Shown here: positions 1 through 64,000 of the stretch, in pieces
Numbering within the stretch: the first letter of the stretch is position 1
Layout of the letters: each line of letters begins with the position of its first letter
Notes under the pieces: generated by a model
Told to the model about the DNA's origin: nothing
Databases searched by the model: none
What the model saw: the letters and a program-made list of their open reading frames with translations, nothing else
NCBI GenBank assembly: GCA_016218575.1
Contig: JACRDN010000005.1
Location: 62,001-126,000 of the forward strand
Source: Elusimicrobiota bacterium
Lineage (GTDB): Bacteria; Elusimicrobiota; Elusimicrobia; UBA1565; UBA9628
DNA length: 64,000 nucleotides
Reading direction: 5' to 3'
Translations under genes and position numbers: made by a program

Positions 1-1
1 C

Positions 2-838
2 AAGTTCGTCACCAGCCGCCATATTAAGGAAAGGCTTTTGAAGGAACAGCAGGTCAACGTCGGACTGCGCATAGAGGCTCTTGAGGGCGAAGGCCACTTC
101 AAGGTCTCAGGTCGGGGAGAGCTCCATTTGGCCATTCTCATCGAGACCATGCGTCGAGAGGGCTATGAACTCGCTGTCTCGCGCCCAGAGGTCATATTCA
201 AGGAGGACGGCGGGCAGTGGACCGAGCCTTTTGAGCATCTGGTGGTGGACATACCCGCCGAATACCAAGGGGCCGTAATCGAGGCCTTGGGCAAACGCAA
301 CGCCCAGATGCTCAATATGATCCCCGAAGGTGCGGAGCGCCTGCGCCTGGAGTACCTGGTGGCTTCTCGGGGGCTCATGGGATTCAAGTCCGAGCTTCTC
401 ACTCTTACCCGAGGCATGGGGCTTATGCACCACTCCTTCCACGGCTACGCGCCCAAGGGCCCTGACCCGATCCAGCGCGCCAGCGGGGTTCTCATCGCTA
501 TGGAGAAGGGCCGAACCACAGGCTACGCTCTCTGCAACCTTCAGGAGCGCAGCCGCTTCTTCGTGGGCCCCGGCGTGGACGTTTACGAGGGCATGATTGT
601 CGGCATCAACAGCAGAGAGAACGACTTGGTGGTCAACCCCTGCAAGGCCAAGGCCTTGACCAACATGAGGAGCAAGGCCAGCGACGAGGCCATAGATCTG
701 ACTCCCCCCCTCGTCCTCACTTTGGAGCAGGCCATCGAGTTCATCGACACGAGCGAGCTCGTCGAGGTCACCCCCAAGAGCATCCGCTTGAGGAAGAAGA
801 TCCTCGCCTACAGCAGCCGCAAGCGCGCCGAGCGCTGA
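2..838 (+). CDS. typA: TypA/BipA ribosome-associated GTPase, 3' part
   Basis: The frame is already open at the window edge, so this is the C-terminal 278 residues of a protein usually about 600 residues long; the GTPase domain lies outside. TypA is an EF-G-like translational GTPase used in 50S assembly and stress or low-temperature growth. Visible family marks are the GRGELHLAILIETMRREG stretch of the EF-G-like domain, EYLVASRGLMGFKSE in the domain V-like part, and the BipA-specific tail with NPCKAKALTNMRSK and a basic end. It converges on the PorV-like gene; a 40-bp palindrome lies between them. Family assignment is secure. Confidence 0.97.
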   Translation, partial: KFVTSRHIKERLLKEQQVNVGLRIEALEGEGHFKVSGRGELHLAILIETMRREGYELAVSRPEVIFKEDGGQWTEPFEHLVVDIPAEYQGAVIEALGKRNAQMLNMIPEGAERLRLEYLVASRGLMGFKSELLTLTRGMGLMHHSFHGYAPKGPDPIQRASGVLIAMEKGRTTGYALCNLQERSRFFVGPGVDVYEGMIVGINSRENDLVVNPCKAKALTNMRSKASDEAIDLTPPLVLTLEQAIEFIDTSELVEVTPKSIRLRKKILAYSSRKRAER

Positions 839-858
839 CCCCGTAGCCCCAAGCCTGA

Positions 859-898
859 GTTATCCACAAAAACTTCCTGGAAAGTTTTTGTGGATAAC
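859..898. repeat. DnaA-box palindrome, copy 1 (probable bidirectional terminator)
   Basis: A 17-bp perfect inverted repeat, GTTATCCACAAAAACTT and its complement, encloses a 6-nt loop (876-881). The outer ends are TTATCCACA and TGTGGATAA, which equal the E. coli consensus DnaA box in inverted orientation. The inner part (A-tract, short GC stem, T-tract) has the layout of a bidirectional intrinsic terminator and sits between two convergent genes. Related copies lie at 28910-28948 and 53469-53508. Confidence 0.85.
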
Positions 899-903
899 CC
901 GCG

Positions 904-2052
904 TTAGTATATCCACCCCGGGATTCCCAACGACTGCTCCCTCGGAGCTGGCCTGGGGGCGGGCGGGGAGTCGAGCGGCTCAGGCACCTTGTCGTCTAGC
1001 TCCTGGAGGCGGGGGCGGGCTGGTTGCCAGACGCGCTGGCGGCGCGGCTTGCTTCTCTGCACTGGCGCCGCCGCGCCGAAGCGGTAGGTGAAGGTGAAGC
1101 GGTGCGTGCCTCCGAGGTCGCCGCCCATGCTCCAAGCGTAATCCACGAAAATCCTTCCCCGCCAACGCAGGCCCAGCCCCATGGTGAGCCCCCCGTTGTC
1201 GCGCAGGAACTGATACCCCAGCCTCGCGGCGTAGGTTTTTAGCCAGATATACTCAACGCCCGCGTCGGCCCGCCACTGTCTCTCATGCGTCAGGTACTCG
1301 CTGTCGGCGGCCCAGGTCACGCCGTGAGAGCCCGCGTAGCTCTGCTGCAGGGCCACGCCGGAGCGCAAGGTCGTGGGCAGGGGGTCGGCGAGCTCAATGT
1401 ACTTGAGCTGGCCCCCTAGGTTGAGGACAGAGAGACCGAACGAGGCCCCCGCCTCCGGGGAGTGGGCCAAATACCCGGCGTCCGCGCTCATGGCGCTGGC
1501 ATGGTACTGCTCGACCAAGGTCGAGCGTATGAATTTGCCGGAGGCTCCCAGGTAATGGTTGATTCCATAGTGCGCATCCTTGGAGTCGAGCGAGGTCGTG
1601 CCCGCCCTTTCCGCGTAGCCTAGCGTGGCCACCAGGTCCGAGCCCGCGCTGCGTGTCTCCGAGCTCAAGAACGAACCGTTCGAATTGGTGCGGTTGATCT
1701 CGATGCTGCCGCTTTGGGAGAAGAGGAGGCTCGCACCCCAGCCGGCATAGCCGCTTCCCGATATTCCCGAGAAAGGCAGCGGCCCCCCGTAGGCGAAATG
1801 CTGGATGTTGTTGCCGGCTAGGCCCGAGATGAAGGTCGCGGCAAGCTCATGGGCGTTCAGGCGGCTTAAGCCCGCGGGGTTGTAGTGGAGGGCGCTAACG
1901 TCGCTGGCCACAGCGGTGAAGGCCCCGCCCATCCCCAGGGCGCGGCTGCCCATGGGAATGGAGAGGACCGGGGCGGCGGTGACGCCGGGGTTTTCCGCGG
2001 CACTCGCCGGCCGGGCCGTGAGAAGGATAAGGGCCGATATCCAGAGGGGCAT
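904..2052 (-). CDS. PorV/PorQ-family outer-membrane beta-barrel protein
   Basis: This 382-residue protein starts with a signal peptide (cleavage near ASAAE, residue 19) followed by the UPF0164/PorV signature GSRALGMGGAFTAVASD and LHYNPAGLSRL. The rest alternates short hydrophobic and polar stretches with many Gly and Tyr residues, as expected for a beta-barrel; the last 50 residues are Pro/Arg-rich. PorV in Bacteroidetes is an outer-membrane component of type IX secretion that hands over C-terminal-domain cargo. The gene begins only 2 bp after the stop of an exported peptidase carrying a cargo-like C-terminal domain, so the two probably form one operon. The family call is good; the T9SS role is inference. 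Confidence 0.85.
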   Translation of the reverse strand: MPLWISALILLTARPASAAENPGVTAAPVLSIPMGSRALGMGGAFTAVASDVSALHYNPAGLSRLNAHELAATFISGLAGNNIQHFAYGGPLPFSGISGSGYAGWGASLLFSQSGSIEINRTNSNGSFLSSETRSAGSDLVATLGYAERAGTTSLDSKDAHYGINHYLGASGKFIRSTLVEQYHASAMSADAGYLAHSPEAGASFGLSVLNLGGQLKYIELADPLPTTLRSGVALQQSYAGSHGVTWAADSEYLTHERQWRADAGVEYIWLKTYAARLGYQFLRDNGGLTMGLGLRWRGRIFVDYAWSMGGDLGGTHRFTFTYRFGAAAPVQRSKPRRQRVWQPARPRLQELDDKVPEPLDSPPAPRPAPREQSLGIPGWIY

Positions 2053-2054
2053 GC

Positions 2055-5000
2055 CTATTTGACGACCGCCACCTTTTGAGTCTTGGAAAATCCGGGGCCC
2101 GTCATGCGCAGTAGATAGATGCCGCTGGCCACGACCGTTCCGCTGTAATTGGTGCCGTTCCAGTCCACCGAACCCTTCCCGGCCGGGACCTCGCCGTCGA
2201 ATAGGGTCGAGACGAGTGTCCCCCCCAAGGTGTAGAGCCTGAGGGTCACTTTCCCGGGGCTTTGGACCTCGTATTTGATCGTGGTCTTTTCCCCCCGCGC
2301 CGGATTGAAGACATTGTTCCAGGCGGTGAGCGCGCTTTGGTTGGTGGTCAAGTTGAGCGCCTGGGAAAGCCCCAGGGAGACGGTACTGCCTGCCACGTTG
2401 TAGGCGAAGACCTCGAGATGGATCGTGCCCACGGCCGGAAATCGAGCGGCGAAGCCGGAGGCGAGCTGAAGCTGTCCGGTGATGTTGCCCAAGGCGTTGT
2501 TGGAAGAGAGAAATAGCAGGTAATCCCCGGCCTGGGCCGGGACGTGGGAGAGGGTGCCGGGAAGGGCGTTCTGGGCGTGGTCGCGCAGTTGGGCGTAGGC
2601 GAAATTATAATCCTGCGTGCGCGGGAAGGTCGTGACGCGCACCGAGAAGCTCAAGCGGTCGTTGTCGAAGGAGGCGCTTACTAGGCTTGCCGAGAGCGCC
2701 CCGGCGCTGGGGACGCTCAAGCGCAAAGTGTAGGGGGCGGTGGAGTTGACTCCGCTGTTGGAGCCTCCGCCCACGGTTTCACCGCCGGCTACCTGGAGGT
2801 AGAATTGCCCGGCCGAGCCGTTGTCGTAGGTGAGGCGAACCTGCGACTGAGTAGTGGTGCAGTCGGCGGGGGTGCAGAAGCCGGAATCCGTGTTGATGCC
2901 GTCGAAGGCGGGTGCGGCCGTAGCCACGGCACGGTGGTTCAAGTCGTACAGGGTCAGGGCGTAGCCCTTATAGAAGGAGCCGTCGGCGGGCAGGTCCATG
3001 GTGGCGGTGATGCGCCCGGCTCCGGCCCCGAAGGTGTAGAAGTCAAGGTCTCCCGCGGGATAGATGCTCGCGCTAACGATGGGTCGGGTGGCCACGTCCA
3101 CGGCCGTCTCGAAGCCGTCGTTTCGGGCGCTGGCGGTGTCGAAGGAGTCGCTCACGCCCGCGACCGAAGTGAGGCCGTGGGAGGCGAATTTGCTGTTGAT
3201 GACGGTTTGGGCCGTCCCCGCTCCACCGCAGGCCGAGACCAGACCCAGGCTGTCGGCACGGCGCATGGCGTCCAAGAACTCCTGGAAGCTCTCCGGAAAG
3301 AAGAGAAGCGCCTGGAAGGCCAAGCCGTCGGCGCAGGAGCGCCCGACCGCGGCTCCCAGGGCCGTCACCCGATCCTTGCGGATGTCCCAGAGGGTTTGGC
3401 TGAGAAAAAGGCTGTCGTCGTGGATTTCCCCGCTCCAGTTCGTGTTGCTGAGCACGCGGCAGGCGGTGTTGGTCGGGCAGTCGAGCTCGCGCAGGGGGCC
3501 GTTTCCACCCAAGGTGGTGACCACGAAGGTTCCGATCGCGCTCGTGTTGAGGGAGCTTGCCGAGAAATAGTCGGCCACGCCCTCGGAGATGGCTCCGGCC
3601 TGGCCGAAGTTCTGGATGGGCCATATCTTCTCGACCACGTAATGGGTGTATTCATGGTGTACGACCGTGGCGTCGTCGGTGAAGGCGTCGGATGGCTGGG
3701 CCGCTGAAACGTCGCCGAAATAGAGATCGTCGTGCTCCGGGTTGTAGAAGGCGTTGACGAGGTTCGGCCCGGCCAAGGCCATGGCCGCGACCGGGGCGCC
3801 GAGGTAGGCCGCGCTTGATTTGTTGACATCGGCCATGAAGTAGTCGTGCATGAGGTTCAAGTGGTAGAAGAGGCTGAGCTCGCTCCTCATCGCCTCATAG
3901 GCGTGCTCCGCGGGGCTCCAGGTGAAGGAGGAGCCAGCGGGGTTGATCACGGCCGGGGCGGTTAAGGCCAGCCAGCTCGAGAGGCTCACGTCGTAGCCCG
4001 TGTTCTGCCCCGATGAGTTGCTCTTGAGCCGCAGGGTCATGGTCTGGCCGGGGACCGCCGCGCCCTTAAACGAGCCCAGGCTGCCCAGATAGGCGGCCAC
4101 GGGGTTGCCAGCGGAGTCCAGGATGTGGACCTCGTCGTCGTCGGCGATGTCGAGGGCCTCGCCGAATTCCCCCGAGCTGATGGCCCCCACGTTAAAGCTC
4201 GAGAATATCGGAAGGAATTTGACCGCCGTCGGGGCCAGCGCGCTTATGTCGATCGTGGAAAGGTGGGTGGCGCTGTTGGAGTACGGGTGGGGCGAGGAGG
4301 CGGACGTCGCCACGGTACTCCAGACCCCGCTGCCGTTGTCGAAGTGCGCGCTCGGGCCCCTGGCGTTGGAGACGTTGACGAAGGGGCCCTGGAGCTGGGA
4401 GAAGACCTTGCCCGCGGTGGCGCTGCAGAAAAATCCCTGGCCGTAGATGGGGTCGCCTCCGGTCAGGGCGTAGCTCGAGCCGCTGGCGACATAGACCTTT
4501 TGATGCAGGAAAGGGCGGGCGACGGGGGTGGGAGTGGTCACCGGGTCTATGTCATAGACGAGTCCGCGCACGGTTCCGGAGGTGGTGCAGACGGGGGGCG
4601 CCTGGAATCTGAGGTCGTTGTAGCGGAATAGGATCTCCCCGGTATGGGCGTCCACGTAGTAGCGCCAGAGCCCGCCGCGGCCGCTCACGCTGAACTTCCA
4701 CGCCAAATGGCTGCGCCCGGACCTTTCATTGGGGAAGATGACGAGCGAGCCTTCGGAGCGCGGCGGCAGGCCCAGGTCGCGCTCCACGGCCTGCGCGGCC
4801 TGGCGGGCGTTGAGCGATGGCTCTGTGTCGAGAGAAAGGTCCGGCTCGAACCTCGAGTTGACGCCGAGCACGGAGCCGCCGGGGCCCAAGTGCACCTTTA
4901 CTCGGGCGAATTCCACCGGGAGTCCTCGGTAGGTTTGGCGGTAGAGAAGATGGGAATGCCCGTCAGAGGAGCTCTTTTTCTCGACCAGAAGGGAGCCCGG

Positions 5001-5363
5001 ATCTATTCCCAGGAGGTCCTTGGTCTCGGCGAGGAACAGCCCCGCTGCCTGCTCGGGACGCGGGGCGCGGCCCGCCGCCAAGCCGGCCGGCCCGAGGCTG
5101 CGGACCCTGGCTTTTCCGCCCGTGAGAGCAGCGGGCTTTCCGGTCCTGGGATCGAAGCGCAGTTCCCAGTTCGTCCCTTCCCGGCGTCGGAACTCCTGGA
5201 AGACCTTGAGGGTTTTCTTGTCCGGGCCGCGACGGACGCGCCTCTCCAACTGGTCCAGGCCGAATCGGCGGGCCTCGCGTCTGCCATCTGGGGAGGGCTT
5301 GACGGCCTGGGCCTGCGTGGGAATCAGGCTCATGGCCAGTGCGGCGGACCAAGCGAGTCGCAT
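2055..5363 (-). CDS. Exported M36/thermolysin-like metallopeptidase with C-terminal FlgD/T9SS-like domain
   Basis: A 1,102-residue protein with a signal peptide (residues 1-20, ending QAQA). Residues about 90-260 look like the FTP and PepSY inhibitory propeptide regions, including WRYYVDAHTGEILFRYND. The zinc site is HEYTH at 570-574 with the third ligand Glu594 in AISEGVADYF, the gluzincin arrangement of fungalysin/thermolysin peptidases. Residues about 620-1010 contain Cys pairs and beta-sandwich-like pre-peptidase regions. The last 85 residues (NVFNPARGEKTTIKYEV to WNGTNYSGTVVASGIYLLRM) match the FlgD Ig-like/type A sorting-domain pattern. Probably a secreted protease whose C-terminus directs export or surface attachment, co-transcribed with the PorV-like gene downstream. 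M36 versus M4 cannot be settled by eye. Confidence 0.85.
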   Translation of the reverse strand: MRLAWSAALAMSLIPTQAQAVKPSPDGRREARRFGLDQLERRVRRGPDKKTLKVFQEFRRREGTNWELRFDPRTGKPAALTGGKARVRSLGPAGLAAGRAPRPEQAAGLFLAETKDLLGIDPGSLLVEKKSSSDGHSHLLYRQTYRGLPVEFARVKVHLGPGGSVLGVNSRFEPDLSLDTEPSLNARQAAQAVERDLGLPPRSEGSLVIFPNERSGRSHLAWKFSVSGRGGLWRYYVDAHTGEILFRYNDLRFQAPPVCTTSGTVRGLVYDIDPVTTPTPVARPFLHQKVYVASGSSYALTGGDPIYGQGFFCSATAGKVFSQLQGPFVNVSNARGPSAHFDNGSGVWSTVATSASSPHPYSNSATHLSTIDISALAPTAVKFLPIFSSFNVGAISSGEFGEALDIADDDEVHILDSAGNPVAAYLGSLGSFKGAAVPGQTMTLRLKSNSSGQNTGYDVSLSSWLALTAPAVINPAGSSFTWSPAEHAYEAMRSELSLFYHLNLMHDYFMADVNKSSAAYLGAPVAAMALAGPNLVNAFYNPEHDDLYFGDVSAAQPSDAFTDDATVVHHEYTHYVVEKIWPIQNFGQAGAISEGVADYFSASSLNTSAIGTFVVTTLGGNGPLRELDCPTNTACRVLSNTNWSGEIHDDSLFLSQTLWDIRKDRVTALGAAVGRSCADGLAFQALLFFPESFQEFLDAMRRADSLGLVSACGGAGTAQTVINSKFASHGLTSVAGVSDSFDTASARNDGFETAVDVATRPIVSASIYPAGDLDFYTFGAGAGRITATMDLPADGSFYKGYALTLYDLNHRAVATAAPAFDGINTDSGFCTPADCTTTQSQVRLTYDNGSAGQFYLQVAGGETVGGGSNSGVNSTAPYTLRLSVPSAGALSASLVSASFDNDRLSFSVRVTTFPRTQDYNFAYAQLRDHAQNALPGTLSHVPAQAGDYLLFLSSNNALGNITGQLQLASGFAARFPAVGTIHLEVFAYNVAGSTVSLGLSQALNLTTNQSALTAWNNVFNPARGEKTTIKYEVQSPGKVTLRLYTLGGTLVSTLFDGEVPAGKGSVDWNGTNYSGTVVASGIYLLRMTGPGFSKTQKVAVVK

Positions 5364-5465
5364 GTGGCTATAAGAATAACGGGTAGCGTTTTCGGAAATG
5401 TTTCGGGCCGGTTAAGAAAAGATTTCGAGGATTACGCTTGTTTTTCTTTGGTAAAATAGGACCTT

Positions 5466-5537
5466 GGGCCCGTAGCTCAATGGATAGAGTACGTGGCTTC
5501 GAACCACGGGATCCGGGTTCGATTCCTGGCGGGCCCA
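5466..5537 (+). tRNA. tRNA-Arg (anticodon TCG)
   Basis: A full cloverleaf can be drawn: acceptor stem GGGCCCG with CGGGCCC, D arm GCTC/GAGT, anticodon stem CGTGG/CCACG with loop CTTCGAA (anticodon TCG, reads CGA), T arm CCGGG/CCTGG with loop TTCGATT, discriminator A at 5537. CCA is not encoded. It lies 40 bp before yebC and may be transcribed with it. Confidence 0.96.
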
Positions 5538-5577
5538 TGGCGCAAGCCGGGCGCGCAGCCGCGAAGGGGGATATTTT

Positions 5578-6333
5578 ATGGGCGGTCATTCTCACTGGGC
5601 CGGAATCAAGCATAAGAAAGCCATCACCGACGCCAAGAAAGGCAAGGTTTGGACCAAGATCGTGAGGGAAATCACGATCGCGGCCAGGCTCTCGGGCGGT
5701 GACGCCGACGCCAACCCGCGCCTGCGTCGCGCCGTCGACGACGCCAGGGCCGCGAACATGCCCGCCGAGAACGTCAAGCGCGCCATCATGCGCGGCACCG
5801 GCGAAATTCCAGGGATATCCTACGAGGAGCTGACCTACGAGGGCTACGGCCCCTCGGGCGTGGCCATTCTGGTGGAGGTGACCACGGACAACCGCAACCG
5901 CACTCTGGGCGAAATTCGCACGATTTTCACCAAGGGCGGCGGCAATCTCGGCGAAGCCGGCTGCGTGGGCTGGATGTTCAAGGCCATCGGGCTCGTGTCT
6001 GTTCCCAAGGCCGCGGTCAAGGACGAGGATGCCTTCCTGGGCCAGGCCCTCGACCTAGGGGCTCAGGACATCGCCACGGATTTGCCCGAAGCCTACCAGA
6101 TTTACTGCGAGCCCAAGGATTTGGAGAAGGTCAAGCAGGGCCTGGAGGCCCTCAAGATCCCGGCGGCCTCGGCCGAGGCTGTCATGAAGCCCGAAAATAC
6201 AGTGTCACTGGACGAGGCCGCGGCCCCCAAGGTCCTCAAGCTGATGGAGGCCTTGGAGGAGCATGACGACGTCAAGAACGTCTACGCCAACTTCGACATT
6301 CCCGACTCGATTTTAGCTAAACTAAGCTCGTGA
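5578..6333 (+). CDS. yebC: YebC/PmpR-family protein
   Basis: A 251-residue protein of the usual family length with the diagnostic N-terminus GGHSHWAGIKHKKAITDAKK and the GGxLGExG-like segment GGNLGEAGCVGWMF. Members were first described as transcription regulators; some are now known to act on ribosomes stalled at proline-rich stretches. The start is set by AAGGGGG 4-5 nt upstream of the spacer before ATG. It heads the chain yebC-ruvC-ruvA-ruvB, a common bacterial order, and its stop overlaps the ruvC start (GTGA). Confidence 0.97.
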   Translation: MGGHSHWAGIKHKKAITDAKKGKVWTKIVREITIAARLSGGDADANPRLRRAVDDARAANMPAENVKRAIMRGTGEIPGISYEELTYEGYGPSGVAILVEVTTDNRNRTLGEIRTIFTKGGGNLGEAGCVGWMFKAIGLVSVPKAAVKDEDAFLGQALDLGAQDIATDLPEAYQIYCEPKDLEKVKQGLEALKIPAASAEAVMKPENTVSLDEAAAPKVLKLMEALEEHDDVKNVYANFDIPDSILAKLSS

Positions 6334-6851
6334 ACGGTTCGATTCTGGGAATCGATCCCGGAGTGTCCGAAACGGGCTGGGCTTTGCTCAATGCGGATTG
6401 TTCCGGCGCCCTGAAGCTCGGGGCCTGCGGCCTCATCACGACACCCGCCCACCGGGAGCTTCCAGAGCGCTTGAGAGATATCCACCGCTCCTTGAGCTTG
6501 GTTTTTCGCGAGCATCAGCCCGACTCCGTGGCCATCGAGGAAATGTTCTTCTTGAAGGCGGCTCACACCATCCGCGGCACCTTGCAGGCCCGCGGGGTCA
6601 TTCTATTGGCCGCAGCCGAGGCCAGACGGCCCATCTCCGAGTACAACCCGCGCACGGTCAAGCTAACACTCACGGGCAGCGGCAGCGCGGGCAAGCCCCA
6701 GATGCAGAGAGCGCTTCAGAAATCCCTGGGGCTGGCCGACATCCTGCGCCCCGATGACGTGGCCGACGCTGCGGCCATCGCGGTCTGCCATTGGCGGAGC
6801 TCCCGGATGCGCCGTCTCAAGGTCCTGGACAGCTTCGGAGGCGGGCGGTGA
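6330..6851 (+). CDS. ruvC: Crossover junction endodeoxyribonuclease RuvC
   Basis: RuvC cuts Holliday junctions during recombinational repair. The 173-residue product starts with the RNase H-like strand SILGIDPGVSETGW and has the four expected acidic residues: Asp9, Glu70 (VAIEEMFF), Asp143 and Asp146 (DDVADA). The GTG start overlaps the yebC stop, and the stop overlaps the ruvA start, so expression is likely translationally coupled. Confidence 0.97.
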   Translation: MNGSILGIDPGVSETGWALLNADCSGALKLGACGLITTPAHRELPERLRDIHRSLSLVFREHQPDSVAIEEMFFLKAAHTIRGTLQARGVILLAAAEARRPISEYNPRTVKLTLTGSGSAGKPQMQRALQKSLGLADILRPDDVADAAAIAVCHWRSSRMRRLKVLDSFGGGR

Positions 6852-7471
6852 TCGCCAGCCTGCGCGGGGTCTTGCTCTCCAGGGGCTCAGAGTCGCTCGT
6901 CCTCGAGGTCGGGGGCGTGGGCTATGAAATCCTGGCCACGCCCGCAGATCTGGCCCGGCTCCCGGAGTGCGGGTGCCCGGTGTTCCTTCACGTCGTGTCT
7001 TCCTTCGGCATGTACGGCGGCGGCGAGACCATGTACGGATTCTTCACGCCCCAGGAGAAAGCTCTCTTCCTGACGTTCAAGGACTGCGTTCCCTCTACCG
7101 GGGCTAAGAAGGCTCTCGAATACCTCGAGAAGGCCTCGAAGTCCCTGCCGGATTTCCGCCGCGCCATCATGGAGAAGGACTCCCGACTGCTCTGCGGCGT
7201 GTTCGGGTTCACCAAAAAAACCGCCGAACGTCTGATCGACGCGCTCAAGGACAAGCTGGAGGCGGTGCCCATCTCCGGCTCCGAGAAATTCTTCCGGGAC
7301 CCCGGGGCGGGGCTCTCGTCCGGGGCCCTGTCCCAGGCCTTGGGCGCTCTCTCGGCCCTGGGCTATAAGTCCTCCGAGTCCCGCGCGGTCCTTCAGGCCG
7401 TCGCGGAGGAGAGCTCGGGGCAAGGCCTTTGCGTCGAGGAAATCCTGCGCATGGCCCTCAAGAAATTATGA
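6848..7471 (+). CDS. ruvA: Holliday junction branch-migration protein RuvA
   Basis: RuvA binds the four-way junction and loads RuvB. I place the start at the GTG that overlaps the ruvC stop (GTGA), giving [10 protein letters not shown], the normal RuvA N-terminus; the frame stays open further upstream inside ruvC but that part is not RuvA-like. The 207-residue protein has the OB-fold N-terminus, a middle helix-hairpin-helix region (about residues 70-130, including [17 protein letters not shown]) and a C-terminal RuvB-binding domain. One difference from most RuvA is the segment [14 protein letters not shown], where typical sequences read like GVGPKTALNIL. Confidence 0.95.
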
Positions 7472-8481
7472 CCGAATCGGTGCTGAGCCCCGCCGCCAAA
7501 GCCGAGGAGGAGTCCTTCGACCGGGCCTTGAGGCCCCGGACCTTGGAGGAGTTCGTCGGCCAGGACAAGCTCAAGGAGAATCTCAAGGTATTCCTCGAGG
7601 CCGCCAAGAAGCGCGGCGAGCCGCTGGACCACTGCCTTTTCTACTCTCCCCCCGGCTTGGGCAAGACCACCTTGGCCAACATTCTCGCCCGAGAGATGGG
7701 AGTGAACCTGCGCACCGCCTCCGGCCCGATTCTGGAGCGGGTGGGCGACTTGGCGGCGATGCTCACCGATCTTGGGGACGGCGACATTTTCTTCATCGAC
7801 GAGATCCACCGCTTGAATCCCCTGGTCGAGGAGTCCCTGTACCCGGTGATGGAGGACTACACCTTCTTCATCTCTACGGGCAAGGGGCCGGCCGCCTCCA
7901 CCTTGAAGCTGGCCGTGCCGCGCTTCACCTTGGTGGGGGCCACGACCCGGGCCGGGCTTCTGACCGGCCCCTTGCGCGACCGCTTCGGCATCATCGGCAA
8001 CCTCGGCTTTTACGGCCAGGCAGAGCTCGAGGCGATAGTGGGAAGATCCGCGGCCATTCTCCGGATAGAGGCCGATCCCCAGGGAGCCTCGGAGATCGCG
8101 CGGCGCTCGCGCGGAACGCCGCGCATCGCCAACCGTCTGCTGCGCCGCGTGCGCGACTTCGCCCAGGTCAAGGGCGAGGGCGTCATCACGGCCGAGCTCT
8201 CACGCTACGCATTGGACTGCCTCGAGGTGGACGCCGAGGGCCTGGACGCCATGGACAGGAGGCTCCTCTCGGCCATCATAGAGAAGTTCGCGGGAGGTCC
8301 GGTCGGGGTCGAGAACCTGGCCATCGCGGTGAGCGAGGAGCTCGATACTCTCTCGGACGTGATCGAGCCTTACTTGATCCAGGCCGGGTTTATCGCGCGC
8401 ACCCCCCGCGGACGGGTCGTGACCGGCAAGGCTTACTCCCATCTCGGCCTTAAGCCCCCGAAGGAACCAGAACTTCTTTGA
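7468..8481 (+). CDS. ruvB: Holliday junction ATP-dependent helicase RuvB
   Basis: The 337-residue AAA+ motor of the RuvABC resolvasome. The start is the ATG overlapping the ruvA stop (ATGA). Walker A is PPGLGKTT at residues 61-68, Walker B IFFIDE at 107-112, followed by the RuvB-typical [17 protein letters not shown]; the arginine-finger/sensor region [18 protein letters not shown] and the winged-helix C-terminus are intact. The stop overlaps the TTG start of the next gene. Confidence 0.98.
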
Positions 8482-9605
8482 CCGTCGCCCTTCTGACGGT
8501 GGCGCTGGCGGCGGCCTCGTCCCAGGCCGCGCCGCGACTCATCCAAATCCGCGTTATGCAGAAATCCGCGGAAGCGGTGGTGAAATGCGCGGGAGAGATC
8601 TCGGCGCGAGATTCCTCGGGGCAAAGGCATATTTTCGCGGCGGGAGAGGAGGTCGTTTTGACTCCCGCCTCCGAAGGAATCAAGGCAGGCTCTCTTTATA
8701 TGCGGGCCGAAGTCAGGATTTCCCCACGGGATTCCTCCCAACTTCTTCTTTTGGGAGGGAAATCATATCCCGGCAGCCTCATTTTCAGGCGAAACCCTGA
8801 CGCTTCCCTCACCGTCATCGACGAGCTGGGCATCGAGGAATATCTGCTGGGAGTGCTTCCCCATGAGATGGACGCCGACTGGCCTCTGGAAGCCCTGAAG
8901 GCCCAGGCCGTTGTGGCCCGGACCTTCGCCTACACCCAGCTCGGGCGCTTCCGCAAATCTGGCTTCGACCTCACCTCGGACACTCGCTCGCAGGTTTTCG
9001 GCGGCCTCGGAGAGGCCTCGCCGGTGGTGCGCCTGGCGGTGCGTCAGACCAAGGCGGAGGTGCTGGGCTACAAGGGGCGCATCCTGCCCGCTTTCTACCA
9101 CGCCTGCTGCGGAGGGCACACGGCCAATGCCGGGGCGGTCTGGGGCCAGAACGGCGACGTTGCGCCCCCCTTGCGGGGCGTCAAGGACAGGTACTGCGTG
9201 GTTTCGCCCTTGGCTCGCTGGAAGGCTTTCTTCTCATATGATGACATCGTGGCCGCGCTGCAGCGCAACCATCTCTTCTCGGGAGTCCTCCGGCGCTTCG
9301 AGATCGCGCGCCGCGACATGATCTCCGGACACGTGCGCAGCTTCCTGGTCAAGATCGGGCGTGACGAGATGAGCGTCAAGGCCGATGACCTTCGCCAGGG
9401 TCTGGGGGCGTCGGAATTCCGCAGCGCGCGCGTCAGCCGCATACGCAAGGTCGAGGACGGCATAGAGTTCATCGGTAGCGGCTCTGGCCACGGCGTCGGG
9501 CTCTGCCAGTGGGGCGCCAAGATACAGGCGGAGAAAGGGCGCTCCTACGAGCAAATCCTCCAGTTTTACTTTCCCTCCTCCGTCCTTGCCGAGATCGACG
9601 AGTAA
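8478..9605 (+). CDS. SpoIID/LytB-domain protein
   Basis: A 375-residue protein beginning with TTG that overlaps the ruvB stop (TTGA). Residues 2-18 form a short signal peptide ([14 protein letters not shown]). The SpoIID/LytB domain spans about residues 110-370: [36 protein letters not shown], and the ending [14 protein letters not shown], all family signatures. SpoIID cuts peptidoglycan glycan strands in sporulating Firmicutes; homologues in non-sporulating Gram-negatives act in cell-wall remodelling. Sporulation is not implied. The neighbours are repair and tRNA-modification genes, so placement gives no functional hint. Confidence 0.9.
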
Positions 9606-9606
9606 A

Positions 9607-10638
9607 ATGCCCGCCTTGCCGCTCGACGATTACGATTTCCCGTTTCCGGAGGAGCTGGTGGCCGACCGACCGGTCGAGCCGCGGGACTCCTGCAAATTGA
9701 TGGTCGTCGAAAGGTTCGGTCCCGGGAGGAGGCATCTCTCGTTCAGGGACCTGCCCGACCTCCTCGAGCCCGGCGACTGCCTGGTCCTCAATCGGAGCAA
9801 GGTTCTTTTCTGCCGCCTGGCGGGGCGCAAGAGCACGGGCGGCAGGGTCGAGCTGCTTCTGGCCAAGGAGCTGGGTCTAGGCCGGTGGGCGGCGCTCTCC
9901 TCGGGGCTTAAGGCGGGAATGAGTCTTGAGTTCCCGGGGGGCATGGCCGCCGCTGTCGAGGGCTTGAATGAGGATGGGGAATATGTGCTGCGCTTTGGAA
10001 GCGCGGATTTGAAGGGCTATCTCCAAGAGCATGGCCTGGCTCCCCTGCCGCCATATATCTTGAAGAAGCGCCGCGAGGCCGACCCGCGGGACCGCGAGCG
10101 CTATCAAACGGTTTACGCCAAGGAGGAGGGTTCCATCGCAGCACCCACCGCGGGGCTTCATTTCACCGAGGGGCTGCTGGCGAGGCTCGCTAATAAAGGA
10201 GTTGTGATCGCCGAGCTCGCCTTGCACGTGGGGCGAGGCACTTTCCGGCCCATCCAAGGCTTGGACGCATCCCTCCACCGCATGCTGCCGGAATACTATA
10301 TCCTGGCCGAGCCGGAGGCCAGAAAGATCAAGGAAGCGAGCGGCGCGGGCCGCCGGTTGATCGCTGTGGGGACCACGGCCACCCGGACGCTCGAAAGCTT
10401 GGCTCGGCGCCCGGAAGGCTTCGGCCCGGGGGAAGGCTGGACCGAGCTTTACATCCACCCCGGCTGCGAGTTCAAGTTGGCCTCCGGGCTTCTAACGAAC
10501 TTCCACCTCCCCAAATCCACGCCCCTGCTGCTGGCCGCGGCCTTCCTCGGCCGGGAGAAGCTCCTTGCCTGCTACAGGGAGGCCTTCGAGCGCGGCTACC
10601 GCCTTTATTCCTACGGCGACGCCATGCTCGCGTTGTAA
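9607..10638 (+). CDS. queA: S-adenosylmethionine:tRNA ribosyltransferase-isomerase QueA
   Basis: QueA transfers the ribosyl part of S-adenosylmethionine to preQ1 in tRNA, giving epoxyqueuosine. The ATG lies one base after the SpoIID-like stop. The 343-residue product has DYDFPFPEELVADRPVEPRD, the IAAPTAGLHFTEGLL signature and the C-terminal TNFHLPKSTPLLL motif. It is followed by tgt, the preceding pathway step, which strengthens the call. Confidence 0.97.
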   Translation: MPALPLDDYDFPFPEELVADRPVEPRDSCKLMVVERFGPGRRHLSFRDLPDLLEPGDCLVLNRSKVLFCRLAGRKSTGGRVELLLAKELGLGRWAALSSGLKAGMSLEFPGGMAAAVEGLNEDGEYVLRFGSADLKGYLQEHGLAPLPPYILKKRREADPRDRERYQTVYAKEEGSIAAPTAGLHFTEGLLARLANKGVVIAELALHVGRGTFRPIQGLDASLHRMLPEYYILAEPEARKIKEASGAGRRLIAVGTTATRTLESLARRPEGFGPGEGWTELYIHPGCEFKLASGLLTNFHLPKSTPLLLAAAFLGREKLLACYREAFERGYRLYSYGDAMLAL

Positions 10639-10660
10639 CTGCTGTCGGCTAATCGTGAAA

Positions 10661-10669
10661 TGCTATGAT
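10661..10669 (+). promoter_or_regulatory. Extended -10 element of tgt
   Basis: TGC followed by TATGAT (10664-10669) is an extended -10. The ATG at 10677 starts 7 nt later, where transcription is expected to begin, so the message is probably leaderless. No -35 or Shine-Dalgarno sequence is visible. Confidence 0.6.
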
Positions 10670-10676
10670 GGCCGCA

Positions 10677-11804
10677 ATGCCTTCCTTCTCGGTTCTAGGC
10701 GAGGATTCCTCGACCAAGGCCCGGCTGGGCATCCTTCAGACGGCCCATGGCCCGGTCGAAACCCCGGTCTTCATGCCCGTGGCCACGCAGGCATCGGTCA
10801 AGGCCATTTCGCAGGAGGACCTCGCAGCGCTCGGGGTGAAGGCGATCCTGGCCAACAGCTACCATCTTTACCTGAGACCAGGCCTGGCCGTCATCGGCGC
10901 GGCCGGGGGGCTGCACCGCTTCATGAATTACGACGGCATGATTCTCACGGACTCGGGAGGCTTCCAGGTGCTGAGCCTCGCCGACCTGCGCACGGTCGAG
11001 GACGATGGAGTGGCCTTTCGCTCCCATATAGACGGCAGCCCCCACCGATTGACCCCCGAGAAGGTGATCGATATCCAGTCCGATTTGGGCTCCGATTGCT
11101 GGACCACCTTGGATGAGTGCCCCCCCTATCCCTGCGAGCCGGCCCAGGCCCGCAAGGCCTTGGAGCGCACCATGAGCTGGACCGAACGCTCGCTCCCGGC
11201 CCTCGCCCGGGCCCGGGACCGCGGGCAAAAGCCCCTGTTCTTTCCCATTTTACAGGGCTCCTTCTATCCGGAGCTCCGGCGCCGCGCGGCCGAGCGCATG
11301 GCCGAGATTGCCTGCGACGGCGTCGCCCTGGGGGGATTCTCGGTGGGCGAGCCCAAGGAGTTGACCTGGTCCACCCTCGATCTGACGACCGAGGCTCTTG
11401 CCAAGGACCGCCCGCGCTACTTGATGGGAGTGGGCATACCCGAGGATCTTTGGCAGGCCACGGCCCTAGGGGTGGACATGATGGACTGCGTTTGGCCCAC
11501 CCGCGTGGCGCGCAACGGCCAGGTCATGACTCGGCGCGGCCGCTTCAACATTTCCAACAGCGCCATGCGCCGGGATTTCTCCCCGCTCGAACTGGAATGC
11601 GCTTGCTTTGTGTGCGCCAAATACAGCCGGGCGTATCTCAGCCATCTTTTTAGAGCCAAGGAGCTCCTGGCCCACCGCCTCCTTTCCTACCACAACCTCC
11701 ACCTCATGGAGTCCATCACCGTGGAGATCCGCCGAGCCCTGCGCGAGGGCCGTTTCGAGGAAAGGCGCAAGGCCTTCTTTTCCCAGCTCGTCCCCAAGGC
11801 ATGA
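10677..11804 (+). CDS. tgt: Queuine/guanine tRNA-ribosyltransferase
   Basis: Tgt exchanges guanine for preQ1 at position 34 of GUN-anticodon tRNAs. Key residues are visible: the general acid/base Asp92 in ILTDSGGFQVLS, the nucleophile Asp270 in DMMDCVWPTR, and a zinc site of three Cys (ECACFVCAK) plus a later His in YHNLHL. I choose the ATG at 10677 (375 residues) because an in-frame ATG at 10665 lies inside the predicted -10 box; the product then starts MPSFSVLGED. The stop overlaps the next start (ATGA). Confidence 0.96.
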   Translation: MPSFSVLGEDSSTKARLGILQTAHGPVETPVFMPVATQASVKAISQEDLAALGVKAILANSYHLYLRPGLAVIGAAGGLHRFMNYDGMILTDSGGFQVLSLADLRTVEDDGVAFRSHIDGSPHRLTPEKVIDIQSDLGSDCWTTLDECPPYPCEPAQARKALERTMSWTERSLPALARARDRGQKPLFFPILQGSFYPELRRRAAERMAEIACDGVALGGFSVGEPKELTWSTLDLTTEALAKDRPRYLMGVGIPEDLWQATALGVDMMDCVWPTRVARNGQVMTRRGRFNISNSAMRRDFSPLELECACFVCAKYSRAYLSHLFRAKELLAHRLLSYHNLHLMESITVEIRRALREGRFEERRKAFFSQLVPKA

Positions 11805-13528
11805 TTGCGCCCCTGATTTTCGCGACCTTGAGCCTGCTCTATTGGGCCGGCCTCTGCCCGAGTTTTGGTCCGGGCGACAGCCCCCAGCACGCCTTGAGCG
11901 CTCTCACCTGGGGCGTGCCCGTAGCGCCGGGCTATCCGCTCCAGGTGATGCTGGGCTATTGGTCCGCGCGCCTCTCGGGAGGCGGGCTGTCGGCCGTGGC
12001 CGCTCTTTCCGCGGTTTTTCATGCCGGTGCCGCGGCGCTGTTCTATCTCTTATTGAAGAGGCAAGGTTTGAAACCATTGCCAGCCATGGCCGCGACAGCT
12101 TTCATGGCGCTGTCGCGGCTATTCTGGTATTACGCGGAAATCCCCGAGGTTAGGGCCTTGAACGACTTCTTGGCCGTGGGCGCGGCCTGGGCGGCCGCGG
12201 CCTGGGCTCAAGAGCGAAAAATCAGCCGCCTTTGGCTTCTGGCCGCGGCTTTGGGCTTCGGGCTAACCCACCATCCCACCTTCGTCTTGATCCTCCCGGC
12301 GATAGCCTATTGGCTTTGGCATGAAGCGGCCCTGCCGCGACGCGGCAGGGCCGGAGGCGCGCTTTTGTTGATGATTTTCTGCGCGATTCTTCCCTACCTG
12401 GTATTGAAGGCTCGTCTCGACCATTCCCCTCCCCTCTACAATCCGGACGAGGTTCAGGGTTGGAAGGGCGTGCTGGCTCTGGCCATGCGCCAACGCGTGG
12501 GCGGGCTTTTCCGGATGGTGAGCGGAACGGGGGTGATGGGCTTCGGCCGCTTCGATCCGGAGCGTTTTCTCAAGCACTCGGGCTGGTTTTTAAGCGCCGC
12601 CTTTTGGGAGCTTTCCTGCTCGGGGGTGGTGCTCGCCGGCATCGGGGCCGCCGCGGCTTTCGCCAAGAACAGGAGAATATTGGCATTTTGGGGAGCATGG
12701 CTTTTCTTCACGGCTTTCTGCTTCATTCTTCTCAGCAGCCAGCAGATGGCGCTCTGCGACGAGGCCTATTTGAGGGGGCTCGTCATGCGCTTCTACCTTC
12801 TCCCCCTTATCGCCCTGTTTGCCTTGGCGGGCTTCGGCATCGAGGCCTTGGCCGAGAAGGTGCGTCCGGGTTTCATCTGGACTTTGCTGGGAGCCTTGGT
12901 CTTCGTCCCGGCGGCCCTGAGGCCCATGGATTTGCGGCGCCATGAGCTCCTCAAGGACTACGCGGAGCTGATCCTGAAAAATTCGGGGCCGGAGGACGTG
13001 GTGATACTCGCCGCGGACGACTCCATATTCGCTTTGCGCTATTTGGAACTCGTGGAGCATAAGACTGGGAAGCGCATTTTCCTGACGCCTTCCCTTTTCT
13101 CTTATCCTGCTTATATCCGACAGCTTCAAAGGAGGCATCCCGAGCTGCATGTGCCGCCTTTAGGCCCGGAGGGCCTTTCCACGGATTGGGGGCTATGGCA
13201 GAAGCTCAATCCCGGCAAGAGCTTCTACGGGGAGGCCGTCCTGCGCGAGGTGCTCCTGGCCAAGTGGCCGAAAAGCCGCCCGCGCGGCCCGCTCGTCCAG
13301 ATCTCAAGCCGGGAACCCGCGCGCCTCGAGTCTCTTCTCGGGGCCTACCGTCTCCTGCAAAGCAAGGCTTTCCAGAACTACATGGACCAGGGAATTTTCG
13401 ACTTCACGCAGGAGGCCTACCTGCGCCAGAGCTACCGCAGCATCCTCGAATGGTACGCCACCTTCCTGCGCCCCGAGGACGCGGAGCTTTCCCTGCGCAT
13501 TCATCTGGCGCTGTCGGCAATTCGGTGA
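11801..13528 (+). CDS. DUF2723-type polytopic membrane protein (GT-C-like)
   Basis: A 575-residue protein with about ten hydrophobic segments in the first 370 residues and a soluble C-terminal part. The N-terminal loop holds PGDSPQHALSALTWGVPVAPGYPL, matching the DUF2723/TMEM260 pattern (acidic residue, then APGxPL); Asp26 would be the catalytic-type acidic residue of GT-C enzymes. Relatives are thought to transfer sugars from lipid carriers to proteins or glycans. The final codons and stop fall inside a palindromic repeat (13519-13541), so the original C-terminus may have been altered. The substrate is unknown. Confidence 0.75.
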   Translation: MIAPLIFATLSLLYWAGLCPSFGPGDSPQHALSALTWGVPVAPGYPLQVMLGYWSARLSGGGLSAVAALSAVFHAGAAALFYLLLKRQGLKPLPAMAATAFMALSRLFWYYAEIPEVRALNDFLAVGAAWAAAAWAQERKISRLWLLAAALGFGLTHHPTFVLILPAIAYWLWHEAALPRRGRAGGALLLMIFCAILPYLVLKARLDHSPPLYNPDEVQGWKGVLALAMRQRVGGLFRMVSGTGVMGFGRFDPERFLKHSGWFLSAAFWELSCSGVVLAGIGAAAAFAKNRRILAFWGAWLFFTAFCFILLSSQQMALCDEAYLRGLVMRFYLLPLIALFALAGFGIEALAEKVRPGFIWTLLGALVFVPAALRPMDLRRHELLKDYAELILKNSGPEDVVILAADDSIFALRYLELVEHKTGKRIFLTPSLFSYPAYIRQLQRRHPELHVPPLGPEGLSTDWGLWQKLNPGKSFYGEAVLREVLLAKWPKSRPRGPLVQISSREPARLESLLGAYRLLQSKAFQNYMDQGIFDFTQEAYLRQSYRSILEWYATFLRPEDAELSLRIHLALSAIR

Positions 13529-13576
13529 CAGTTACCGAATTGCGTTCGGATCGAATTCGGTAACTGTCACCGAATT
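13519..13576. repeat. Inverted repeat doublet containing both flanking stop codons
   Basis: Two perfect 23-nt arms (13519-13541 and 13554-13576) are exact reverse complements, separated by 12 nt. Each arm is itself palindromic, AATTCGGT-(7 nt)-ACCGAATT. The forward gene ends with TGA at 13526-13528 inside the left arm; the reverse gene's stop (13575-13577) overlaps the right arm. The layout resembles a REP/BIME doublet. No transposase is present in the window. Confidence 0.85.
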
Positions 13577-15116
13577 ATGGCGCGGCGGGAGAGGAACCGC
13601 CGGCCAGAGCGAGTTCGCGCTCGGCCGCGCGCAGGATCGGCACGGAGCGCAGGCAGAGAGCGCCGTCATAGAGCAAAATGCCTCTGTAGCGGTGCACGGC
13701 CTTGGGATCGGGACTGCGCAAGGTCGCCAAAGACAGCAGGATGAGCCCTGCCCAGGACCAGCATATCTTGCGAAAAAAAGGATGGCTTTCCATAATGGCC
13801 CCCCCCTTTTCCCGGTTGACCAAGAAAACTCCTAATGCAGAGCAGGAGCCCAAGATCAAAATAGCTCCCCAATTAGCGCTGCCGAAGGGAGTCGCGGCTC
13901 CGTAGCCATACTTCCACAGCGGGATGAAGAGTTCTATGATGGGATTTCTTATTTCTTGGGGCGCATGCGGCAGGGCGATTTGAGCGCAAGATACTTGCAA
14001 GAAGGAGAGCCCGGCCAGCGCCCAGAAGCAGGGACTTATGTCCACGGCCAAGGCCAGGGGCAGGCAAAGAAACGGCAGAGCGCCGACCAGGTAGCGCGGA
14101 CCGTAGGTCCAACCCCCGTGCCAGCCGAAGTAGCTTGCGTTTAGCAGTAGTGTCCCAGCAATAATGGCGCCGCAGGTCCAAAATTCCGAACGCAAATCGC
14201 GGCGCCGCCAGAAATGGACGAGCCCCATGATTGAGTACAGAAAAATAGGAGAAACAAAAAGAAGCCCCCGGCTGGGCGAAAACAAGAGCGCCCGCAGTAT
14301 TTCCCACCGCGGCAGAGTCACACCGAAAAGCCCTCGCGCCACTTGCGGCCCGAAAGGACCTTGCTCTAAATGGGAGTAAGGAAAGGACCAGAAATGCCCA
14401 AAACAGATATGGTTGTAAGCTCCTTGAAGAATGGCGCAAAGCGCTGCTCCTTGCAGAAATCCGCCTTTCGAGCGCCTGCTCGGAAGGCGGACGAGGGCGT
14501 ATGCGAGGAGAATGAGCGCCGTGAATAGCCCGGTGTAATCGCATAGCGCCCCAAGCCCCGCGCCTAGCCCCGCGGCAAAGCCGCTTCCCCCTTGGGCTAT
14601 CAGCGCGAAAGATAGAAAGCAGAAAATCCCCGCGAGTTCATGCCCGCTGAAAAGAGAGGCGTGGTTCAGGGCTATGCTGCCGAGGCCGTAGGCCAGGACC
14701 GCGGCCAGGGCCTGCTTAGGCGCTGCCCCGGCCCGGACTAGAAAACGCCGCAGAAAAACGCCGAATAGGGCGAAGGGCAGGCTCACCACGATGAGGCGCA
14801 CCAAGTATTTGGCCACCGGGTCGGCCAGTATGGTCGGGTCCGGCAGGGTCGAAACAGGCTTCAATACGGTATGGCGCAAGGCCCAATACACCGGCACGGC
14901 CAAGAGCGGCGCGCCGATGGCCTTGTTGGAGTAATAATGCCCGCGGGCCTCAGCCTTGTCCAAGGTGTATTGCCGCTGAGGGTCAATGGAGAGCGTGCCT
15001 TGGTCCACGATGGAGCTCAAGAGGATGAGCCGGCTCTTGGTGTTGTCGTACTCGACGGGCTGGTAGAACGCTCCGGCAGCCAGAAGCAGCAGCGCGCATA
15101 GGCGCCAGTCATTCAT
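13575..15116 (-). CDS. Polytopic membrane protein, probable GT-C-like glycosyltransferase
   Basis: A 513-residue protein with about eleven hydrophobic segments. The first periplasmic loop carries VEYDNTKSRLILLSSIVDQG and later YYSNKAIGAPLLAVPVYW, a pattern seen in membrane glycosyltransferase-like proteins where an acidic residue follows the first helix. I cannot name a family with certainty. GGGGAA lies directly before the ATG. Its 3' end overlaps the repeat doublet. Envelope glycan assembly is a reasonable guess given the many glycosyltransferases nearby. Confidence 0.6.
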   Translation of the reverse strand: MNDWRLCALLLLAAGAFYQPVEYDNTKSRLILLSSIVDQGTLSIDPQRQYTLDKAEARGHYYSNKAIGAPLLAVPVYWALRHTVLKPVSTLPDPTILADPVAKYLVRLIVVSLPFALFGVFLRRFLVRAGAAPKQALAAVLAYGLGSIALNHASLFSGHELAGIFCFLSFALIAQGGSGFAAGLGAGLGALCDYTGLFTALILLAYALVRLPSRRSKGGFLQGAALCAILQGAYNHICFGHFWSFPYSHLEQGPFGPQVARGLFGVTLPRWEILRALLFSPSRGLLFVSPIFLYSIMGLVHFWRRRDLRSEFWTCGAIIAGTLLLNASYFGWHGGWTYGPRYLVGALPFLCLPLALAVDISPCFWALAGLSFLQVSCAQIALPHAPQEIRNPIIELFIPLWKYGYGAATPFGSANWGAILILGSCSALGVFLVNREKGGAIMESHPFFRKICWSWAGLILLSLATLRSPDPKAVHRYRGILLYDGALCLRSVPILRAAERELALAGGSSPAAP

Positions 15117-15161
15117 TTCCCCAACTTACTTAACTTCCCCCGGAATCGCAACGGGAAAATT

Positions 15162-18100
15162 CTAGCCGCCCGATAGGAAGTCGGAAGGATCGAGCGTTTG
15201 CGGGTTGTCACGCTTTAACGTGCCGCCGGGGCTTTGGGTCGCGATGTAATCGCCATGAATCATGCGGAGATCGTCATCGGTTAATTCGATCCCGTAACGC
15301 AGAAGTCGGAGATAACGGCTGGCGCTCCGCCTAATGTCGGCGTCCGATGATTCTTGCCGCATTTCTTTGAGGTCGGTTTCCAGGACAGCTAAGCGCCTGG
15401 TTTCTGGCCTCAATTTCCGATAGCGAAACTGAGAATCTGAGGCCATATCGTGGTATGTCATGTACTCGTTTCGGTAGACGGCGAAGAAATTCCTAACCTC
15501 CGCGATAGTAAGCCCCTTTTCGATCAATTTATGTTGAAGGCTTATCGCATAGCTGGAACGGCGTATTTTCGACAGCAGGGCGAGCTGATGCTCAAGCATG
15601 GGAAACATTTTCCGAAGATCCCCGGCTTTGTATGCGAAAGTCCATCCAGAATCGACGTAGGCATCGTGGAAATATCTAAGCACCAGCACATCTTCAAAGC
15701 TCATGGTTGTAACAAGAGGATCATCCCACGCGGCTAGTCTCTTTTGAGTGAACAGCTCGTTGTTGCGATGGGCAAATATGTCTAATTCATCAACGAAATA
15801 CGAGAGACCATACAGGACCAGACGTGACTTCTCGATTTCATTTTTTGGCGTGGCCCCGATTGCCGCTTGCGCGGCGTTCGGGCCGAAAACTGCCAGCAGC
15901 AGATTGCTCCAATCCTCAGGAACCAGGGCTGTTCCCGCGAAGGGGTCCCACTCGAGAGCTTCGTATACGTCAGCTTGGCCCAGCGGGCGCCCGAACGCGG
16001 CCAATAGTTTTAGGGCTAGGGCCGTCGCGCGAAAAGACCCGTTGCCCCTAAAATCTGCGCTCTCCAAACAAGCGTGCAGGAATTCCTCGCGAACGTTCAG
16101 CAACTCGCTGATCGACCATAATTCGCCGGCAGTCTCGAGTTTTTCCAAACGATCCAGTGCCTTCTGCCGCGTCGCCCTTGCTGAGGCATACATGTTTGTA
16201 GCCAGGAGGTGGCCGCGCAGGGAGATTGTCACGGCTTCGTGAAAGAGTGAGGATAGTTGTATTTCCTTTCCATGGGCTTGCCGCTTCATTCTCCTTGCAT
16301 ACTCGTCTGCCGCTGCCGCCGCAGGAAGGGGGCGAATTGTTTTGAGGTGCAGAATGAGGCTGTAGAGGGATATTTTTTCTCGAGAAGAGAGCAGTCCTTC
16401 CAGAGTCCAATATTCATCACCTTCTTGAGCACCCTTGATGAAAGCCTTCACCCGCCCGGTCAAGTCGAGCTTTTTGTCCAGCTCGTTCCAGGTGTATTCT
16501 CTGTAGTAGTTCTTGATGACATGTTCCGAATGAACTGTTTCGAGCCATCGCCGCTCGCCTTGCGAGAGCCGGGCATGGCCATGGGCGTTCCAGCGGGCGA
16601 TTAGGTCTTGCGCGTGTTCCTGGACCTTGCCCAGGGCAGGGGTTGACTTGGGCAGGAGAGGCAGGACGAGGGCGAGCTCCTCGATCTTGGCGTAGAGCTC
16701 GGGGTCCGCAGGAGAGTCGGGAGCGGGGCTGTTCTCCAGCATTTCGTGGATCTCCTGTTGGAGCGGGGCGTAATCGGGGATGGCGAACTCCTCCCCCGCG
16801 GCAGGCTGGCGGGCATTTGCTGGAGTGCTTTCCTGGGCCGGGTCTGGTTTGGCGTGGCGCAGGAGCCCCAGAAGCCTTTCCCGCGCTCCGCTCTCCTGCG
16901 CAGCCGGGACATCCCGGACCTTCATGGCGACGAGGAGCGAGCCTTCCTCGATTTGCTTTCGCAAATGCCCGGCTTGGCGCGGCTCGTTCTTTGCGATTCG
17001 CTTCAGAAGGCCCCTGTCGTAGCTTAATTTCTCGGACCCCTTGTCTAGGACTGTGAATCCCAAGTGCTCCTCCAAGGCTTGGAGGAATTCCGGGCTCTCG
17101 GGGCCGTGCTTGAAAGTGATGAGAAGATAGCCTCCTATAGATAGGACCCGGTTGAGCTCGGAAAGAAGGTGGAGGCGCTTTTCGGGCTCTGCAATGCTCT
17201 CCATGAGGCCGGTCTCGGCCGCATCGAGCGATTTGTCCGCGAGGTTCACGCGCTCGGCCAGAATATCGGCGCGGGTCGAGGAGTGTTGCGTCGCCAGGCC
17301 GGTTTGCCTTACGGCCTCCCGGCCTTGGGCCAGCATCGCTTCGCTGAAGTCGAAGTCGTGGACGGCCTTCCCATTGAGCAGGCCGAGTTTGGCCAGGCCC
17401 CGGGCGCCTATGGAGGGGCCGGAGCCGAAAAATCCCCAGGCCTTGAGCTCGTGCAGGGATTTCCCCTTTTCTGGTGGATTTCGAGCGAGGCCGGCGAAAC
17501 GAAACAGGGCCGCGACCTTGATGCTGAAGGCCGAGAGCTTCTCGAGGTTCCGCGAGTAGCTCTCGGCTATTCTGTCCCAACCAGAGGGGTCCCCGCGCCC
17601 GGCCATTTGCACGGCCACGGCGATTTCCCTCAAAAGTTCCTGCAGGGGCGTAGACCGCCCCCGGCTTGGCTTCAACATCAGCCCGGCCTCTTCCAGGGCC
17701 GCGCGATAGGCGCTTAAATCCTCGGAGGAGAGGAGCGAAACGAGGCGATTTTGCGCGAGGATCTTTTGTTCCATGACGTCTATGAGGCCGGGCGGCGCGG
17801 CCTTGATGGCGGATAACGCGGCCAGGCGCCGTTGATTCTCCTCATCCTTGAATTGCGGCATGGCGGCAAGCCTTTCCACGTGCTCCAAGACTAGGCCCAG
17901 GGCTGGATGAGATTCGTTGGCTTTTCTGACCGCTTCCTTGTATTGGCTCTTGAGATTTTCTTTGCGGGTTTCGCTCAAGAGGCCGAGGCTTACAACCTCG
18001 TCCTGCCCGAGCTCGACCCGAAACCTCCCCTCCGGGTGCACGTAGTTGAAGCCCCAGCGGATAGTGTGCCCCATGGCGCATTGGGAGGGCTCGAGGGGAT

Positions 18101-18521
18101 AGGCGGCCAGGCGCGGCTCTCCCCAGGAGGGGATGATGGCCCCAAAGGCCGCTTCCTCATCGGCCGAGAGAAGCTTGGGCAGGGCGAAATCTCCGCCCTT
18201 TAGGGAATTGATCACGATGCGCATGAACCAGGCCCGCTGGCGCTCCGGCGCGTAGCCGCGCCCATCGGGCATGTCGAGCCTGGGATAGGCTGCAAGAGCA
18301 ATCCCGGCCGGGCTGTAAAGCCTGGCGGTTTTTGCCGCAGCCGCGATCGCAGGAAGCGAGATCCCCAGCTCTCGATGCGCGGCTTGATTGTCGAAAAGAC
18401 GATCCGGGCTTTCTAAAGCCGGAACTTTCCCGGGGGATCTCCGATGGGCGACGGCCTGGGCGGGCATGGCGCTCAAGGCCAGGCAGCCGCATAGCAAAAG
18501 CGCAACGCATTTTTTAACCAT
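15162..18521 (-). CDS. Large exported protein with methyltransferase-like domain, function unknown
   Basis: The start is the ATG at 18521, which has AGGA a few bases upstream and opens directly with a signal peptide (KKCVALLLCGCLALSAMPAQA); a longer frame upstream lacks this logic. The 1,119-residue product has, at about residues 360-475, the outline of a class I methyltransferase: a glycine-rich strand WGFFGSGPSIGARGLAKLG, then HDFDFSEAMLAQGREAV, then the LxxLNRVLSIGGYLLITFKHG ending. The rest is helical with no family I recognise. A SAM-dependent domain behind a signal peptide is odd because SAM is cytoplasmic; the domain may be degenerate, or the N-terminus may be a membrane anchor. Confidence 0.7.
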   Translation of the reverse strand: MVKKCVALLLCGCLALSAMPAQAVAHRRSPGKVPALESPDRLFDNQAAHRELGISLPAIAAAAKTARLYSPAGIALAAYPRLDMPDGRGYAPERQRAWFMRIVINSLKGGDFALPKLLSADEEAAFGAIIPSWGEPRLAAYPLEPSQCAMGHTIRWGFNYVHPEGRFRVELGQDEVVSLGLLSETRKENLKSQYKEAVRKANESHPALGLVLEHVERLAAMPQFKDEENQRRLAALSAIKAAPPGLIDVMEQKILAQNRLVSLLSSEDLSAYRAALEEAGLMLKPSRGRSTPLQELLREIAVAVQMAGRGDPSGWDRIAESYSRNLEKLSAFSIKVAALFRFAGLARNPPEKGKSLHELKAWGFFGSGPSIGARGLAKLGLLNGKAVHDFDFSEAMLAQGREAVRQTGLATQHSSTRADILAERVNLADKSLDAAETGLMESIAEPEKRLHLLSELNRVLSIGGYLLITFKHGPESPEFLQALEEHLGFTVLDKGSEKLSYDRGLLKRIAKNEPRQAGHLRKQIEEGSLLVAMKVRDVPAAQESGARERLLGLLRHAKPDPAQESTPANARQPAAGEEFAIPDYAPLQQEIHEMLENSPAPDSPADPELYAKIEELALVLPLLPKSTPALGKVQEHAQDLIARWNAHGHARLSQGERRWLETVHSEHVIKNYYREYTWNELDKKLDLTGRVKAFIKGAQEGDEYWTLEGLLSSREKISLYSLILHLKTIRPLPAAAAADEYARRMKRQAHGKEIQLSSLFHEAVTISLRGHLLATNMYASARATRQKALDRLEKLETAGELWSISELLNVREEFLHACLESADFRGNGSFRATALALKLLAAFGRPLGQADVYEALEWDPFAGTALVPEDWSNLLLAVFGPNAAQAAIGATPKNEIEKSRLVLYGLSYFVDELDIFAHRNNELFTQKRLAAWDDPLVTTMSFEDVLVLRYFHDAYVDSGWTFAYKAGDLRKMFPMLEHQLALLSKIRRSSYAISLQHKLIEKGLTIAEVRNFFAVYRNEYMTYHDMASDSQFRYRKLRPETRRLAVLETDLKEMRQESSDADIRRSASRYLRLLRYGIELTDDDLRMIHGDYIATQSPGGTLKRDNPQTLDPSDFLSGG

Positions 18522-18614
18522 GGAAGTCCTGCGGTAAGGATAAAGGGAGTCTTTTGCCTTGTCCTGGGCCAAAGGGTCCTGGTTCCGGTGCCCATTAGGC
18601 CCACGCCCGGCCTA

Positions 18615-18650
18615 TTGACTTATAGTTAAATATGAATAATAATATTCATA
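18615..18650 (+). promoter_or_regulatory. Promoter and operator of the XRE/nucleotidyltransferase pair
   Basis: TTGACT (18615-18620) is a -35 candidate; TAATAA (18637-18642, 16 bp spacing) or TAATAT (18640-18645) are -10 candidates. Overlapping this is the inverted repeat TATGAAT-(6 nt)-ATTCATA (18631-18650). A third TATGAAT follows immediately at 18651 and includes the start codon. This is the layout expected for autorepression by the encoded XRE protein. Confidence 0.6.
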
Positions 18651-18651
18651 T

Positions 18652-19419
18652 ATGAATAAATCGAGCCATTCGCTGGGCCATGCCGTGCGAAGCAAGAGGG
18701 AGGCGCTGAGCTTGTCCCAAGTGGAGCTGGCCAGACGCCTCAAATGGCCCCAGGCGAAAGTCTCCCGCGTGGAGCAGGGAAAGAGGAGCGTGACGTGGCC
18801 CGAATTGCTTGCCTTGGCCCGCGTGTTCCGGTGCTCCTTGAGCAGGCTTCTTCACGAGTTGGAGTTTCCCGATGTCGCCGACCTGGAGGTTCGCCCCCTC
18901 ACCCCGGGGTTCTTCGCGGCTTGCGCGGACGAGGAGGCCCTGTTGGCCCAGTTGGAGCGATACAATGTCCGATTTCTTGGCGCCGGGCATCCCACGGCCT
19001 TGGTGGATATGCCAGCTCACGAGGTCGTGTTGGCGGCTTTGAAATTCGCCCAAGACCCGCGGGTATTCGAAGCGCTTCCCGCCCTGCTTCTGGGCCATTT
19101 CAAATCGGTGGATTGGGCCGGCCTTGCCTCGGGAGCCTATTCTCTTCGATTGCAAAACCGCCTCGGCATGGTCCTGGCTGCCGCGCTTTCCCTGAAGGAC
19201 GAGGCTCGAAATGTGGACGAGGAAAGCTGGGCGAAGCTGCGCGGGCTCCATGACGCATTGGCCGAGGAAAGGCTTGATCGCGAAGAAGTCGTGGGGCCGA
19301 GGCCTAAAACCGAGGCCGCGATCGCGTTGCTGCGTGAGCGAACTCCTGAATGGCTGCGTTTCTGGCATGGGCTTGGCTGCGCAGACTCGGAATCCTTCCG
19401 CCGGCACCTTTTGCGATGA
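18652..19419 (+). CDS. XRE-family DNA-binding protein, candidate antitoxin
   Basis: A 255-residue protein whose residues about 8-65 form a Cro/C1-type helix-turn-helix (LSLSQVELARRLKWPQAKVSRVEQG). The remaining 190 residues are helical and unassigned. The stop overlaps the start of a nucleotidyltransferase-fold gene (ATGA), and the promoter carries an inverted repeat, so autoregulation and a toxin-antitoxin partnership are plausible. The surrounding 130 bp upstream is AT-rich compared with the genome. It could also simply regulate its partner. Confidence 0.75.
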   Translation: MNKSSHSLGHAVRSKREALSLSQVELARRLKWPQAKVSRVEQGKRSVTWPELLALARVFRCSLSRLLHELEFPDVADLEVRPLTPGFFAACADEEALLAQLERYNVRFLGAGHPTALVDMPAHEVVLAALKFAQDPRVFEALPALLLGHFKSVDWAGLASGAYSLRLQNRLGMVLAAALSLKDEARNVDEESWAKLRGLHDALAEERLDREEVVGPRPKTEAAIALLRERTPEWLRFWHGLGCADSESFRRHLLR

Positions 19420-19970
19420 AAACAGCTGGCGAAGAAGAATTGTTCCGCTTTCTAGGGGATATCGATGCTCTCTTGGAAGAAGGGCTTGCGCTTTATATCT
19501 TGGGAGGCGCGGCTGCGGTGATCGCCTATGGATCAGGGCGAGGCACGATCGATATAGACGCATATTTGGATGACGAGCGACTGCGCTGCAAGCTCTCGGA
19601 TTGGGCTGGCAGAGGAACAGAGCTGGCAAGAAGGCATGGACTCTATTTCGACAGCGCGAACGCCGCCCTCATGCTTCTTGAGCCCGATTGGAAAGATCGC
19701 TGCGTTGAGATATTAAAGGGCCGTCTTAAACATATCCAAGTGATGGCGTTGGGCAAGGAAGACCTGATCTTGAGCAAGTTGAGCCGCTACAACGACCGTG
19801 ACCGCGAGGATATTCAATTCATGGTTGAAAAACACAGGCCTGATGTGAAAAAGCTCGTAGCTTATTATAAGGCCGCCCGGCAGTATTATGTCGGGCATCT
19901 CCCGAGGCTCGATCAAACATTCAATATTCTCCTTCAAGAACACTTCAAGCGTCGCCCCATAGTCTTTTAA
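19416..19970 (+). CDS. DUF6036-like nucleotidyltransferase, candidate toxin
   Basis: The start is the ATG overlapping the regulator's stop; an upstream in-frame start lies wholly inside that gene. The 184-residue protein has the minimal nucleotidyltransferase signature: GG at residues 30-31 (ILGGAAAVIAYG) and T-I-D-I-D with Asp46 and Asp48 as metal ligands, plus the conserved tail KEDLILSKLSRYNDRDREDI seen in DUF6036/AbiEii-like proteins. Such enzymes in toxin systems add nucleotides to tRNA or proteins. The active-site pattern is intact, so it is not an obvious pseudoenzyme. Target unknown. Confidence 0.75.
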   Translation: MKTAGEEELFRFLGDIDALLEEGLALYILGGAAAVIAYGSGRGTIDIDAYLDDERLRCKLSDWAGRGTELARRHGLYFDSANAALMLLEPDWKDRCVEILKGRLKHIQVMALGKEDLILSKLSRYNDRDREDIQFMVEKHRPDVKKLVAYYKAARQYYVGHLPRLDQTFNILLQEHFKRRPIVF

Positions 19971-19983
19971 GCCCTCTTTTAAC

Positions 19984-20039
19984 TTGACCATTTTCCGAAT
20001 AATTCATTTAATTTCTAGCCATATTTAAAACATAGGAGG
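19984..20039 (+). promoter_or_regulatory. hppA promoter and ribosome binding site
   Basis: TTGACC (19984-19989), 17 bp spacing and TTTAAT (20007-20012) form a plausible sigma-70-type promoter. AGGAGG follows at 20034-20039, ahead of the ATG at 20053. Confidence 0.5.
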
Positions 20040-20052
20040 GTTGGGACTGGAA

Positions 20053-22212
<2,160 letters not shown>

Positions 22213-22217
22213 AAAAT

Positions 22218-22226
22218 TGCTATAAT
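22218..22226 (+). promoter_or_regulatory. Extended -10 promoter of yajC-secD-secF
   Basis: TGC followed by a perfect TATAAT (22221-22226) lies between hppA and yajC. An AGGAG ribosome site (22246-22250) and ATG at 22256 follow, so unlike several promoters in this window this one has a normal leader. Confidence 0.65.
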
Positions 22227-22255
22227 ACTGACGGTTTTTTTAACTAGGAGCTTTC

Positions 22256-22576
22256 ATGCAACCGCAAGCCAATCCCATCATCAGTCTTTTCCCCATCGCC
22301 GCCATATTCCTCATTTTCTACTTCCTGCTCATCCGCCCCCAACAGAAGCAGCAGAAGGCGCATCAGAAGATGCTGGAGGGCCTTAAGAAAGGGGACCGGA
22401 TACTAACCACCGGAGGCCTTTACGGCGCCATAGTGGGGCTCAAGGGCAATGATCTCGAGGTGCGCTTCTCAGAGACCGTGAAGCTGACCGTGGCACGCTC
22501 CGCGGTGGCTTCTCTTCTTTCCTCCGAGGGAGACTGCGCGCAAACCTCGGCCAAGACGCCCAGCGCCATCTCCTAG
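22256..22576 (+). CDS. yajC: Sec translocase accessory subunit YajC
   Basis: A 106-residue protein with one N-terminal membrane helix (IISLFPIAAIFLIFYFLLI), then RPQQKQQKAHQKMLEGLKKGD and the TTGGLYGAIVGL segment, all typical of YajC. It joins SecDF in the SecYEG holotranslocon. AGGAG lies 5 nt before ATG. It heads the yajC-secD-secF operon. Confidence 0.96.
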   Translation: MQPQANPIISLFPIAAIFLIFYFLLIRPQQKQQKAHQKMLEGLKKGDRILTTGGLYGAIVGLKGNDLEVRFSETVKLTVARSAVASLLSSEGDCAQTSAKTPSAIS

Positions 22577-22588
22577 GACCTTGACACC

Positions 22589-24007
22589 ATGAATAAATTC
22601 CAACTCAAATGGCTGGGGGTTTTGGCCTCCATAGGCCTTGCCGTTTTTCTCCTCTATCCCTCCATCAACTGGTATTCCATGGACGCCAAGGAGCGCGGGC
22701 GCCTGGAGGCCTACCGCCTGCGGCCGAAGTGGCTGCTCAACCTCGGCCTCGATCTCAAGGGCGGAACCCATCTTCTTATGGAGCTCGACGTCTCCCAACT
22801 TCCCCCCCAGGCCGACGTGAACGACGCCATGAGCAGGGCCATCGAGATCATCCGCAACCGCGTGGACCAATTCGGGGTGGCCGAGCCGCTCATCGTCAAG
22901 CAGGGCGCGCGTTGGATCGTGGTCCAGCTGCCCGGCATCACCAACTCCCAGCAGGCCAAGGAGCTCATCGGCAAAACCGCCCTTCTCGAGTTCCGGATGG
23001 TGGAGAGCTCGGAGAAGGCCCAGCAGGCCCTCAATAAATTATCCGAGCTGGGCGCGGCCTTCGAGGGCGAGAAGATTTCCCCTGCGGCCGCCAAGCTCGT
23101 GCCAGCGGGAACGGAGCTTTTCCGGGGCAAGGACAACTCGATCTATCTTTTGAGCAAGAACGCGCCCTTGACCGGTGCCCAGCTTGACACGGCCAGGGTC
23201 GAGACCGGAGGCGGCGACTACGGGATGCCGGTGGTGGCCTTCAAGTTCAAGCCGGAAGCGGCGAGCGTGTTCTCCAATCTCACGGCGGCCAACGTGGGCA
23301 AGAACCTCGCCATTGTTTTGGACGGCGTCGTCTACTCGGCTCCCGTCATTAAAGGAAGGATTCCCGGGAGCTCCGGCATCATCGAGGGCAATTTCACGAT
23401 CGAGGAGGCCAAGAGCCTGGCCATCGTGCTGCGGGCGGGCGCCCTTCCCGCCCCCGTCAACATCATCGAGGAGCGCACCATCGGTCCCACGGTGGGAGAG
23501 GACTCGATCAAGTCCGGGCTCTATTCGACCCTCATCGCGGGGGCACTCATTTTCGCCTTCATGGTGGTCTATTACAGCTTCGCGGGTTTCGTGGCCGACC
23601 TCGCTCTGATCTTGAACCTGGTGCTCCTTCTGGCCTGCATGGCCTATTTCGGCTTCACCTTGAGCCTGCCCGGCATCGTGGGCATCGTGCTCACCTTGGC
23701 CATCTCGGTGGACGACAACGTCCTTATCTTCGAGCGCATCCGCGAGGAGCTGGCCTTGGGCAAGCCCGTGCGCATCGCGCTCGAGACCGGCTACGATAAG
23801 GCCTGGACCGCGATCTGGGACTCGATGGTGGCCACCGGCATCTCCTCCATTTTCCTCTTCCAGTTCGGCAGCGGCCCCATTAAGGGATTCGCCGTGACCT
23901 TGCTCCTGGGCATGGCCATCGGGCGCTTTACCGCCATTAATTTCACGAGGCTGGTGTTCCAGACCTACCTCTCCAATCGCGACGTCGACACCTTGAGCAT
24001 AGGATAA
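22589..24007 (+). CDS. secD: Protein translocase subunit SecD
   Basis: A 472-residue RND-superfamily protein: an N-terminal helix, then DLKGGTHLLMELD, a shortened P1 periplasmic domain (about residues 60-300), and a C-terminal block of membrane helices with the GPTVGEDSIKSG start. SecD with SecF uses proton motive force to pull secreted proteins across the membrane. It is shorter than E. coli SecD (about 615) because of the smaller periplasmic head, as in many bacteria. Four bases separate it from secF. Confidence 0.97.
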   Translation: MNKFQLKWLGVLASIGLAVFLLYPSINWYSMDAKERGRLEAYRLRPKWLLNLGLDLKGGTHLLMELDVSQLPPQADVNDAMSRAIEIIRNRVDQFGVAEPLIVKQGARWIVVQLPGITNSQQAKELIGKTALLEFRMVESSEKAQQALNKLSELGAAFEGEKISPAAAKLVPAGTELFRGKDNSIYLLSKNAPLTGAQLDTARVETGGGDYGMPVVAFKFKPEAASVFSNLTAANVGKNLAIVLDGVVYSAPVIKGRIPGSSGIIEGNFTIEEAKSLAIVLRAGALPAPVNIIEERTIGPTVGEDSIKSGLYSTLIAGALIFAFMVVYYSFAGFVADLALILNLVLLLACMAYFGFTLSLPGIVGIVLTLAISVDDNVLIFERIREELALGKPVRIALETGYDKAWTAIWDSMVATGISSIFLFQFGSGPIKGFAVTLLLGMAIGRFTAINFTRLVFQTYLSNRDVDTLSIG

Positions 24008-24010
24008 GAC

Positions 24011-24916
24011 ATGCACATTTTCCCGAAAACCCATTTCGATTTTCTGGCCTGGCGCCGCAAGTTCTTCTTTATTTCCGCGCTTCTCCTGGGCGGCAGCATC
24101 ATCTCCTTGGCCGTTCGCGGGGTCAAGTACGGCATCGACTTCACCGGAGGCACGGTCCTTCAGATCACGTTCGATAAGCCCTTGGAGCTCTCCGAACTCC
24201 GCGCAGCCGTCGAGAAGGCGGGGTTGGCGGACGCCGCCCTCCAGCATTTCTCCGGCACCAGCACCTTCGTCATCCGCATCCAGGCCGACCCCAACCAGTC
24301 GGCCGAGAAGATCGAGAAGCAATTGGCGGCGATCCAGGCCGCGGTGGGCGAGGACAAGTTCCGGGTGGACAACAAGGAGTTCGTGGGCCCAGCCGTGGGA
24401 AAGCACTTGTTTCGCCAGGCTTTGTGGGCGATCGTCCTGTCGTTGGCCGGGATCATCGTTTACCTGGCTTTCCGCTTCGCCAATCCGATGTGGGGCGTGG
24501 CGGGAATAGTGGCCCTTTTTCACGACGTGCTCGCCACCTACGGCCTCTTCTCGGTCCTGGGGGCGGAGGTGGATCTTCTCATCATCTCGGCCATTCTCAC
24601 CATCGGCGGCTATTCCATACACGACACCATCATCATTCTCGACCGCATGCGGGAGAAGATGCGGATCATGCGCAAGGACCCCTTGAACGTGGTCATGAAC
24701 GAGAGCATCAACGAGACCTTGTCTCGGACCGTGATCACGAGCCTCACGGTGCTTGCCGTGGTCATCATCGTTTTTTTCTTCGGCGGCAAGGTCATCCACC
24801 ACTTCGCGATGGCCATGGTCTTCGGCGTGATCGTCGGGACTTATTCCAGCATCGCGGTGGCGGCCCCATTGGTGTATGAATGGTCCCTTCATTCCCGAAC
24901 GGCGGCGAAAAAATAG
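24011..24916 (+). CDS. secF: Protein translocase subunit SecF
   Basis: A 301-residue partner of SecD with the SecF mark GIDFTGGTVLQ near the N-terminus, a small periplasmic domain and five further membrane segments, including GYSIHDTIIILDRMREK. Length is normal. The stop directly abuts the next ATG. Confidence 0.97.
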   Translation: MHIFPKTHFDFLAWRRKFFFISALLLGGSIISLAVRGVKYGIDFTGGTVLQITFDKPLELSELRAAVEKAGLADAALQHFSGTSTFVIRIQADPNQSAEKIEKQLAAIQAAVGEDKFRVDNKEFVGPAVGKHLFRQALWAIVLSLAGIIVYLAFRFANPMWGVAGIVALFHDVLATYGLFSVLGAEVDLLIISAILTIGGYSIHDTIIILDRMREKMRIMRKDPLNVVMNESINETLSRTVITSLTVLAVVIIVFFFGGKVIHHFAMAMVFGVIVGTYSSIAVAAPLVYEWSLHSRTAAKK

Positions 24917-25501
24917 ATGCGGAAAATCATCGGATTTAAGCTCGCCTTAAGTCCGAGAGATATTCAGCGCCGCGCAAAAAAAGCACAAGTAGCCCTCGAC
25001 GCTCTCGCCATGGGCGAGGCGGAGCTCCAAAAGCTGTCGGGAGAAGCCGCCAAGATGCTCAGGCCCGGCCTTCTCTTCGACACCTTCGCGCATCCGGATC
25101 CGGAGCAGTCCCTGCTTTCCCCCATCCCGGGCCTCGCCTATAGCCTTGCCTTGATCACCTTGGGCGAGGGGTGGTTGGAGGTGGCGGCAGATCTTGGGGC
25201 CCAGACCCCGTCGCTCGCGTGCTTGATGCCCCTTATTAGGGACTCGGCATTGGACGAGTCCCTGCGCTTCGCCTCTTCTCTTATCGAGGAGGAGGCCAAG
25301 AAGGACTCCTGCGAGTTGAGCCCCATCTCCAAGCTCTCTGAGCCCGCGGCCCTCGAGGCGGCCTTGCGCAAGCTCGAGGGCGCCAAGATCGGGCTCTCCC
25401 TGGCCGATGGGGCTTTGTCCCCTCAGCCGGCCCTGGCCTGCGCCTTGAGTTGGGTCGCGAAAGCCAAGTCAAGGTCCAAGGGCTCCGGCAAGTCCCGGTA
25501 G
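24917..25501 (+). CDS. Conserved-looking protein of unknown function downstream of secF
   Basis: A 194-residue soluble protein with no signal peptide or membrane helix and no motif I recognise. It is mostly helical and Ala/Leu-rich, begins MRKIIGFKLALSPRDIQRRAKK and ends in a Lys/Ser/Arg-rich tail. It begins immediately after the secF stop and overlaps the following acyltransferase start by one base (TAGTG), so it belongs to this transcription unit. Codon use resembles that of its neighbours, so I consider it real. Confidence 0.7.
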   Translation: MRKIIGFKLALSPRDIQRRAKKAQVALDALAMGEAELQKLSGEAAKMLRPGLLFDTFAHPDPEQSLLSPIPGLAYSLALITLGEGWLEVAADLGAQTPSLACLMPLIRDSALDESLRFASSLIEEEAKKDSCELSPISKLSEPAALEAALRKLEGAKIGLSLADGALSPQPALACALSWVAKAKSRSKGSGKSR

Positions 25502-26136
25502 TGCTGCTCGCCTGGATCGTTCCTCCCCTGGTTTACCTGTACATGTCGCTGGTGGGCGTTACCACGCGGGTGACGGTCTTTGGGGCGGAGCACCGCAGGC
25601 GCCTGCGCGGCCGCGGCCAGAGGTTCATCTACGCCTTCTGGCACCAGCGCCAGGTGTTCTTCACCTGGAGCCACCGGGGAGACCCCGCCGCGGTCCTGGT
25701 CAGCCGCAGCCGGGACGGCGAGCTTATCGCCCGGACCATGCGCCTCTCGCGCCTCTCGGCCTTGCGCGGCTCCTCGACGAGGGGGGCGGTCCCGGCCGTG
25801 CGCGGCATGATCGAGGCCTTGGACAGCGGTCTGGACTTGGGGGTTACCCCGGACGGCCCCAAGGGCCCGGCCCGCGAGGTCAAGCCCGGGGTCATTTACC
25901 TTGCGCAAAAGCTCCAGATCCCAATTCTCCCGATCACCAACGCGCTCTCGCGCCGGATCGAGTTCAAAAGAGCATGGGACCGATTCCAAGTCCCTCTCCC
26001 CTTCGGCAAAGCCGCGTTGTGCTACGGAGCCCCGATCTCGGTGGCTCTCGACGACGACCATTCCAAGAAGGCCAAGGAGCTGGAGGAAGCCTTAAACCTC
26101 CTCACCGAAGAGGCCGATAGGCTGGTGCGCGTGTGA
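25501..26136 (+). CDS. DUF374-family lysophospholipid/lipid A-type acyltransferase
   Basis: A 211-residue protein beginning with GTG at the overlap TAGTG; a TTG at 25450 would extend it into the previous gene. One N-terminal hydrophobic segment anchors it. The LPLAT-fold motifs are FWHQRQVFF (the usual H-x4-D-type site is changed, as in DUF374), RGSSTRGAVPAVRGMIEAL and VTPDGPKGPAREVKPGV. DUF374 genes commonly sit beside waaA, as here, and are thought to acylate lipid A or related lipids. The acceptor is unproven. Confidence 0.85.
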   Translation: MLLAWIVPPLVYLYMSLVGVTTRVTVFGAEHRRRLRGRGQRFIYAFWHQRQVFFTWSHRGDPAAVLVSRSRDGELIARTMRLSRLSALRGSSTRGAVPAVRGMIEALDSGLDLGVTPDGPKGPAREVKPGVIYLAQKLQIPILPITNALSRRIEFKRAWDRFQVPLPFGKAALCYGAPISVALDDDHSKKAKELEEALNLLTEEADRLVRV

Positions 26137-27437
26137 TCGGCTTAATCGCCTACCAGCTCCTCTTTTTGCCCGCCGCGCTTTTCTGGCTGGCCGTTTTCGC
26201 CCTTTCGCCAAGGAGGGGGCTTCTCCGAGGGTTGGGCGATGAAATCAAGGAGCGGCTCGGATTTCTGGGTCACGCCGCCCTGCGGAGGTTGAACCTCCGC
26301 AGGGTTGTTTGGATCCACGCGGCCTCGTCGGGAGAGGTCGGGGCCATGGCGGGCTTCATCAAGGCCCTGGCGCATAGGGACCCGGGCGCGCGCATCCTCG
26401 TCACGAGCTCGACGAGCGCCGGCCGTGAGAGAGCCCGAGCTCTTCCCGGCGTCTCGGCCGCGGTCATGGCCCCCCTCGATTTTATTCCCTGCCTCGGGCG
26501 CTTCATCACCGCGGCGCGGCCGCGGGCCCTTCTCATAGCCGAGACCGAGCTTTGGCCGGCCATGATAGAGTTTTGCTCGCGCAGGGCGATTCCCATCGCC
26601 GTCTTGAACGCGCGACTTTCTGAAAGAAGTTTCGGACGCTACAGGAAAGCCCGAATCTTCGTTCGCCCCTATTTAAGGCGCATTTCGCTGATTTGCGCCC
26701 AGGACGAGGCCGAGGCCGGGCGCTTCCTGGAGCTGGGAGCAAACCCTGACGCTGTCCGGGTGGCCGGCAACATGAAATGCGACCAGTCGGAGCCTCCCGC
26801 CCAGATTGGGGAGGTCCAGGGGGCATTTCGGCTTTTGGGCTGGGAGGGGCGGCCCGTTTTCGTGGCGGGCAGCACCCATCCGGGCGAGGAGGAGATTCTC
26901 CTCGACGCTTACGCGCGGGCAAGGCGCAGCTTCCCCGAATTGAAGCTTGTCCTAGCACCTCGGCATGTGGAAAGAACGGAGCGGGCGGAAACCCTCTTGC
27001 GGGCCAAAGGCATCGATTTCGCATGCTGGTCTGACTTGACGCGGGGCATTCCCCAAACGAAGACTTCCGTGCTGCTTCTCGACATCATGGGTCTGCTCCC
27101 CTCTTTTTACGCCCTCGCCCGGGCTTGCTTCGTCGGAGGAAGCCTGGTGCCGGTGGGCGGGCACAGCTTGCTTGAGCCGGCGCTGGCGGGGTCCCCGGTC
27201 CTGTTCGGGCCCCATGTGGACAACACCGAGAGCGTTGCCAGGCTCTTGGAGAGCGCTGGCTGCGGATTCATGGTGGAGGACGCGGACGCCCTATCCCGAG
27301 TTCTTGGGGATTTGCTGGCCGACCCCGTGCGCTCTCAGGCTTTGGGGAGACAAGCCTCGGAGCTGTCCCGAGGCCTACAGGGCGCTACCGAGCGCTGTCT
27401 CGACTGGGCCTGGCCGCTCGTCGCGGGCCCCCAGTGA
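26133..27437 (+). CDS. waaA: 3-deoxy-D-manno-octulosonic acid (Kdo) transferase WaaA
   Basis: WaaA adds Kdo from CMP-Kdo to lipid A precursor at the inner membrane. The 434-residue GT30 enzyme has an N-terminal anchor, WIHAASSGEVGA with the catalytic-base Glu, VTSSTSAGRERA, IAETELWP, and C-terminal GGSLVPVGGHSLLEPA. The GTG start overlaps the previous stop (GTGTGA) and its own stop overlaps the next GTG. KdsA, KdsB and LpxK, which make its substrates, are encoded 8-14 kb downstream. Confidence 0.96.
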   Translation: MIGLIAYQLLFLPAALFWLAVFALSPRRGLLRGLGDEIKERLGFLGHAALRRLNLRRVVWIHAASSGEVGAMAGFIKALAHRDPGARILVTSSTSAGRERARALPGVSAAVMAPLDFIPCLGRFITAARPRALLIAETELWPAMIEFCSRRAIPIAVLNARLSERSFGRYRKARIFVRPYLRRISLICAQDEAEAGRFLELGANPDAVRVAGNMKCDQSEPPAQIGEVQGAFRLLGWEGRPVFVAGSTHPGEEEILLDAYARARRSFPELKLVLAPRHVERTERAETLLRAKGIDFACWSDLTRGIPQTKTSVLLLDIMGLLPSFYALARACFVGGSLVPVGGHSLLEPALAGSPVLFGPHVDNTESVARLLESAGCGFMVEDADALSRVLGDLLADPVRSQALGRQASELSRGLQGATERCLDWAWPLVAGPQ

Positions 27438-28873
27438 GTCGTCTCGAGATTCTCCTCGCGACGGCTTTAGGTCTGATTACCATCTTGGTATTCGCTCCCT
27501 GCCTTGGCAATTCCTTCGTGAGCTGGGACGATTACGCCAATCTCGTCGCCAACACGCGTTACCGGGTATGGAGTTGGGCTTCGCTTAAGTGGATGTTCAT
27601 GACTTCCCATCTCGGGCACTATCAACCATTGACTTGGCTTTCTTTCGCTTTGGATTATTCCATTTGGGGGCTGGACCCGCGGGGATTTCATCTCACGAAT
27701 ATACTGATTCATGCGGCCAACGCGATGATGTTCTATTTCTTGGCCCTGATCCTGTTTTTACGTGATCGCCGGCCGCAGACGCCGTCCCTTCCGGCCCCGC
27801 GATTATCCGCGGCTTGCGGGGCCTTGCTGGCCGCCGCTTTTTTCGCCCTCCATCCTCTACGAGTGGAATCCGTGGCCTGGGCGACGGAAAGGCGGGATGT
27901 CCTGTCCGGATTCTTCTTTCTTGCGGCTTTGCTGGCCCATGCTCGGGCGAGAGTCGGCGGGCGCGCAAAGGCTTGGCTCGCCCTTTCCTCCGTTTTTTAT
28001 CTTTTCTGCATTTTATCCAAAACGGCGGCCCTTCTCTTCCCCGCGGTAGTAGTCCTCCTGGATATTATTTTTTTTGATCGGAGACCGCAATGGAAGGAGA
28101 TGCTCCCCTTTGCTTGCATCGCGGCACTCGGCGGGGCTTCTGGGATATGGGCCCAAAGAGCTTCCACGGCCTTGGTGGGGCTTGATCAGGCCGGGTTTCA
28201 GGCGCGGATCGCGCAGGCTTTTTACGGCCTTGCCTTCTATTTGCGAAAGACGGCCTGGCCGAGCGGGCTTTCCCCCCTCTACGAGAAATCTTTTCTTCTT
28301 TCTCCGAGCCCGTTCTATCTTAGCGCCGTTTTCGTGCTGACTCTGGGAGCGGCGCTGATGCGGCTGCGAAAGCGCTGGCCCTGGGGCTTCGCGGCTGGGA
28401 TTTATTACGTCCTCATGCTGCTCCCAATGCTGGGGCTGGTCAAGTCGGGCCGGCAGACCGTGGCCGATCGCTATAGTTATCTCAGCTGCCTCGGCTGGGC
28501 CTTGTTGCCGGGGGCGGGGTTGAAAACGCTTCTTGAGGCGCGAGCGCCTGGAATTCTAAGAGGCGCCGGACTGGCCGGCGGAATCGCAATACTCATCACG
28601 CTGGCGGGGCTCACCCGGCGCCAGACGGAGGTCTGGCGCAATTCTACAAGCCTTTGGAGCCGGGCCGTGGAGCTCGACCCCGGTTCCTACTTCGCCCGCA
28701 GGAACCTGGCCCAGGCCCTCGCTCTCGAGGGCCGGCAGGGCGAGGCCCTGGCCGAACTTGAGCGCGCCAAAGAGTCCCAGGTCCGCGTCTATCGCGAGGC
28801 TTCGCGGCTGTATTTGAAAAAAGGCGATGCCGAGAGGGCCAGGGCCTTCCTGGACCGGGCCGATCGCCTGTAG
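27434..28873 (+). CDS. TMTC/DUF1736-like membrane glycosyltransferase with TPR tail
   Basis: A 479-residue protein. The first 390 residues form about eleven membrane segments with the GT-C loop NSFVSWDDYANLV (Asp32-Asp33) and HPLRVESVAWATERRDVLSG, a signature of the TMTC-type O-mannosyltransferase-like family. The last 90 residues hold TPR-like helices (AVELDPGSYFARRNLAQALALEG). GTG start overlapping the waaA stop. The sugar and acceptor are unknown; protein or envelope O-glycosylation is likely from the family. Confidence 0.78.
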   Translation: MSRLEILLATALGLITILVFAPCLGNSFVSWDDYANLVANTRYRVWSWASLKWMFMTSHLGHYQPLTWLSFALDYSIWGLDPRGFHLTNILIHAANAMMFYFLALILFLRDRRPQTPSLPAPRLSAACGALLAAAFFALHPLRVESVAWATERRDVLSGFFFLAALLAHARARVGGRAKAWLALSSVFYLFCILSKTAALLFPAVVVLLDIIFFDRRPQWKEMLPFACIAALGGASGIWAQRASTALVGLDQAGFQARIAQAFYGLAFYLRKTAWPSGLSPLYEKSFLLSPSPFYLSAVFVLTLGAALMRLRKRWPWGFAAGIYYVLMLLPMLGLVKSGRQTVADRYSYLSCLGWALLPGAGLKTLLEARAPGILRGAGLAGGIAILITLAGLTRRQTEVWRNSTSLWSRAVELDPGSYFARRNLAQALALEGRQGEALAELERAKESQVRVYREASRLYLKKGDAERARAFLDRADRL

Positions 28874-29062
28874 TAGTCAGAGGGCTGTCCCGGCGACGTC
28901 AATTCCGTAGTTATCCACAAAAATTCCCGGGAAGTTTTTGGGGATAACTTTTGCCTGGATTTCGTTTAACGTGCCTCACGGGGCCTAGGCCTTAAGGCCC
29001 ATGGCAATGGGTTCCGGCAAAAGCCCGCCCGGGGCAAGCATTTTTGCGTGGTGCCGCAAGAA
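28874..29062. other. Intergenic region between envelope operons
   Basis: This 190-bp stretch holds DnaA-box palindrome copy 2 and a 12-bp perfect palindrome GGCCTTAAGGCC at 28988-28999. No open frame with coding character is seen. The next gene's promoter follows immediately. Confidence 0.5.
28910..28948. repeat. DnaA-box palindrome, copy 2 (degenerate)
   Basis: A 39-bp inverted repeat, GTTATCCACAAAAATTCCCG on the left. The left box is a perfect TTATCCACA; the right reads TTATCCCCA on the reverse strand, one mismatch, and the left arm lacks one C. It lies downstream of the TMTC-like gene where a terminator would be expected. Confidence 0.8.
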
Positions 29063-29071
29063 TGATATAAT
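29063..29071 (+). promoter_or_regulatory. Extended -10 promoter of the first heptosyltransferase
   Basis: TGA followed by a perfect TATAAT (29066-29071). Six bases separate it from the ATC codon at 29078, which is where the protein is expected to start. Confidence 0.6.
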
Positions 29072-29077
29072 AGACCA

Positions 29078-30589
29078 ATCAAGAAAATCCTGGTCATCCG
29101 CCTTTCCTCATTGGGGGACGTGATCCTCACCGCCCCCGTCTATAAAAACCTCAAAAAAGCCTGGCCGGACTGCTCGATTTCTCTTTTGGTGAAAGAGCCG
29201 TTTGCCCAAGCTTTGGAGGGAAACCCCTATCTTGACGAGGTCATACCCTACCGAGGCCTGGCCTGGACCTTGCCCCGACTGAAGCGGGCGGGATTCACGC
29301 ATCTTCTCGATCTTCACGCAAACCTGAGGTCCTTCTTCCTGAGGCGCCTCTGCGGAGCGCCTCAGGTGCTGATCTACCGGAAGCTCGTCATGGCCCGCCG
29401 TCTATTTGTCGCCTTCGGCTGGCGCTCCCCCCAACTCGAAAAGCACACCGTGGACAAGTATCTGGAGCCGCTCGCGGCCTGGGGAGTTCCGGTTTCTTCG
29501 CGGAGCCTCGAATTGGGAGACTTTGAGATCCCCGCCCGGCGTCCGCCCGGGGGGGAGAGAGAGAAGATATTGATTGTTCAAAGCGCTTTTCTGGGAGACA
29601 CCTTGCTCACGTTGCCCCTGGCCAAGGGATTGAAGGCCCTCAGGCCGGAATGCACGGTGTCGGTGCTGACCTTGCCCCAGAGCGCGGAGCTTTTCCGGGG
29701 ACAGCCCGGCGTGGACGAGGTCCTGGAGGACGACAAGAATGGCCGTCATTCGGGAGCGGGCGGCCTTTTCAACCTCTCCAGGGAGCTCAAGGGCCGCGGC
29801 TTCGACGCGGCTGTGATCCCGCACCGCTCGCTTCGCAGCGCGGTTCTGGCCTGGCTTTCGGGAATCCCCGAGAGAGTGGGGTTTTCCTCGAGCGCGGGGA
29901 GGCTATTGCTTACCCAGTCAGTGCCATTCACATGGCTCATGCATGACTTGGAGCGGAATTTGGCGCTTTTGGGGCCATTTAAGGCCGGGGCCTTGGCTCC
30001 ACCTCGCGACTCTGTTTATCTCAACGTTGGCCAGAGCGCCCTGGAAGAGCTCGGGCGACGCCTGGCGGGCGCGGGAGTCGCCCAGGCAGACAAGCTTGTC
30101 GGCGTGCACCCAGGCTCGGCCTGGCCCACGAAGCAATGGCTTTCCGGGCGCTTTACCGAGGTCTGCCGCCGGTTTTCGCGCGATGGCGTCAAGGTGGTGC
30201 TGGTGGGCGGTCCCAAGGACGCGGCTATCTGCGCCGAGATCGCGCGGGAGTCGTGCGCTCTCGATTGGTCCGGGAAAACGAGCCTATCGGAGCTCAGGGC
30301 CCTCATGGGCCGGCTCTCTCTTTTCATCACCAATGACTCCGGCCCCATGCACATGGCGGCGGCGAGCGGTGTTCCCACGCTCGCGATATTCGGGCCGACA
30401 ACCCGCGAGCTCGGATTTTTCCCCTATGGCCCCAAGCACCGGGTCCTCGAGGCGGATTTGCCCTGCCGCCCCTGCGGGCTTCACGGCTCGCGAGAGTGCC
30501 CGCACGGGCATTTTCTTTGCATGCGCCTCATTTCCGCCGAGGAGGTTTGGAAGAACGCCGCGGAGATGCTGGGGGTTCGCGCCGGGTGA
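29078..30589 (+). CDS. GT9 heptosyltransferase family, non-canonical start
   Basis: An ADP-heptose:LPS heptosyltransferase-like protein of about 503 residues. The family N-terminus KKILVIRLSSLGDVILTAP is encoded from 29081, but the codon before it is ATC, not ATG; the frame has a stop at 29063 and no ATG, GTG or TTG until 29111, which would remove the first beta strand. A -10 box 6 nt before the ATC fits the leaderless spacing of other genes here, so initiation at ATC (29078) is my best placement. C-terminal GT9 marks are VGVHPGSAWPTKQW and FITNDSGPMHMAAASGVPT. It is longer than usual (about 350), with two Rossmann-like halves and an internal second ILIVQSAFLGDTLLTLP segment at the middle. 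Confidence 0.85.
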   Translation: MKKILVIRLSSLGDVILTAPVYKNLKKAWPDCSISLLVKEPFAQALEGNPYLDEVIPYRGLAWTLPRLKRAGFTHLLDLHANLRSFFLRRLCGAPQVLIYRKLVMARRLFVAFGWRSPQLEKHTVDKYLEPLAAWGVPVSSRSLELGDFEIPARRPPGGEREKILIVQSAFLGDTLLTLPLAKGLKALRPECTVSVLTLPQSAELFRGQPGVDEVLEDDKNGRHSGAGGLFNLSRELKGRGFDAAVIPHRSLRSAVLAWLSGIPERVGFSSSAGRLLLTQSVPFTWLMHDLERNLALLGPFKAGALAPPRDSVYLNVGQSALEELGRRLAGAGVAQADKLVGVHPGSAWPTKQWLSGRFTEVCRRFSRDGVKVVLVGGPKDAAICAEIARESCALDWSGKTSLSELRALMGRLSLFITNDSGPMHMAAASGVPTLAIFGPTTRELGFFPYGPKHRVLEADLPCRPCGLHGSRECPHGHFLCMRLISAEEVWKNAAEMLGVRAG

Positions 30590-31629
30590 GGATACTGCAC
30601 CTTCACGACGAGCCATGGGACTCCGGGATCGCCCATTACGCCCTGACCTTGGCCGCGGAGCAGAAAAGGCGCGGGCATCGGGTGTTCTTTTGGAGCCGAG
30701 AGGCCGCCTTCGCGGCGCAGGCGGCCAGGGATCTCGGTCTGGAGTGCCTGGAAGTTGCGTCGCCGTGGCGGGATTTGGCGGTTTTCAGGGAGAGGGCGCT
30801 TGCCTTGGGAGTGGAGATCATTAATGCCCATACTGGTTCTTCGCAGGCCTGGGGCGCCGCCTTGGCCTTGGGCGGGAATGTCCCGCTGGTGCGGACAAGG
30901 GCCGACGCCAGGCCGACCTCGAGGCATTTTTTTTCCCGTTTTATGGCCCGACGCACCGCGGCCTTCATCGCGGCCAATTCGCGGATCGCCGCGGAGCTCT
31001 CGCTGGCCTTTCCGGGCGCCAGAGTGGCCACGGTGTTGCCCGGCCTGCCGGACGCGGCGGCGCCTGCGCTGGCGGGTGAGCCAGTGGTCGGGATTCTGGG
31101 GCGCCTGGATCCCGTGAAAGGCCACGAGACTTTTCTTGAAGCCGCGGCGATGCTCCGGGAAGAGTTCCCTCTGGCCCGTTTTCTCGCCGCGGGAGCGGGC
31201 GAGCCCGCGCGAATGGAGGAGCTCGGGAGAAAATCCCGTAGCTTGGGCCTTGAGGGCAAAGTGGAATGGCTGGGCAAGGTTCCCGACGCCTTCGCCTTCA
31301 TTGCCTCCTGCCGGATAGGAGTCGTGGCCTCCATCGGCTCTGAGGCCGTCTCGCGCGCGGCCTTGGAGTGGATGTCGGCGGGCAGGCCCTTGATCGCCGC
31401 GGCGGTGGGCGGCATTCCCGACTTGGTCGAGGGTGCCGGGCTCCTGGTTGCCCCCCGGGCCCCCGGGGCCCTGGCCGAGGCCTTGAGGGGTTTGCTTGCT
31501 GCTCCGTCCCGGGCCGAGGAGCTGGGGGCCAAGGCCCGGAATAGTTTCGAGGCGCGCTTTCGCATAGGGCGCGCGGTCGAGGAAACGGAGAAGGTCTACG
31601 AAGACGAAATACGACGTTTTTCACATTGA
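30586..31629 (+). CDS. GT4-family glycosyltransferase
   Basis: A 347-residue GT-B enzyme beginning with GTG at the overlap with the preceding stop (GTGA); upstream in-frame sequence lies within the previous gene. N-terminal RILHLHDEPWDSGIAHYA, the donor-site region VVGILGRLDPVKGHETFLEAA and the E-x7-E-like segment SEAVSRAALEWMSAGRPLIA identify GT4. Likely extends the LPS core or another envelope glycan. It ends in CGTTTTTCACATTGA, where a one-base slip would join it to the next gene. Confidence 0.88.
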   Translation: MRILHLHDEPWDSGIAHYALTLAAEQKRRGHRVFFWSREAAFAAQAARDLGLECLEVASPWRDLAVFRERALALGVEIINAHTGSSQAWGAALALGGNVPLVRTRADARPTSRHFFSRFMARRTAAFIAANSRIAAELSLAFPGARVATVLPGLPDAAAPALAGEPVVGILGRLDPVKGHETFLEAAAMLREEFPLARFLAAGAGEPARMEELGRKSRSLGLEGKVEWLGKVPDAFAFIASCRIGVVASIGSEAVSRAALEWMSAGRPLIAAAVGGIPDLVEGAGLLVAPRAPGALAEALRGLLAAPSRAEELGAKARNSFEARFRIGRAVEETEKVYEDEIRRFSH

Positions 31630-32731
31630 CGGGGAGCGGGGATTTCGGGGCGGGGAGCGCCAACTCCTCTATCTGGCCTGCGCTTTGCGCGCCCGGGGCC
31701 ACCGCAACGTGATCGCCTGCCGGGAAGGCGGGCCCCTATACGAGCGCGCCCGGGCTTTGGGCTTCGAGGTTTTGGCCTTACCCTTTTTCATGGAATGGGA
31801 CCCGGCCAGCGCCTGGATTCTTAGGGCCGCCATGGCTAGGACCCCCAATCCGGTGGCCCACGCCCACACCGCCCACGCCGCGGGAACAGCGGTTATGGCC
31901 GGAATCGGGCGGGACTTCGTTGGCGTCATGCACCGGCGCGTGGATTTCCCCTTTAGTTCCTGGAGCGCGCGCTTCAAGTACGGACTGGCCGATCGGGTCG
32001 TCGCCGTGTCGTCCGCCATCAAGAGGGTCATGGTCCGGGCGGGGCTCGATGCCGCGAGGATAGAGGTCGTTTGCGATGGTGTCGCCGCGACCGAGGAGGA
32101 GCGGCGCTGGACCGCGGGCCTGCCCTCGTTTTCCCCCGCCTCGAGCCAGGAGAAGGCGGCCTTGCGTCGGAGTCTTTCTGAGGAGTTCTCGATCCCGGAG
32201 GGAGGCTTCTGGATCGGAAACCTCGCGGCCCTGGTCCCGCACAAGGACCACGACACTTTGCTCGCCGCGGCTCTTCTTGTTGTCCACAAGAATCTCCGGG
32301 CCTATTTCCTGGTCGCCGGCCAGGGGCCGGAGGAGGCGTGCCTCTTGGAGCAGGTCAAGAGGCTGAATCTCCTGGGGCGTGTATTCTTCCTGGGGCAGCG
32401 CGAGGACGCGCCGGCCCTCCTGAGGGCCTTGGACATTTTCGTATTATCTTCCTGGGGAGAGGGCATGGGAAGCGTGCTTTTGGAGGCCTCGGCGTGCCGC
32501 CTGCCGATCGCCGCCACCACGGCGGGAGGCATTCCCGAGATTGTGGAGGACGGCCGAAGCGGCCTTCTCTGCCGGCCCCGCGATCCCGAGGGCTTGTCCC
32601 GGAATATCCTGAGTCTGATGGACTCTCCCGCCTTGTCGCAATCCCTGGCGGACGAGGCCTTGGGGCGTCTGCCCCGCTTTGGCCTTGCGCGCATGGCCGA
32701 GCGCATGGAGGAGGTCTATGGTGCGGCTTAG
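31598..32731 (+). CDS. GT4-family glycosyltransferase, start codon unclear
   Basis: Homology-type evidence places the N-terminus well upstream of the first standard start (TTG, 31685): the frame encodes VFHIDGERGFRGGERQLLYL, the usual acceptor-side opening of such GT4 enzymes. That frame runs back to a stop at 31565 with no ATG, GTG or TTG. ACG at 31598 (followed by KTKYDVFHID) is the best-placed candidate; re-initiation or a +1 slip at the T5 run (31616-31621) from the preceding gene are alternatives. The donor region has NLAALVPHKDHDTLLAA and WGEGMGSVLLEASACRLPIA. Its stop overlaps the GT2 gene. Confidence 0.82.
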   Translation, partial: TKTKYDVFHIDGERGFRGGERQLLYLACALRARGHRNVIACREGGPLYERARALGFEVLALPFFMEWDPASAWILRAAMARTPNPVAHAHTAHAAGTAVMAGIGRDFVGVMHRRVDFPFSSWSARFKYGLADRVVAVSSAIKRVMVRAGLDAARIEVVCDGVAATEEERRWTAGLPSFSPASSQEKAALRRSLSEEFSIPEGGFWIGNLAALVPHKDHDTLLAAALLVVHKNLRAYFLVAGQGPEEACLLEQVKRLNLLGRVFFLGQREDAPALLRALDIFVLSSWGEGMGSVLLEASACRLPIAATTAGGIPEIVEDGRSGLLCRPRDPEGLSRNILSLMDSPALSQSLADEALGRLPRFGLARMAERMEEVYGAA

Positions 32732-33473
32732 CGCGATTATTATCGCCAAGGACGAGGAGGAGGACCTGCCGGGGGCGCTCGAAAGCCTCAAGGGGCTGGC
32801 CGACGAGATCGTCGTCCTTCTCGACACAGCGAGCTCGGACCGCTCCGATAAGATCGCCGAGGAATTCGGGGCCGTGGTCCGCCGCAGGCCCTTCGACACC
32901 TATGCCGGCCAGAAGCAGGCTGCCTTGGAGCTGGCCCGCGGGGAGTGGGTCCTTTCATTGGACGCCGACGAAAGGGCGTCTCCGGAGCTCAAGGAGGAGA
33001 TGCCTGGCGTCTTGAGCCAAGACGCCGCAACTTCGGGTTACGACATCCCCTTCGAGGTCCACTTCCTCGGCCGCAGGCTTGGCCACGGGGGTTTGGGCCG
33101 TGAATCTCATCTGCGCCTGTTCCGCCGGGACAAGGCGCGCTTTGCGGGCGGGGCCCTGCACGAGGGAGTGGAGGTGGCGGGGCCGGTCTCTCGCCTGCGC
33201 GGAAAAATCATCCACCGCCCCTACAAGGACATCTCGGAGTACGTCCGGAAAATGGACCTTTACACGGACTTGGCGGCGCGCAAACGCTTCGCGATGGGAG
33301 CTCGGTGGCGCCCTTGGCGGCACCTCATACTTGCCTGGGAATTCTTCTGCCGGGCAGTGCTCAAACTGGGATTTTTAGACGGCCAGCCCGGGCTCGTCTG
33401 GGCCGGGCTCTCGGCGTTTCATAGCTGGCTTAAATATGTCAAACTAAAAGAATTGGAGAAAAATGATGCTTGA
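32718..33473 (+). CDS. WaaE/KdtX-like GT2 glycosyltransferase
   Basis: A 251-residue GT-A enzyme. The ATG has a strong GGAGGAG site 5 nt upstream and overlaps the previous gene's end. The sequence has VRLSAIIIAKDEEEDLPGAL, the DxD-type SLDADERASPEL, and GKIIHRPYKDISEYVRKMDLY, which resembles beta-glucosyltransferases of LPS inner core such as WaaE. A hydrophobic C-terminal helix may sit on the membrane. Confidence 0.88.
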   Translation: MVRLSAIIIAKDEEEDLPGALESLKGLADEIVVLLDTASSDRSDKIAEEFGAVVRRRPFDTYAGQKQAALELARGEWVLSLDADERASPELKEEMPGVLSQDAATSGYDIPFEVHFLGRRLGHGGLGRESHLRLFRRDKARFAGGALHEGVEVAGPVSRLRGKIIHRPYKDISEYVRKMDLYTDLAARKRFAMGARWRPWRHLILAWEFFCRAVLKLGFLDGQPGLVWAGLSAFHSWLKYVKLKELEKNDA

Positions 33474-34278
33474 GATAGGAGCGGGCTTGGGCGCGGCCGC
33501 CATCCTGGGCGCCAGCGCCCGTTGGAATTGGTGGCGCCCCAGGACGAGCGGGATTCCTTCCTTGATGTACCATAAGGTGGGCGATTATCCGCCCAACTCC
33601 CAGCTCAAGAAACTATGGGCAAGCGCGGGGAACTTCAGGAAACACATGAAGTACTTGAAGGATAAGGGGTACACCTCGCTTCTATTGGCGGAATTGCTGG
33701 AAATAGAAATGAACAAACGGCCCATGCCCACTCGGCCGGTCCTTATTACTTTCGACGACGGCTACGCCAACAACTACGAGGTCGCCTATCCCCTGCTCAA
33801 GGAATTCGGGATGAAGGGCAATATTTTCCTGGTGTGCGAAACCATGGACGGTTACAACTCCTGGCACAACCCGGCCTCGGAGTCCTGGCTCTCCATGCTG
33901 ACCTGGGCCCAGATCAGGGAAATGCAGGATTCAGGGGTGGTCGAGTTCGGCTCCCACACCATGCGTCACCGCAATCTCGACAAGATTTCCCTGGAAGACG
34001 CGCGTTGGGAGCTGGAGGAGAGCAAGAAAAGGCTCGAAGATAAGCTTGGCCGTCCCATGGTGGGGTTTGCCTATCCCTACGGGGCCGGGGCCTACAACCC
34101 CGACGTGCGGCGTCTGGCGCGGGCGGCCGGCTACCACTACGACTTCGGCATCCGACAGGGAATATCCTCCTGGCCGTGGAGCCCCGATTCGGGGCCGCTC
34201 AAGCGGCTGTTCATCCGCGGCGACGACGGCATGCTCGACTTCCACCTGCAGATGACCCGGGGGAAAGCTTATTTCTAA
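33463..34278 (+). CDS. Polysaccharide deacetylase (NodB/CE4)
   Basis: A 271-residue protein, probably exported or membrane-anchored through residues 2-18. The NodB motifs are LITFDDGYANN (Asp98-Asp99), SHTMRH (His165, His169 metal ligands) and FAYPYGAGAYNPDVRR. CE4 enzymes remove N-acetyl groups from GlcNAc-type sugars. Position between LPS glycosyltransferases suggests action on a core or surface glycan sugar; the substrate is not shown. The next gene starts directly after the stop. Confidence 0.9.
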   Translation: MMLEIGAGLGAAAILGASARWNWWRPRTSGIPSLMYHKVGDYPPNSQLKKLWASAGNFRKHMKYLKDKGYTSLLLAELLEIEMNKRPMPTRPVLITFDDGYANNYEVAYPLLKEFGMKGNIFLVCETMDGYNSWHNPASESWLSMLTWAQIREMQDSGVVEFGSHTMRHRNLDKISLEDARWELEESKKRLEDKLGRPMVGFAYPYGAGAYNPDVRRLARAAGYHYDFGIRQGISSWPWSPDSGPLKRLFIRGDDGMLDFHLQMTRGKAYF

Positions 34279-35256
34279 ATGGAAGAGCCGCGTTCGATCC
34301 TCGTCATTCAACTGCGCCGCATCGGGGACGTCATCCTCACGACTCCCGCCTTGGCCGCGCTCAAGGCGCGCTACCCCCAGGCCCGGATCGACTTCCTGGT
34401 TGAGCCCCCCTGCGACGAGGTGCTCGAAGGCAATCCCCATTTGGGGCGGGTCCACTCTTACCGAGCTCGCGGAATTTTTGGGGCTCTCTCCTGGGTGCGC
34501 CGCGTGCGCTTGCTAGGCTACGACTGGGTGATCGACTACATGGGAAATCCCCGCAGCGCCCTCGTCACGGCCCTGAGCGGGGCGCGAGTCAAGGCCGGGC
34601 CCGGGCACGTGGCGCACCGCTGGGCCTACAACCACCGTCTGATCCAGTCCCCCACGCCTCATTACGCGGCAGAGGAGAAGATCCGGATGCTTGCCACCTT
34701 GGGCGTGGACGGCCGCAACGCCGATTTCCTCCCCCATCTCGCGTTCTCCAGGGGGACCGCGGAAAATATGGTGGGACTTATTCCAGCTTCCCGCCGCGCG
34801 ACCCGGCGCTGGCCCGCGGTCCATTACGCGCGGCTCGGGCGCCTCCTGCGCGACAGGTTCGGCTCGCGGATCATGGTGTTTTGGGGACCCGGAGAGAGGG
34901 CCTTGGCCGATGAGGTGGCCGCCGGCGTGGGAGAGGGGGCCGAAACGAGCCCGGAGACCCCCGGACTTAAGGATTTAGCGGGCCTCGTCGGGAAGTGCCG
35001 TCTCATCGTCACCAACTGCAACGGCCCCAAGCACTTGGCCGTGGCCATGGGAGTGCCGACCCTCACCGTGCACGGCAGCAGCGATCCCAGGAGCTGGAAT
35101 CCCCCCCATCCCCGCCACCGATTCCTGCGCCGCGACGAGCTTTTCTGCATCGGCTGCGGGCTCAATTCCTGCCCTTACCATTTGGAATGCCTGGAGGGCC
35201 TCCCACCCGAGAGGGTTTTCGCCTCAGCCTGCGCTCTCCTGGAGGAGGGCGCGTGA
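34279..35256 (+). CDS. GT9 heptosyltransferase family protein
   Basis: A 325-residue GT9 enzyme with the N-terminal signature SILVIQLRRIGDVILTTP and C-terminal IVTNCNGPKHLAVAMGVPT plus LFCIGCGLNSCPYHLECL, a Cys-rich tail common in these proteins. Likely adds heptose to the inner core. ATG start just after the deacetylase stop. It is the normal-length counterpart of the longer GT9 gene 5 kb upstream. Confidence 0.92.
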   Translation: MEEPRSILVIQLRRIGDVILTTPALAALKARYPQARIDFLVEPPCDEVLEGNPHLGRVHSYRARGIFGALSWVRRVRLLGYDWVIDYMGNPRSALVTALSGARVKAGPGHVAHRWAYNHRLIQSPTPHYAAEEKIRMLATLGVDGRNADFLPHLAFSRGTAENMVGLIPASRRATRRWPAVHYARLGRLLRDRFGSRIMVFWGPGERALADEVAAGVGEGAETSPETPGLKDLAGLVGKCRLIVTNCNGPKHLAVAMGVPTLTVHGSSDPRSWNPPHPRHRFLRRDELFCIGCGLNSCPYHLECLEGLPPERVFASACALLEEGA

Positions 35257-36347
35257 ATAACTGGGAGAAGCGTCGCCAGCGCCTGAAAGGCAATTTCCTG
35301 GGCTGGATTTTCCTGGCCGGGCTTTCCTGCCTCTACGGGGCCTGGGCCAGGCTCAGGCGCTGGCTGTACGCCAAGAAAATCTTTCCCTCGAAGAGACTTC
35401 CGGCCAAGGTCATTTGCATCGGAAACCTCACGGCGGGCGGGACCGGAAAGACCCCGGCGGTGCTCCTAGCCGCGCAGACCTTGCGCAGGCACGGCCAGGC
35501 CGTGGCCGTGCTCAGCCGCGGCTACGGAGCCAAGGCCAATGGGAAGGTCCTGGTGCTGACCCAGCACACCGCCCCCAGCTGGAAGGAGTGCGGCGACGAG
35601 CCGTGGATGATGAACCAGGTCCTCAAGGAGGCCGGAGTCCCGGTCGTAGTGTGCGCCGACCGGGCCAAGGCCGGGGAGGCGGCCATCACCTATTATCACT
35701 CCCGGGTCCTGCTCTTGGACGACGGCTTTCAGCATCTGAAGCTGCGGCGCGACTTGGACATACTCCTTGTCAACGCGGCGGCACCCTTCAGCGACGGCGA
35801 GTTCCTCCCGCTCGGCAATCTCCGGGAGCCCTTGTCGAGCCTGGCCCACGCGGGGCTCGTGGTAATCACCCATGCCGATCAGGTTCAGGCCCTGGCCCTG
35901 GAGGAGCTCAAGAAGACCATCCGCCGCTGGCAGCCTTCGGCTCCGATCCTGGAGGCCGCGCACAAGGCGGACTTCCTCATGGATCCCGGGACCCAGCAGA
36001 AGCATCCCGTGAGCCTCATCCAGGGCCGGGAGGTCGCCGTCCTCTCTGGACTGGCCGATCCGGCCTCATTCGAGGCCCAGCTTGAATCCCTGGGGGCCCG
36101 GGCGACTCAAAAATGGCGCTACCCCGACCATCATGCCTACCGCCCACGCGAGCTGCGCTCCATCGAGAAACTGCGCCAAGGCCTCCCCTTGGTGACGACG
36201 TTCAAGGACTTCACGCGCTTTCCCAAGGAATGGCGGGAGATATTGAAGGCCCAGGTTCTGCTCCTCGCCATCCGGCTTGAGATATTCAAGGGCGAGCAAG
36301 TCTGGAACCAGGCTCTCATCAACATCTCCCGCAAGGTCGTGATTTGA
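35253..36347 (+). CDS. lpxK: Tetraacyldisaccharide 4'-kinase LpxK
   Basis: LpxK phosphorylates the 4' position of lipid A disaccharide. The 364-residue protein starts at GTG overlapping the previous stop, with GGAGGAGGG upstream. It has an N-terminal membrane helix, the P-loop GGTGKTP at residues 62-68 after IGNLTA, and DDGFQHLKLRRDLD. The C-terminal HHAYRPREL is also typical. Length is normal (about 330-360). Confidence 0.96.
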   Translation: MNNWEKRRQRLKGNFLGWIFLAGLSCLYGAWARLRRWLYAKKIFPSKRLPAKVICIGNLTAGGTGKTPAVLLAAQTLRRHGQAVAVLSRGYGAKANGKVLVLTQHTAPSWKECGDEPWMMNQVLKEAGVPVVVCADRAKAGEAAITYYHSRVLLLDDGFQHLKLRRDLDILLVNAAAPFSDGEFLPLGNLREPLSSLAHAGLVVITHADQVQALALEELKKTIRRWQPSAPILEAAHKADFLMDPGTQQKHPVSLIQGREVAVLSGLADPASFEAQLESLGARATQKWRYPDHHAYRPRELRSIEKLRQGLPLVTTFKDFTRFPKEWREILKAQVLLLAIRLEIFKGEQVWNQALINISRKVVI

Positions 36348-37159
36348 TGAAAATCCTGGCCCTGGGCGCTGCGCTGGCTGGCGGGCTGGCCAGGGCCGAG
36401 GCGGTGACTCTTTCCTCGGCCGCCATTTCTTCTCCTTACGGGCTTTCGACAGGAACGACGGCGTTCGCGGCCCCGATGAGGCCGCTTACGGTCTACCCCG
36501 AGCGCCTGGTTTACGATGTTTCCTGGGGCCTGCTCCCTGTCGGAGAAGCGGCCTTGAGCGTGCAGGAAATCGTGCTTTTCGCGGGGCGTCCGGCTTATCA
36601 CGTGGTTTCCACCGCCGACTCCAACAAGTTCTGCGACGCCTTTTACCAGGTGCGCGACATCAACGAGTCCTGGATAGATGCTGAGCGCCTGGTCTCGCTC
36701 GGCTACGCCAAGAAGCTGAGGGAGGGCCGTTATTTCCGCGACGAGTGGGTCCTCTATGACCAGGAGAACGGGAATTTCCTGGCCAAATTAACGAGCAAGG
36801 ACGGAAATTACAGCTATTCGGCCGGGACCTCCCCAATATCGGTCCAGGACATACTCTCCAGCCTTTACTACATCCGCTTCCAAAACCTCGTGCCCGGCAG
36901 GGAGATCGTCCTCGACGTCAACACCAAGCAAAACTGGCCCTTGGTCATAAAAGTCGTAAAGAGGGAAACAGTGAAGACCCCGGCCGGAAAATTCCAAGCC
37001 ATTTTGGTCGAGCCGGCCATCCGCCAGGAGGGCATCTTCATCCAGAAAGGCAAACGCCTGCAGGTGTGGTTGAGCGACGACGCGCGGAAAGTTCCCGTGC
37101 TCATGAAGGTGGAGGTGTTCTTCGGCCACGTCACGGCCGCTTTGTCCAAAATGCTATAA
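36347..37159 (+). CDS. DUF3108-family exported protein
   Basis: A 270-residue protein with a signal peptide (KILALGAALAGGLARAEA). From residue 50 it follows the DUF3108 pattern: ERLVYDVSWGLLPVGEAAL, DSNKFCDAFYQVRD and SLGYAKKLREGRYFRDEWV. DUF3108 proteins are periplasmic or outer-membrane-linked, of uncertain role; they have been suggested to bind lipids or polysaccharides. The ATG overlaps the lpxK stop (TGATG), and its stop overlaps the next start (TAATG), so it belongs to the LPS operon. Confidence 0.85.
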   Translation: MKILALGAALAGGLARAEAVTLSSAAISSPYGLSTGTTAFAAPMRPLTVYPERLVYDVSWGLLPVGEAALSVQEIVLFAGRPAYHVVSTADSNKFCDAFYQVRDINESWIDAERLVSLGYAKKLREGRYFRDEWVLYDQENGNFLAKLTSKDGNYSYSAGTSPISVQDILSSLYYIRFQNLVPGREIVLDVNTKQNWPLVIKVVKRETVKTPAGKFQAILVEPAIRQEGIFIQKGKRLQVWLSDDARKVPVLMKVEVFFGHVTAALSKML

Positions 37160-37160
37160 T
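37152..37160 (+). promoter_or_regulatory. Possible internal extended -10 before rfaE1
   Basis: TGC plus perfect TATAAT (37155-37160) overlaps the end of the DUF3108 gene. Transcripts would begin just before the ATG at 37171, giving a second way to express rfaE1-kdsB-pyrG-kdsA. Confidence 0.45.
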
Positions 37161-38177
37161 GCCTCATATCATGCCCAGGCCGGCCGAGCGCCAACACCCA
37201 AGGGGCCGCGCGACGAGACCCCTGAGGTCTCTTCTTTCCCGGTTTCCCAACAAACGCATCCTCGTCATCGGCGACCTCATGCTCGACCAATATATCCGGG
37301 GCTCGGTGGCGCGGCTGTCCCCTGAGGCTCCGGTTCCGGTGGTGCGCGTATCGCAGGAGTCCTTCATCCCTGGAGGCGCTGGCAACGTGGCCTCGAATCT
37401 GGCCGCCCTCGAGGCCCAGGTGATCCTCCTCGGAGTCGTGGGAAACGACGGGGCGGGGCGGGAACTCCGGTCCCAACTGGGCTTGAAGGGCATCCCTTCC
37501 GACCATCTCTTATGCGATCCCGAGCGGGTGACCGCGCAGAAATGCCGGGTTATCGCGGAGCGCCAGCAAATGGTCCGCTACGACCGGGAAAACGGGAATC
37601 CCATCGGCCGCGAGACAGAGAACCTCCTCCTCGGGGCTCTCGCCGAGGCTTTGAAGACCGCGGACGCCGTGATTCTCTCTGACTACGGCAAGGGAGTGCT
37701 CACCCCGCGCGTGCTCGAGAGAGCCATCAGCGGCGCGCGGCGGCGCGGCATTCCCATCACGGTGGATCCCAAGATAGAGCATTTCAGGCGCTACCGCAAA
37801 GTGAGCTGCCTTACCCCCAACCTCCAGGAGGCTTGGGCCGGCCTGCACCGGCCGCCCAAAAAAGAGCTTTCGGCCTTGGAGGAGTTGGGGCGAGACATCA
37901 TGAGAATCCTGCGTAGCCAATCCCTTCTCATCACCCGGGGCCCGGAGGGCATGAGCCTGTTCAAGGATGACGGGCAAGTCGAGCACATCCCCACGCAGGC
38001 CCGGGAGGTCTTCGACGTGACCGGAGCCGGGGACACCGTGATCTCGGTCCTGACCTTGGCCCTTTCCTGCGGAGCCTCCATCCGCGACGCGGCCATCATC
38101 GCCAACCACGCCGCCGGCATCGTGGTGGGCAAGCTCGGCACGGCGGTCGCCGGCATCGAAGAGATCAAAAAATCCTT

Positions 38178-38181
<4 letters not shown>
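37159..38181 (+). CDS. rfaE1: D-glycero-beta-D-manno-heptose-7-phosphate kinase
   Basis: A 340-residue PfkB-type sugar kinase corresponding to the N-terminal half of HldE; no nucleotidyltransferase half is attached. Motifs: VIGDLMLDQYIRGSV, PGGAGNVASNLAAL, LSDYGKGVLT, and the catalytic VTGAGDTVISVL. It makes heptose 1,7-bisphosphate for the ADP-heptose used by the GT9 enzymes. The ATG at 37159 overlaps the previous stop; ATG at 37171 is an alternative favoured by the internal promoter. Confidence 0.93.
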
Positions 38182-41374
<3,193 letters not shown>

Positions 41375-41378
<4 letters not shown>

Positions 41379-41728
41379 AATGCCTCAACTGCGGCCAAGA
41401 AAACAAGGATTCCGCCAAGAGCTGCCGGAAATGCTCCCGAGACCTCTCCATTCCTCCCGCCTGGTTTCCAGACCCGCGCTGGCACTTGAAGACCTTGGGA
41501 ATCATCTACGCAAGCCTCGCCCTGGCCTACTTCGGGGTAAGCCGGCTTCTCAAGTCCCTTCCCAAGCCCTACCAGATCAGGACCATCCCTGTGGAGATGA
41601 CGCCCTGGCTTAGAAAAGGCGTCAAGCACCTGCCGGAGGATCAGTTGAAGCCGCCCATTAGCCCCCAGGCATTCCCCGACGGATCCAAGGACCACGGCGC
41701 TTCCGCGCCGCAGCCCACGCCTCGGTGA
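41375..41728 (+). CDS. Small zinc-ribbon membrane protein
   Basis: A 117-residue protein with an N-terminal zinc ribbon, CLNCGQENKDSAKSCRKC (two CxxC knuckles), then a single membrane helix (LGIIYASLALAYFGVSRLL) and a Pro-rich tail. I do not know its function. It lies between kdsA and lptC with overlapping stop and start codons on both sides, so it belongs to the operon. Confidence 0.75.
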
Positions 41729-42240
41729 TGTATCTTCCGGCTCTATTGGCGAGTTTTACTCTGCTTTCCTGCAGCCGGGCAGGCCGTTTCTTCGAGCAGC
41801 CCCAGCAGGTCATGGAGGGCTTCTCCCTGAGCCAGGCCTATCGCGGGAGCTCGTCTTGGTTCCTGAAGTCCCCCAAGGCGGTTTTGCGGGAGGACCAGGG
41901 GCTGGCGATAGTCTCCTTTCCCGCGATGAAATTCTACAAAAACCAGAAACCGATCAGCCTTCTCAGCTCCCGGCTGGGGCTGGTGCGGCTCGCAAGCCAG
42001 GACATGACCCTCGTCAAGAGCGTGGTGGTCCGCTCCCTGGAGGATGGCTCGATGCTCGAAACCGAGTCCTTGGAATACTCCTCCAAGAAGAATAAATTCT
42101 TCACGGACAAGGAAGTGATCGTCACCCGTCCCGGAGCCCGCCTGCGCGGCTCCGGGCTGGAGGCTTCGCCGGATTTTTCCCAGGTCAAAATCTTCAAACA
42201 GAAAACCGTGATTCAGGATGACAAGATTAGCGCTCATTGA
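41728..42240 (+). CDS. lptC: LptC-like LPS export protein
   Basis: A 170-residue protein whose N-terminus has a lipobox-like LLSCS, suggesting lipid anchoring rather than the usual single transmembrane helix. Residues 50-165 fit the LptC/OstA-like beta-jellyroll (VRSLEDGSMLETESLEYSSKKNKFFTDKEV). LptC passes LPS from the inner-membrane LptBFG to LptA. The start overlaps the previous stop (TGATG), and lptA begins inside its last 23 bp. Confidence 0.85.
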   Translation: MYLPALLASFTLLSCSRAGRFFEQPQQVMEGFSLSQAYRGSSSWFLKSPKAVLREDQGLAIVSFPAMKFYKNQKPISLLSSRLGLVRLASQDMTLVKSVVVRSLEDGSMLETESLEYSSKKNKFFTDKEVIVTRPGARLRGSGLEASPDFSQVKIFKQKTVIQDDKISAH

Positions 42241-42913
42241 GGCGCTTCTGGGCCTTCTCTTGCTCGCTCCGGCCCGGGCTGGGGAGGCCCGGCCGCGCGC
42301 GGCCGGGAGCGTGGTTCAAAGCGACCAGTGGGAGGTGCGCCGCTCCCCCCATCGGGAGGAGGAATTCACCGGCAACGTGCGCTACCAGGCTGGACGCTCC
42401 CGCCTGCGCTCGGATTGGGCCCTTTTCAGCCATGAAACCGAGCTGTGGACAGTGCGGGGACACGTGCGGCTTGAGCATCGCATGCTGAGCGGCGATCGCG
42501 TTACGGCCGAGGGCGACGCCGGGACTTACTCCCTGGCCACCAAGAAGGGCGCGCTGACGGCTGAATCCGGCATCGAGTTTTCGAGGGCCCCCGACTCGGG
42601 CGAGCCAGACCGCGGCCGCGCGGACCGCCTGGATTGGGAGGGCGAGAGTTTTATGCAGCTGTCGGGGAAAGTCCATGTCTGGGGGCCGAGGCTCGAGGCC
42701 TGGGCCGACGAGGCCCAAGGGCGGGCCGATGGGCGCCGCCTCGATCTCTCGGGAGGCAGGCCGGTGCTCCTGCGATCGGGCCGATCCTGGCAAGGGGCGG
42801 TCAAGGCTAATCATATCGCAGCCTGGGAGCCAAGCGCCCAGAGCTCTGTAGAGGGAGTCTCCGCCGATGGAAAAGCCGTGGGCTGGATTTGCTTCGAGGG
42901 AGGGGGCCCATGA
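42218..42913 (+). CDS. lptA: LptA-like periplasmic LPS-binding protein
   Basis: A 231-residue exported protein (signal peptide ending ARAGEA) with OstA/LptA-type repeating segments: GNVRYQAGRSRLRSDWALF, VRGHVRLEHRMLSGDRVTAEGD and GKVHVWGPRLEAWADEAQG. LptA forms the periplasmic bridge for LPS. Sequence is divergent, and the call relies on pattern plus position between lptC and lptB. Confidence 0.85.
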   Translation: MTRLALIEALLGLLLLAPARAGEARPRAAGSVVQSDQWEVRRSPHREEEFTGNVRYQAGRSRLRSDWALFSHETELWTVRGHVRLEHRMLSGDRVTAEGDAGTYSLATKKGALTAESGIEFSRAPDSGEPDRGRADRLDWEGESFMQLSGKVHVWGPRLEAWADEAQGRADGRRLDLSGGRPVLLRSGRSWQGAVKANHIAAWEPSAQSSVEGVSADGKAVGWICFEGGGP

Positions 42914-43629
42914 GGCTCTCGGCCAGGGATATCCACAAGTCCTACGGCGAGCGCCAGGTGCTCAAGGGGCTTTCCCTGGAGGTTCGCTCCGGGGAGATCG
43001 TGGGGCTTCTGGGGCCCAACGGGGCCGGGAAAACCACCACCTTCTACAGCCTGGCGGGCTTCATCCGCCCGGAGTCCGGGAGCATCTTCATAGACGACCG
43101 GGACGTGACGGCCTCCCCCATGTACGAGAGGGCGCGCCGGGGCCTCGGGTATTTGGCCCAGGAGCCCACGGTTTTTCGGGGGCTCACCGTCGAGCAGAAC
43201 CTGAGAGCGGTACTCGAGCGCACTATGCCGGGGCGCCTGGAGCAGATGCGGCGGGTCAAAGAGCTTCTGGAGGAGTTCGGGCTTTGGGGGCTTAGGCGCC
43301 AAAAGGCGGCCACCCTTTCCGGGGGCGAGAAGCGCCGCCTCGAGGTGGCCCGGGCCATGATCAACAATCCTAAACTCATTCTTTTGGACGAGCCCTTCGT
43401 CGGCATAGACCCCATCACCGTGGGCGAACTCAAGGTTCTCATCTCCAAGCTCAAGGACCAGGGCATCGGGATACTGATCACCGACCACAACGTGCGCGAG
43501 ACCTTGCCCATCATCGAGAGGGCCTACCTCATTTACGACGGAAAGATACTGGTGGAGGGCTCCTCGCGAGAGCTCCTCGAGGACCCCAAGGCGCGCGACC
43601 TCTACCTCGGCGCGGATTTTAAAATCTAA
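42910..43629 (+). CDS. lptB: LPS export ABC transporter ATP-binding protein LptB
   Basis: A 239-residue ABC ATPase starting at the ATG overlapping the lptA stop (ATGA). Walker A GPNGAGKTT is at residues 35-43, followed by the LptB-typical YLAQEPTVFRGLTVEQNL, signature LSGGEKRR, Walker B LILLDEPFVGIDP and H-switch ITDHNVRETL. It powers LPS extraction. lptF and lptG are not in the window. Its stop overlaps that of the convergent gene. Confidence 0.97.
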   Translation: MRLSARDIHKSYGERQVLKGLSLEVRSGEIVGLLGPNGAGKTTTFYSLAGFIRPESGSIFIDDRDVTASPMYERARRGLGYLAQEPTVFRGLTVEQNLRAVLERTMPGRLEQMRRVKELLEEFGLWGLRRQKAATLSGGEKRRLEVARAMINNPKLILLDEPFVGIDPITVGELKVLISKLKDQGIGILITDHNVRETLPIIERAYLIYDGKILVEGSSRELLEDPKARDLYLGADFKI

Positions 43630-45799
43630 TGGCGCCGCGCCCCGCCGCCGGAAGTCCTGGGATAGACGTTTATGCGCAGAAAGCCGCGGTTGAGCATAGA
43701 CTTTAGGCGGGGTTCTCCCCTTAGGTAATTTTCCAACTGGGACTTTCGTTCGGGGCCCAGGACGCCTACGAGCAACAAGGGTTCCTCCGTACTCTGCTGG
43801 AAGCTGAGCTTGTAGCCGCTCGCTTCGAGAGCCCACTTTAGGTAATCCACCTCGTCCAGGTTGAGTCCCACCCGCTCGCAGAGCCTCAGCGAGAACTCGT
43901 ACCAGGCTTCCTGAGGCCAGGACTTTCCCCAGATCTGCAGGGCGGTCTCCGGGCGCGCATCGGCTTTCAGGTGAGGGTAGGGAGGCAGATTCAAGGGGTA
44001 GAGGCCGGGTCGTGGGTTGTCTTCATCGGCCTGGCCGATGGATATGACGGGGTAATCCTCGATTCCGGGAGCGGTGGACTTGAGCTCTTCCCAGATATGG
44101 GACCATAGCCCGCCGCGACTGGTGTCCCAAAATATTGTGAGAGAGGGCTGATTGCCCGGATTTGCAGGCGCGTCCAAGCGGTAATCGAGCACGCCTTCCA
44201 CCCGGGAGATTCGTGCCCTGTTGGAACTAAGGAAGTCGGAAAGTGATATTTTTGGCGCGACTTCAGGAGGGGGGATGAATTGCGGGGCCAACTCCTCGAC
44301 CGCAAAGCCTATCCTCAAAATCTCTCGCTTTTTCGCCACGACGCTGACGTGGAATGTCCCTGGCTTGGCGTCAAATCGTCTGGGATCGGCATCATGCTCA
44401 TCAGATGGAGGAGCAGCCGCGACATTCCAATGGATGTCGGTGATGCCGGATGAGCGCTCAGCTCCCTCGAGGCCCCTATAGAGCTTTGTCCTTACCTTAA
44501 ATCGGTAGGCCGTTTTCCCGTTTTCAAGGGCAGTTGTTGTCGCTTCGATGATCGTCAGGTCGCGAATCTCCGATTTTTTCCAGCCGAAGGAATAGAGGAG
44601 AAAGGCCGCGAACTTGCCGTAGGCTGTCTTCAGAGCGGATGCCAGAAGCCTCTTCTCCGAGGCTCCTTCAGCGCTGGGCTGGCTTTGCCGCGGCGGCTTG
44701 CGAATTATCTTCTTGGGGTTTGGAGTGGGCCCCTCCTGCGCATGGGTTCGGGAAAAGGCGTGCCGGGCCGCTTGCAGGGCTTGGCCTATGTCTTGAAACC
44801 AGGCCTTGAGCTCCTGATCCTCCGGGATGGACCGGCTGAGGGCGCCCAGGAGGCCGTAGACACCCTCGATGCGATGCGCCTTTCGCGTGATCCAGTTGGG
44901 ATTGCCATGATCGAGGTTTATGGCCATGACGCGGTCTCGCAGGGCGCGCGCATCGAGTTTAGTCGCCGGAGCCAACGTGACTCGCAGGCCGGTTCGGGCT
45001 TTCCTGGCGATTTCCCAGAGATGCCACAGATCTCTGTCTACGCTATCATGATAGGGATCAGGCAGTTCCGCGTAAATTTCCAGAGGTGGATTGCCATTCG
45101 GCGTGGCGGTTTGGGGTCGGATCTGCGCCTTGGCCCAGCTTTCTGCCAGCACGTTGGCAAGTTCAGAACACTGGGCTTGCAGCCCCATTTTCATCGTGGG
45201 ATTGAGCAGAGCAATGGCTGACAAGAGCTTGTCATACTCGCGAATTTCATCCAATCGCTCTTTGATCGCCTCGGCACCATCAAGCTCCGTATAGATTGAC
45301 AGGCGATCTTCAATGAGAGTTTTCAGGGACCTCAAAAACGCGCGCTCGGAGAAGGCCGCCCCCGCGGCCAAGGACAATTGAGGAAGCAAGGCGATCGCAG
45401 CTTGGGTTTTTTGGGAGGGGCTCTGCAAAGTCGCTATGCCTAAAATCGCCTCAGGGTTCTCCATTTTCCCAAGGATTGCGCTCCAAAGAGCCGCTCCGGC
45501 CGGAGAATCTGGCGCGAGGCCTGCGAGGATGATCTGGCTTATATGGCCAAACCCAGTTGCTGCCGATCCGCCTTGCTGGGCTGCCCTTGCGCCGCTGTCC
45601 GCAGGGCTGCGGTCAGCGACAGGATCGCCGCGGAGGTTGCCGGAGCTATCCCGCGCCCAAAGGCTGGCAAGCGCAAAAACTCCCGCGAGGCGATGGCATG
45701 TCCAGGGGAGGGAGCGGAAAGTGCCGGCGCTCCCCAGGATTGGATCACGAGAAGACCCGGGAGAGCGGCGGAGAACAAGAAATGTGCGGGAAACCGCAT
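43626..45799 (-). CDS. Exported protein of unknown function with apparent frameshift near residue 86
   Basis: Two overlapping frames appear to be parts of one gene. The frame starting at ATG 45799 encodes a clear signal peptide (MRFPAHFLFSAALPGLLV, cut near ALSA) and runs to a stop at 45539. A second frame, carrying the remaining 640-odd residues to 43626, continues with HISQIILAGLAP and reads naturally if one base is restored near 45545. The part of that second frame upstream of 45560 is Arg/Ser-rich and unlike protein, so I reject its start at 45878. A -10 like box lies just before 45799. The C-terminal 300 residues have no motif I recognise. Either a pseudogene, a programmed shift or a sequence error. 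Confidence 0.65.
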
Positions 45800-45807
45800 A
45801 CCCCATT

Positions 45808-45813
45808 ATTGTA
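45808..45813 (-). promoter_or_regulatory. -10 box before the frameshifted exported gene
   Basis: TACAAT on the reverse strand, 8 nt before the ATG at 45799. It supports that start rather than 45878. Confidence 0.4.
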
Positions 45814-45890
45814 GGGGATGACGCGCCTTTGCGCCTGGGGCTTTGGACCCGCCGGAGATTGGGCCTTTGGACCCCCACGGCGAAAAGCCT

Positions 45891-46859
45891 CTACGTGAAG
45901 ATTTCCAGGTGGGCGTGCAGTCCGGCTTTGCGCGAGCGCCGGCAGGCCTTGTCGAAGAGAGCCTCGGCTCGGGTGGTTTTGCCTTGAGCATGCCAGAGCT
46001 GGGCCAAGGAAACTTCCGATAAGACCATGCCGCGGGCCTCGCCCGCCTTGGCGAAGGCCTTGAGGGCCTGCTGGAAGCGCTTTTCGGCCTCCCGCAGCCG
46101 GCCTTGGTGTAGGCAAACCTTGCCCAACCCCCAGTCAACGTAGGCAAGATCTACCGCGTCCTCCAGTAGGGAGTAAAGCCGATGGGCTTTATGGTAATTC
46201 CTCTCGGCCGGTCCGAGCATTCCCCGTTGCCTCAGCACGTTGGCCAGGCCGCAATGGGCGTAGGCCCGTCCGAAAACGTCGTCGGTGCCGGCCAGAAGAC
46301 GCGAGGCGCGGGCGTAATAATCCTCGGCCTCTTTAAAACGGCCCTGGATCCGGCAGGTGCCCCCGAGGCCGAAGAGGGCGTAGGCCTGTCCGGAGCGGTC
46401 CTCGGCCTTTCCGGCGTAGGCCAAAGAGGCGAGAAAAGCCTTCCTCGAGCCCTCCAAGTTCCCCGAGAATCGGAGGGATCCGCCCATGGCCCAAAGGATG
46501 TAGGCCGCCCCGACCCAATCGCCCTCCCGTTTGTAATGGATGAGAAATGGCTGAAGCTTGGCCAGGCTTTTCTTGTAGAGCCCCGCGGCCCGGTCCACCA
46601 GCGCGGATTCCAGGGTTAATTGCTGTCGTTGATCCGCGTCTTTCGCCGCCGAAGCGCTTGCGCGCAAGAGCTCGCGAGCCTCGGCGACGCCGCCGAGGCT
46701 TCTCTTCACGCTGGCCAAGGCCAAGCAGGAGTCGAACCATAGAGAGGCGCGGTCCGGGCTTGAGCTCAGGACCTTCCGGTAGAGAGGCTCGCAGCGGCTA
46801 AAATAGCCGCGCCCCCTCAAGGCTTCGGCTTTCCAGAAAAGACCCTCCAGGCTGCTCAT
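45891..46859 (-). CDS. TPR-repeat protein
   Basis: A 322-residue soluble protein of tandem tetratricopeptide repeats of about 36-40 residues, e.g. GQAYALFGLGGTCRIQGRF and GRAYAHCGLANVLRQRGML, with a regular A-x-G-L-G pattern from about residue 90 to 300. TPR arrays bind other proteins; no enzymatic domain is seen. The ATG lies 6 nt after a perfect -10 box, so the message is probably leaderless. Divergent from feoA with 79 bp between. Confidence 0.85.
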   Translation of the reverse strand: MSSLEGLFWKAEALRGRGYFSRCEPLYRKVLSSSPDRASLWFDSCLALASVKRSLGGVAEARELLRASASAAKDADQRQQLTLESALVDRAAGLYKKSLAKLQPFLIHYKREGDWVGAAYILWAMGGSLRFSGNLEGSRKAFLASLAYAGKAEDRSGQAYALFGLGGTCRIQGRFKEAEDYYARASRLLAGTDDVFGRAYAHCGLANVLRQRGMLGPAERNYHKAHRLYSLLEDAVDLAYVDWGLGKVCLHQGRLREAEKRFQQALKAFAKAGEARGMVLSEVSLAQLWHAQGKTTRAEALFDKACRRSRKAGLHAHLEIFT

Positions 46860-46865
46860 GGCGAG

Positions 46866-46871
46866 ATTATA
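46866..46871 (-). promoter_or_regulatory. -10 box of the TPR gene
   Basis: A perfect TATAAT on the reverse strand ends 6 nt before the ATG at 46859, placing the transcription start at the start codon. No clear -35. Confidence 0.6.
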
Positions 46872-46903
46872 GCTAAAAGAAGAGCCGGGGGCGGATCGGG
46901 TTT

Positions 46904-46933
46904 ATTGAAATAGCATATCAATAAGAGTATAAT
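46904..46933 (+). promoter_or_regulatory. feoAB promoter with Fur-like operator
   Basis: TTGAAA (46905-46910), 17 bp and TATAAT (46928-46933) form a near-consensus promoter; ATG begins 5 nt later, so the message should be leaderless. A 19-bp imperfect inverted repeat ATTGAAATAGCATATCAAT (46904-46922) covers the -35 and spacer. Its core TGA-(9 nt)-TCA resembles a Fur 7-1-7 site, as expected for iron repression of ferrous uptake. The regulator's identity is inferred. Confidence 0.65.
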
Positions 46934-46938
46934 AGGGC

Positions 46939-47184
46939 ATGACCCTGAAAGAAGCCGCCCTGGGCGAGCCGGTCCGTATCGTCGGCTTCGAGTCTTTGAG
47001 CGCTCCGGAGACGTTCCGCCTGTCCTCCATGGGCCTGCGGGAGCAGGCCGTGGTGACCAAGCTCCTTAAAACCCCCCTGCGCGATCCCGTGGAATGCCTG
47101 ATCGGCCCCCAGCTCGTCGCCATCGAGTCGTGGCTCATGGAGCGCATCCTGGTCGAGCTCCCGGTCGAGGCCTCCGCGGGATGA
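46939..47184 (+). CDS. feoA: Ferrous iron transport protein FeoA
   Basis: An 81-residue SH3-like protein: EPVRIVGFES, FRLSSMGLREQAVVTKL and DPVECLIGPQLVAI match FeoA. It modulates FeoB. Probably translated from a leaderless message. Its stop overlaps the feoB start (ATGA). Confidence 0.92.
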   Translation: MTLKEAALGEPVRIVGFESLSAPETFRLSSMGLREQAVVTKLLKTPLRDPVECLIGPQLVAIESWLMERILVELPVEASAG

Positions 47185-49160
47185 TCGTCGCCTTGGCCGG
47201 GCGGCCCAACACCGGCAAGACCACCCTTTTCAACGCCTTGACCGGTCTGCGCCAAAGGGTCGCCAATTTCGCCGGGTGCACCGTGGAGAAGGCCGTGGGC
47301 CAGGCGAGTTGGGGCTCTGGCGATATGGAGGTCGTGGATTTGCCCGGAACCTTCTCCATCCTTGCCCATGCCGAGGACGAGAAGGTCGCCTTTAAATTCA
47401 TGGCGCAATGCCTGTCCTCGGCGCGCCCCTTCCAAGTGGTTTGCGTGACGGAGGCCAGCAATCTCGTCAACGATCTTCCCCTGGCGCTCAGCCTCAAGGG
47501 CTGCGGCTATCCGGTGATCTTGGCGGTGAACATGATGGACGAGGCCGCGCTCAATGGAGTTGTCATAGATAAACCGAGGCTCGAAGAGGAGCTGGGGGTC
47601 CCGGTTTTCCTTATTTCGGCTAGAAATGGCACCGGCATGACAGAGCTGAAGAGCTTCCTGGCCGAGGCTTGCGCTGCTCGCCCATCCGGCCGAGACTTCC
47701 TGGATCTGAGCGCGGCCTCCGTGGCGGAGCTGGTGTCCATCCAGGAGGAGTCCCAGGCCCTGGCTTGGGCCGCGCTTGCGCGCGCCGTTCGCATGCCCCC
47801 ATCCGCCAACTGGAAAACCCTGTCCCAGTCGATTCGCCTGGACCGCTGGCTTTTTCACCCCTTCCTCGGGCCTCTGGCCTTGGGGGCCGCCCTGTTCCTC
47901 GTTTTCCAATCCCTCTTCGCCTTGGGCGCTCCGGCGAGGGACTTCATCGCCTCGGGCCTGGCCTCGTTCTCCAACGCCTTGCGCCCCGTTCTTCCGGGAG
48001 AGCTCTTGGCAAGCCTCGTTTGCGACGGGATCATCGCGGGAGTCTCCGCGGTGGCGACCTTCATCCCGCAGATCGCCATTCTTTTTGTCCTCATCGGGAT
48101 CCTGGAGCAAAGCGGTTATCTGCCTCGTGCCGGTGCCATGGTGGACAGGGCCCTTCGGCCCTTCGGCCTCGACGGCAAGGTATTCATCCCCTTCTTATCC
48201 AGCTTTGCCTGCGCCATTCCCGGGGTGATGGCGACCCGAACCATCGCCAACAAGAAACGTCGGCTCACGGCCATCCTCCTGGCTCCGCTCATGACATGCT
48301 CGGCGCGCATCCCTGTCTATACCTTGATCATCGCGGCCTTCGTCCCCTCTTCCTGCAGGATCATGGGATTCAATGCCCAGGGACTGGTTATGAGCGGCAT
48401 GTACGCCTTCGGCATCGTCGCGGCTCTTCTTATGGCCTTGGCCCTGAGGGGGACCCCACTTTACGAGGCGCATCCCTCTCCTCTCACGCCGCTGCCGCCT
48501 TACCGACTGCCCCGCGCCAAGGAACTTTTCCGCTACGTTTGGGTGCGTTGCTGGCATTTTCTGGGAAAGGCCGGGAAAGTGATATTCGTTTTAAGCCTGG
48601 CTCTTTGGACCTTGGCCTCGTTTCCCAGGTCCGAGAAGGCCGTCGCTCCTATGCGTCGGGGAATCGAACTAGCCCAAAGCCTTCCCGGCCCGGCCAGAGA
48701 GGCTCGGGTCCGGGAACTGAAGGCGCGCATGGCGGCCGTCACCATCGAGAACAGCCTGCTGGGAAGGCTGGGGCGGGCCGTCGAGCCGCTGTTCAAGCCC
48801 ATCGGCTATGACTGGAGGCTGAGTGTGGCCGTCATCTCGTCCTTGGCGGCGCGCGAGGTGTTCGTCGGCACGCTCGGCACGTTGTTCGCTTTGAGCGGGG
48901 AGGGTTCCTCTCCGCAGGGGCTGGTGGAGGCGCTCAGGAATTCCCGGACCCCGGACGGCTCCCCCCGCTATGGCCTGGCCACGGCGGTGAGCCTGCTGTT
49001 TTTTTTCGCGATCGCCCTGCAGTGCGTGTCCACGATCGTCGTGGTGGAGCGGGAGACTGGCTCCTGGAAATGGCCGGCTCTGCAGTTCTGCGCCTTTTTC
49101 GCCTTGGCCTATTCCATGTCGTGGGCCGGCTATCACGCCACCAAGCTATTCCTTCAGTAA
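47181..49160 (+). CDS. feoB: Ferrous iron transporter FeoB
   Basis: A 659-residue inner-membrane Fe2+ transporter. The N-terminal G domain has G1 GRPNTGKT (residues 7-14), G3 DLPGT (53-57) and G4 NMMD (117-120), then ISARNGTG. From about residue 225 come the gate-type membrane helices, with FIPFLSSFACAIPGVMATRT and SSLAAREVFVGTLGTLF. It is somewhat shorter than the E. coli protein (773). I start it at the ATG overlapping the feoA stop. The 3' end overlaps the convergent ceramidase-like gene by 15 bp. Confidence 0.96.
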   Translation: MIVALAGRPNTGKTTLFNALTGLRQRVANFAGCTVEKAVGQASWGSGDMEVVDLPGTFSILAHAEDEKVAFKFMAQCLSSARPFQVVCVTEASNLVNDLPLALSLKGCGYPVILAVNMMDEAALNGVVIDKPRLEEELGVPVFLISARNGTGMTELKSFLAEACAARPSGRDFLDLSAASVAELVSIQEESQALAWAALARAVRMPPSANWKTLSQSIRLDRWLFHPFLGPLALGAALFLVFQSLFALGAPARDFIASGLASFSNALRPVLPGELLASLVCDGIIAGVSAVATFIPQIAILFVLIGILEQSGYLPRAGAMVDRALRPFGLDGKVFIPFLSSFACAIPGVMATRTIANKKRRLTAILLAPLMTCSARIPVYTLIIAAFVPSSCRIMGFNAQGLVMSGMYAFGIVAALLMALALRGTPLYEAHPSPLTPLPPYRLPRAKELFRYVWVRCWHFLGKAGKVIFVLSLALWTLASFPRSEKAVAPMRRGIELAQSLPGPAREARVRELKARMAAVTIENSLLGRLGRAVEPLFKPIGYDWRLSVAVISSLAAREVFVGTLGTLFALSGEGSSPQGLVEALRNSRTPDGSPRYGLATAVSLLFFFAIALQCVSTIVVVERETGSWKWPALQFCAFFALAYSMSWAGYHATKLFLQ

Positions 49161-50621
49161 ATCCCGCAGACCGCCGAGAATGATCCGGGTCGCCGAAGGG
49201 CCGATGGAATTGGTTTCCTCGTAATGGGTTCCCTTGGGATGGGGAAGCATGGAACGGCTGGGTGTGACTTGGAAGTCGTACTCGGGGACGATGTAGCCGA
49301 GCTCATCGTTGGCCAGCCCGACTAGAATGAGGGAGAATTTTCGCTCCTTCAGGTAAGGCCCTTTCGGGGCCCTCGCCAGCCGCGGCGGGTTGGGGTTCTC
49401 CGCGCCGAATAAGGGATGGGAGAAGCGGTAGCGCCCATCATAGCCCCCGATGGCGAGCTCGGGAAACATCTCGCCCGGGATGCCCAAAAATTCAGCCGGC
49501 CCCAAACGGATCCGAGACACTTCCGTCTCGATCCAGGGCCTGGCGCGTTCAGGCAGGGGGAAGAAGGCGAAATGGCGCAGGGCGAGCCCCAGGACTCTCC
49601 ACCGCCCCAGCCGCTCGCCTTGGGCGTTGTAAATGGGATGGCCGAAGGCAAGGTTGGGCAGAAATAGAAGGTAAGTGGAGTTCTCCACCGGGATCTTGAG
49701 CTGCCGGAAAGCGAATGCGACCTTTCCTTTCGTATGCCACGCGGCCCCGGCGAGAGCGTCGAGGCCGGCTTGGGCGAGATCCCCTCCGACTCGCTTTATT
49801 TCCTCGAACTTCGCCGGGACGCTCAAGGCGTGGTCCACGTCCGGGGTCATGAGCCCGCCCACGAGGCCCGATTGGAACACGCAGGTTCCGCCTTGGCGCG
49901 CCTCGACGGCGGCGCATAGGGCGCCGGGATAGTCGGCGCTTACCTCCAGGTTGTCCGGGCCCTGCACCTCGGGGTGGCAGGACCAGCGTAAAAGGGTGGC
50001 GATCACTTCCCTGGGTTTTCCCAGGCGCGAGATCTGGACGGCGTTTAGCTCCGGGTCTATGACCACGGGATCGCGGCTGTCGCGGCACAGGCCTCTTGGG
50101 TCTAAGTTTCGGCTCGCGGCCTTGATTTGGGCGGGGAGCGCCTGGCTTTCAAGGCGGCCAACCAATGAAACGACCGAGTCTATCAGGCGAAGGCGGTACT
50201 CGGGATCCACGCCAGAGAAGCCCGGCACCGGCCCCCAGAGGCCCATGGCGTCGGGAGCGCTGTGGTCGTGCGTGGCCGAGACGAAGAGGAATTTATCCTT
50301 CCCGTCCCAGCCCAAGCGCCGGCGCATTTCCAGGATGTCGCCGCGGAAAAGCCCGATGCTGTCCACCGCCACGATGGCCGTTGTTTTTCTTTCGTCCTTT
50401 ACCAGGAGAGCCCGGGCGTAAAGGGCGTCGTGCACGCCGCGGGCCTTGCGGCCGGAACTGCCGTAGCCGGCGAGCCAGACCTTCTCCTTCCTTAAATCCG
50501 GGGTGACATCCGCTTTGCCCGCGGCGGCCAGTAAGGCCGCCGTGAGGCGGCCCGGGGTGAGCCATAGAAGCGCGAGGATTAGAGCCGCCGCGGTTGTGTT
50601 AGGCGTGTTGGGCTTGTCCAT
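49146..50621 (-). CDS. Neutral/alkaline ceramidase-like exported hydrolase
   Basis: A 491-residue protein with a signal peptide (about residues 10-33). It follows the N-terminal domain pattern of neutral ceramidases: AAAGKADVTPD, YARALLVKDERKTTAIVAVD, the metal-site segment SATHDHSAPDAMG and later LLRWSCHPEV. Such enzymes cleave amide-linked lipids; many bacterial relatives have unknown substrates. It lacks the C-terminal Ig-like domain of full ceramidases. It is convergent with feoB and has no functional link to it. Confidence 0.8.
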   Translation of the reverse strand: MDKPNTPNTTAAALILALLWLTPGRLTAALLAAAGKADVTPDLRKEKVWLAGYGSSGRKARGVHDALYARALLVKDERKTTAIVAVDSIGLFRGDILEMRRRLGWDGKDKFLFVSATHDHSAPDAMGLWGPVPGFSGVDPEYRLRLIDSVVSLVGRLESQALPAQIKAASRNLDPRGLCRDSRDPVVIDPELNAVQISRLGKPREVIATLLRWSCHPEVQGPDNLEVSADYPGALCAAVEARQGGTCVFQSGLVGGLMTPDVDHALSVPAKFEEIKRVGGDLAQAGLDALAGAAWHTKGKVAFAFRQLKIPVENSTYLLFLPNLAFGHPIYNAQGERLGRWRVLGLALRHFAFFPLPERARPWIETEVSRIRLGPAEFLGIPGEMFPELAIGGYDGRYRFSHPLFGAENPNPPRLARAPKGPYLKERKFSLILVGLANDELGYIVPEYDFQVTPSRSMLPHPKGTHYEETNSIGPSATRIILGGLRDLLKE

Positions 50622-51324
50622 GGGGGCAGAAGGCGAGAAGGGGGCAGCTCCGGCAAAGGGGCTTGACCCGGCAGTGAAGCTTGGCCAGGGCCACCAAAAG
50701 GGCGTGAAACTCCGAATAGACGCGCGCCCTGGCCGGAAGAGAGGCGGTGAAAAATGCTTGCGCCTCGGCGTAGCCGTGATTCTTCAGCCAGCCCAGGCGC
50801 CTCCCGATGCGCAGCGTATAAGCGTCAACGACGAACGCCTTTTTCCCGGCCGCGTAAAGCAGCATGGAATCCGCGGTCTCGGGGCCGATGCCCCATATAG
50901 TGAGGAGCTCTTCTCTGAGCTCCGACAAGGGTTTCTCCAGCCATAGACCTAGGCCGTTTCCGCCGGCTAGGATATGCTTGGCGAAGGCTTGGAGCTTTTT
51001 GGCCTTTTGCCGGAAGTATCCCGAGGGCCTCACAAGTTTTTCCAACCTGGCCCGGGGAGTCCGGGCCAGGTCTGCCAAGGTCCAAATCCCCGCCGCGTGC
51101 AGATTGACGAGGGCCTTGCTGACGTTCGACCAAGCGGTGTTCTGGGTCAGAATGGCTCCCGCGCAGACTTCGGCCCGCTCGGGCTCGCTGAGGGGCCCGA
51201 AGTACCCCGGACGGTACACGGCCGCGGTCTCCCCCTTATCAGCGGGGGTTACAGGCCACCAACCCTGCGGGCCGTAGGTTTTGAGCAGGCGGCGGTAAGC
51301 CAGGGCCGGAGTCAGCCGCGGCAT
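50599..51324 (-). CDS. Endonuclease III-like DNA glycosylase, MagIII type
   Basis: A 241-residue HhH-GPD protein. GAILTQNTAWSNVSKAL, the hairpin IWGIGPETAD and VVDAYT with catalytic-type Asp167 identify the fold; Cys218, 224, 227 and 233 would bind a 4Fe-4S cluster. The Lys that gives endonuclease III its lyase activity is replaced by Glu149, as in MagIII-type 3-methyladenine glycosylases, so a monofunctional glycosylase is likely. The ATG at 51324 overlaps the end of the upstream gene by 13 bp; longer upstream extension is low-complexity shadow sequence. Confidence 0.85.
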   Translation of the reverse strand: MPRLTPALAYRRLLKTYGPQGWWPVTPADKGETAAVYRPGYFGPLSEPERAEVCAGAILTQNTAWSNVSKALVNLHAAGIWTLADLARTPRARLEKLVRPSGYFRQKAKKLQAFAKHILAGGNGLGLWLEKPLSELREELLTIWGIGPETADSMLLYAAGKKAFVVDAYTLRIGRRLGWLKNHGYAEAQAFFTASLPARARVYSEFHALLVALAKLHCRVKPLCRSCPLLAFCPHGQAQHA

Positions 51325-51839
51325 GGAACGGTTTGGGAAGTCTTTCGATGCTTTCGGGCGAGCTTCCGGTAGCCGGCCTCGCTCTGGCGCAGGTGCGCAA
51401 GCTCCTCGGTCTTGAGCGGCCGAACCGCCTTGGCTGGAAATCCCATGACCAGGCTTCGAGACGGGATCTTTAGCCCCTTGGGCACCAGGGCCCCGGCCGC
51501 GATCAGGCATTCCCGTCCGATCTCGGCCTCCATCACGATGGCCCCCATTCCCACCAGGCACAGGTCCCCGATCTTGGAGCCATGGACGATGGCTCCGTGC
51601 CCCACGGTCACGCCCTTGCCGATGATGGCCGGCAAAGCGCGGCGGCAATGCAGCACGGCATTGTCCTGGATGTTCGTGCCCGCCCCCACCCGGATGGCGT
51701 CCACGTCGCCCCGGAGCACGGCCATGGGCCAAATCGAAACCTCGGCTCCCACGGTCACGTCCCCGATGACTTCGCAGCTCTCATGGATGAACGCGGTCTT
51801 ATGTATCCGCGGGCTTTTCCCAGCGAAAGTCCTGATCAC
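51312..51839 (-). CDS. Gamma-carbonic anhydrase-like hexapeptide-repeat protein
   Basis: A 175-residue left-handed beta-helix protein with hexapeptide repeats (IHESCEVIGDVTVGAEVSIW, VGAGTNIQDNAVLH) and metal-ligand-type His residues in VLHC and TVGHGAIVHG, typical of the YrdA/PaaY gamma-CA group. Start is GTG, 6 nt after a perfect TATAAT on the reverse strand, so probably leaderless. Divergent from nadB by only 26 bp. Enzymatic activity is not certain in this group. Confidence 0.9.
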   Translation of the reverse strand: MIRTFAGKSPRIHKTAFIHESCEVIGDVTVGAEVSIWPMAVLRGDVDAIRVGAGTNIQDNAVLHCRRALPAIIGKGVTVGHGAIVHGSKIGDLCLVGMGAIVMEAEIGRECLIAAGALVPKGLKIPSRSLVMGFPAKAVRPLKTEELAHLRQSEAGYRKLARKHRKTSQTVPCRG

Positions 51840-51845
51840 GGCAAT

Positions 51846-51851
51846 ATTATA
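51846..51851 (-). promoter_or_regulatory. -10 box of the gamma-CA-like gene
   Basis: A perfect TATAAT on the reverse strand ends 6 nt before the GTG start at 51839. The 26-bp divergent gap is AT-rich and must also hold the nadB promoter, where TATTAT at 51850-51855 is a candidate -10. Confidence 0.55.
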
Positions 51852-51865
51852 TTATTTACTTCCGG

Positions 51866-53452
51866 ATGAAATACCACTCCGATTTCCTGGTCCTGGGCAG
51901 CGGCATCGCCGGGCTTCTGAGCGCGCACAAGCTCTCGGAGCTCGGTTCCGTGCGCGTCGTGACCAAGAAGGAGGCGGCCGAGTCCAACACGAATTACGCG
52001 CAGGGCGGCATCGCCGCGGTCATGGACCCCTTGGACAGCTTTGAGAGCCATGTTCAGGACACCTTGAAGGCCGGGGCCGGACTTTGCGACGAGCGGATAG
52101 TTCGCTTGACGGTGGAGGAAGGCCCCGAGCGCATCCGCGAGCTCCAGGAATTAGGGGTTCGCTTCAGCCGCAATAAAAAGTCCGCGGACCTTGGGCTGGA
52201 GGCCGGGCACTCCCAGCGGCGCATCCTCCACTCCGGGGACATCACGGGCCGGGAGATCGAGAGGGCCCTGCTCCGCCTGTGCCGGGATAATCCGAAGATC
52301 CGATTCTTCGAGGATCACCTGGCCGTGAACCTGATCCTGGATGAGCAAGGCCGCGCCCGGGGCGCCTATGTCATGGACCGGCGCGGCGGGGCCATCCACG
52401 CCATGACGGCCCAGGTCGTCATCCTGGCCACGGGAGGGGCAGGGAAGGTCTACATTTACACCTCCAATCCCGACATCGCCACGGGAGACGGCATGGCCAT
52501 GGCCTACCGCGCCGGGGCCACCTTGGCCAACATGGAATTCGTGCAGTTCCACCCCACCTGCCTTTACCATCCGCAGGCCAAGTCCTTTCTTCTTTCGGAG
52601 GCCCTGCGCGGAGAAGGGGCCAGGCTCCGCCTCGAGGGCGGCAAGGCCTTCATGAGACGCTACCACCCGGACGCGGAGCTGGCTCCCCGCGACATCGTGG
52701 CCCGGGCCATAGACTCGGAGCTTAAGAGGTCCGGCGACGAGTGCGTCTTCCTCGACATCACCCACCGCCCTAAATCCTTTCTCCTCAAGCGCTTTCCCAA
52801 CATCTACCGCAAGATGCTGGGCTTCGGCCTCGACATGGCCGAGTCCCCGATTCCCGTGGTGCCGGCCGCGCATTTCTTCTGCGGCGGCGTGCGCACCGAC
52901 GAATACGGGATGACCGATGTCCCCCGCCTATTCGCCGTGGGCGAAACCGCCCACACCGGGCTTCATGGCGCCAATCGCCTGGCCTCCAATTCCCTTCTTG
53001 AGGGCTGCGTCTTCGCGTATCGGGCGTACCGGCGCCTCAAAGAGGACAGCGGCGCTCTCGACCTTCCCTCCTTCCGTCCAGCCCCATGGAACCCGGGCAA
53101 CGCCGTGCCCTCGGACGAGGCGGTGGTCATATCGCAGAACTGGCATGAGATCCGCAGGCTCATGTGGGACTACGTCGGGATCGTGCGCTCCGACAAGCGC
53201 CTGGAGCGGGCGCTGCGGCGCATGAAGTTGTTAAACGAGGAGATCCAAGAGTACTATTGGGACTTTCTCCTGACGTCAGACTTGGTGGAACTCCGGAACA
53301 TCGCCGAGGTCGCCACGGCTATGATTCTTTCCGCCATGAAGCGCAAGGAAAGCCGCGGCCTGCACTACAACCTCGATTATCCCCGCCCGCTGAAGTCCGA
53401 GCGCCGGGACACCTTGCTTTCCAAGAAAGAAGCCGTTGCGGCCCACGACTAG
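51866..53452 (+). CDS. nadB: L-aspartate oxidase
   Basis: NadB oxidises aspartate to iminoaspartate, the first step of NAD synthesis. The 528-residue flavoprotein has the FAD-binding VLGSGIAGLLSAHKLSE, TNYAQGGIAAV, the active-site HPTCLYHP region and HTGLHGANRLASNSLLEG. Length is normal. nadA and nadC are not in the window. A DnaA-box palindrome follows its stop. Confidence 0.97.
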   Translation: MKYHSDFLVLGSGIAGLLSAHKLSELGSVRVVTKKEAAESNTNYAQGGIAAVMDPLDSFESHVQDTLKAGAGLCDERIVRLTVEEGPERIRELQELGVRFSRNKKSADLGLEAGHSQRRILHSGDITGREIERALLRLCRDNPKIRFFEDHLAVNLILDEQGRARGAYVMDRRGGAIHAMTAQVVILATGGAGKVYIYTSNPDIATGDGMAMAYRAGATLANMEFVQFHPTCLYHPQAKSFLLSEALRGEGARLRLEGGKAFMRRYHPDAELAPRDIVARAIDSELKRSGDECVFLDITHRPKSFLLKRFPNIYRKMLGFGLDMAESPIPVVPAAHFFCGGVRTDEYGMTDVPRLFAVGETAHTGLHGANRLASNSLLEGCVFAYRAYRRLKEDSGALDLPSFRPAPWNPGNAVPSDEAVVISQNWHEIRRLMWDYVGIVRSDKRLERALRRMKLLNEEIQEYYWDFLLTSDLVELRNIAEVATAMILSAMKRKESRGLHYNLDYPRPLKSERRDTLLSKKEAVAAHD

Positions 53453-53468
53453 GGCTGGTTGTATATCA

Positions 53469-53508
53469 GTTATCCACAAAAACTTCCCGGGAAATTTTTG
53501 TGGATAAC
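53469..53508. repeat. DnaA-box palindrome, copy 3
   Basis: A 40-bp near-perfect palindrome, GTTATCCACAAAAACTTCCC followed by its complement with one mismatch and no loop. Both ends are perfect DnaA boxes. It lies between the convergent nadB and an exported gene. Confidence 0.87.
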
Positions 53509-53533
53509 CCCGATTCAGTCGCGTCCATTTGTT

Positions 53534-53559
53534 GGCTATAATCGAGCGCAGCGCCGGAT
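53534..53559. repeat. 26-bp direct repeat, left copy
   Basis: The 26-bp sequence beginning GGCTATAATCGAGCG matches 54431-54456 at 25 of 26 positions. Read on the reverse strand it encodes IRRCARL-stop, a copy of the C-terminus of the TPR gene ending at 54433. It sits one base from the stop of the gene it flanks. Confidence 0.85.
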
Positions 53560-53560
53560 T

Positions 53561-54325
53561 TTATAAATTGACGAGTACGGCGAAGCCGTCGTGATCGCCG
53601 GTGGTCTCGGTGGGAAAGTCCTTGGGAACGGCGTTCTCAAGGGGAATGGGTTGCCCAATCGTCGCGCGCGCGAAATCCCGCATCTTCCGCGCGAAAGTGT
53701 CGCGGGCCTGTTGAAACGAGATATAGGAGTGGAGCGGGGCGTCCTCCCGGCTGAAGGCTCCAATGACATAATACGCGCCATGGGAGCGTATCGGCCCGAA
53801 TAGGCGCCCATGATCGTTCGGCCAAATGCAGTCGTTATCAGCGTATGCTCGGCCTTCCTCTTGCGGCCGCTGCGGCTGGCGATGCCGCGAGGGGCCAAGA
53901 TAGGCCTCATAGCCGCTGGAATGCCCGCTCCTGGCGGAAAAGCCTGCACGCTCTAGTGCGGCCCGCAGTTTCTCATCGGCGGCCGCCATCGTCTCCGCCC
54001 GGATCCGGATTATGACATTGATGGGCTCATCTATCTGCACGTTTGGCCCGTAGCCCCACTTTAGCCAATGCGCGACGCGACCATCGGCGCCGATCATCCA
54101 CTTGCCGATCGCGGGCATGTCGGGCGGCTGCGCCCTATCGTAGGGCCAGGCCCATACGAGAGTCGGTCGGGGGGATGGAATAGGGATTGAGCCTGGGCTG
54201 GGTTCCGCCTCCTTGGCCGATTGTTGGATGCGATGAAAATTCAAGTATGAAAAATCCGTTTCTGTTGCAGCCGCTGCCGCATTCGAGAGGCAGAGAATGA
54301 GTGCTAGTTTAAGGAAGGTATTCAT
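53561..54325 (-). CDS. Exported protein of unknown function, flanked by direct repeats
   Basis: A 254-residue protein with a signal peptide (KLALILCLSNAAAAA), a Pro-rich linker, then a domain with DEPINVIIRI, LRAALERAGFSARSG, NDHGRLFGPIRSHGAYYVIGA and SYISFQQARDTFARKM. The pattern faintly recalls LssY-C-type domains, but I do not assign it. Base composition and codon use are less GC-biased than the neighbours. A 26-bp duplication of the adjacent TPR gene's 3' end brackets it, suggesting insertion as a unit. A TATAAT lies 9 nt before its ATG. Confidence 0.7.
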   Translation of the reverse strand: MNTFLKLALILCLSNAAAAATETDFSYLNFHRIQQSAKEAEPSPGSIPIPSPRPTLVWAWPYDRAQPPDMPAIGKWMIGADGRVAHWLKWGYGPNVQIDEPINVIIRIRAETMAAADEKLRAALERAGFSARSGHSSGYEAYLGPSRHRQPQRPQEEGRAYADNDCIWPNDHGRLFGPIRSHGAYYVIGAFSREDAPLHSYISFQQARDTFARKMRDFARATIGQPIPLENAVPKDFPTETTGDHDGFAVLVNL

Positions 54326-54334
54326 AACTTATTA

Positions 54335-54340
54335 ATTATA
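54335..54340 (-). promoter_or_regulatory. -10 box of the repeat-flanked exported gene
   Basis: Perfect TATAAT on the reverse strand, 9 nt before the ATG at 54325. Just upstream, AAAGCA-(5 nt)-TGCTTT (54340-54356) could form a small hairpin or operator. Confidence 0.45.
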
Positions 54341-54430
54341 AAGCAGAGGGTGCTTTATGCCTGGGGCTTTCGGCCTATACTTTCCGAGACTTTGGACCTA
54401 TTTTAAGGTAAGCAGCCTCGCCCGGCTCTC

Positions 54431-54456
54431 GGCTATAATCGAGCGGAGCGCCGGAT
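54431..54456. repeat. 26-bp direct repeat, right copy
   Basis: Differs from the copy at 53534-53559 by one base (G for C at 54446). It is the authentic 3' end of the TPR gene, including its stop codon. Confidence 0.85.
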
Positions 54457-54786
54457 CTGCTCCCATGGCGCCAGGGCGAGGGCCTGGTCGTAGGCCCGAA
54501 GGGCGTTTTTTTTGTCGTTGGCTTGCAGGCGCAACGAGGCCAAAGTCATATAGGCCGGCAGGAACCCGCGCTCGAGGCGTACGGCGGCCTCGGCATGTCG
54601 AAGCGCCTCGTGGGCTTGTCCCGCCAAGGCGAGGCATACCGCGGCGTAATACTGCCGGCTGTCCTCGTCCAGGACGGGAGGCTCATGGCTCTGCGGCAGG
54701 ACCACTTCGGCCCGCTGGAAGGCCCCGATCGCGGCCGCGGCAGCCGCGACGAGGATAAGAGCCAGAGCGCCATGGCGCGAATCCAT
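54433..54786 (-). CDS. Small membrane-anchored TPR protein
   Basis: A 117-residue protein with one N-terminal hydrophobic segment (ALALILVAAAAAAIGAF) and two TPR-like repeats, including ALRHAEAAVRLERGFLPAYM and ALRAYDQALALAPWEQI. It may be exported or anchored. The ATG lies 6 nt after TATCAT on the reverse strand. Divergent from uvrA. Function unknown. Confidence 0.7.
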   Translation of the reverse strand: MDSRHGALALILVAAAAAAIGAFQRAEVVLPQSHEPPVLDEDSRQYYAAVCLALAGQAHEALRHAEAAVRLERGFLPAYMTLASLRLQANDKKNALRAYDQALALAPWEQIRRSARL

Positions 54787-54792
54787 GGGTTA

Positions 54793-54798
54793 ATGATA
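54793..54798 (-). promoter_or_regulatory. -10 box of the small TPR gene
   Basis: TATCAT on the reverse strand, 6 nt before the ATG at 54786; TTGTTT 17 bp upstream (54816-54821) is a weak -35. Confidence 0.45.
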
Positions 54799-54835
54799 AA
54801 ATTAGAAATTGAGCCAAACAAGCTAAAAAAGCGCA

Positions 54836-57685
<2,850 letters not shown>

Positions 57686-57948
57686 GCAGACCTGCCCCAA
57701 GAAAAACAAGGCAGATACGAGGATTTACGCGTTCGCGTATAGGTCTTTCGACCCATATTTTGCAGTAGGCCTTCTGGTTCTTATGCATGCCCCAACGACC
57801 CCTGACGAATATGAGAGTCCAGGACATAATATCAACGCATGACATTGGGCATCGAAGTGGCTGGACGCTTCGACAAGAAGTAGCGGATCGCTCAGAGGGA
57901 TTTGAAAAAGTTTTTCAAGATCCGCTCAGGTGTTTAACTGGAGGAGCC
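57686..57948. other. Intergenic region downstream of uvrA
   Basis: About 260 bp with no convincing gene. It contains the 17-nt palindrome at 57902-57918 and, flanking it, two near-copies of a GATC-CGCTCAG-like word (57886-57897 and 57920-57930). It may hold the promoter and operator of the next gene. Confidence 0.45.
57902..57918. promoter_or_regulatory. Palindrome upstream of exported gene
   Basis: TTGAAAAA-G-TTTTTCAA is a perfect 8+8 inverted repeat 31 bp before the ATG at 57949. It could be an operator or a small terminator-like element. Confidence 0.4.
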
Positions 57949-59238
57949 ATGAAGTCAAGAAAGCAGTCTCGATCGTCAAATCAAAATCTCCCGACGTCGC
58001 TTGCGCTTGCGGCGATCATTATTCTCAATGGGACGATTCATGCTGGCCCGACGGCGGAGAACCCCGGCGTAGCTTTCAGAAGCGCGATAATTGAAGCCGT
58101 CGGCGGAATATTACAGTCGGTTCCTCCGCCTTGGCATGCCGCCATCGGCGACTTCCTGAACGTTCCTTCATATCGCGCCGCAAACTTGAGGCAAGCTATT
58201 TCGGCTCTGCCAGAGCCAACGCCTCAGGAGGCTGAGCGTGCCCGCCTTGACTATGGGGCCCGGGGGCAGGGTTTCCCCGGCATGCAGGATTTTGTGGCAA
58301 CCAGGGCCGCTGAATTTGTAGCGAAGTTGAGCAATCCCACGCCGCAAGAAACAGCCGCTCTCACGGCGAGAGTCGCTGAACTTAACGCCATTATGGCATC
58401 CCACCTTCCAGAAGAAGAGCGAAAGCGGCAGGATGAATTGAGGGAGAAGATGGAGCGCATGGCCGAAGCTTTGGACCGCGGACTGCTTGTCCCGGGAATC
58501 GCCGAGGCTGTAAAGCCCCCCCAGCCGGCCATTCCTTTGTGGCAAAAAATCCTTCCTGAATCATGGCGGTTGCGGCGTTATCGCCATGGAGACGGGTCAG
58601 GCGTTGTAACGAGGCGGGTGGATGTGCCCGCCCCATCTAATAGTCAAAATGCAAAGATGGCCGCCGCGACTTCTTTGGGAGAACTAAAAAAATTCCCGAT
58701 AGGAGAAAACGGGCAAAAATTGATTGAAGCCATGGAGACTGATAGTTTCATTGTTTTAAATCCGCATGATCAGGAAATCGGTTCTAATCCATTTTACCGT
58801 CTCAGGACAATGGAACCAATAGCGCGAATACTCCAGCGTGGAATCGCCAGCATAACTCGAACCACCTATCAATCGAGCCAGCATGCTCAAGCCTGGAACG
58901 TCGGCTATGACATGGTTCGATACGAGATTGTCCATCCCGACGGGGCTAAATCTTTCATCGACGCTTTCAGGAAGTCCGACAATCCTTATGACCACATGAT
59001 GGGAGGCGTAGATTTGAGACCGACTTACCACAGTATCTTGATTTCTGATGGGAACGGTCAGATGACAGGGTACCTTTATAAGAATGGGGAGCTAGAACAG
59101 AACGGGGCGATTTCCCTTCAAGAGGGATTGACCATGGCGGAAAGCTTTGTGAGCCTGTCCATGAAAAAAGGCGGGCTCACACAGTTCGAGAATCCGAAAG
59201 AGATTTCAACTCCCAAGCCTGAAAGCCCGCCCAGGTGA
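57949..59238 (+). CDS. Exported protein of unknown function
   Basis: A 429-residue protein. The ATG has GGAGGAG just upstream and opens a signal peptide (about residues 1-33, ending IHAGPTA); an in-frame ATG at 57787 lacks both. Residues 60-170 are helical with repeated TPQE-type motifs (EPTPQEAERARL, NPTPQETAALTA). The second half has no motif I know. Codon use is less GC-biased than neighbouring housekeeping genes, suggesting an accessory gene. Confidence 0.7.
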   Translation: MKSRKQSRSSNQNLPTSLALAAIIILNGTIHAGPTAENPGVAFRSAIIEAVGGILQSVPPPWHAAIGDFLNVPSYRAANLRQAISALPEPTPQEAERARLDYGARGQGFPGMQDFVATRAAEFVAKLSNPTPQETAALTARVAELNAIMASHLPEEERKRQDELREKMERMAEALDRGLLVPGIAEAVKPPQPAIPLWQKILPESWRLRRYRHGDGSGVVTRRVDVPAPSNSQNAKMAAATSLGELKKFPIGENGQKLIEAMETDSFIVLNPHDQEIGSNPFYRLRTMEPIARILQRGIASITRTTYQSSQHAQAWNVGYDMVRYEIVHPDGAKSFIDAFRKSDNPYDHMMGGVDLRPTYHSILISDGNGQMTGYLYKNGELEQNGAISLQEGLTMAESFVSLSMKKGGLTQFENPKEISTPKPESPPR

Positions 59239-59325
59239 AGCGGATCGCATTCGTGGCCTATAACGACTCTAAAACAGTGGCGCTGCTTGAGAAGGCTTTG
59301 GCGACGCCCTGCCGGGCGTGGCTGA

Positions 59326-59355
59326 AATAAAATCAATGGCTGGCACCCAGCCATT
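59326..59355 (-). terminator. Rho-independent terminator of the peptidase-like gene
   Basis: On the reverse strand a 9-bp stem, AATGGCTGG with its complement around a 3-nt loop (59335-59355), is followed by a T-rich run (TTGATTTTATTT). It overlaps the final codons and stop of the gene ending at 59333. Confidence 0.75.
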
Positions 59356-60139
59356 TCTTCCAGGCTTCCTCGAATTTTGGGACGGAGCGGTAGCGATAGG
59401 AGAGCCAGAGGCTTTCCTTGAGGCTTTTGCCCGAGCGCAGGTAGGAGCAGAAGCTCTTGAACTTGAAGCTGGAGTTCTGGCGCGTCAGGAAGTAGACCAA
59501 GGAGTAGCTCTGCGTGTACCAGATCTCGATTTTCGGGTTATTTTTGACTTGAGCCGCGTTTAGGTCCTCGCCGGGGCTTGTCCTCTCGAGTTCGGCCATG
59601 GAAAAATACGACCTGGGAGGCAGGTTTTGCATGGCCGAGTGCCAGCCAGAGCTTCTGGGAATGTCTCCCGCCTCGGCCTCCTCCACCATGGCCAGGCCCT
59701 CGTTGAGCCAGGCCGGAGGGCGGCCGGCTTTTCCCCAGAAGCTCTCGAAGATGAGGTGGGTGAGTTCGTGGGCCAGGACGGAAAATAGCTTTTTCTTGTC
59801 CCTTCCCTCATGGACCGCCACGGCCCTTTCTTGTGGGATGGCCAGGCCGTTGGACCATCGCGGCGGTTGGAACCGACCCTTGAGGTAGGAGGCTCTGTCC
59901 TTGTAAATATAGACCTTGACCCGCTCCGAGGACATCCAGGGCGCCATGGAACTCAGATCCCGGCGCAGGCGGGAGTGGAGATTCTCAAGGCCCAGGCTGA
60001 ATCCGCCCGAAAGCCAGGGATTTTCATGAAAAACGCTGAAATGGAAGGAGTCCGACTGGCGCCATTCGCCTTCGCCGGCCCGGGCGGGGGCCGCCGTCCA
60101 GAGCGCCAGAAGGACAGCGAGGGCGCATGGAAGCCGCAC
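59333..60139 (-). CDS. Exported peptidase MA-like metallopeptidase
   Basis: A 268-residue protein with a signal peptide (ALAVLLALWTAAPARA). The zinc motif HELTH is at 124-128 with Glu147 in WLNEGLAMVEE as the probable third ligand, as in gluzincin peptidase MA-like domains. GTG start. Substrate unknown. A clear intrinsic terminator overlaps its 3' end. Transcribed away from the hopanoid genes. Confidence 0.85.
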   Translation of the reverse strand: MRLPCALAVLLALWTAAPARAGEGEWRQSDSFHFSVFHENPWLSGGFSLGLENLHSRLRRDLSSMAPWMSSERVKVYIYKDRASYLKGRFQPPRWSNGLAIPQERAVAVHEGRDKKKLFSVLAHELTHLIFESFWGKAGRPPAWLNEGLAMVEEAEAGDIPRSSGWHSAMQNLPPRSYFSMAELERTSPGEDLNAAQVKNNPKIEIWYTQSYSLVYFLTRQNSSFKFKSFCSYLRSGKSLKESLWLSYRYRSVPKFEEAWKKWLGASH

Positions 60140-60217
60140 CGGCGGAGTGTAGCAGATAAAGCAATTGTTAGCCAGGAGAGGTATTTGCTAAAATTACCGT
60201 TCAAATAACGGAGGAAT

Positions 60218-61675
60218 ATGCCCGCGACCATGAGAACGCTGTTCTTGAACCCCCCTTCTTATTCCGGCTTCGACGGTGGTGCTGGCTCGCGCTACCAGGC
60301 CCGGCGCGAGATCAAGTCTTTTTGGTATCCGACGTGGCTTGCCCAGCCCGCGGCCATGATCGAAAACTCGAAGCTCATCGACGCTCCCGCCGACGACTTA
60401 AGCCTCGAGGAAGTTCTCCAAAGGGCCAAGGGCTTCGAACTCTGCGTGATCCATACCTCGACTCCCTCCTTCGACAATGACGTGAAGGTGGCCGAGGCCC
60501 TGAAAAAGGCCTGTCCTGGTCTCAGGATAGGCCTTGTGGGAGCCCATGTGGCGGTGCTTCCCGAGGAGTCCCTTGGAGCCTCCCCGGCGCTCGATTTCGT
60601 GGCCCGGGAGGAATTCGATTACACCCTCCTGGAAGTGGCCCAAGGCAGGCCCTATTCCGAGATCAGCGGCTTGAGCTTCCGGGAGAACGGCTCGGTCCGG
60701 CATAATCCGGACCGCCGGCTCATCGAGGACATGGACGCCCTGCCCAGCGTGGTGGACATATACAAGCGGGATTTGACCGCGGAGAACTACTACATAGGCT
60801 ACCTCAAGCACCCCTATCTCTCCCTTTATACCGGAAGGGGCTGCCCCGCCCGCTGCACCTTCTGCCTCTGGCCTCAGACCGTGGGCGGCCACGTCTACCG
60901 CACCCGCAGCCCGCAGAGCGTGGTGGCCGAGATGTCCAAGGCCAAGGAGCATTTCCCCCAGGTCAAGGAATTCTTCTTCGATGACGACACCTTCACCGCG
61001 GATCTTTCCCGGGCGGCCGAGATCGCCAAGGGTCTGGGCCGGCTCGGCATCACATGGTCCTGCAACTCCCGGGCCAATGTGCCCCGCGAGTACCTCAAGA
61101 TTTTCAAGGAAAACGGCCTGCGTCTTCTCCTGGTGGGCTACGAGTCCGGAAATCAGCAGATCCTCAACAACATCAAGAAGGGAGTCCGCATCGACATCGC
61201 CCAGGAGTTCACGCGCAACTGCCGCAAGCTCGGCATCGTCATCCATGGGACCTTCATCCTGGGCCTTCCCGGAGAGACCAAAGAAACCATGGAGGACTCC
61301 ATGCGCTTTGCCTGCGGGCTCGACGTGGACACCATCCAGGTGTCTCTCGCCGCACCCTATCCCGGCACCGAACTCTACCGCCAGGCCATGGCCAACAAGT
61401 GGTACGACGCGGACGCGCTGGTGCGCAACGACGGCACGCAGTCCTGCACGTTGCAGTACCCGCATCTTTCCTCGGCCGAGATCACGGCCGGGGTCAAGCG
61501 ATTCTACACCAAGTTCTACGCCCGGCCCAAGCCCATCGCGCGCATGCTCGCGGGCATGATCAAGGATCCGCTGGAGCGGCGCCGAAGGCTGCGGGAGGGG
61601 CGCGAGTTCCTCGATTATCTAAGGGGCCGCACGAGGGCCCCGGAAGGATCGGAGACCGCCGCCGCGGCTTCTTGA
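60218..61675 (+). CDS. hpnJ: Hopanoid-associated radical SAM protein HpnJ
   Basis: A 485-residue B12-binding-type radical SAM enzyme. The N-terminal YSGFDGGAGSRYQARREIKS and SFWYPTWLAQPAAMIE are characteristic of HpnJ; the cluster-binding motif is Cys209-x3-Cys213-x2-Cys216 (GRGCPARCTFCLWPQ). HpnJ is implicated in converting the amino-sugar head group of bacteriohopanetetrol to the cyclitol ether. GGAGG lies close before the ATG at 60218; ATG at 60230 gives a more usual N-terminus (MRTLFLNPPSY). It heads hpnJ-hpnI-hpnL. Confidence 0.9.
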   Translation: MPATMRTLFLNPPSYSGFDGGAGSRYQARREIKSFWYPTWLAQPAAMIENSKLIDAPADDLSLEEVLQRAKGFELCVIHTSTPSFDNDVKVAEALKKACPGLRIGLVGAHVAVLPEESLGASPALDFVAREEFDYTLLEVAQGRPYSEISGLSFRENGSVRHNPDRRLIEDMDALPSVVDIYKRDLTAENYYIGYLKHPYLSLYTGRGCPARCTFCLWPQTVGGHVYRTRSPQSVVAEMSKAKEHFPQVKEFFFDDDTFTADLSRAAEIAKGLGRLGITWSCNSRANVPREYLKIFKENGLRLLLVGYESGNQQILNNIKKGVRIDIAQEFTRNCRKLGIVIHGTFILGLPGETKETMEDSMRFACGLDVDTIQVSLAAPYPGTELYRQAMANKWYDADALVRNDGTQSCTLQYPHLSSAEITAGVKRFYTKFYARPKPIARMLAGMIKDPLERRRRLREGREFLDYLRGRTRAPEGSETAAAAS

Positions 61676-61682
61676 ACCCTGA

Positions 61683-62900
61683 ATGGACTGGGAAATCATC
61701 GGCGCCGTCCTTCTAGGCGCCCGAATCGTTGGCGAGGGGTTCTTGGCGCCCTTGGCGCGCTTTACGGCCCAGTTCTCTCTGGCCTTCACCATAGTCTCGA
61801 TTCCTGCGGCTTACTTCCTCCTCAGGCGCGGCATGGCGCCACCTAACCCCGCCTTCGAGCCGCCGGTCACGATACTCAAGCCATTGAAGGGCGAGGACCG
61901 CGAGCTTTACGAGAACCTGCGCAGCTTCTGCACCCTGGATTATCCCCAATTCCAGGTGGTTTTCGCCCTGGATTCATCGGAGGATCCGGCTCTGCCCACG
62001 CTCCTGCGCCTGCGCGAGGAATTCCCCTCCCTGGACATGGAGATAGTGATCTCCAAGAACCGCATCGGCTTCAACCCCAAGATCAACAATCTCTCCAACA
62101 CCGCCGCCTTCATCCGCCACGACGTTCTGCTCATGTCGGACTCGGACATCCGAATAGCGCCGGATTTCCTTAAGCGCAGCGTGGCCCCCTTGCGCGATCC
62201 TCGGGTGGGCCTGGTGACCTGCTTTTATCAGTCCGCCGTCCCCAAGGGCCTCTGGGCCGGGCTCGAGGCCCTTTCGGTCAACTGCAATTTTCTCCCGCAG
62301 GCCTTGACCGCAGGCGCCTTCGGGATGCGCTTTGCCATGGGGGCCGCGATGCTCATCAGGAAATCTGTCTTGGAGAGGACCGGGGGCTTTCAAAATCTCT
62401 CCGCGCATCTGGCCGATGACTATGTCCTGGGAGAATCGGTGAAGGCCCTGGGCCTGGAGATTGCCTTCTCAACCGTGGCCGTGGACTCCATTCCCTGCAT
62501 TTCGAGCGGCCGCGAGCATCTCGAGCACCAGGCACGCTGGGCCAGGACCATTCGCCTCTGCCAGCCGTGCGGTTATTTCGGCGCAGTGCTCCTGCACGGC
62601 TTTTCGCTTCTTACCATCAAAATGCTCTTCTTCGGAGCCTCCTCGGGGGATTGGCGGCTGGCAGGCGCCCTGCTGGCGGCCAAGGCTCTCAATAAATTGG
62701 CGGTGGCCCGCCTGTTGGGCGGAAGGCAGAGCCATGCCTTCCTGGCGATCCTTCCCCTCAGCGAGTGGATAGCTTTTTGCGCGTGGCTGTCGGGATTCGG
62801 CTGCGGCCGGGTAAGCTGGCGAGGCCAGATATACGTGGTGGAGGCCAAGGGAAGGCTCGTCCCCGCCGAGATGCAACAGCCCCTGGCCGTGGAGAACTAG
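61683..62900 (+). CDS. hpnI: HpnI-like GT2 (ceramide-glucosyltransferase-type) glycosyltransferase
   Basis: A 405-residue membrane GT2 enzyme of the ceramide glucosyltransferase/HpnI type: PPVTILKPLKGEDRELYENL, the metal site SDSDIR, the catalytic-base DDYVLGE and HQARWAR (QxxRW-type). A first helix near residue 30 and several C-terminal helices anchor it. HpnI adds GlcNAc to bacteriohopanetetrol. Seven bases after hpnJ. Confidence 0.88.
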   Translation: MDWEIIGAVLLGARIVGEGFLAPLARFTAQFSLAFTIVSIPAAYFLLRRGMAPPNPAFEPPVTILKPLKGEDRELYENLRSFCTLDYPQFQVVFALDSSEDPALPTLLRLREEFPSLDMEIVISKNRIGFNPKINNLSNTAAFIRHDVLLMSDSDIRIAPDFLKRSVAPLRDPRVGLVTCFYQSAVPKGLWAGLEALSVNCNFLPQALTAGAFGMRFAMGAAMLIRKSVLERTGGFQNLSAHLADDYVLGESVKALGLEIAFSTVAVDSIPCISSGREHLEHQARWARTIRLCQPCGYFGAVLLHGFSLLTIKMLFFGASSGDWRLAGALLAAKALNKLAVARLLGGRQSHAFLAILPLSEWIAFCAWLSGFGCGRVSWRGQIYVVEAKGRLVPAEMQQPLAVEN

Positions 62901-62906
62901 GGTTTC

Positions 62907-63881
62907 ATGCGCTGGTTTCGGCGGGCGATTCTGGCGGCGGGCCTGGCCACCATGGCGCTCCTCCTGTGGCGCTTCGAGCCGGCTTTGGTCTGGGCGCGGA
63001 TCCGCGGTCTCGGGTTCGGATTCCTGGCGATCTTGGCCTTCCAGATATTCGACCATATGCTCAACGCCTTGGGCTGGCGGTTCGCTTTCTCCGGGGGCGA
63101 CGCCAAGGGGATCCCCTTTCTGGCGCTGATTCGCGGCCGCGTCGCCGGGGATGGAGTTAATTATCTCACGCCGAGCGGGACCATCGCGGGCGAGCTCATC
63201 CGCCCGGGCCTGCTCGTGGGATTTGCCCCCGAGCCGGTCCGCAACGCGAGCGTGGTGGTCGCCAAACTTTCCCAAGCCTTGGGCCAGGCTCTCTTCATCC
63301 TCCTGGGAATGCTGTTCGTCATTAACGGCAAGCTGAACCTCCTTTCCGGGACCCAACGGGCCTGGGGCATCGCGGGTTCGTCGCTCCTAATCGGCCTGAT
63401 AAGCCTCGCCGTTTACGTCATGGCACGCAAGCTCCCCAAAACCGGGAAGCTCGCCGAGCTGGGGGGACAGCTCCAAGATTATCTCGCCCGCCATCCGGGG
63501 CGTTTTTCCCTCTCGATCCTGTTTTTTATCGCGGGCTACGCCTGGGGAGCCGCCGAGGTCCTGCTCATATGCCATTTCATGGGGCTGAGCCTGTCGGTGA
63601 CCGCGGCCTTGGCCGTGGAGATATTGTCGAATCTGATAGATTCCCTATTCTTCATGGTTCCGGCCAAGGTGGGCACCCAGGAGGCCGGCAAGACGGCTAT
63701 ATTCCACGCCCTTGGCTATGCGCCGGCTCAAGGCCTGGCTTTCGGGCTGATCAGGCACTGCCGGGAAATCCTGTGGGCGTGCTTGGGCCTGCTTCTGTGC
63801 CTGGGTCGCGGGAGGGAGGACTCCCCTCTTCCAGCAAGCGAGCCTCGGCTGAGCGCAAGGCCTCTCGCACCCGCGGACTGA
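62907..63881 (+). CDS. hpnL: HpnL-like flippase-type membrane protein
   Basis: A 324-residue polytopic protein of the lysylphosphatidylglycerol-synthase transmembrane (UPF0104) fold, with about eight helices and YLTPSGTIAGELIRPGLL and VPAKVGTQEAGKTAIF, as in HpnL. HpnL proteins are linked to hopanoid clusters and possibly to lipid transport. Its last 131 bp overlap the opposite-strand hpnK. Confidence 0.82.
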   Translation: MRWFRRAILAAGLATMALLLWRFEPALVWARIRGLGFGFLAILAFQIFDHMLNALGWRFAFSGGDAKGIPFLALIRGRVAGDGVNYLTPSGTIAGELIRPGLLVGFAPEPVRNASVVVAKLSQALGQALFILLGMLFVINGKLNLLSGTQRAWGIAGSSLLIGLISLAVYVMARKLPKTGKLAELGGQLQDYLARHPGRFSLSILFFIAGYAWGAAEVLLICHFMGLSLSVTAALAVEILSNLIDSLFFMVPAKVGTQEAGKTAIFHALGYAPAQGLAFGLIRHCREILWACLGLLLCLGRGREDSPLPASEPRLSARPLAPAD

Positions 63882-64000
63882 GCAAGGCCTTGAGCTCGCT
63901 CAAAGTGTGGTGGGTCGTGGTCGGGGCGCTGTCCACCTCCGATTCGGGATCCGTCGTTGGGTGGAAATAGATTTCAGTCAGGCCCTCGGGGAGGTTCCGG
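63751..64000 (-). CDS. hpnK: HpnK/ChbG-family deacetylase, C-terminal part
   Basis: The reverse-strand frame is open from the window edge to a stop at 63751 and encodes NLPEGLTEIYFHPTTDPESE and HHTLSELKALLSPRVREAL, the C-terminal pattern of HpnK. HpnK removes the acetyl group from the hopanoid GlcNAc head group, between HpnI and HpnJ. The recognisable domain ends near 63830; the remaining tail is Pro/Ser/Gly-rich and runs antisense to hpnL. Confidence 0.75.
   Translation of the reverse strand, partial: RNLPEGLTEIYFHPTTDPESEVDSAPTTTHHTLSELKALLSPRVREALRSAEARLLEEGSPPSRDPGTEAGPSTPTGFPGSA

Follow-up and report, generated by a model that had tools for sequence, protein, structure and literature searches.

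A possible AUC start codon on a leaderless or nearly leaderless heptosyltransferase mRNA in an Elusimicrobia genome

A heptosyltransferase gene in the 64,000-nt stretch of DNA that we analyzed (the window) has a conserved N-terminus with no standard start codon in front of it. The reading that we prefer, and to which we give a probability of roughly one half, is that the gene is functional and has a weak AUC start, at ATC 29078, on a leaderless or nearly leaderless mRNA.

Results

The start region of the heptosyltransferase gene

From position 29063 the bases read TGA TAT AAT AGA CCA ATC AAG AAA ATC CTG GTC ATC CGC CTT TCC TCA TTG. An earlier note on this DNA had claimed that no ATG, GTG or TTG lies between the in-frame TGA at 29063 and the TTG at 29111, and reading the frame bore this out (Table 1). 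A start upstream of the TGA was rejected as impossible in frame. The same note had placed the ATC 6 nt past the extended -10 element, the gap seen in the window's leaderless genes, and we found that gap again in the two window genes with leaderless spacing, an ATG at 46859 and a GTG at 51839, both on the minus strand. Under standard numbering of -10 elements, the six intervening bases would put the transcription start at about A29078. With a simple codon-usage score, the coding onset of the open reading frame (ORF) falls exactly on the ATC codon.

As in a leaderless gene, the proposed start codon lies about 6 nt past the -10 hexamer, with no leader predicted. The 5'-terminal AUG or GUG of such genes is replaced by ATC, so that the claim made here is that ATC works like one. 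In the manner of infC genes that begin with AUA, AUU or AUC, an AUN codon stands in for the standard start at a conserved N-terminus.

Table 1. Features of the heptosyltransferase start region, its gene and the two genes that follow.
Feature	Position	Strand	Basis
In-frame TGA stop, upstream of the heptosyltransferase gene	29063..29065	+	Read in frame
Extended -10 element TGATATAAT (TATAAT 29066-29071)	29063..29071	+	TATAAT plus 5-7 nt plus RTG enriched genome-wide
ATC, the putative start codon; transcription predicted to begin on its first base or a few nt away	29078..29080	+	Inferred from -10 spacing
TTG, earliest standard start codon in frame (residue 12)	29111..29113	+	Frame reading, AlphaFold model
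Two-module heptosyltransferase, 503 codons plus TGA stop	29078..30589	+	
N-terminal half-domain like the heptosyltransferase I N-terminus; strand 1 = residues 3-7	29078..29500	+	Residues 3-66 match TIGR02193
Complete heptosyltransferase II-like module	29558..30586	+	Residues 163-498 match TIGR02195 above cut-off
GT4 glycosyltransferase; GTG start overlaps the heptosyltransferase stop	30586..31629	+	
Next glycosyltransferase, from ACG 31598, without ATG, GTG or TTG at its conserved N-terminus	31598..32731	+	

The N-terminal half of the protein

Judged by its profile matches, the protein joins an N-terminal half of heptosyltransferase I to a complete heptosyltransferase II, a fusion seen throughout the class. 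The second module scored 158.4 bits against the NCBIfam model TIGR02195 (cut-off 134.6), and the match to the GT9 family model PF01075 was 130 bits (cut-off 22). The N-terminal half covers profile positions 1-64 of 320 in the heptosyltransferase I model and reached 47 bits against a cut-off of 185, below what defines a heptosyltransferase I. Of 235 class genomes, 196 had the two-module protein at E<=1e-90; in a few of these the match covered just the second module. Locus L164 of genus g9 has a GTG directly 5' of a GT9 N-terminus, and in three g9 genomes the best match begins only at about residue 158.

Solved relatives of the protein are 3tov, WaaF (1psw) and WaaC (2h1h). In alignments, residue 3 of the frame falls on the first positions of the heptosyltransferase models and opposite residue 2 of WaaC from E. 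coli. An AlphaFold model built with nine sequences (mean pLDDT 75.5, pTM 0.50) forms strand 1 from residues 3-7. Translation from TTG 29111, or from a different, non-standard codon such as CTG 29090, is in our judgment highly improbable. That TTG is the earliest codon acceptable to a gene caller, but it encodes residue 12, so a start there would remove strand 1 and half of the RLSSLGD loop. This loop is invariant among the nine aligned proteins, and none of the orthologs whose N-terminus could be read needs so late a start.

Leaderless starts in this genome

We searched the whole genome (2.82 Mb in 23 contigs, 97% complete) for TATAAT followed at leaderless spacing by candidate start codons, with the reversed pattern as control. 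The pattern TATAATN{5,7}RTG had 62 matches against 7 in the control, an approximately 9-fold enrichment, suggesting that leaderless genes are common in this genome. The spacing was 6 nt in 35 of these 62 matches (23 ATG and 12 GTG). Leaderless RTG was enriched in the sister genus g8 as well, with 67 matches against 1 in genome G030, for example.

Across the whole genome there was no enrichment of ATC at TATAAT+5-7 (7 matches against 5 in the control), nor of YTG (12 against 42) or ATW (22 against 22) at leaderless spacing. CTG, TTG, ATA and ATT were dropped as leaderless starts in this genome because of these counts. The heptosyltransferase is the one ATC match among the seven that opens a long frame and has no adjacent ATG of its own, and we found no further leaderless ORF fronted by ATC in this genome. 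General use of ATC at leaderless starts was ruled out by the ATC count and by this single long-frame case.

The window also harbors a dispersed intergenic palindrome of about 40 bp, of the type GTTATCCACAAAAA-CTTCCCGGGAAG-TTTTTGTGGATAAC, at 859-898, 28910-28950 and 53469-53508, with a further copy at 4710-4748 of locus L068. Most copies carry a perfect, DnaA-box-like TTATCCACA on each arm. The core 11-mer of the palindrome was absent from 20 syntenic loci of relatives.

Start codons of orthologs and of infC

We examined 93 ortholog loci, all from other genera, and left out two that had no N-terminal hit; of the ten relatives' loci with names, eight are Elusimicrobia metagenome assemblies. In 90 of the 91 orthologs with a readable N-terminus, an in-frame ATG, GTG or TTG stands at the KILV motif or before it. 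The sole exception, genome G032 (locus L159), has no standard start and carries CTG at the corresponding leaderless position, TAAAAT+6. In sister genus g8, all 12 orthologs start 5-6 nt past a -10 element, with TTG in 10, GTG in 1, CTG in 1 and ATG in none, suggesting that this gene habitually uses weak leaderless starts. Since TATAATN{5,6}TTG was only about 2-fold over control in 11 g8 genomes, where RTG was strongly enriched, the weak start seems to be peculiar to the heptosyltransferase gene and not to the genus.

Most orthologs in the family begin one codon further upstream, at the position of the window's CCA. The earlier note had proposed either initiation at ATC or a recent change from ATG to ATC. 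We favor the first because of the position of the codon, its spacing, the conserved N-terminus, the weak leaderless starts of the orthologs and the use of AUC and AUA at infC. A recent change is possible; the nearest relatives (about 58-63% identity) have no ATG at the ATC column, and two more distant orthologs, L153 and L157, have ATG exactly there.

AUC and AUA appear to serve as infC starts in the bacterial family to which this genome belongs. The genome's own infC (L260, about 1480; G000:C20:196977) has no ATG, GTG or TTG before the conserved motif and reads AAAAAGGAG-CACCGTTCC-ATA, with the ATA after AAGGAG. We compared 24 infC loci, the own one and 23 from relatives, counting once a locus that was in two pieces (G036). 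No standard start was in frame in 8 of the 24, and 9 of the 24, read by eye, had ATA AAC or ATC AAC at the expected place.

A second start-less gene and the question of sequence error

We compared the median alignment start with the first standard start in homolog-supported loci of this genome. It flagged 19 loci out of 92 at first; when reference sequence was added, the number rose to 34 out of 176. Sorted by eye, the 176 loci contained two start-less genes, the heptosyltransferase and the glycosyltransferase that begins near ACG 31598 (the ACG gene). The remaining flagged loci fell into three kinds: antisense or shadow frames, frames overlapping an upstream gene, and genes with a standard start where one was expected. 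The survey covered part of the genome; infC with its ATA start is beyond that part and came to light in a separate search.

The frame of the ACG gene extends from 31568 to 32731; its conserved N-terminus begins near 31610, and its first standard start is TTG 31685. Relatives have ATG, GTG or TTG at the N-terminus, and ACG 31598 sits at the column where several of them have ATG or GTG, after a Shine-Dalgarno-like GGAGAAGG at 31587-31594. ACG is nevertheless a poor candidate for a start, since the central U is otherwise conserved (PMC4611024). Alternatively, translation of this gene may reinitiate past the upstream stop at 31627, or its start may be lost.

It is conceivable that the two genes share a local quality problem, since the ACG gene lies only 2.5 kb downstream. 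The ATC would then be a consensus or allelic artefact of metagenome assembly, with a standard start in most cells and a minority allele or a mis-called base in the contig. The assembly is in 23 contigs, all comparison genomes are from other genera, and a single substitution would yield MKKILV. We consider it somewhat unlikely. In a rough model with 156 genes (the 176 loci minus an estimated 20 shadow frames), random errors that removed 1 or 2 starts would be expected to produce about 19 or 38 new stops, but in the surveyed sample we saw no stop or frameshift interrupting a conserved gene. Two start lesions in one operon with no body lesions are odd for random error or decay. The start-less pair without broken genes therefore argues against random error and leaves room for a local consensus problem.

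The search for frameshifts began with 87 loose pairs, of which 37 passed a stricter reference check and 5 had an open reference frame. In three of the five the ORF was outside the selected gene set, and one of these recurs as the fourth pair in an overlapping locus. The fifth (25342-26136/26121-27437) is a pair of genes, an acyltransferase-like gene and waaA, which are separate in the window but share a single open frame in the loci of three relatives (L051, L052 and L256). One further pair, read in the sequence, proved to be two ordinary genes.

We also considered whether the start has truly been lost, so that the N-terminal half is no longer made. An internal start, for example a TTG preceding the complete heptosyltransferase II module, would then serve for translation of that module, unless the whole gene is silenced. 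The g9 loci described above and the nearby gene without a start would be consistent with this, as would the slightly greater divergence of the N-terminal half, whose similarity to the relatives (0.613 against a median of 0.673) is lower than that of each of 15 relatives to the others. That half has, however, kept its invariant motifs and an open frame, and neutral decay would be expected far more often in the 1.5-kb body of the gene than in its start codon; we regard the loss of the start as improbable. The waaA gene and the ACG gene have the same divergence ranking as the N-terminal half, and several window genes are somewhat more diverged than the relatives are among themselves, waaA and the N-terminal half most of all.

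Discussion

If ATC 29078 is the start, transcription by RNA polymerase would begin on A29078 or no more than a few nt away, and the mRNA, leaderless or nearly so, would have AUC as its first codon. The initiator tRNA would read this AUC inefficiently as formyl-Met, and the product, (f)M-KKILVIRLSSLGDV..., would be an enzyme of the lipopolysaccharide inner core made in low abundance.

Several points stand against an AUC start. Leaderless mRNAs of E. coli are strongly AUG-dependent (PMC4611024 and PMC9031893), AUC is a non-canonical start against which IF3 discriminates (the review PMC4611024), and ATC is not enriched at leaderless spacing genome-wide. Two further papers report that IF3 rejects start codons whose third base pairs weakly (PMC10158994) and that a B. 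subtilis lacZ fusion mutated to an AUC start was expressed at a much lower level (PMC10303841). Some bacteria use non-AUG (GUG) leaderless starts (PMC9031893), and start efficiencies for GUG, UUG and CUG are given second-hand in PMC11497404. We found no case of leaderless AUC initiation, and no paper on leaderless genes in Elusimicrobia, in the open-access literature that we searched. ACG, the codon at the neighboring start-less gene, is not of the AUN type, which makes a common local cause for the two genes conceivable.

Since IF3 discriminates against AUC, initiation at a leaderless AUC might tune lipopolysaccharide inner core synthesis in this bacterium to the amount of free IF3 or to how much 70S initiation takes place. 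The recurrence of TTG, GTG, CTG and ATC at this one position in the family would then reflect selection for a deliberately weak start. We offer this as a doubtful proposal; if true, infC-type control would extend to a leaderless envelope gene.

Textbook leaderless initiation relies on a 5'-terminal AUG. The use of UUG, GUG, CUG and AUC at one leaderless start of a conserved gene would show that 5'-terminal codons are read far more permissively in some phyla, and gene callers would miss or truncate genes with such starts. The 12 sister-genus orthologs, with their non-ATG starts at one homologous position, provide a ready test set.

The gene can be compared with three known systems. With infC genes that start at AUU, AUA or AUC it has the class of start codon in common; the infC of this genome differs in having a Shine-Dalgarno site and in encoding IF3 itself, neither of which holds for the heptosyltransferase gene. 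With the leaderless AUG and GUG genes of mycobacteria, streptomycetes and Deinococcus it shares a -10 element about 6 nt before the start and no room for a Shine-Dalgarno site, and it differs from them in that its start codon would be AUC. Finally, the protein resembles WaaC and WaaF of family GT9 in sequence and predicted fold, but unlike them it carries an extra heptosyltransferase I-like N-terminal half-domain in front.

Follow-up and report, generated by a model that had tools for sequence, protein, structure and literature searches.

A palindrome of 40 bp at positions 53,469 to 53,508 of this stretch raises the question of what kind of element it is and why it recurs. The initial annotation regarded it as one of a dispersed family, built from inverted DnaA boxes around a terminator core, that could both end transcription and titrate DnaA. 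The window, i.e., the whole stretch of 64,000 nucleotides analyzed here (G000:C5:62001-126000), belongs to a genome (G000) of 2.82 Mb in 23 contigs, 97% complete and related to Elusimicrobia MAGs. As judged from its sequences, the family is probably composed neither of transcription terminators nor of replication-protein sponges. The REP-like nature of the palindromes is proposed with fair confidence, and it is likely that they are REP-like elements recognized by a Y1/RAYT-family protein, for which the best candidate is encoded at G000:C19:242730-243623.

Three palindromes in the window

Three near-perfect palindromes of 39–40 bp are present in the window, far above chance: the arm sequence GTTATCCACAAAAACTT at up to three mismatches gives six matches in the 64 kb, versus 0.05 expected in shuffles, and all six are the two arms of the following elements.

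859..898, no strand: palindrome copy 1, AT-core sub-type, GTTATCCACAAAAACTTCCTGGAAAGTTTTTGTGGATAAC
28910..28948, no strand: palindrome copy 2, 39 bp, one arm a base shorter
53469..53508, no strand: palindrome copy 3, GTTATCCACAAAAACTTCCCGGGAAATTTTTGTGGATAAC, read directly

Five of the six end 9-mers are exact TTATCCACA, as had been pointed out, and the remaining one is TTATCCCCA; the right end of copy 2 reads TTATCCCC, not TTATCCAC. The gene context is also as first described, with each copy after a stop codon, two of them flanked by convergent genes and the third by tandem ones. Copy 1 lies 21 bp past the stop of a plus-strand gene (BipA C-terminal part) and 6 bp ahead of the end of a convergent minus-strand gene (UPF0164-like), copy 2 lies between tandem plus-strand genes, and copy 3 is flanked by convergent genes for a fumarate reductase/succinate dehydrogenase-type flavoprotein (plus) and a 254 aa protein of unknown function (minus). 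An Rfam search of the 64-kb window gave a tRNA and nothing else.

Genome-wide distribution and build of the repeat

Searches with the arms at up to three mismatches, and with both ends and an open middle, gave about 51 copies in 2.82 Mb, i.e., a mean spacing of 55 kb, in a census of genome-wide pattern and model searches that strongly degenerate copies may escape. The dispersed family with inverted TTATCCACA-like ends, and the many copies expected from the window, are thus borne out; the density in the window is somewhat above the genome average. The span from TTATCC to GGATAA is 37 or 38 bp in all 51 copies. There are two sub-types: one has an AT core, AAAAACTTCCCGGGAAGTTTTT, and the other, not mentioned in the initial annotation, has a GC core, CGAACTTCGCNGCGAAGTTCG, with a GC-rich TTATCCACCGAACTTCGCNGCGAAGTTCGGTGGATAA and no T-tract. 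When the arms of all copies are compared, the symmetry reaches two bases further out, A(G/C)...(C/G)T, and then ends; the repeat unit is 42 bp. The flanks are unrelated for nearly all of the copies and common to a handful, indicating that what is repeated is the palindrome itself; a larger mobile unit was rejected on the same comparison. About 60 bp of flank is common to three copies (C11:60119, C14:173675, and C16:44711 of G000), and the copy at C11:60119 is the center of a larger inverted repeat with ends TAGTGCTCCGACCGACC...

The positions of the copies along the contigs are compatible with random placement, and an even, clock-like chromosomal spacing is not seen. Forty of the 51 copies lie outside every crudely called ORF, and several of the remaining 11 are at over-extended ORF starts. 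Of approximately 40 clearly extragenic copies, 13 are found between convergent genes; eight copies are found between divergent genes. Target-site duplications of 2 to 9 bp do not occur above the level of shuffled flanks, as is expected for Y1 transposition. The dinucleotide directly outside the ends is mostly CT, and CT is the dinucleotide cut by TnpA-REP (PMC8266576).

Related elements in other genomes

A set of 117 related genomes was compared, with a covariance model first and an open-core pattern second (TTATCCMC-N18-26-GKGGATAA, the middle being unconstrained). The open-core pattern matches 21 of the 117 genomes, and its reversed control almost none. Several genera of the family, as well as one genome of a sister family, have like-ended elements of nearly equal length. 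Across these genomes the ends are conserved as A(G/C)TTATCC(A/C)C, and the core sequences vary from genome to genome with a median pairwise identity of 41%; the cores are at least 60% self-complementary in 40 of the 41 distinct elements examined. In pair counting among the related elements, where a few alignment rows came from the structure (covariance) model and related copies are not independent, 93.4% of the core cells hold standard pairs, 141 cells show changes on both sides versus 45.5 in shuffles, and the covariation score is 0.506 versus 0.153 shuffled and 0.06–0.09 slid. Because the core is unconstrained in the search pattern, this self-complementarity is no artefact of selection for most of the rows. 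Conserved ends, together with a core kept only in its self-complementarity, are the signature of recognition at the ends and as a hairpin. Furthermore, cores that are common within a genome and different between genomes point to copying. The family thereby provides a natural experiment, in which a repeated palindrome has fixed ends and a core that keeps self-complementarity alone.

Several observations accompany this comparison. In G005, a genome of the same family, the palindrome and the flank at its locus match a published Elusimicrobia MAG, RIFCSPHIGHO2_02_FULL_57_9. The strict AT-core pattern gives scattered matches among 84,980 species genomes, for example in Clostridia, a spirochaete MAG, and a delta-proteobacterial MAG, and one Elusimicrobia MAG was matched. 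Another palindrome class, 40 bp long, is found in G039, G014, G030, and G002; its ends read TTATCC(A/C)C, and most of its cores are arranged around CAACGTTG. In G037, one palindrome (G037:C1:1052438-1052475; L129:4439-4476) lies inside an ORF, where it contributes about 14 in-frame codons within a variable loop; it is absent from the orthologues, and since these mostly differ in length by about 6 aa rather than 14, there is no clean empty site. Text searches of open-licence papers found no earlier description of this palindrome family.

A degenerate RAYT-type protein as the candidate partner

Two RAYT-type genes of the window genome come into consideration.

G000:C19:242730-243623, strand not stated: candidate partner protein, single-copy, RAYT-type
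G000:C23:71743-72604 (L187:3744-4604), plus strand: second RAYT, with an intact HUH (NHLH) and tyrosine motif

The candidate is a protein of 305 aa with an N-terminal Y1_Tnp domain (PF01797, E 7.5e-10) and a weak match to PF08299, which is the sole match to the DnaA domain IV profile in G000. It scores 72.5 bits against the NCBIfam REP tyrosine transposase model, under the cut-off of 80. The best match of its AlphaFold model (pLDDT 85) is 4er8, a RAYT in complex with a REP hairpin, and the C-terminus of the model also matches 3pvp, the DnaA DNA-binding domain on a DnaA box (TMt 0.68, rmsd 1.1); a profile search against the PDB gives DnaA domain IV at E 5e-5. The protein is thus predicted by modeling to be a REP-transposase fold joined to a DnaA-domain-IV-like C-terminus.

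This sub-type is found as a single copy in 32 of the 117 genomes, and its scores are bimodal: 375–566 bits in these 32 and less than 190 for the other Y1 proteins, from which it is clearly separated. In every one of the 29 orthologues that were read the HUH motif has been destroyed (SEVH, GYVQ, NSVN, SYVH, etc.), with no HxH at the motif position, and the catalytic tyrosine is kept in some of the 29 and lost in others. By known criteria, therefore, the candidate is no active nuclease. In eight of the ten genomes that were compared, the degenerate RAYT gene adjoins or neighbors that of a very large protein without Pfam match (L120:5787-11000, with homologues in G001, G002, G005, G011, G027, G037, and G040), which indicates vertical inheritance of the candidate gene. 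In DnaA, contact with the box is made by residues of the D-H-T stretch. This stretch is not conserved in the helix-turn-helix (HTH) of the candidate, so that a DnaA-like sequence is not necessarily what its DnaA-like domain reads.

Linking the protein and the palindromes

Palindromes are present in 16 of the 32 genomes with the candidate versus five of the 85 without it (Fisher 3e-7, the genomes being related and not independent), and of these five, two seem to be matches by chance or of oriC type. Within the family, the figures are 15 of 22 with and 3 of 22 without the candidate (P 3e-4). In genus g11, both are present in three genomes and both absent from four, and in genus g8, several genomes of which are incomplete, the correlation is weak. 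Against the pairing, half of the candidate-bearing genomes have no such palindromes, and G034, G039, and G043 (70–91% complete) have palindromes without the candidate gene. In G016, palindromes lie on both sides of the candidate gene, at distances of 60 bp (downstream) and 300 bp (upstream), and in G014 a degenerate copy is found 652 bp from the gene; no flanking palindrome was found in G000 or at the other loci examined. G017 has a 43 bp palindrome upstream of its candidate gene, but in a single copy only, and it was set aside as giving no support.

From these data, the protein is considered with moderate confidence to be the best candidate partner of the palindromes, a link that we infer from co-occurrence and fold. 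The intact second RAYT of G000 could be an alternative partner, or may be what moves the elements; a TTATCC palindrome was not found near it.

A mechanism can then be proposed. REP-like extragenic palindromes would have spread within the genome as exact 42 bp units, of which the ends, A(G/C)TTATCC(A/C)C, would be the conserved recognition sequence, and the middle would need only to be self-complementary, as a single-strand hairpin or as a cruciform extruded from the duplex. The single-strand hairpin is presumed to be the acting form. Its recognizer would most likely be a protein of the Y1/RAYT family, each lineage would have amplified its own elements separately, and a related active RAYT would have done the spreading. 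With the HUH motif lost, the candidate would today bind the palindromes and not cut them. In other words, an inactivated transposase equipped with a copy of the DNA-binding domain of a replication protein may have its sites in the palindromes.

Possibly, although we regard it as rather doubtful, a REP-type transposase has been domesticated in this Elusimicrobiota order: with catalysis lost and hairpin recognition and the DnaA-type domain kept, it would have become a chromosome-binding protein that reads DnaA-box-mimic palindromes and might organize the nucleoid or sense single-stranded DNA behind the fork. Apart from this possibility, the palindromes offer a candidate repeat partner to those RAYT-type proteins whose DNA-binding domain is DnaA-like; a published survey reported that REP-like repeats were not found for such proteins, and it questioned whether this domain reads the target (PMC6006769).

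Alternative explanations

The palindromes might instead be duplex sites, operators or nucleoid-organizing sites of a symmetric non-Y1 protein, spread by selection and not by mobility. Symmetric conserved ends, the fixed spacing of 37–38 bp in 51 of 51 copies, and the dispersal over the whole chromosome would suit such sites. However, a reader of duplex ends needs no arbitrary self-complementary core, the sharing of cores within a genome and their difference between genomes speak for copying, and the spacing is random, not even. This explanation is unlikely.

The second explanation, that the palindromes are DnaA-binding sites for titrating DnaA or for coupling the start of replication to their loci, starts from a conspicuous number: of the 63 exact TTATCCACA that the genome contains, 56 fall inside palindromes, and the other seven are the background level of a reversed control pattern. 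Genome-wide TTATCCACA counts can thus be dominated by one repeat family, and predictors of DnaA boxes or origins would be misled by it. In relatives with canonical DnaA, TTATCCACA-like boxes do adjoin dnaA. The ends nevertheless vary where DnaA is intolerant (TTATCCACC, and in relatives TTATCCCC): C occupies base 9 in 26 of 102 arms, relatives frequently end in TTATCCCC, and bases 3 and 5, which are free in the DnaA-box consensus TTWTNCACA, are nearly fixed in the arms. Ends in CCC, common in relatives, depart from the CACA end of that consensus. DnaA also gives no explanation for an arbitrary core that is self-complementary. Moreover, a canonical DnaA domain IV was not found in this 97% complete assembly, and its relatives have a canonical DnaA: PF08299 is matched in 40 of 40 high-quality genomes searched, and the single weak match of the window genome is in the RAYT-like protein. 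A 511 aa protein of G000 (G000:C20:73301-74836; L074:7302-8837, minus strand) has the DnaA ATPase domain PF00308 and no domain IV. The DnaA device of the initial annotation is not supported by this pattern of variation, by which the ends are disfavored as DnaA boxes, and we hold this explanation to be quite unlikely.

Third, the copies might be bidirectional intrinsic terminators, i.e., RNA hairpins with a U-run at gene ends, selected for ending transcription. The predicted RNA hairpins are stable, convergent genes enclose 13 of the clearly extragenic copies, and each of the window's three copies comes after a stop codon. A GC-rich stem with a U-run is, however, found in part of the copies only: a run of five T on either strand is present in just 26 of 51 (25 are without), the GC-core sub-type has no T-run, the T-tract is paired within the stem, and most cores of relatives lack it. 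The copy at 53469 was not flagged by a terminator scan. The eight copies that separate divergent genes do not fit a location at transcript 3′ ends. A selected RNA hairpin should favor G-U over A-C mismatches, and the ratio among copies between tandem genes, in the transcribed orientation, is 17:17, which counts against a terminator. On the T-run count, the terminator scan, and the mismatch ratio, termination as a general function was rejected, and the terminator core that had been proposed for the three copies is not supported; we judge this explanation very unlikely.

Finally, classical MITEs moved in trans by a DDE transposase would likewise be short, palindromic, dispersed, and without internal genes, but they are disfavored by the absence of target-site duplications (2 to 9 bp, against shuffled flanks) and are hardly credible here.

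Comparison with known systems

Like solo DnaA boxes and datA-type titration sites, the palindromes contain TTATCCACA; unlike them, their ends vary at bases 9 and 7, are fixed at positions that are normally free, and always occur as a pair with a palindromic core between them. They share with bidirectional intrinsic terminators a stable stem-loop that is often found between convergent genes, but they show no general U-run or G-U bias and occur between divergent genes as well.

The REP-like reading finds closer parallels. As with GTAG-type REPs and REPINs, the palindromes are short, dispersed, extragenic, and lineage-specific in sequence, and are able to form a hairpin, to judge from the covarying cores. 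As with REPs served by a RAYT (TnpA-REP), a Y1 REP-transposase-like protein is associated with them, and the flanking of the gene by repeats, which is known from RAYTs, is seen for the candidate in G016, weakly in G014, and not in G000 or at the other loci examined. The differences are also clear. REPs carry a GTAG tag (PMC8266576; PMC6006769), whereas the palindromes have no 5′ GTAG/GTGG: at 0–2 nt 5′ of the hairpin no such tag is found, the flank consensus is (G)(A)A(G/C), and T is at −3 in six of 102 arms. Furthermore, the unit here is fully symmetric over 42 bp, its outer ends being conserved and its core free, the copies number only tens, and the best candidate protein has no HUH motif, unlike RAYTs.

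TIRtrons/TIRYTs (Di Nocera 2013, PMC3733652), which largely correspond to TnpA-REP subclass 2.1 (Quentin 2018, PMC6006769), provide another comparison. TIRYTs carry an HTH related to Bac_DnaA_C (PMC3733652), and the candidate is likewise a Y1 protein with a C-terminal HTH resembling Bac_DnaA_C; in both cases the repeat families are inverted or self-complementary and have no GTAG. No REP-like sequences were found near the subclass 2.1 genes, and their flanking motif, GGGGWSAS, is said to be unlike the DnaA box (PMC6006769). The palindrome ends, GKGGATAA, agree with this terminal inverted repeat (TIR) motif at 5–6 of 8 positions, a partial match and not a set of flanking TIRs with GGGGWSAS, and on sequence grounds they appear intermediate between that motif and a DnaA box. 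In TIRYTs the HUH motif and the tyrosine are kept, whereas the candidate is degenerate; here, by contrast, the ends are DnaA-box-like and the repeats genome-wide. Taken as sequences, the palindromes would thus seem to resemble a new branch of the known REP/TIRYT repeats.
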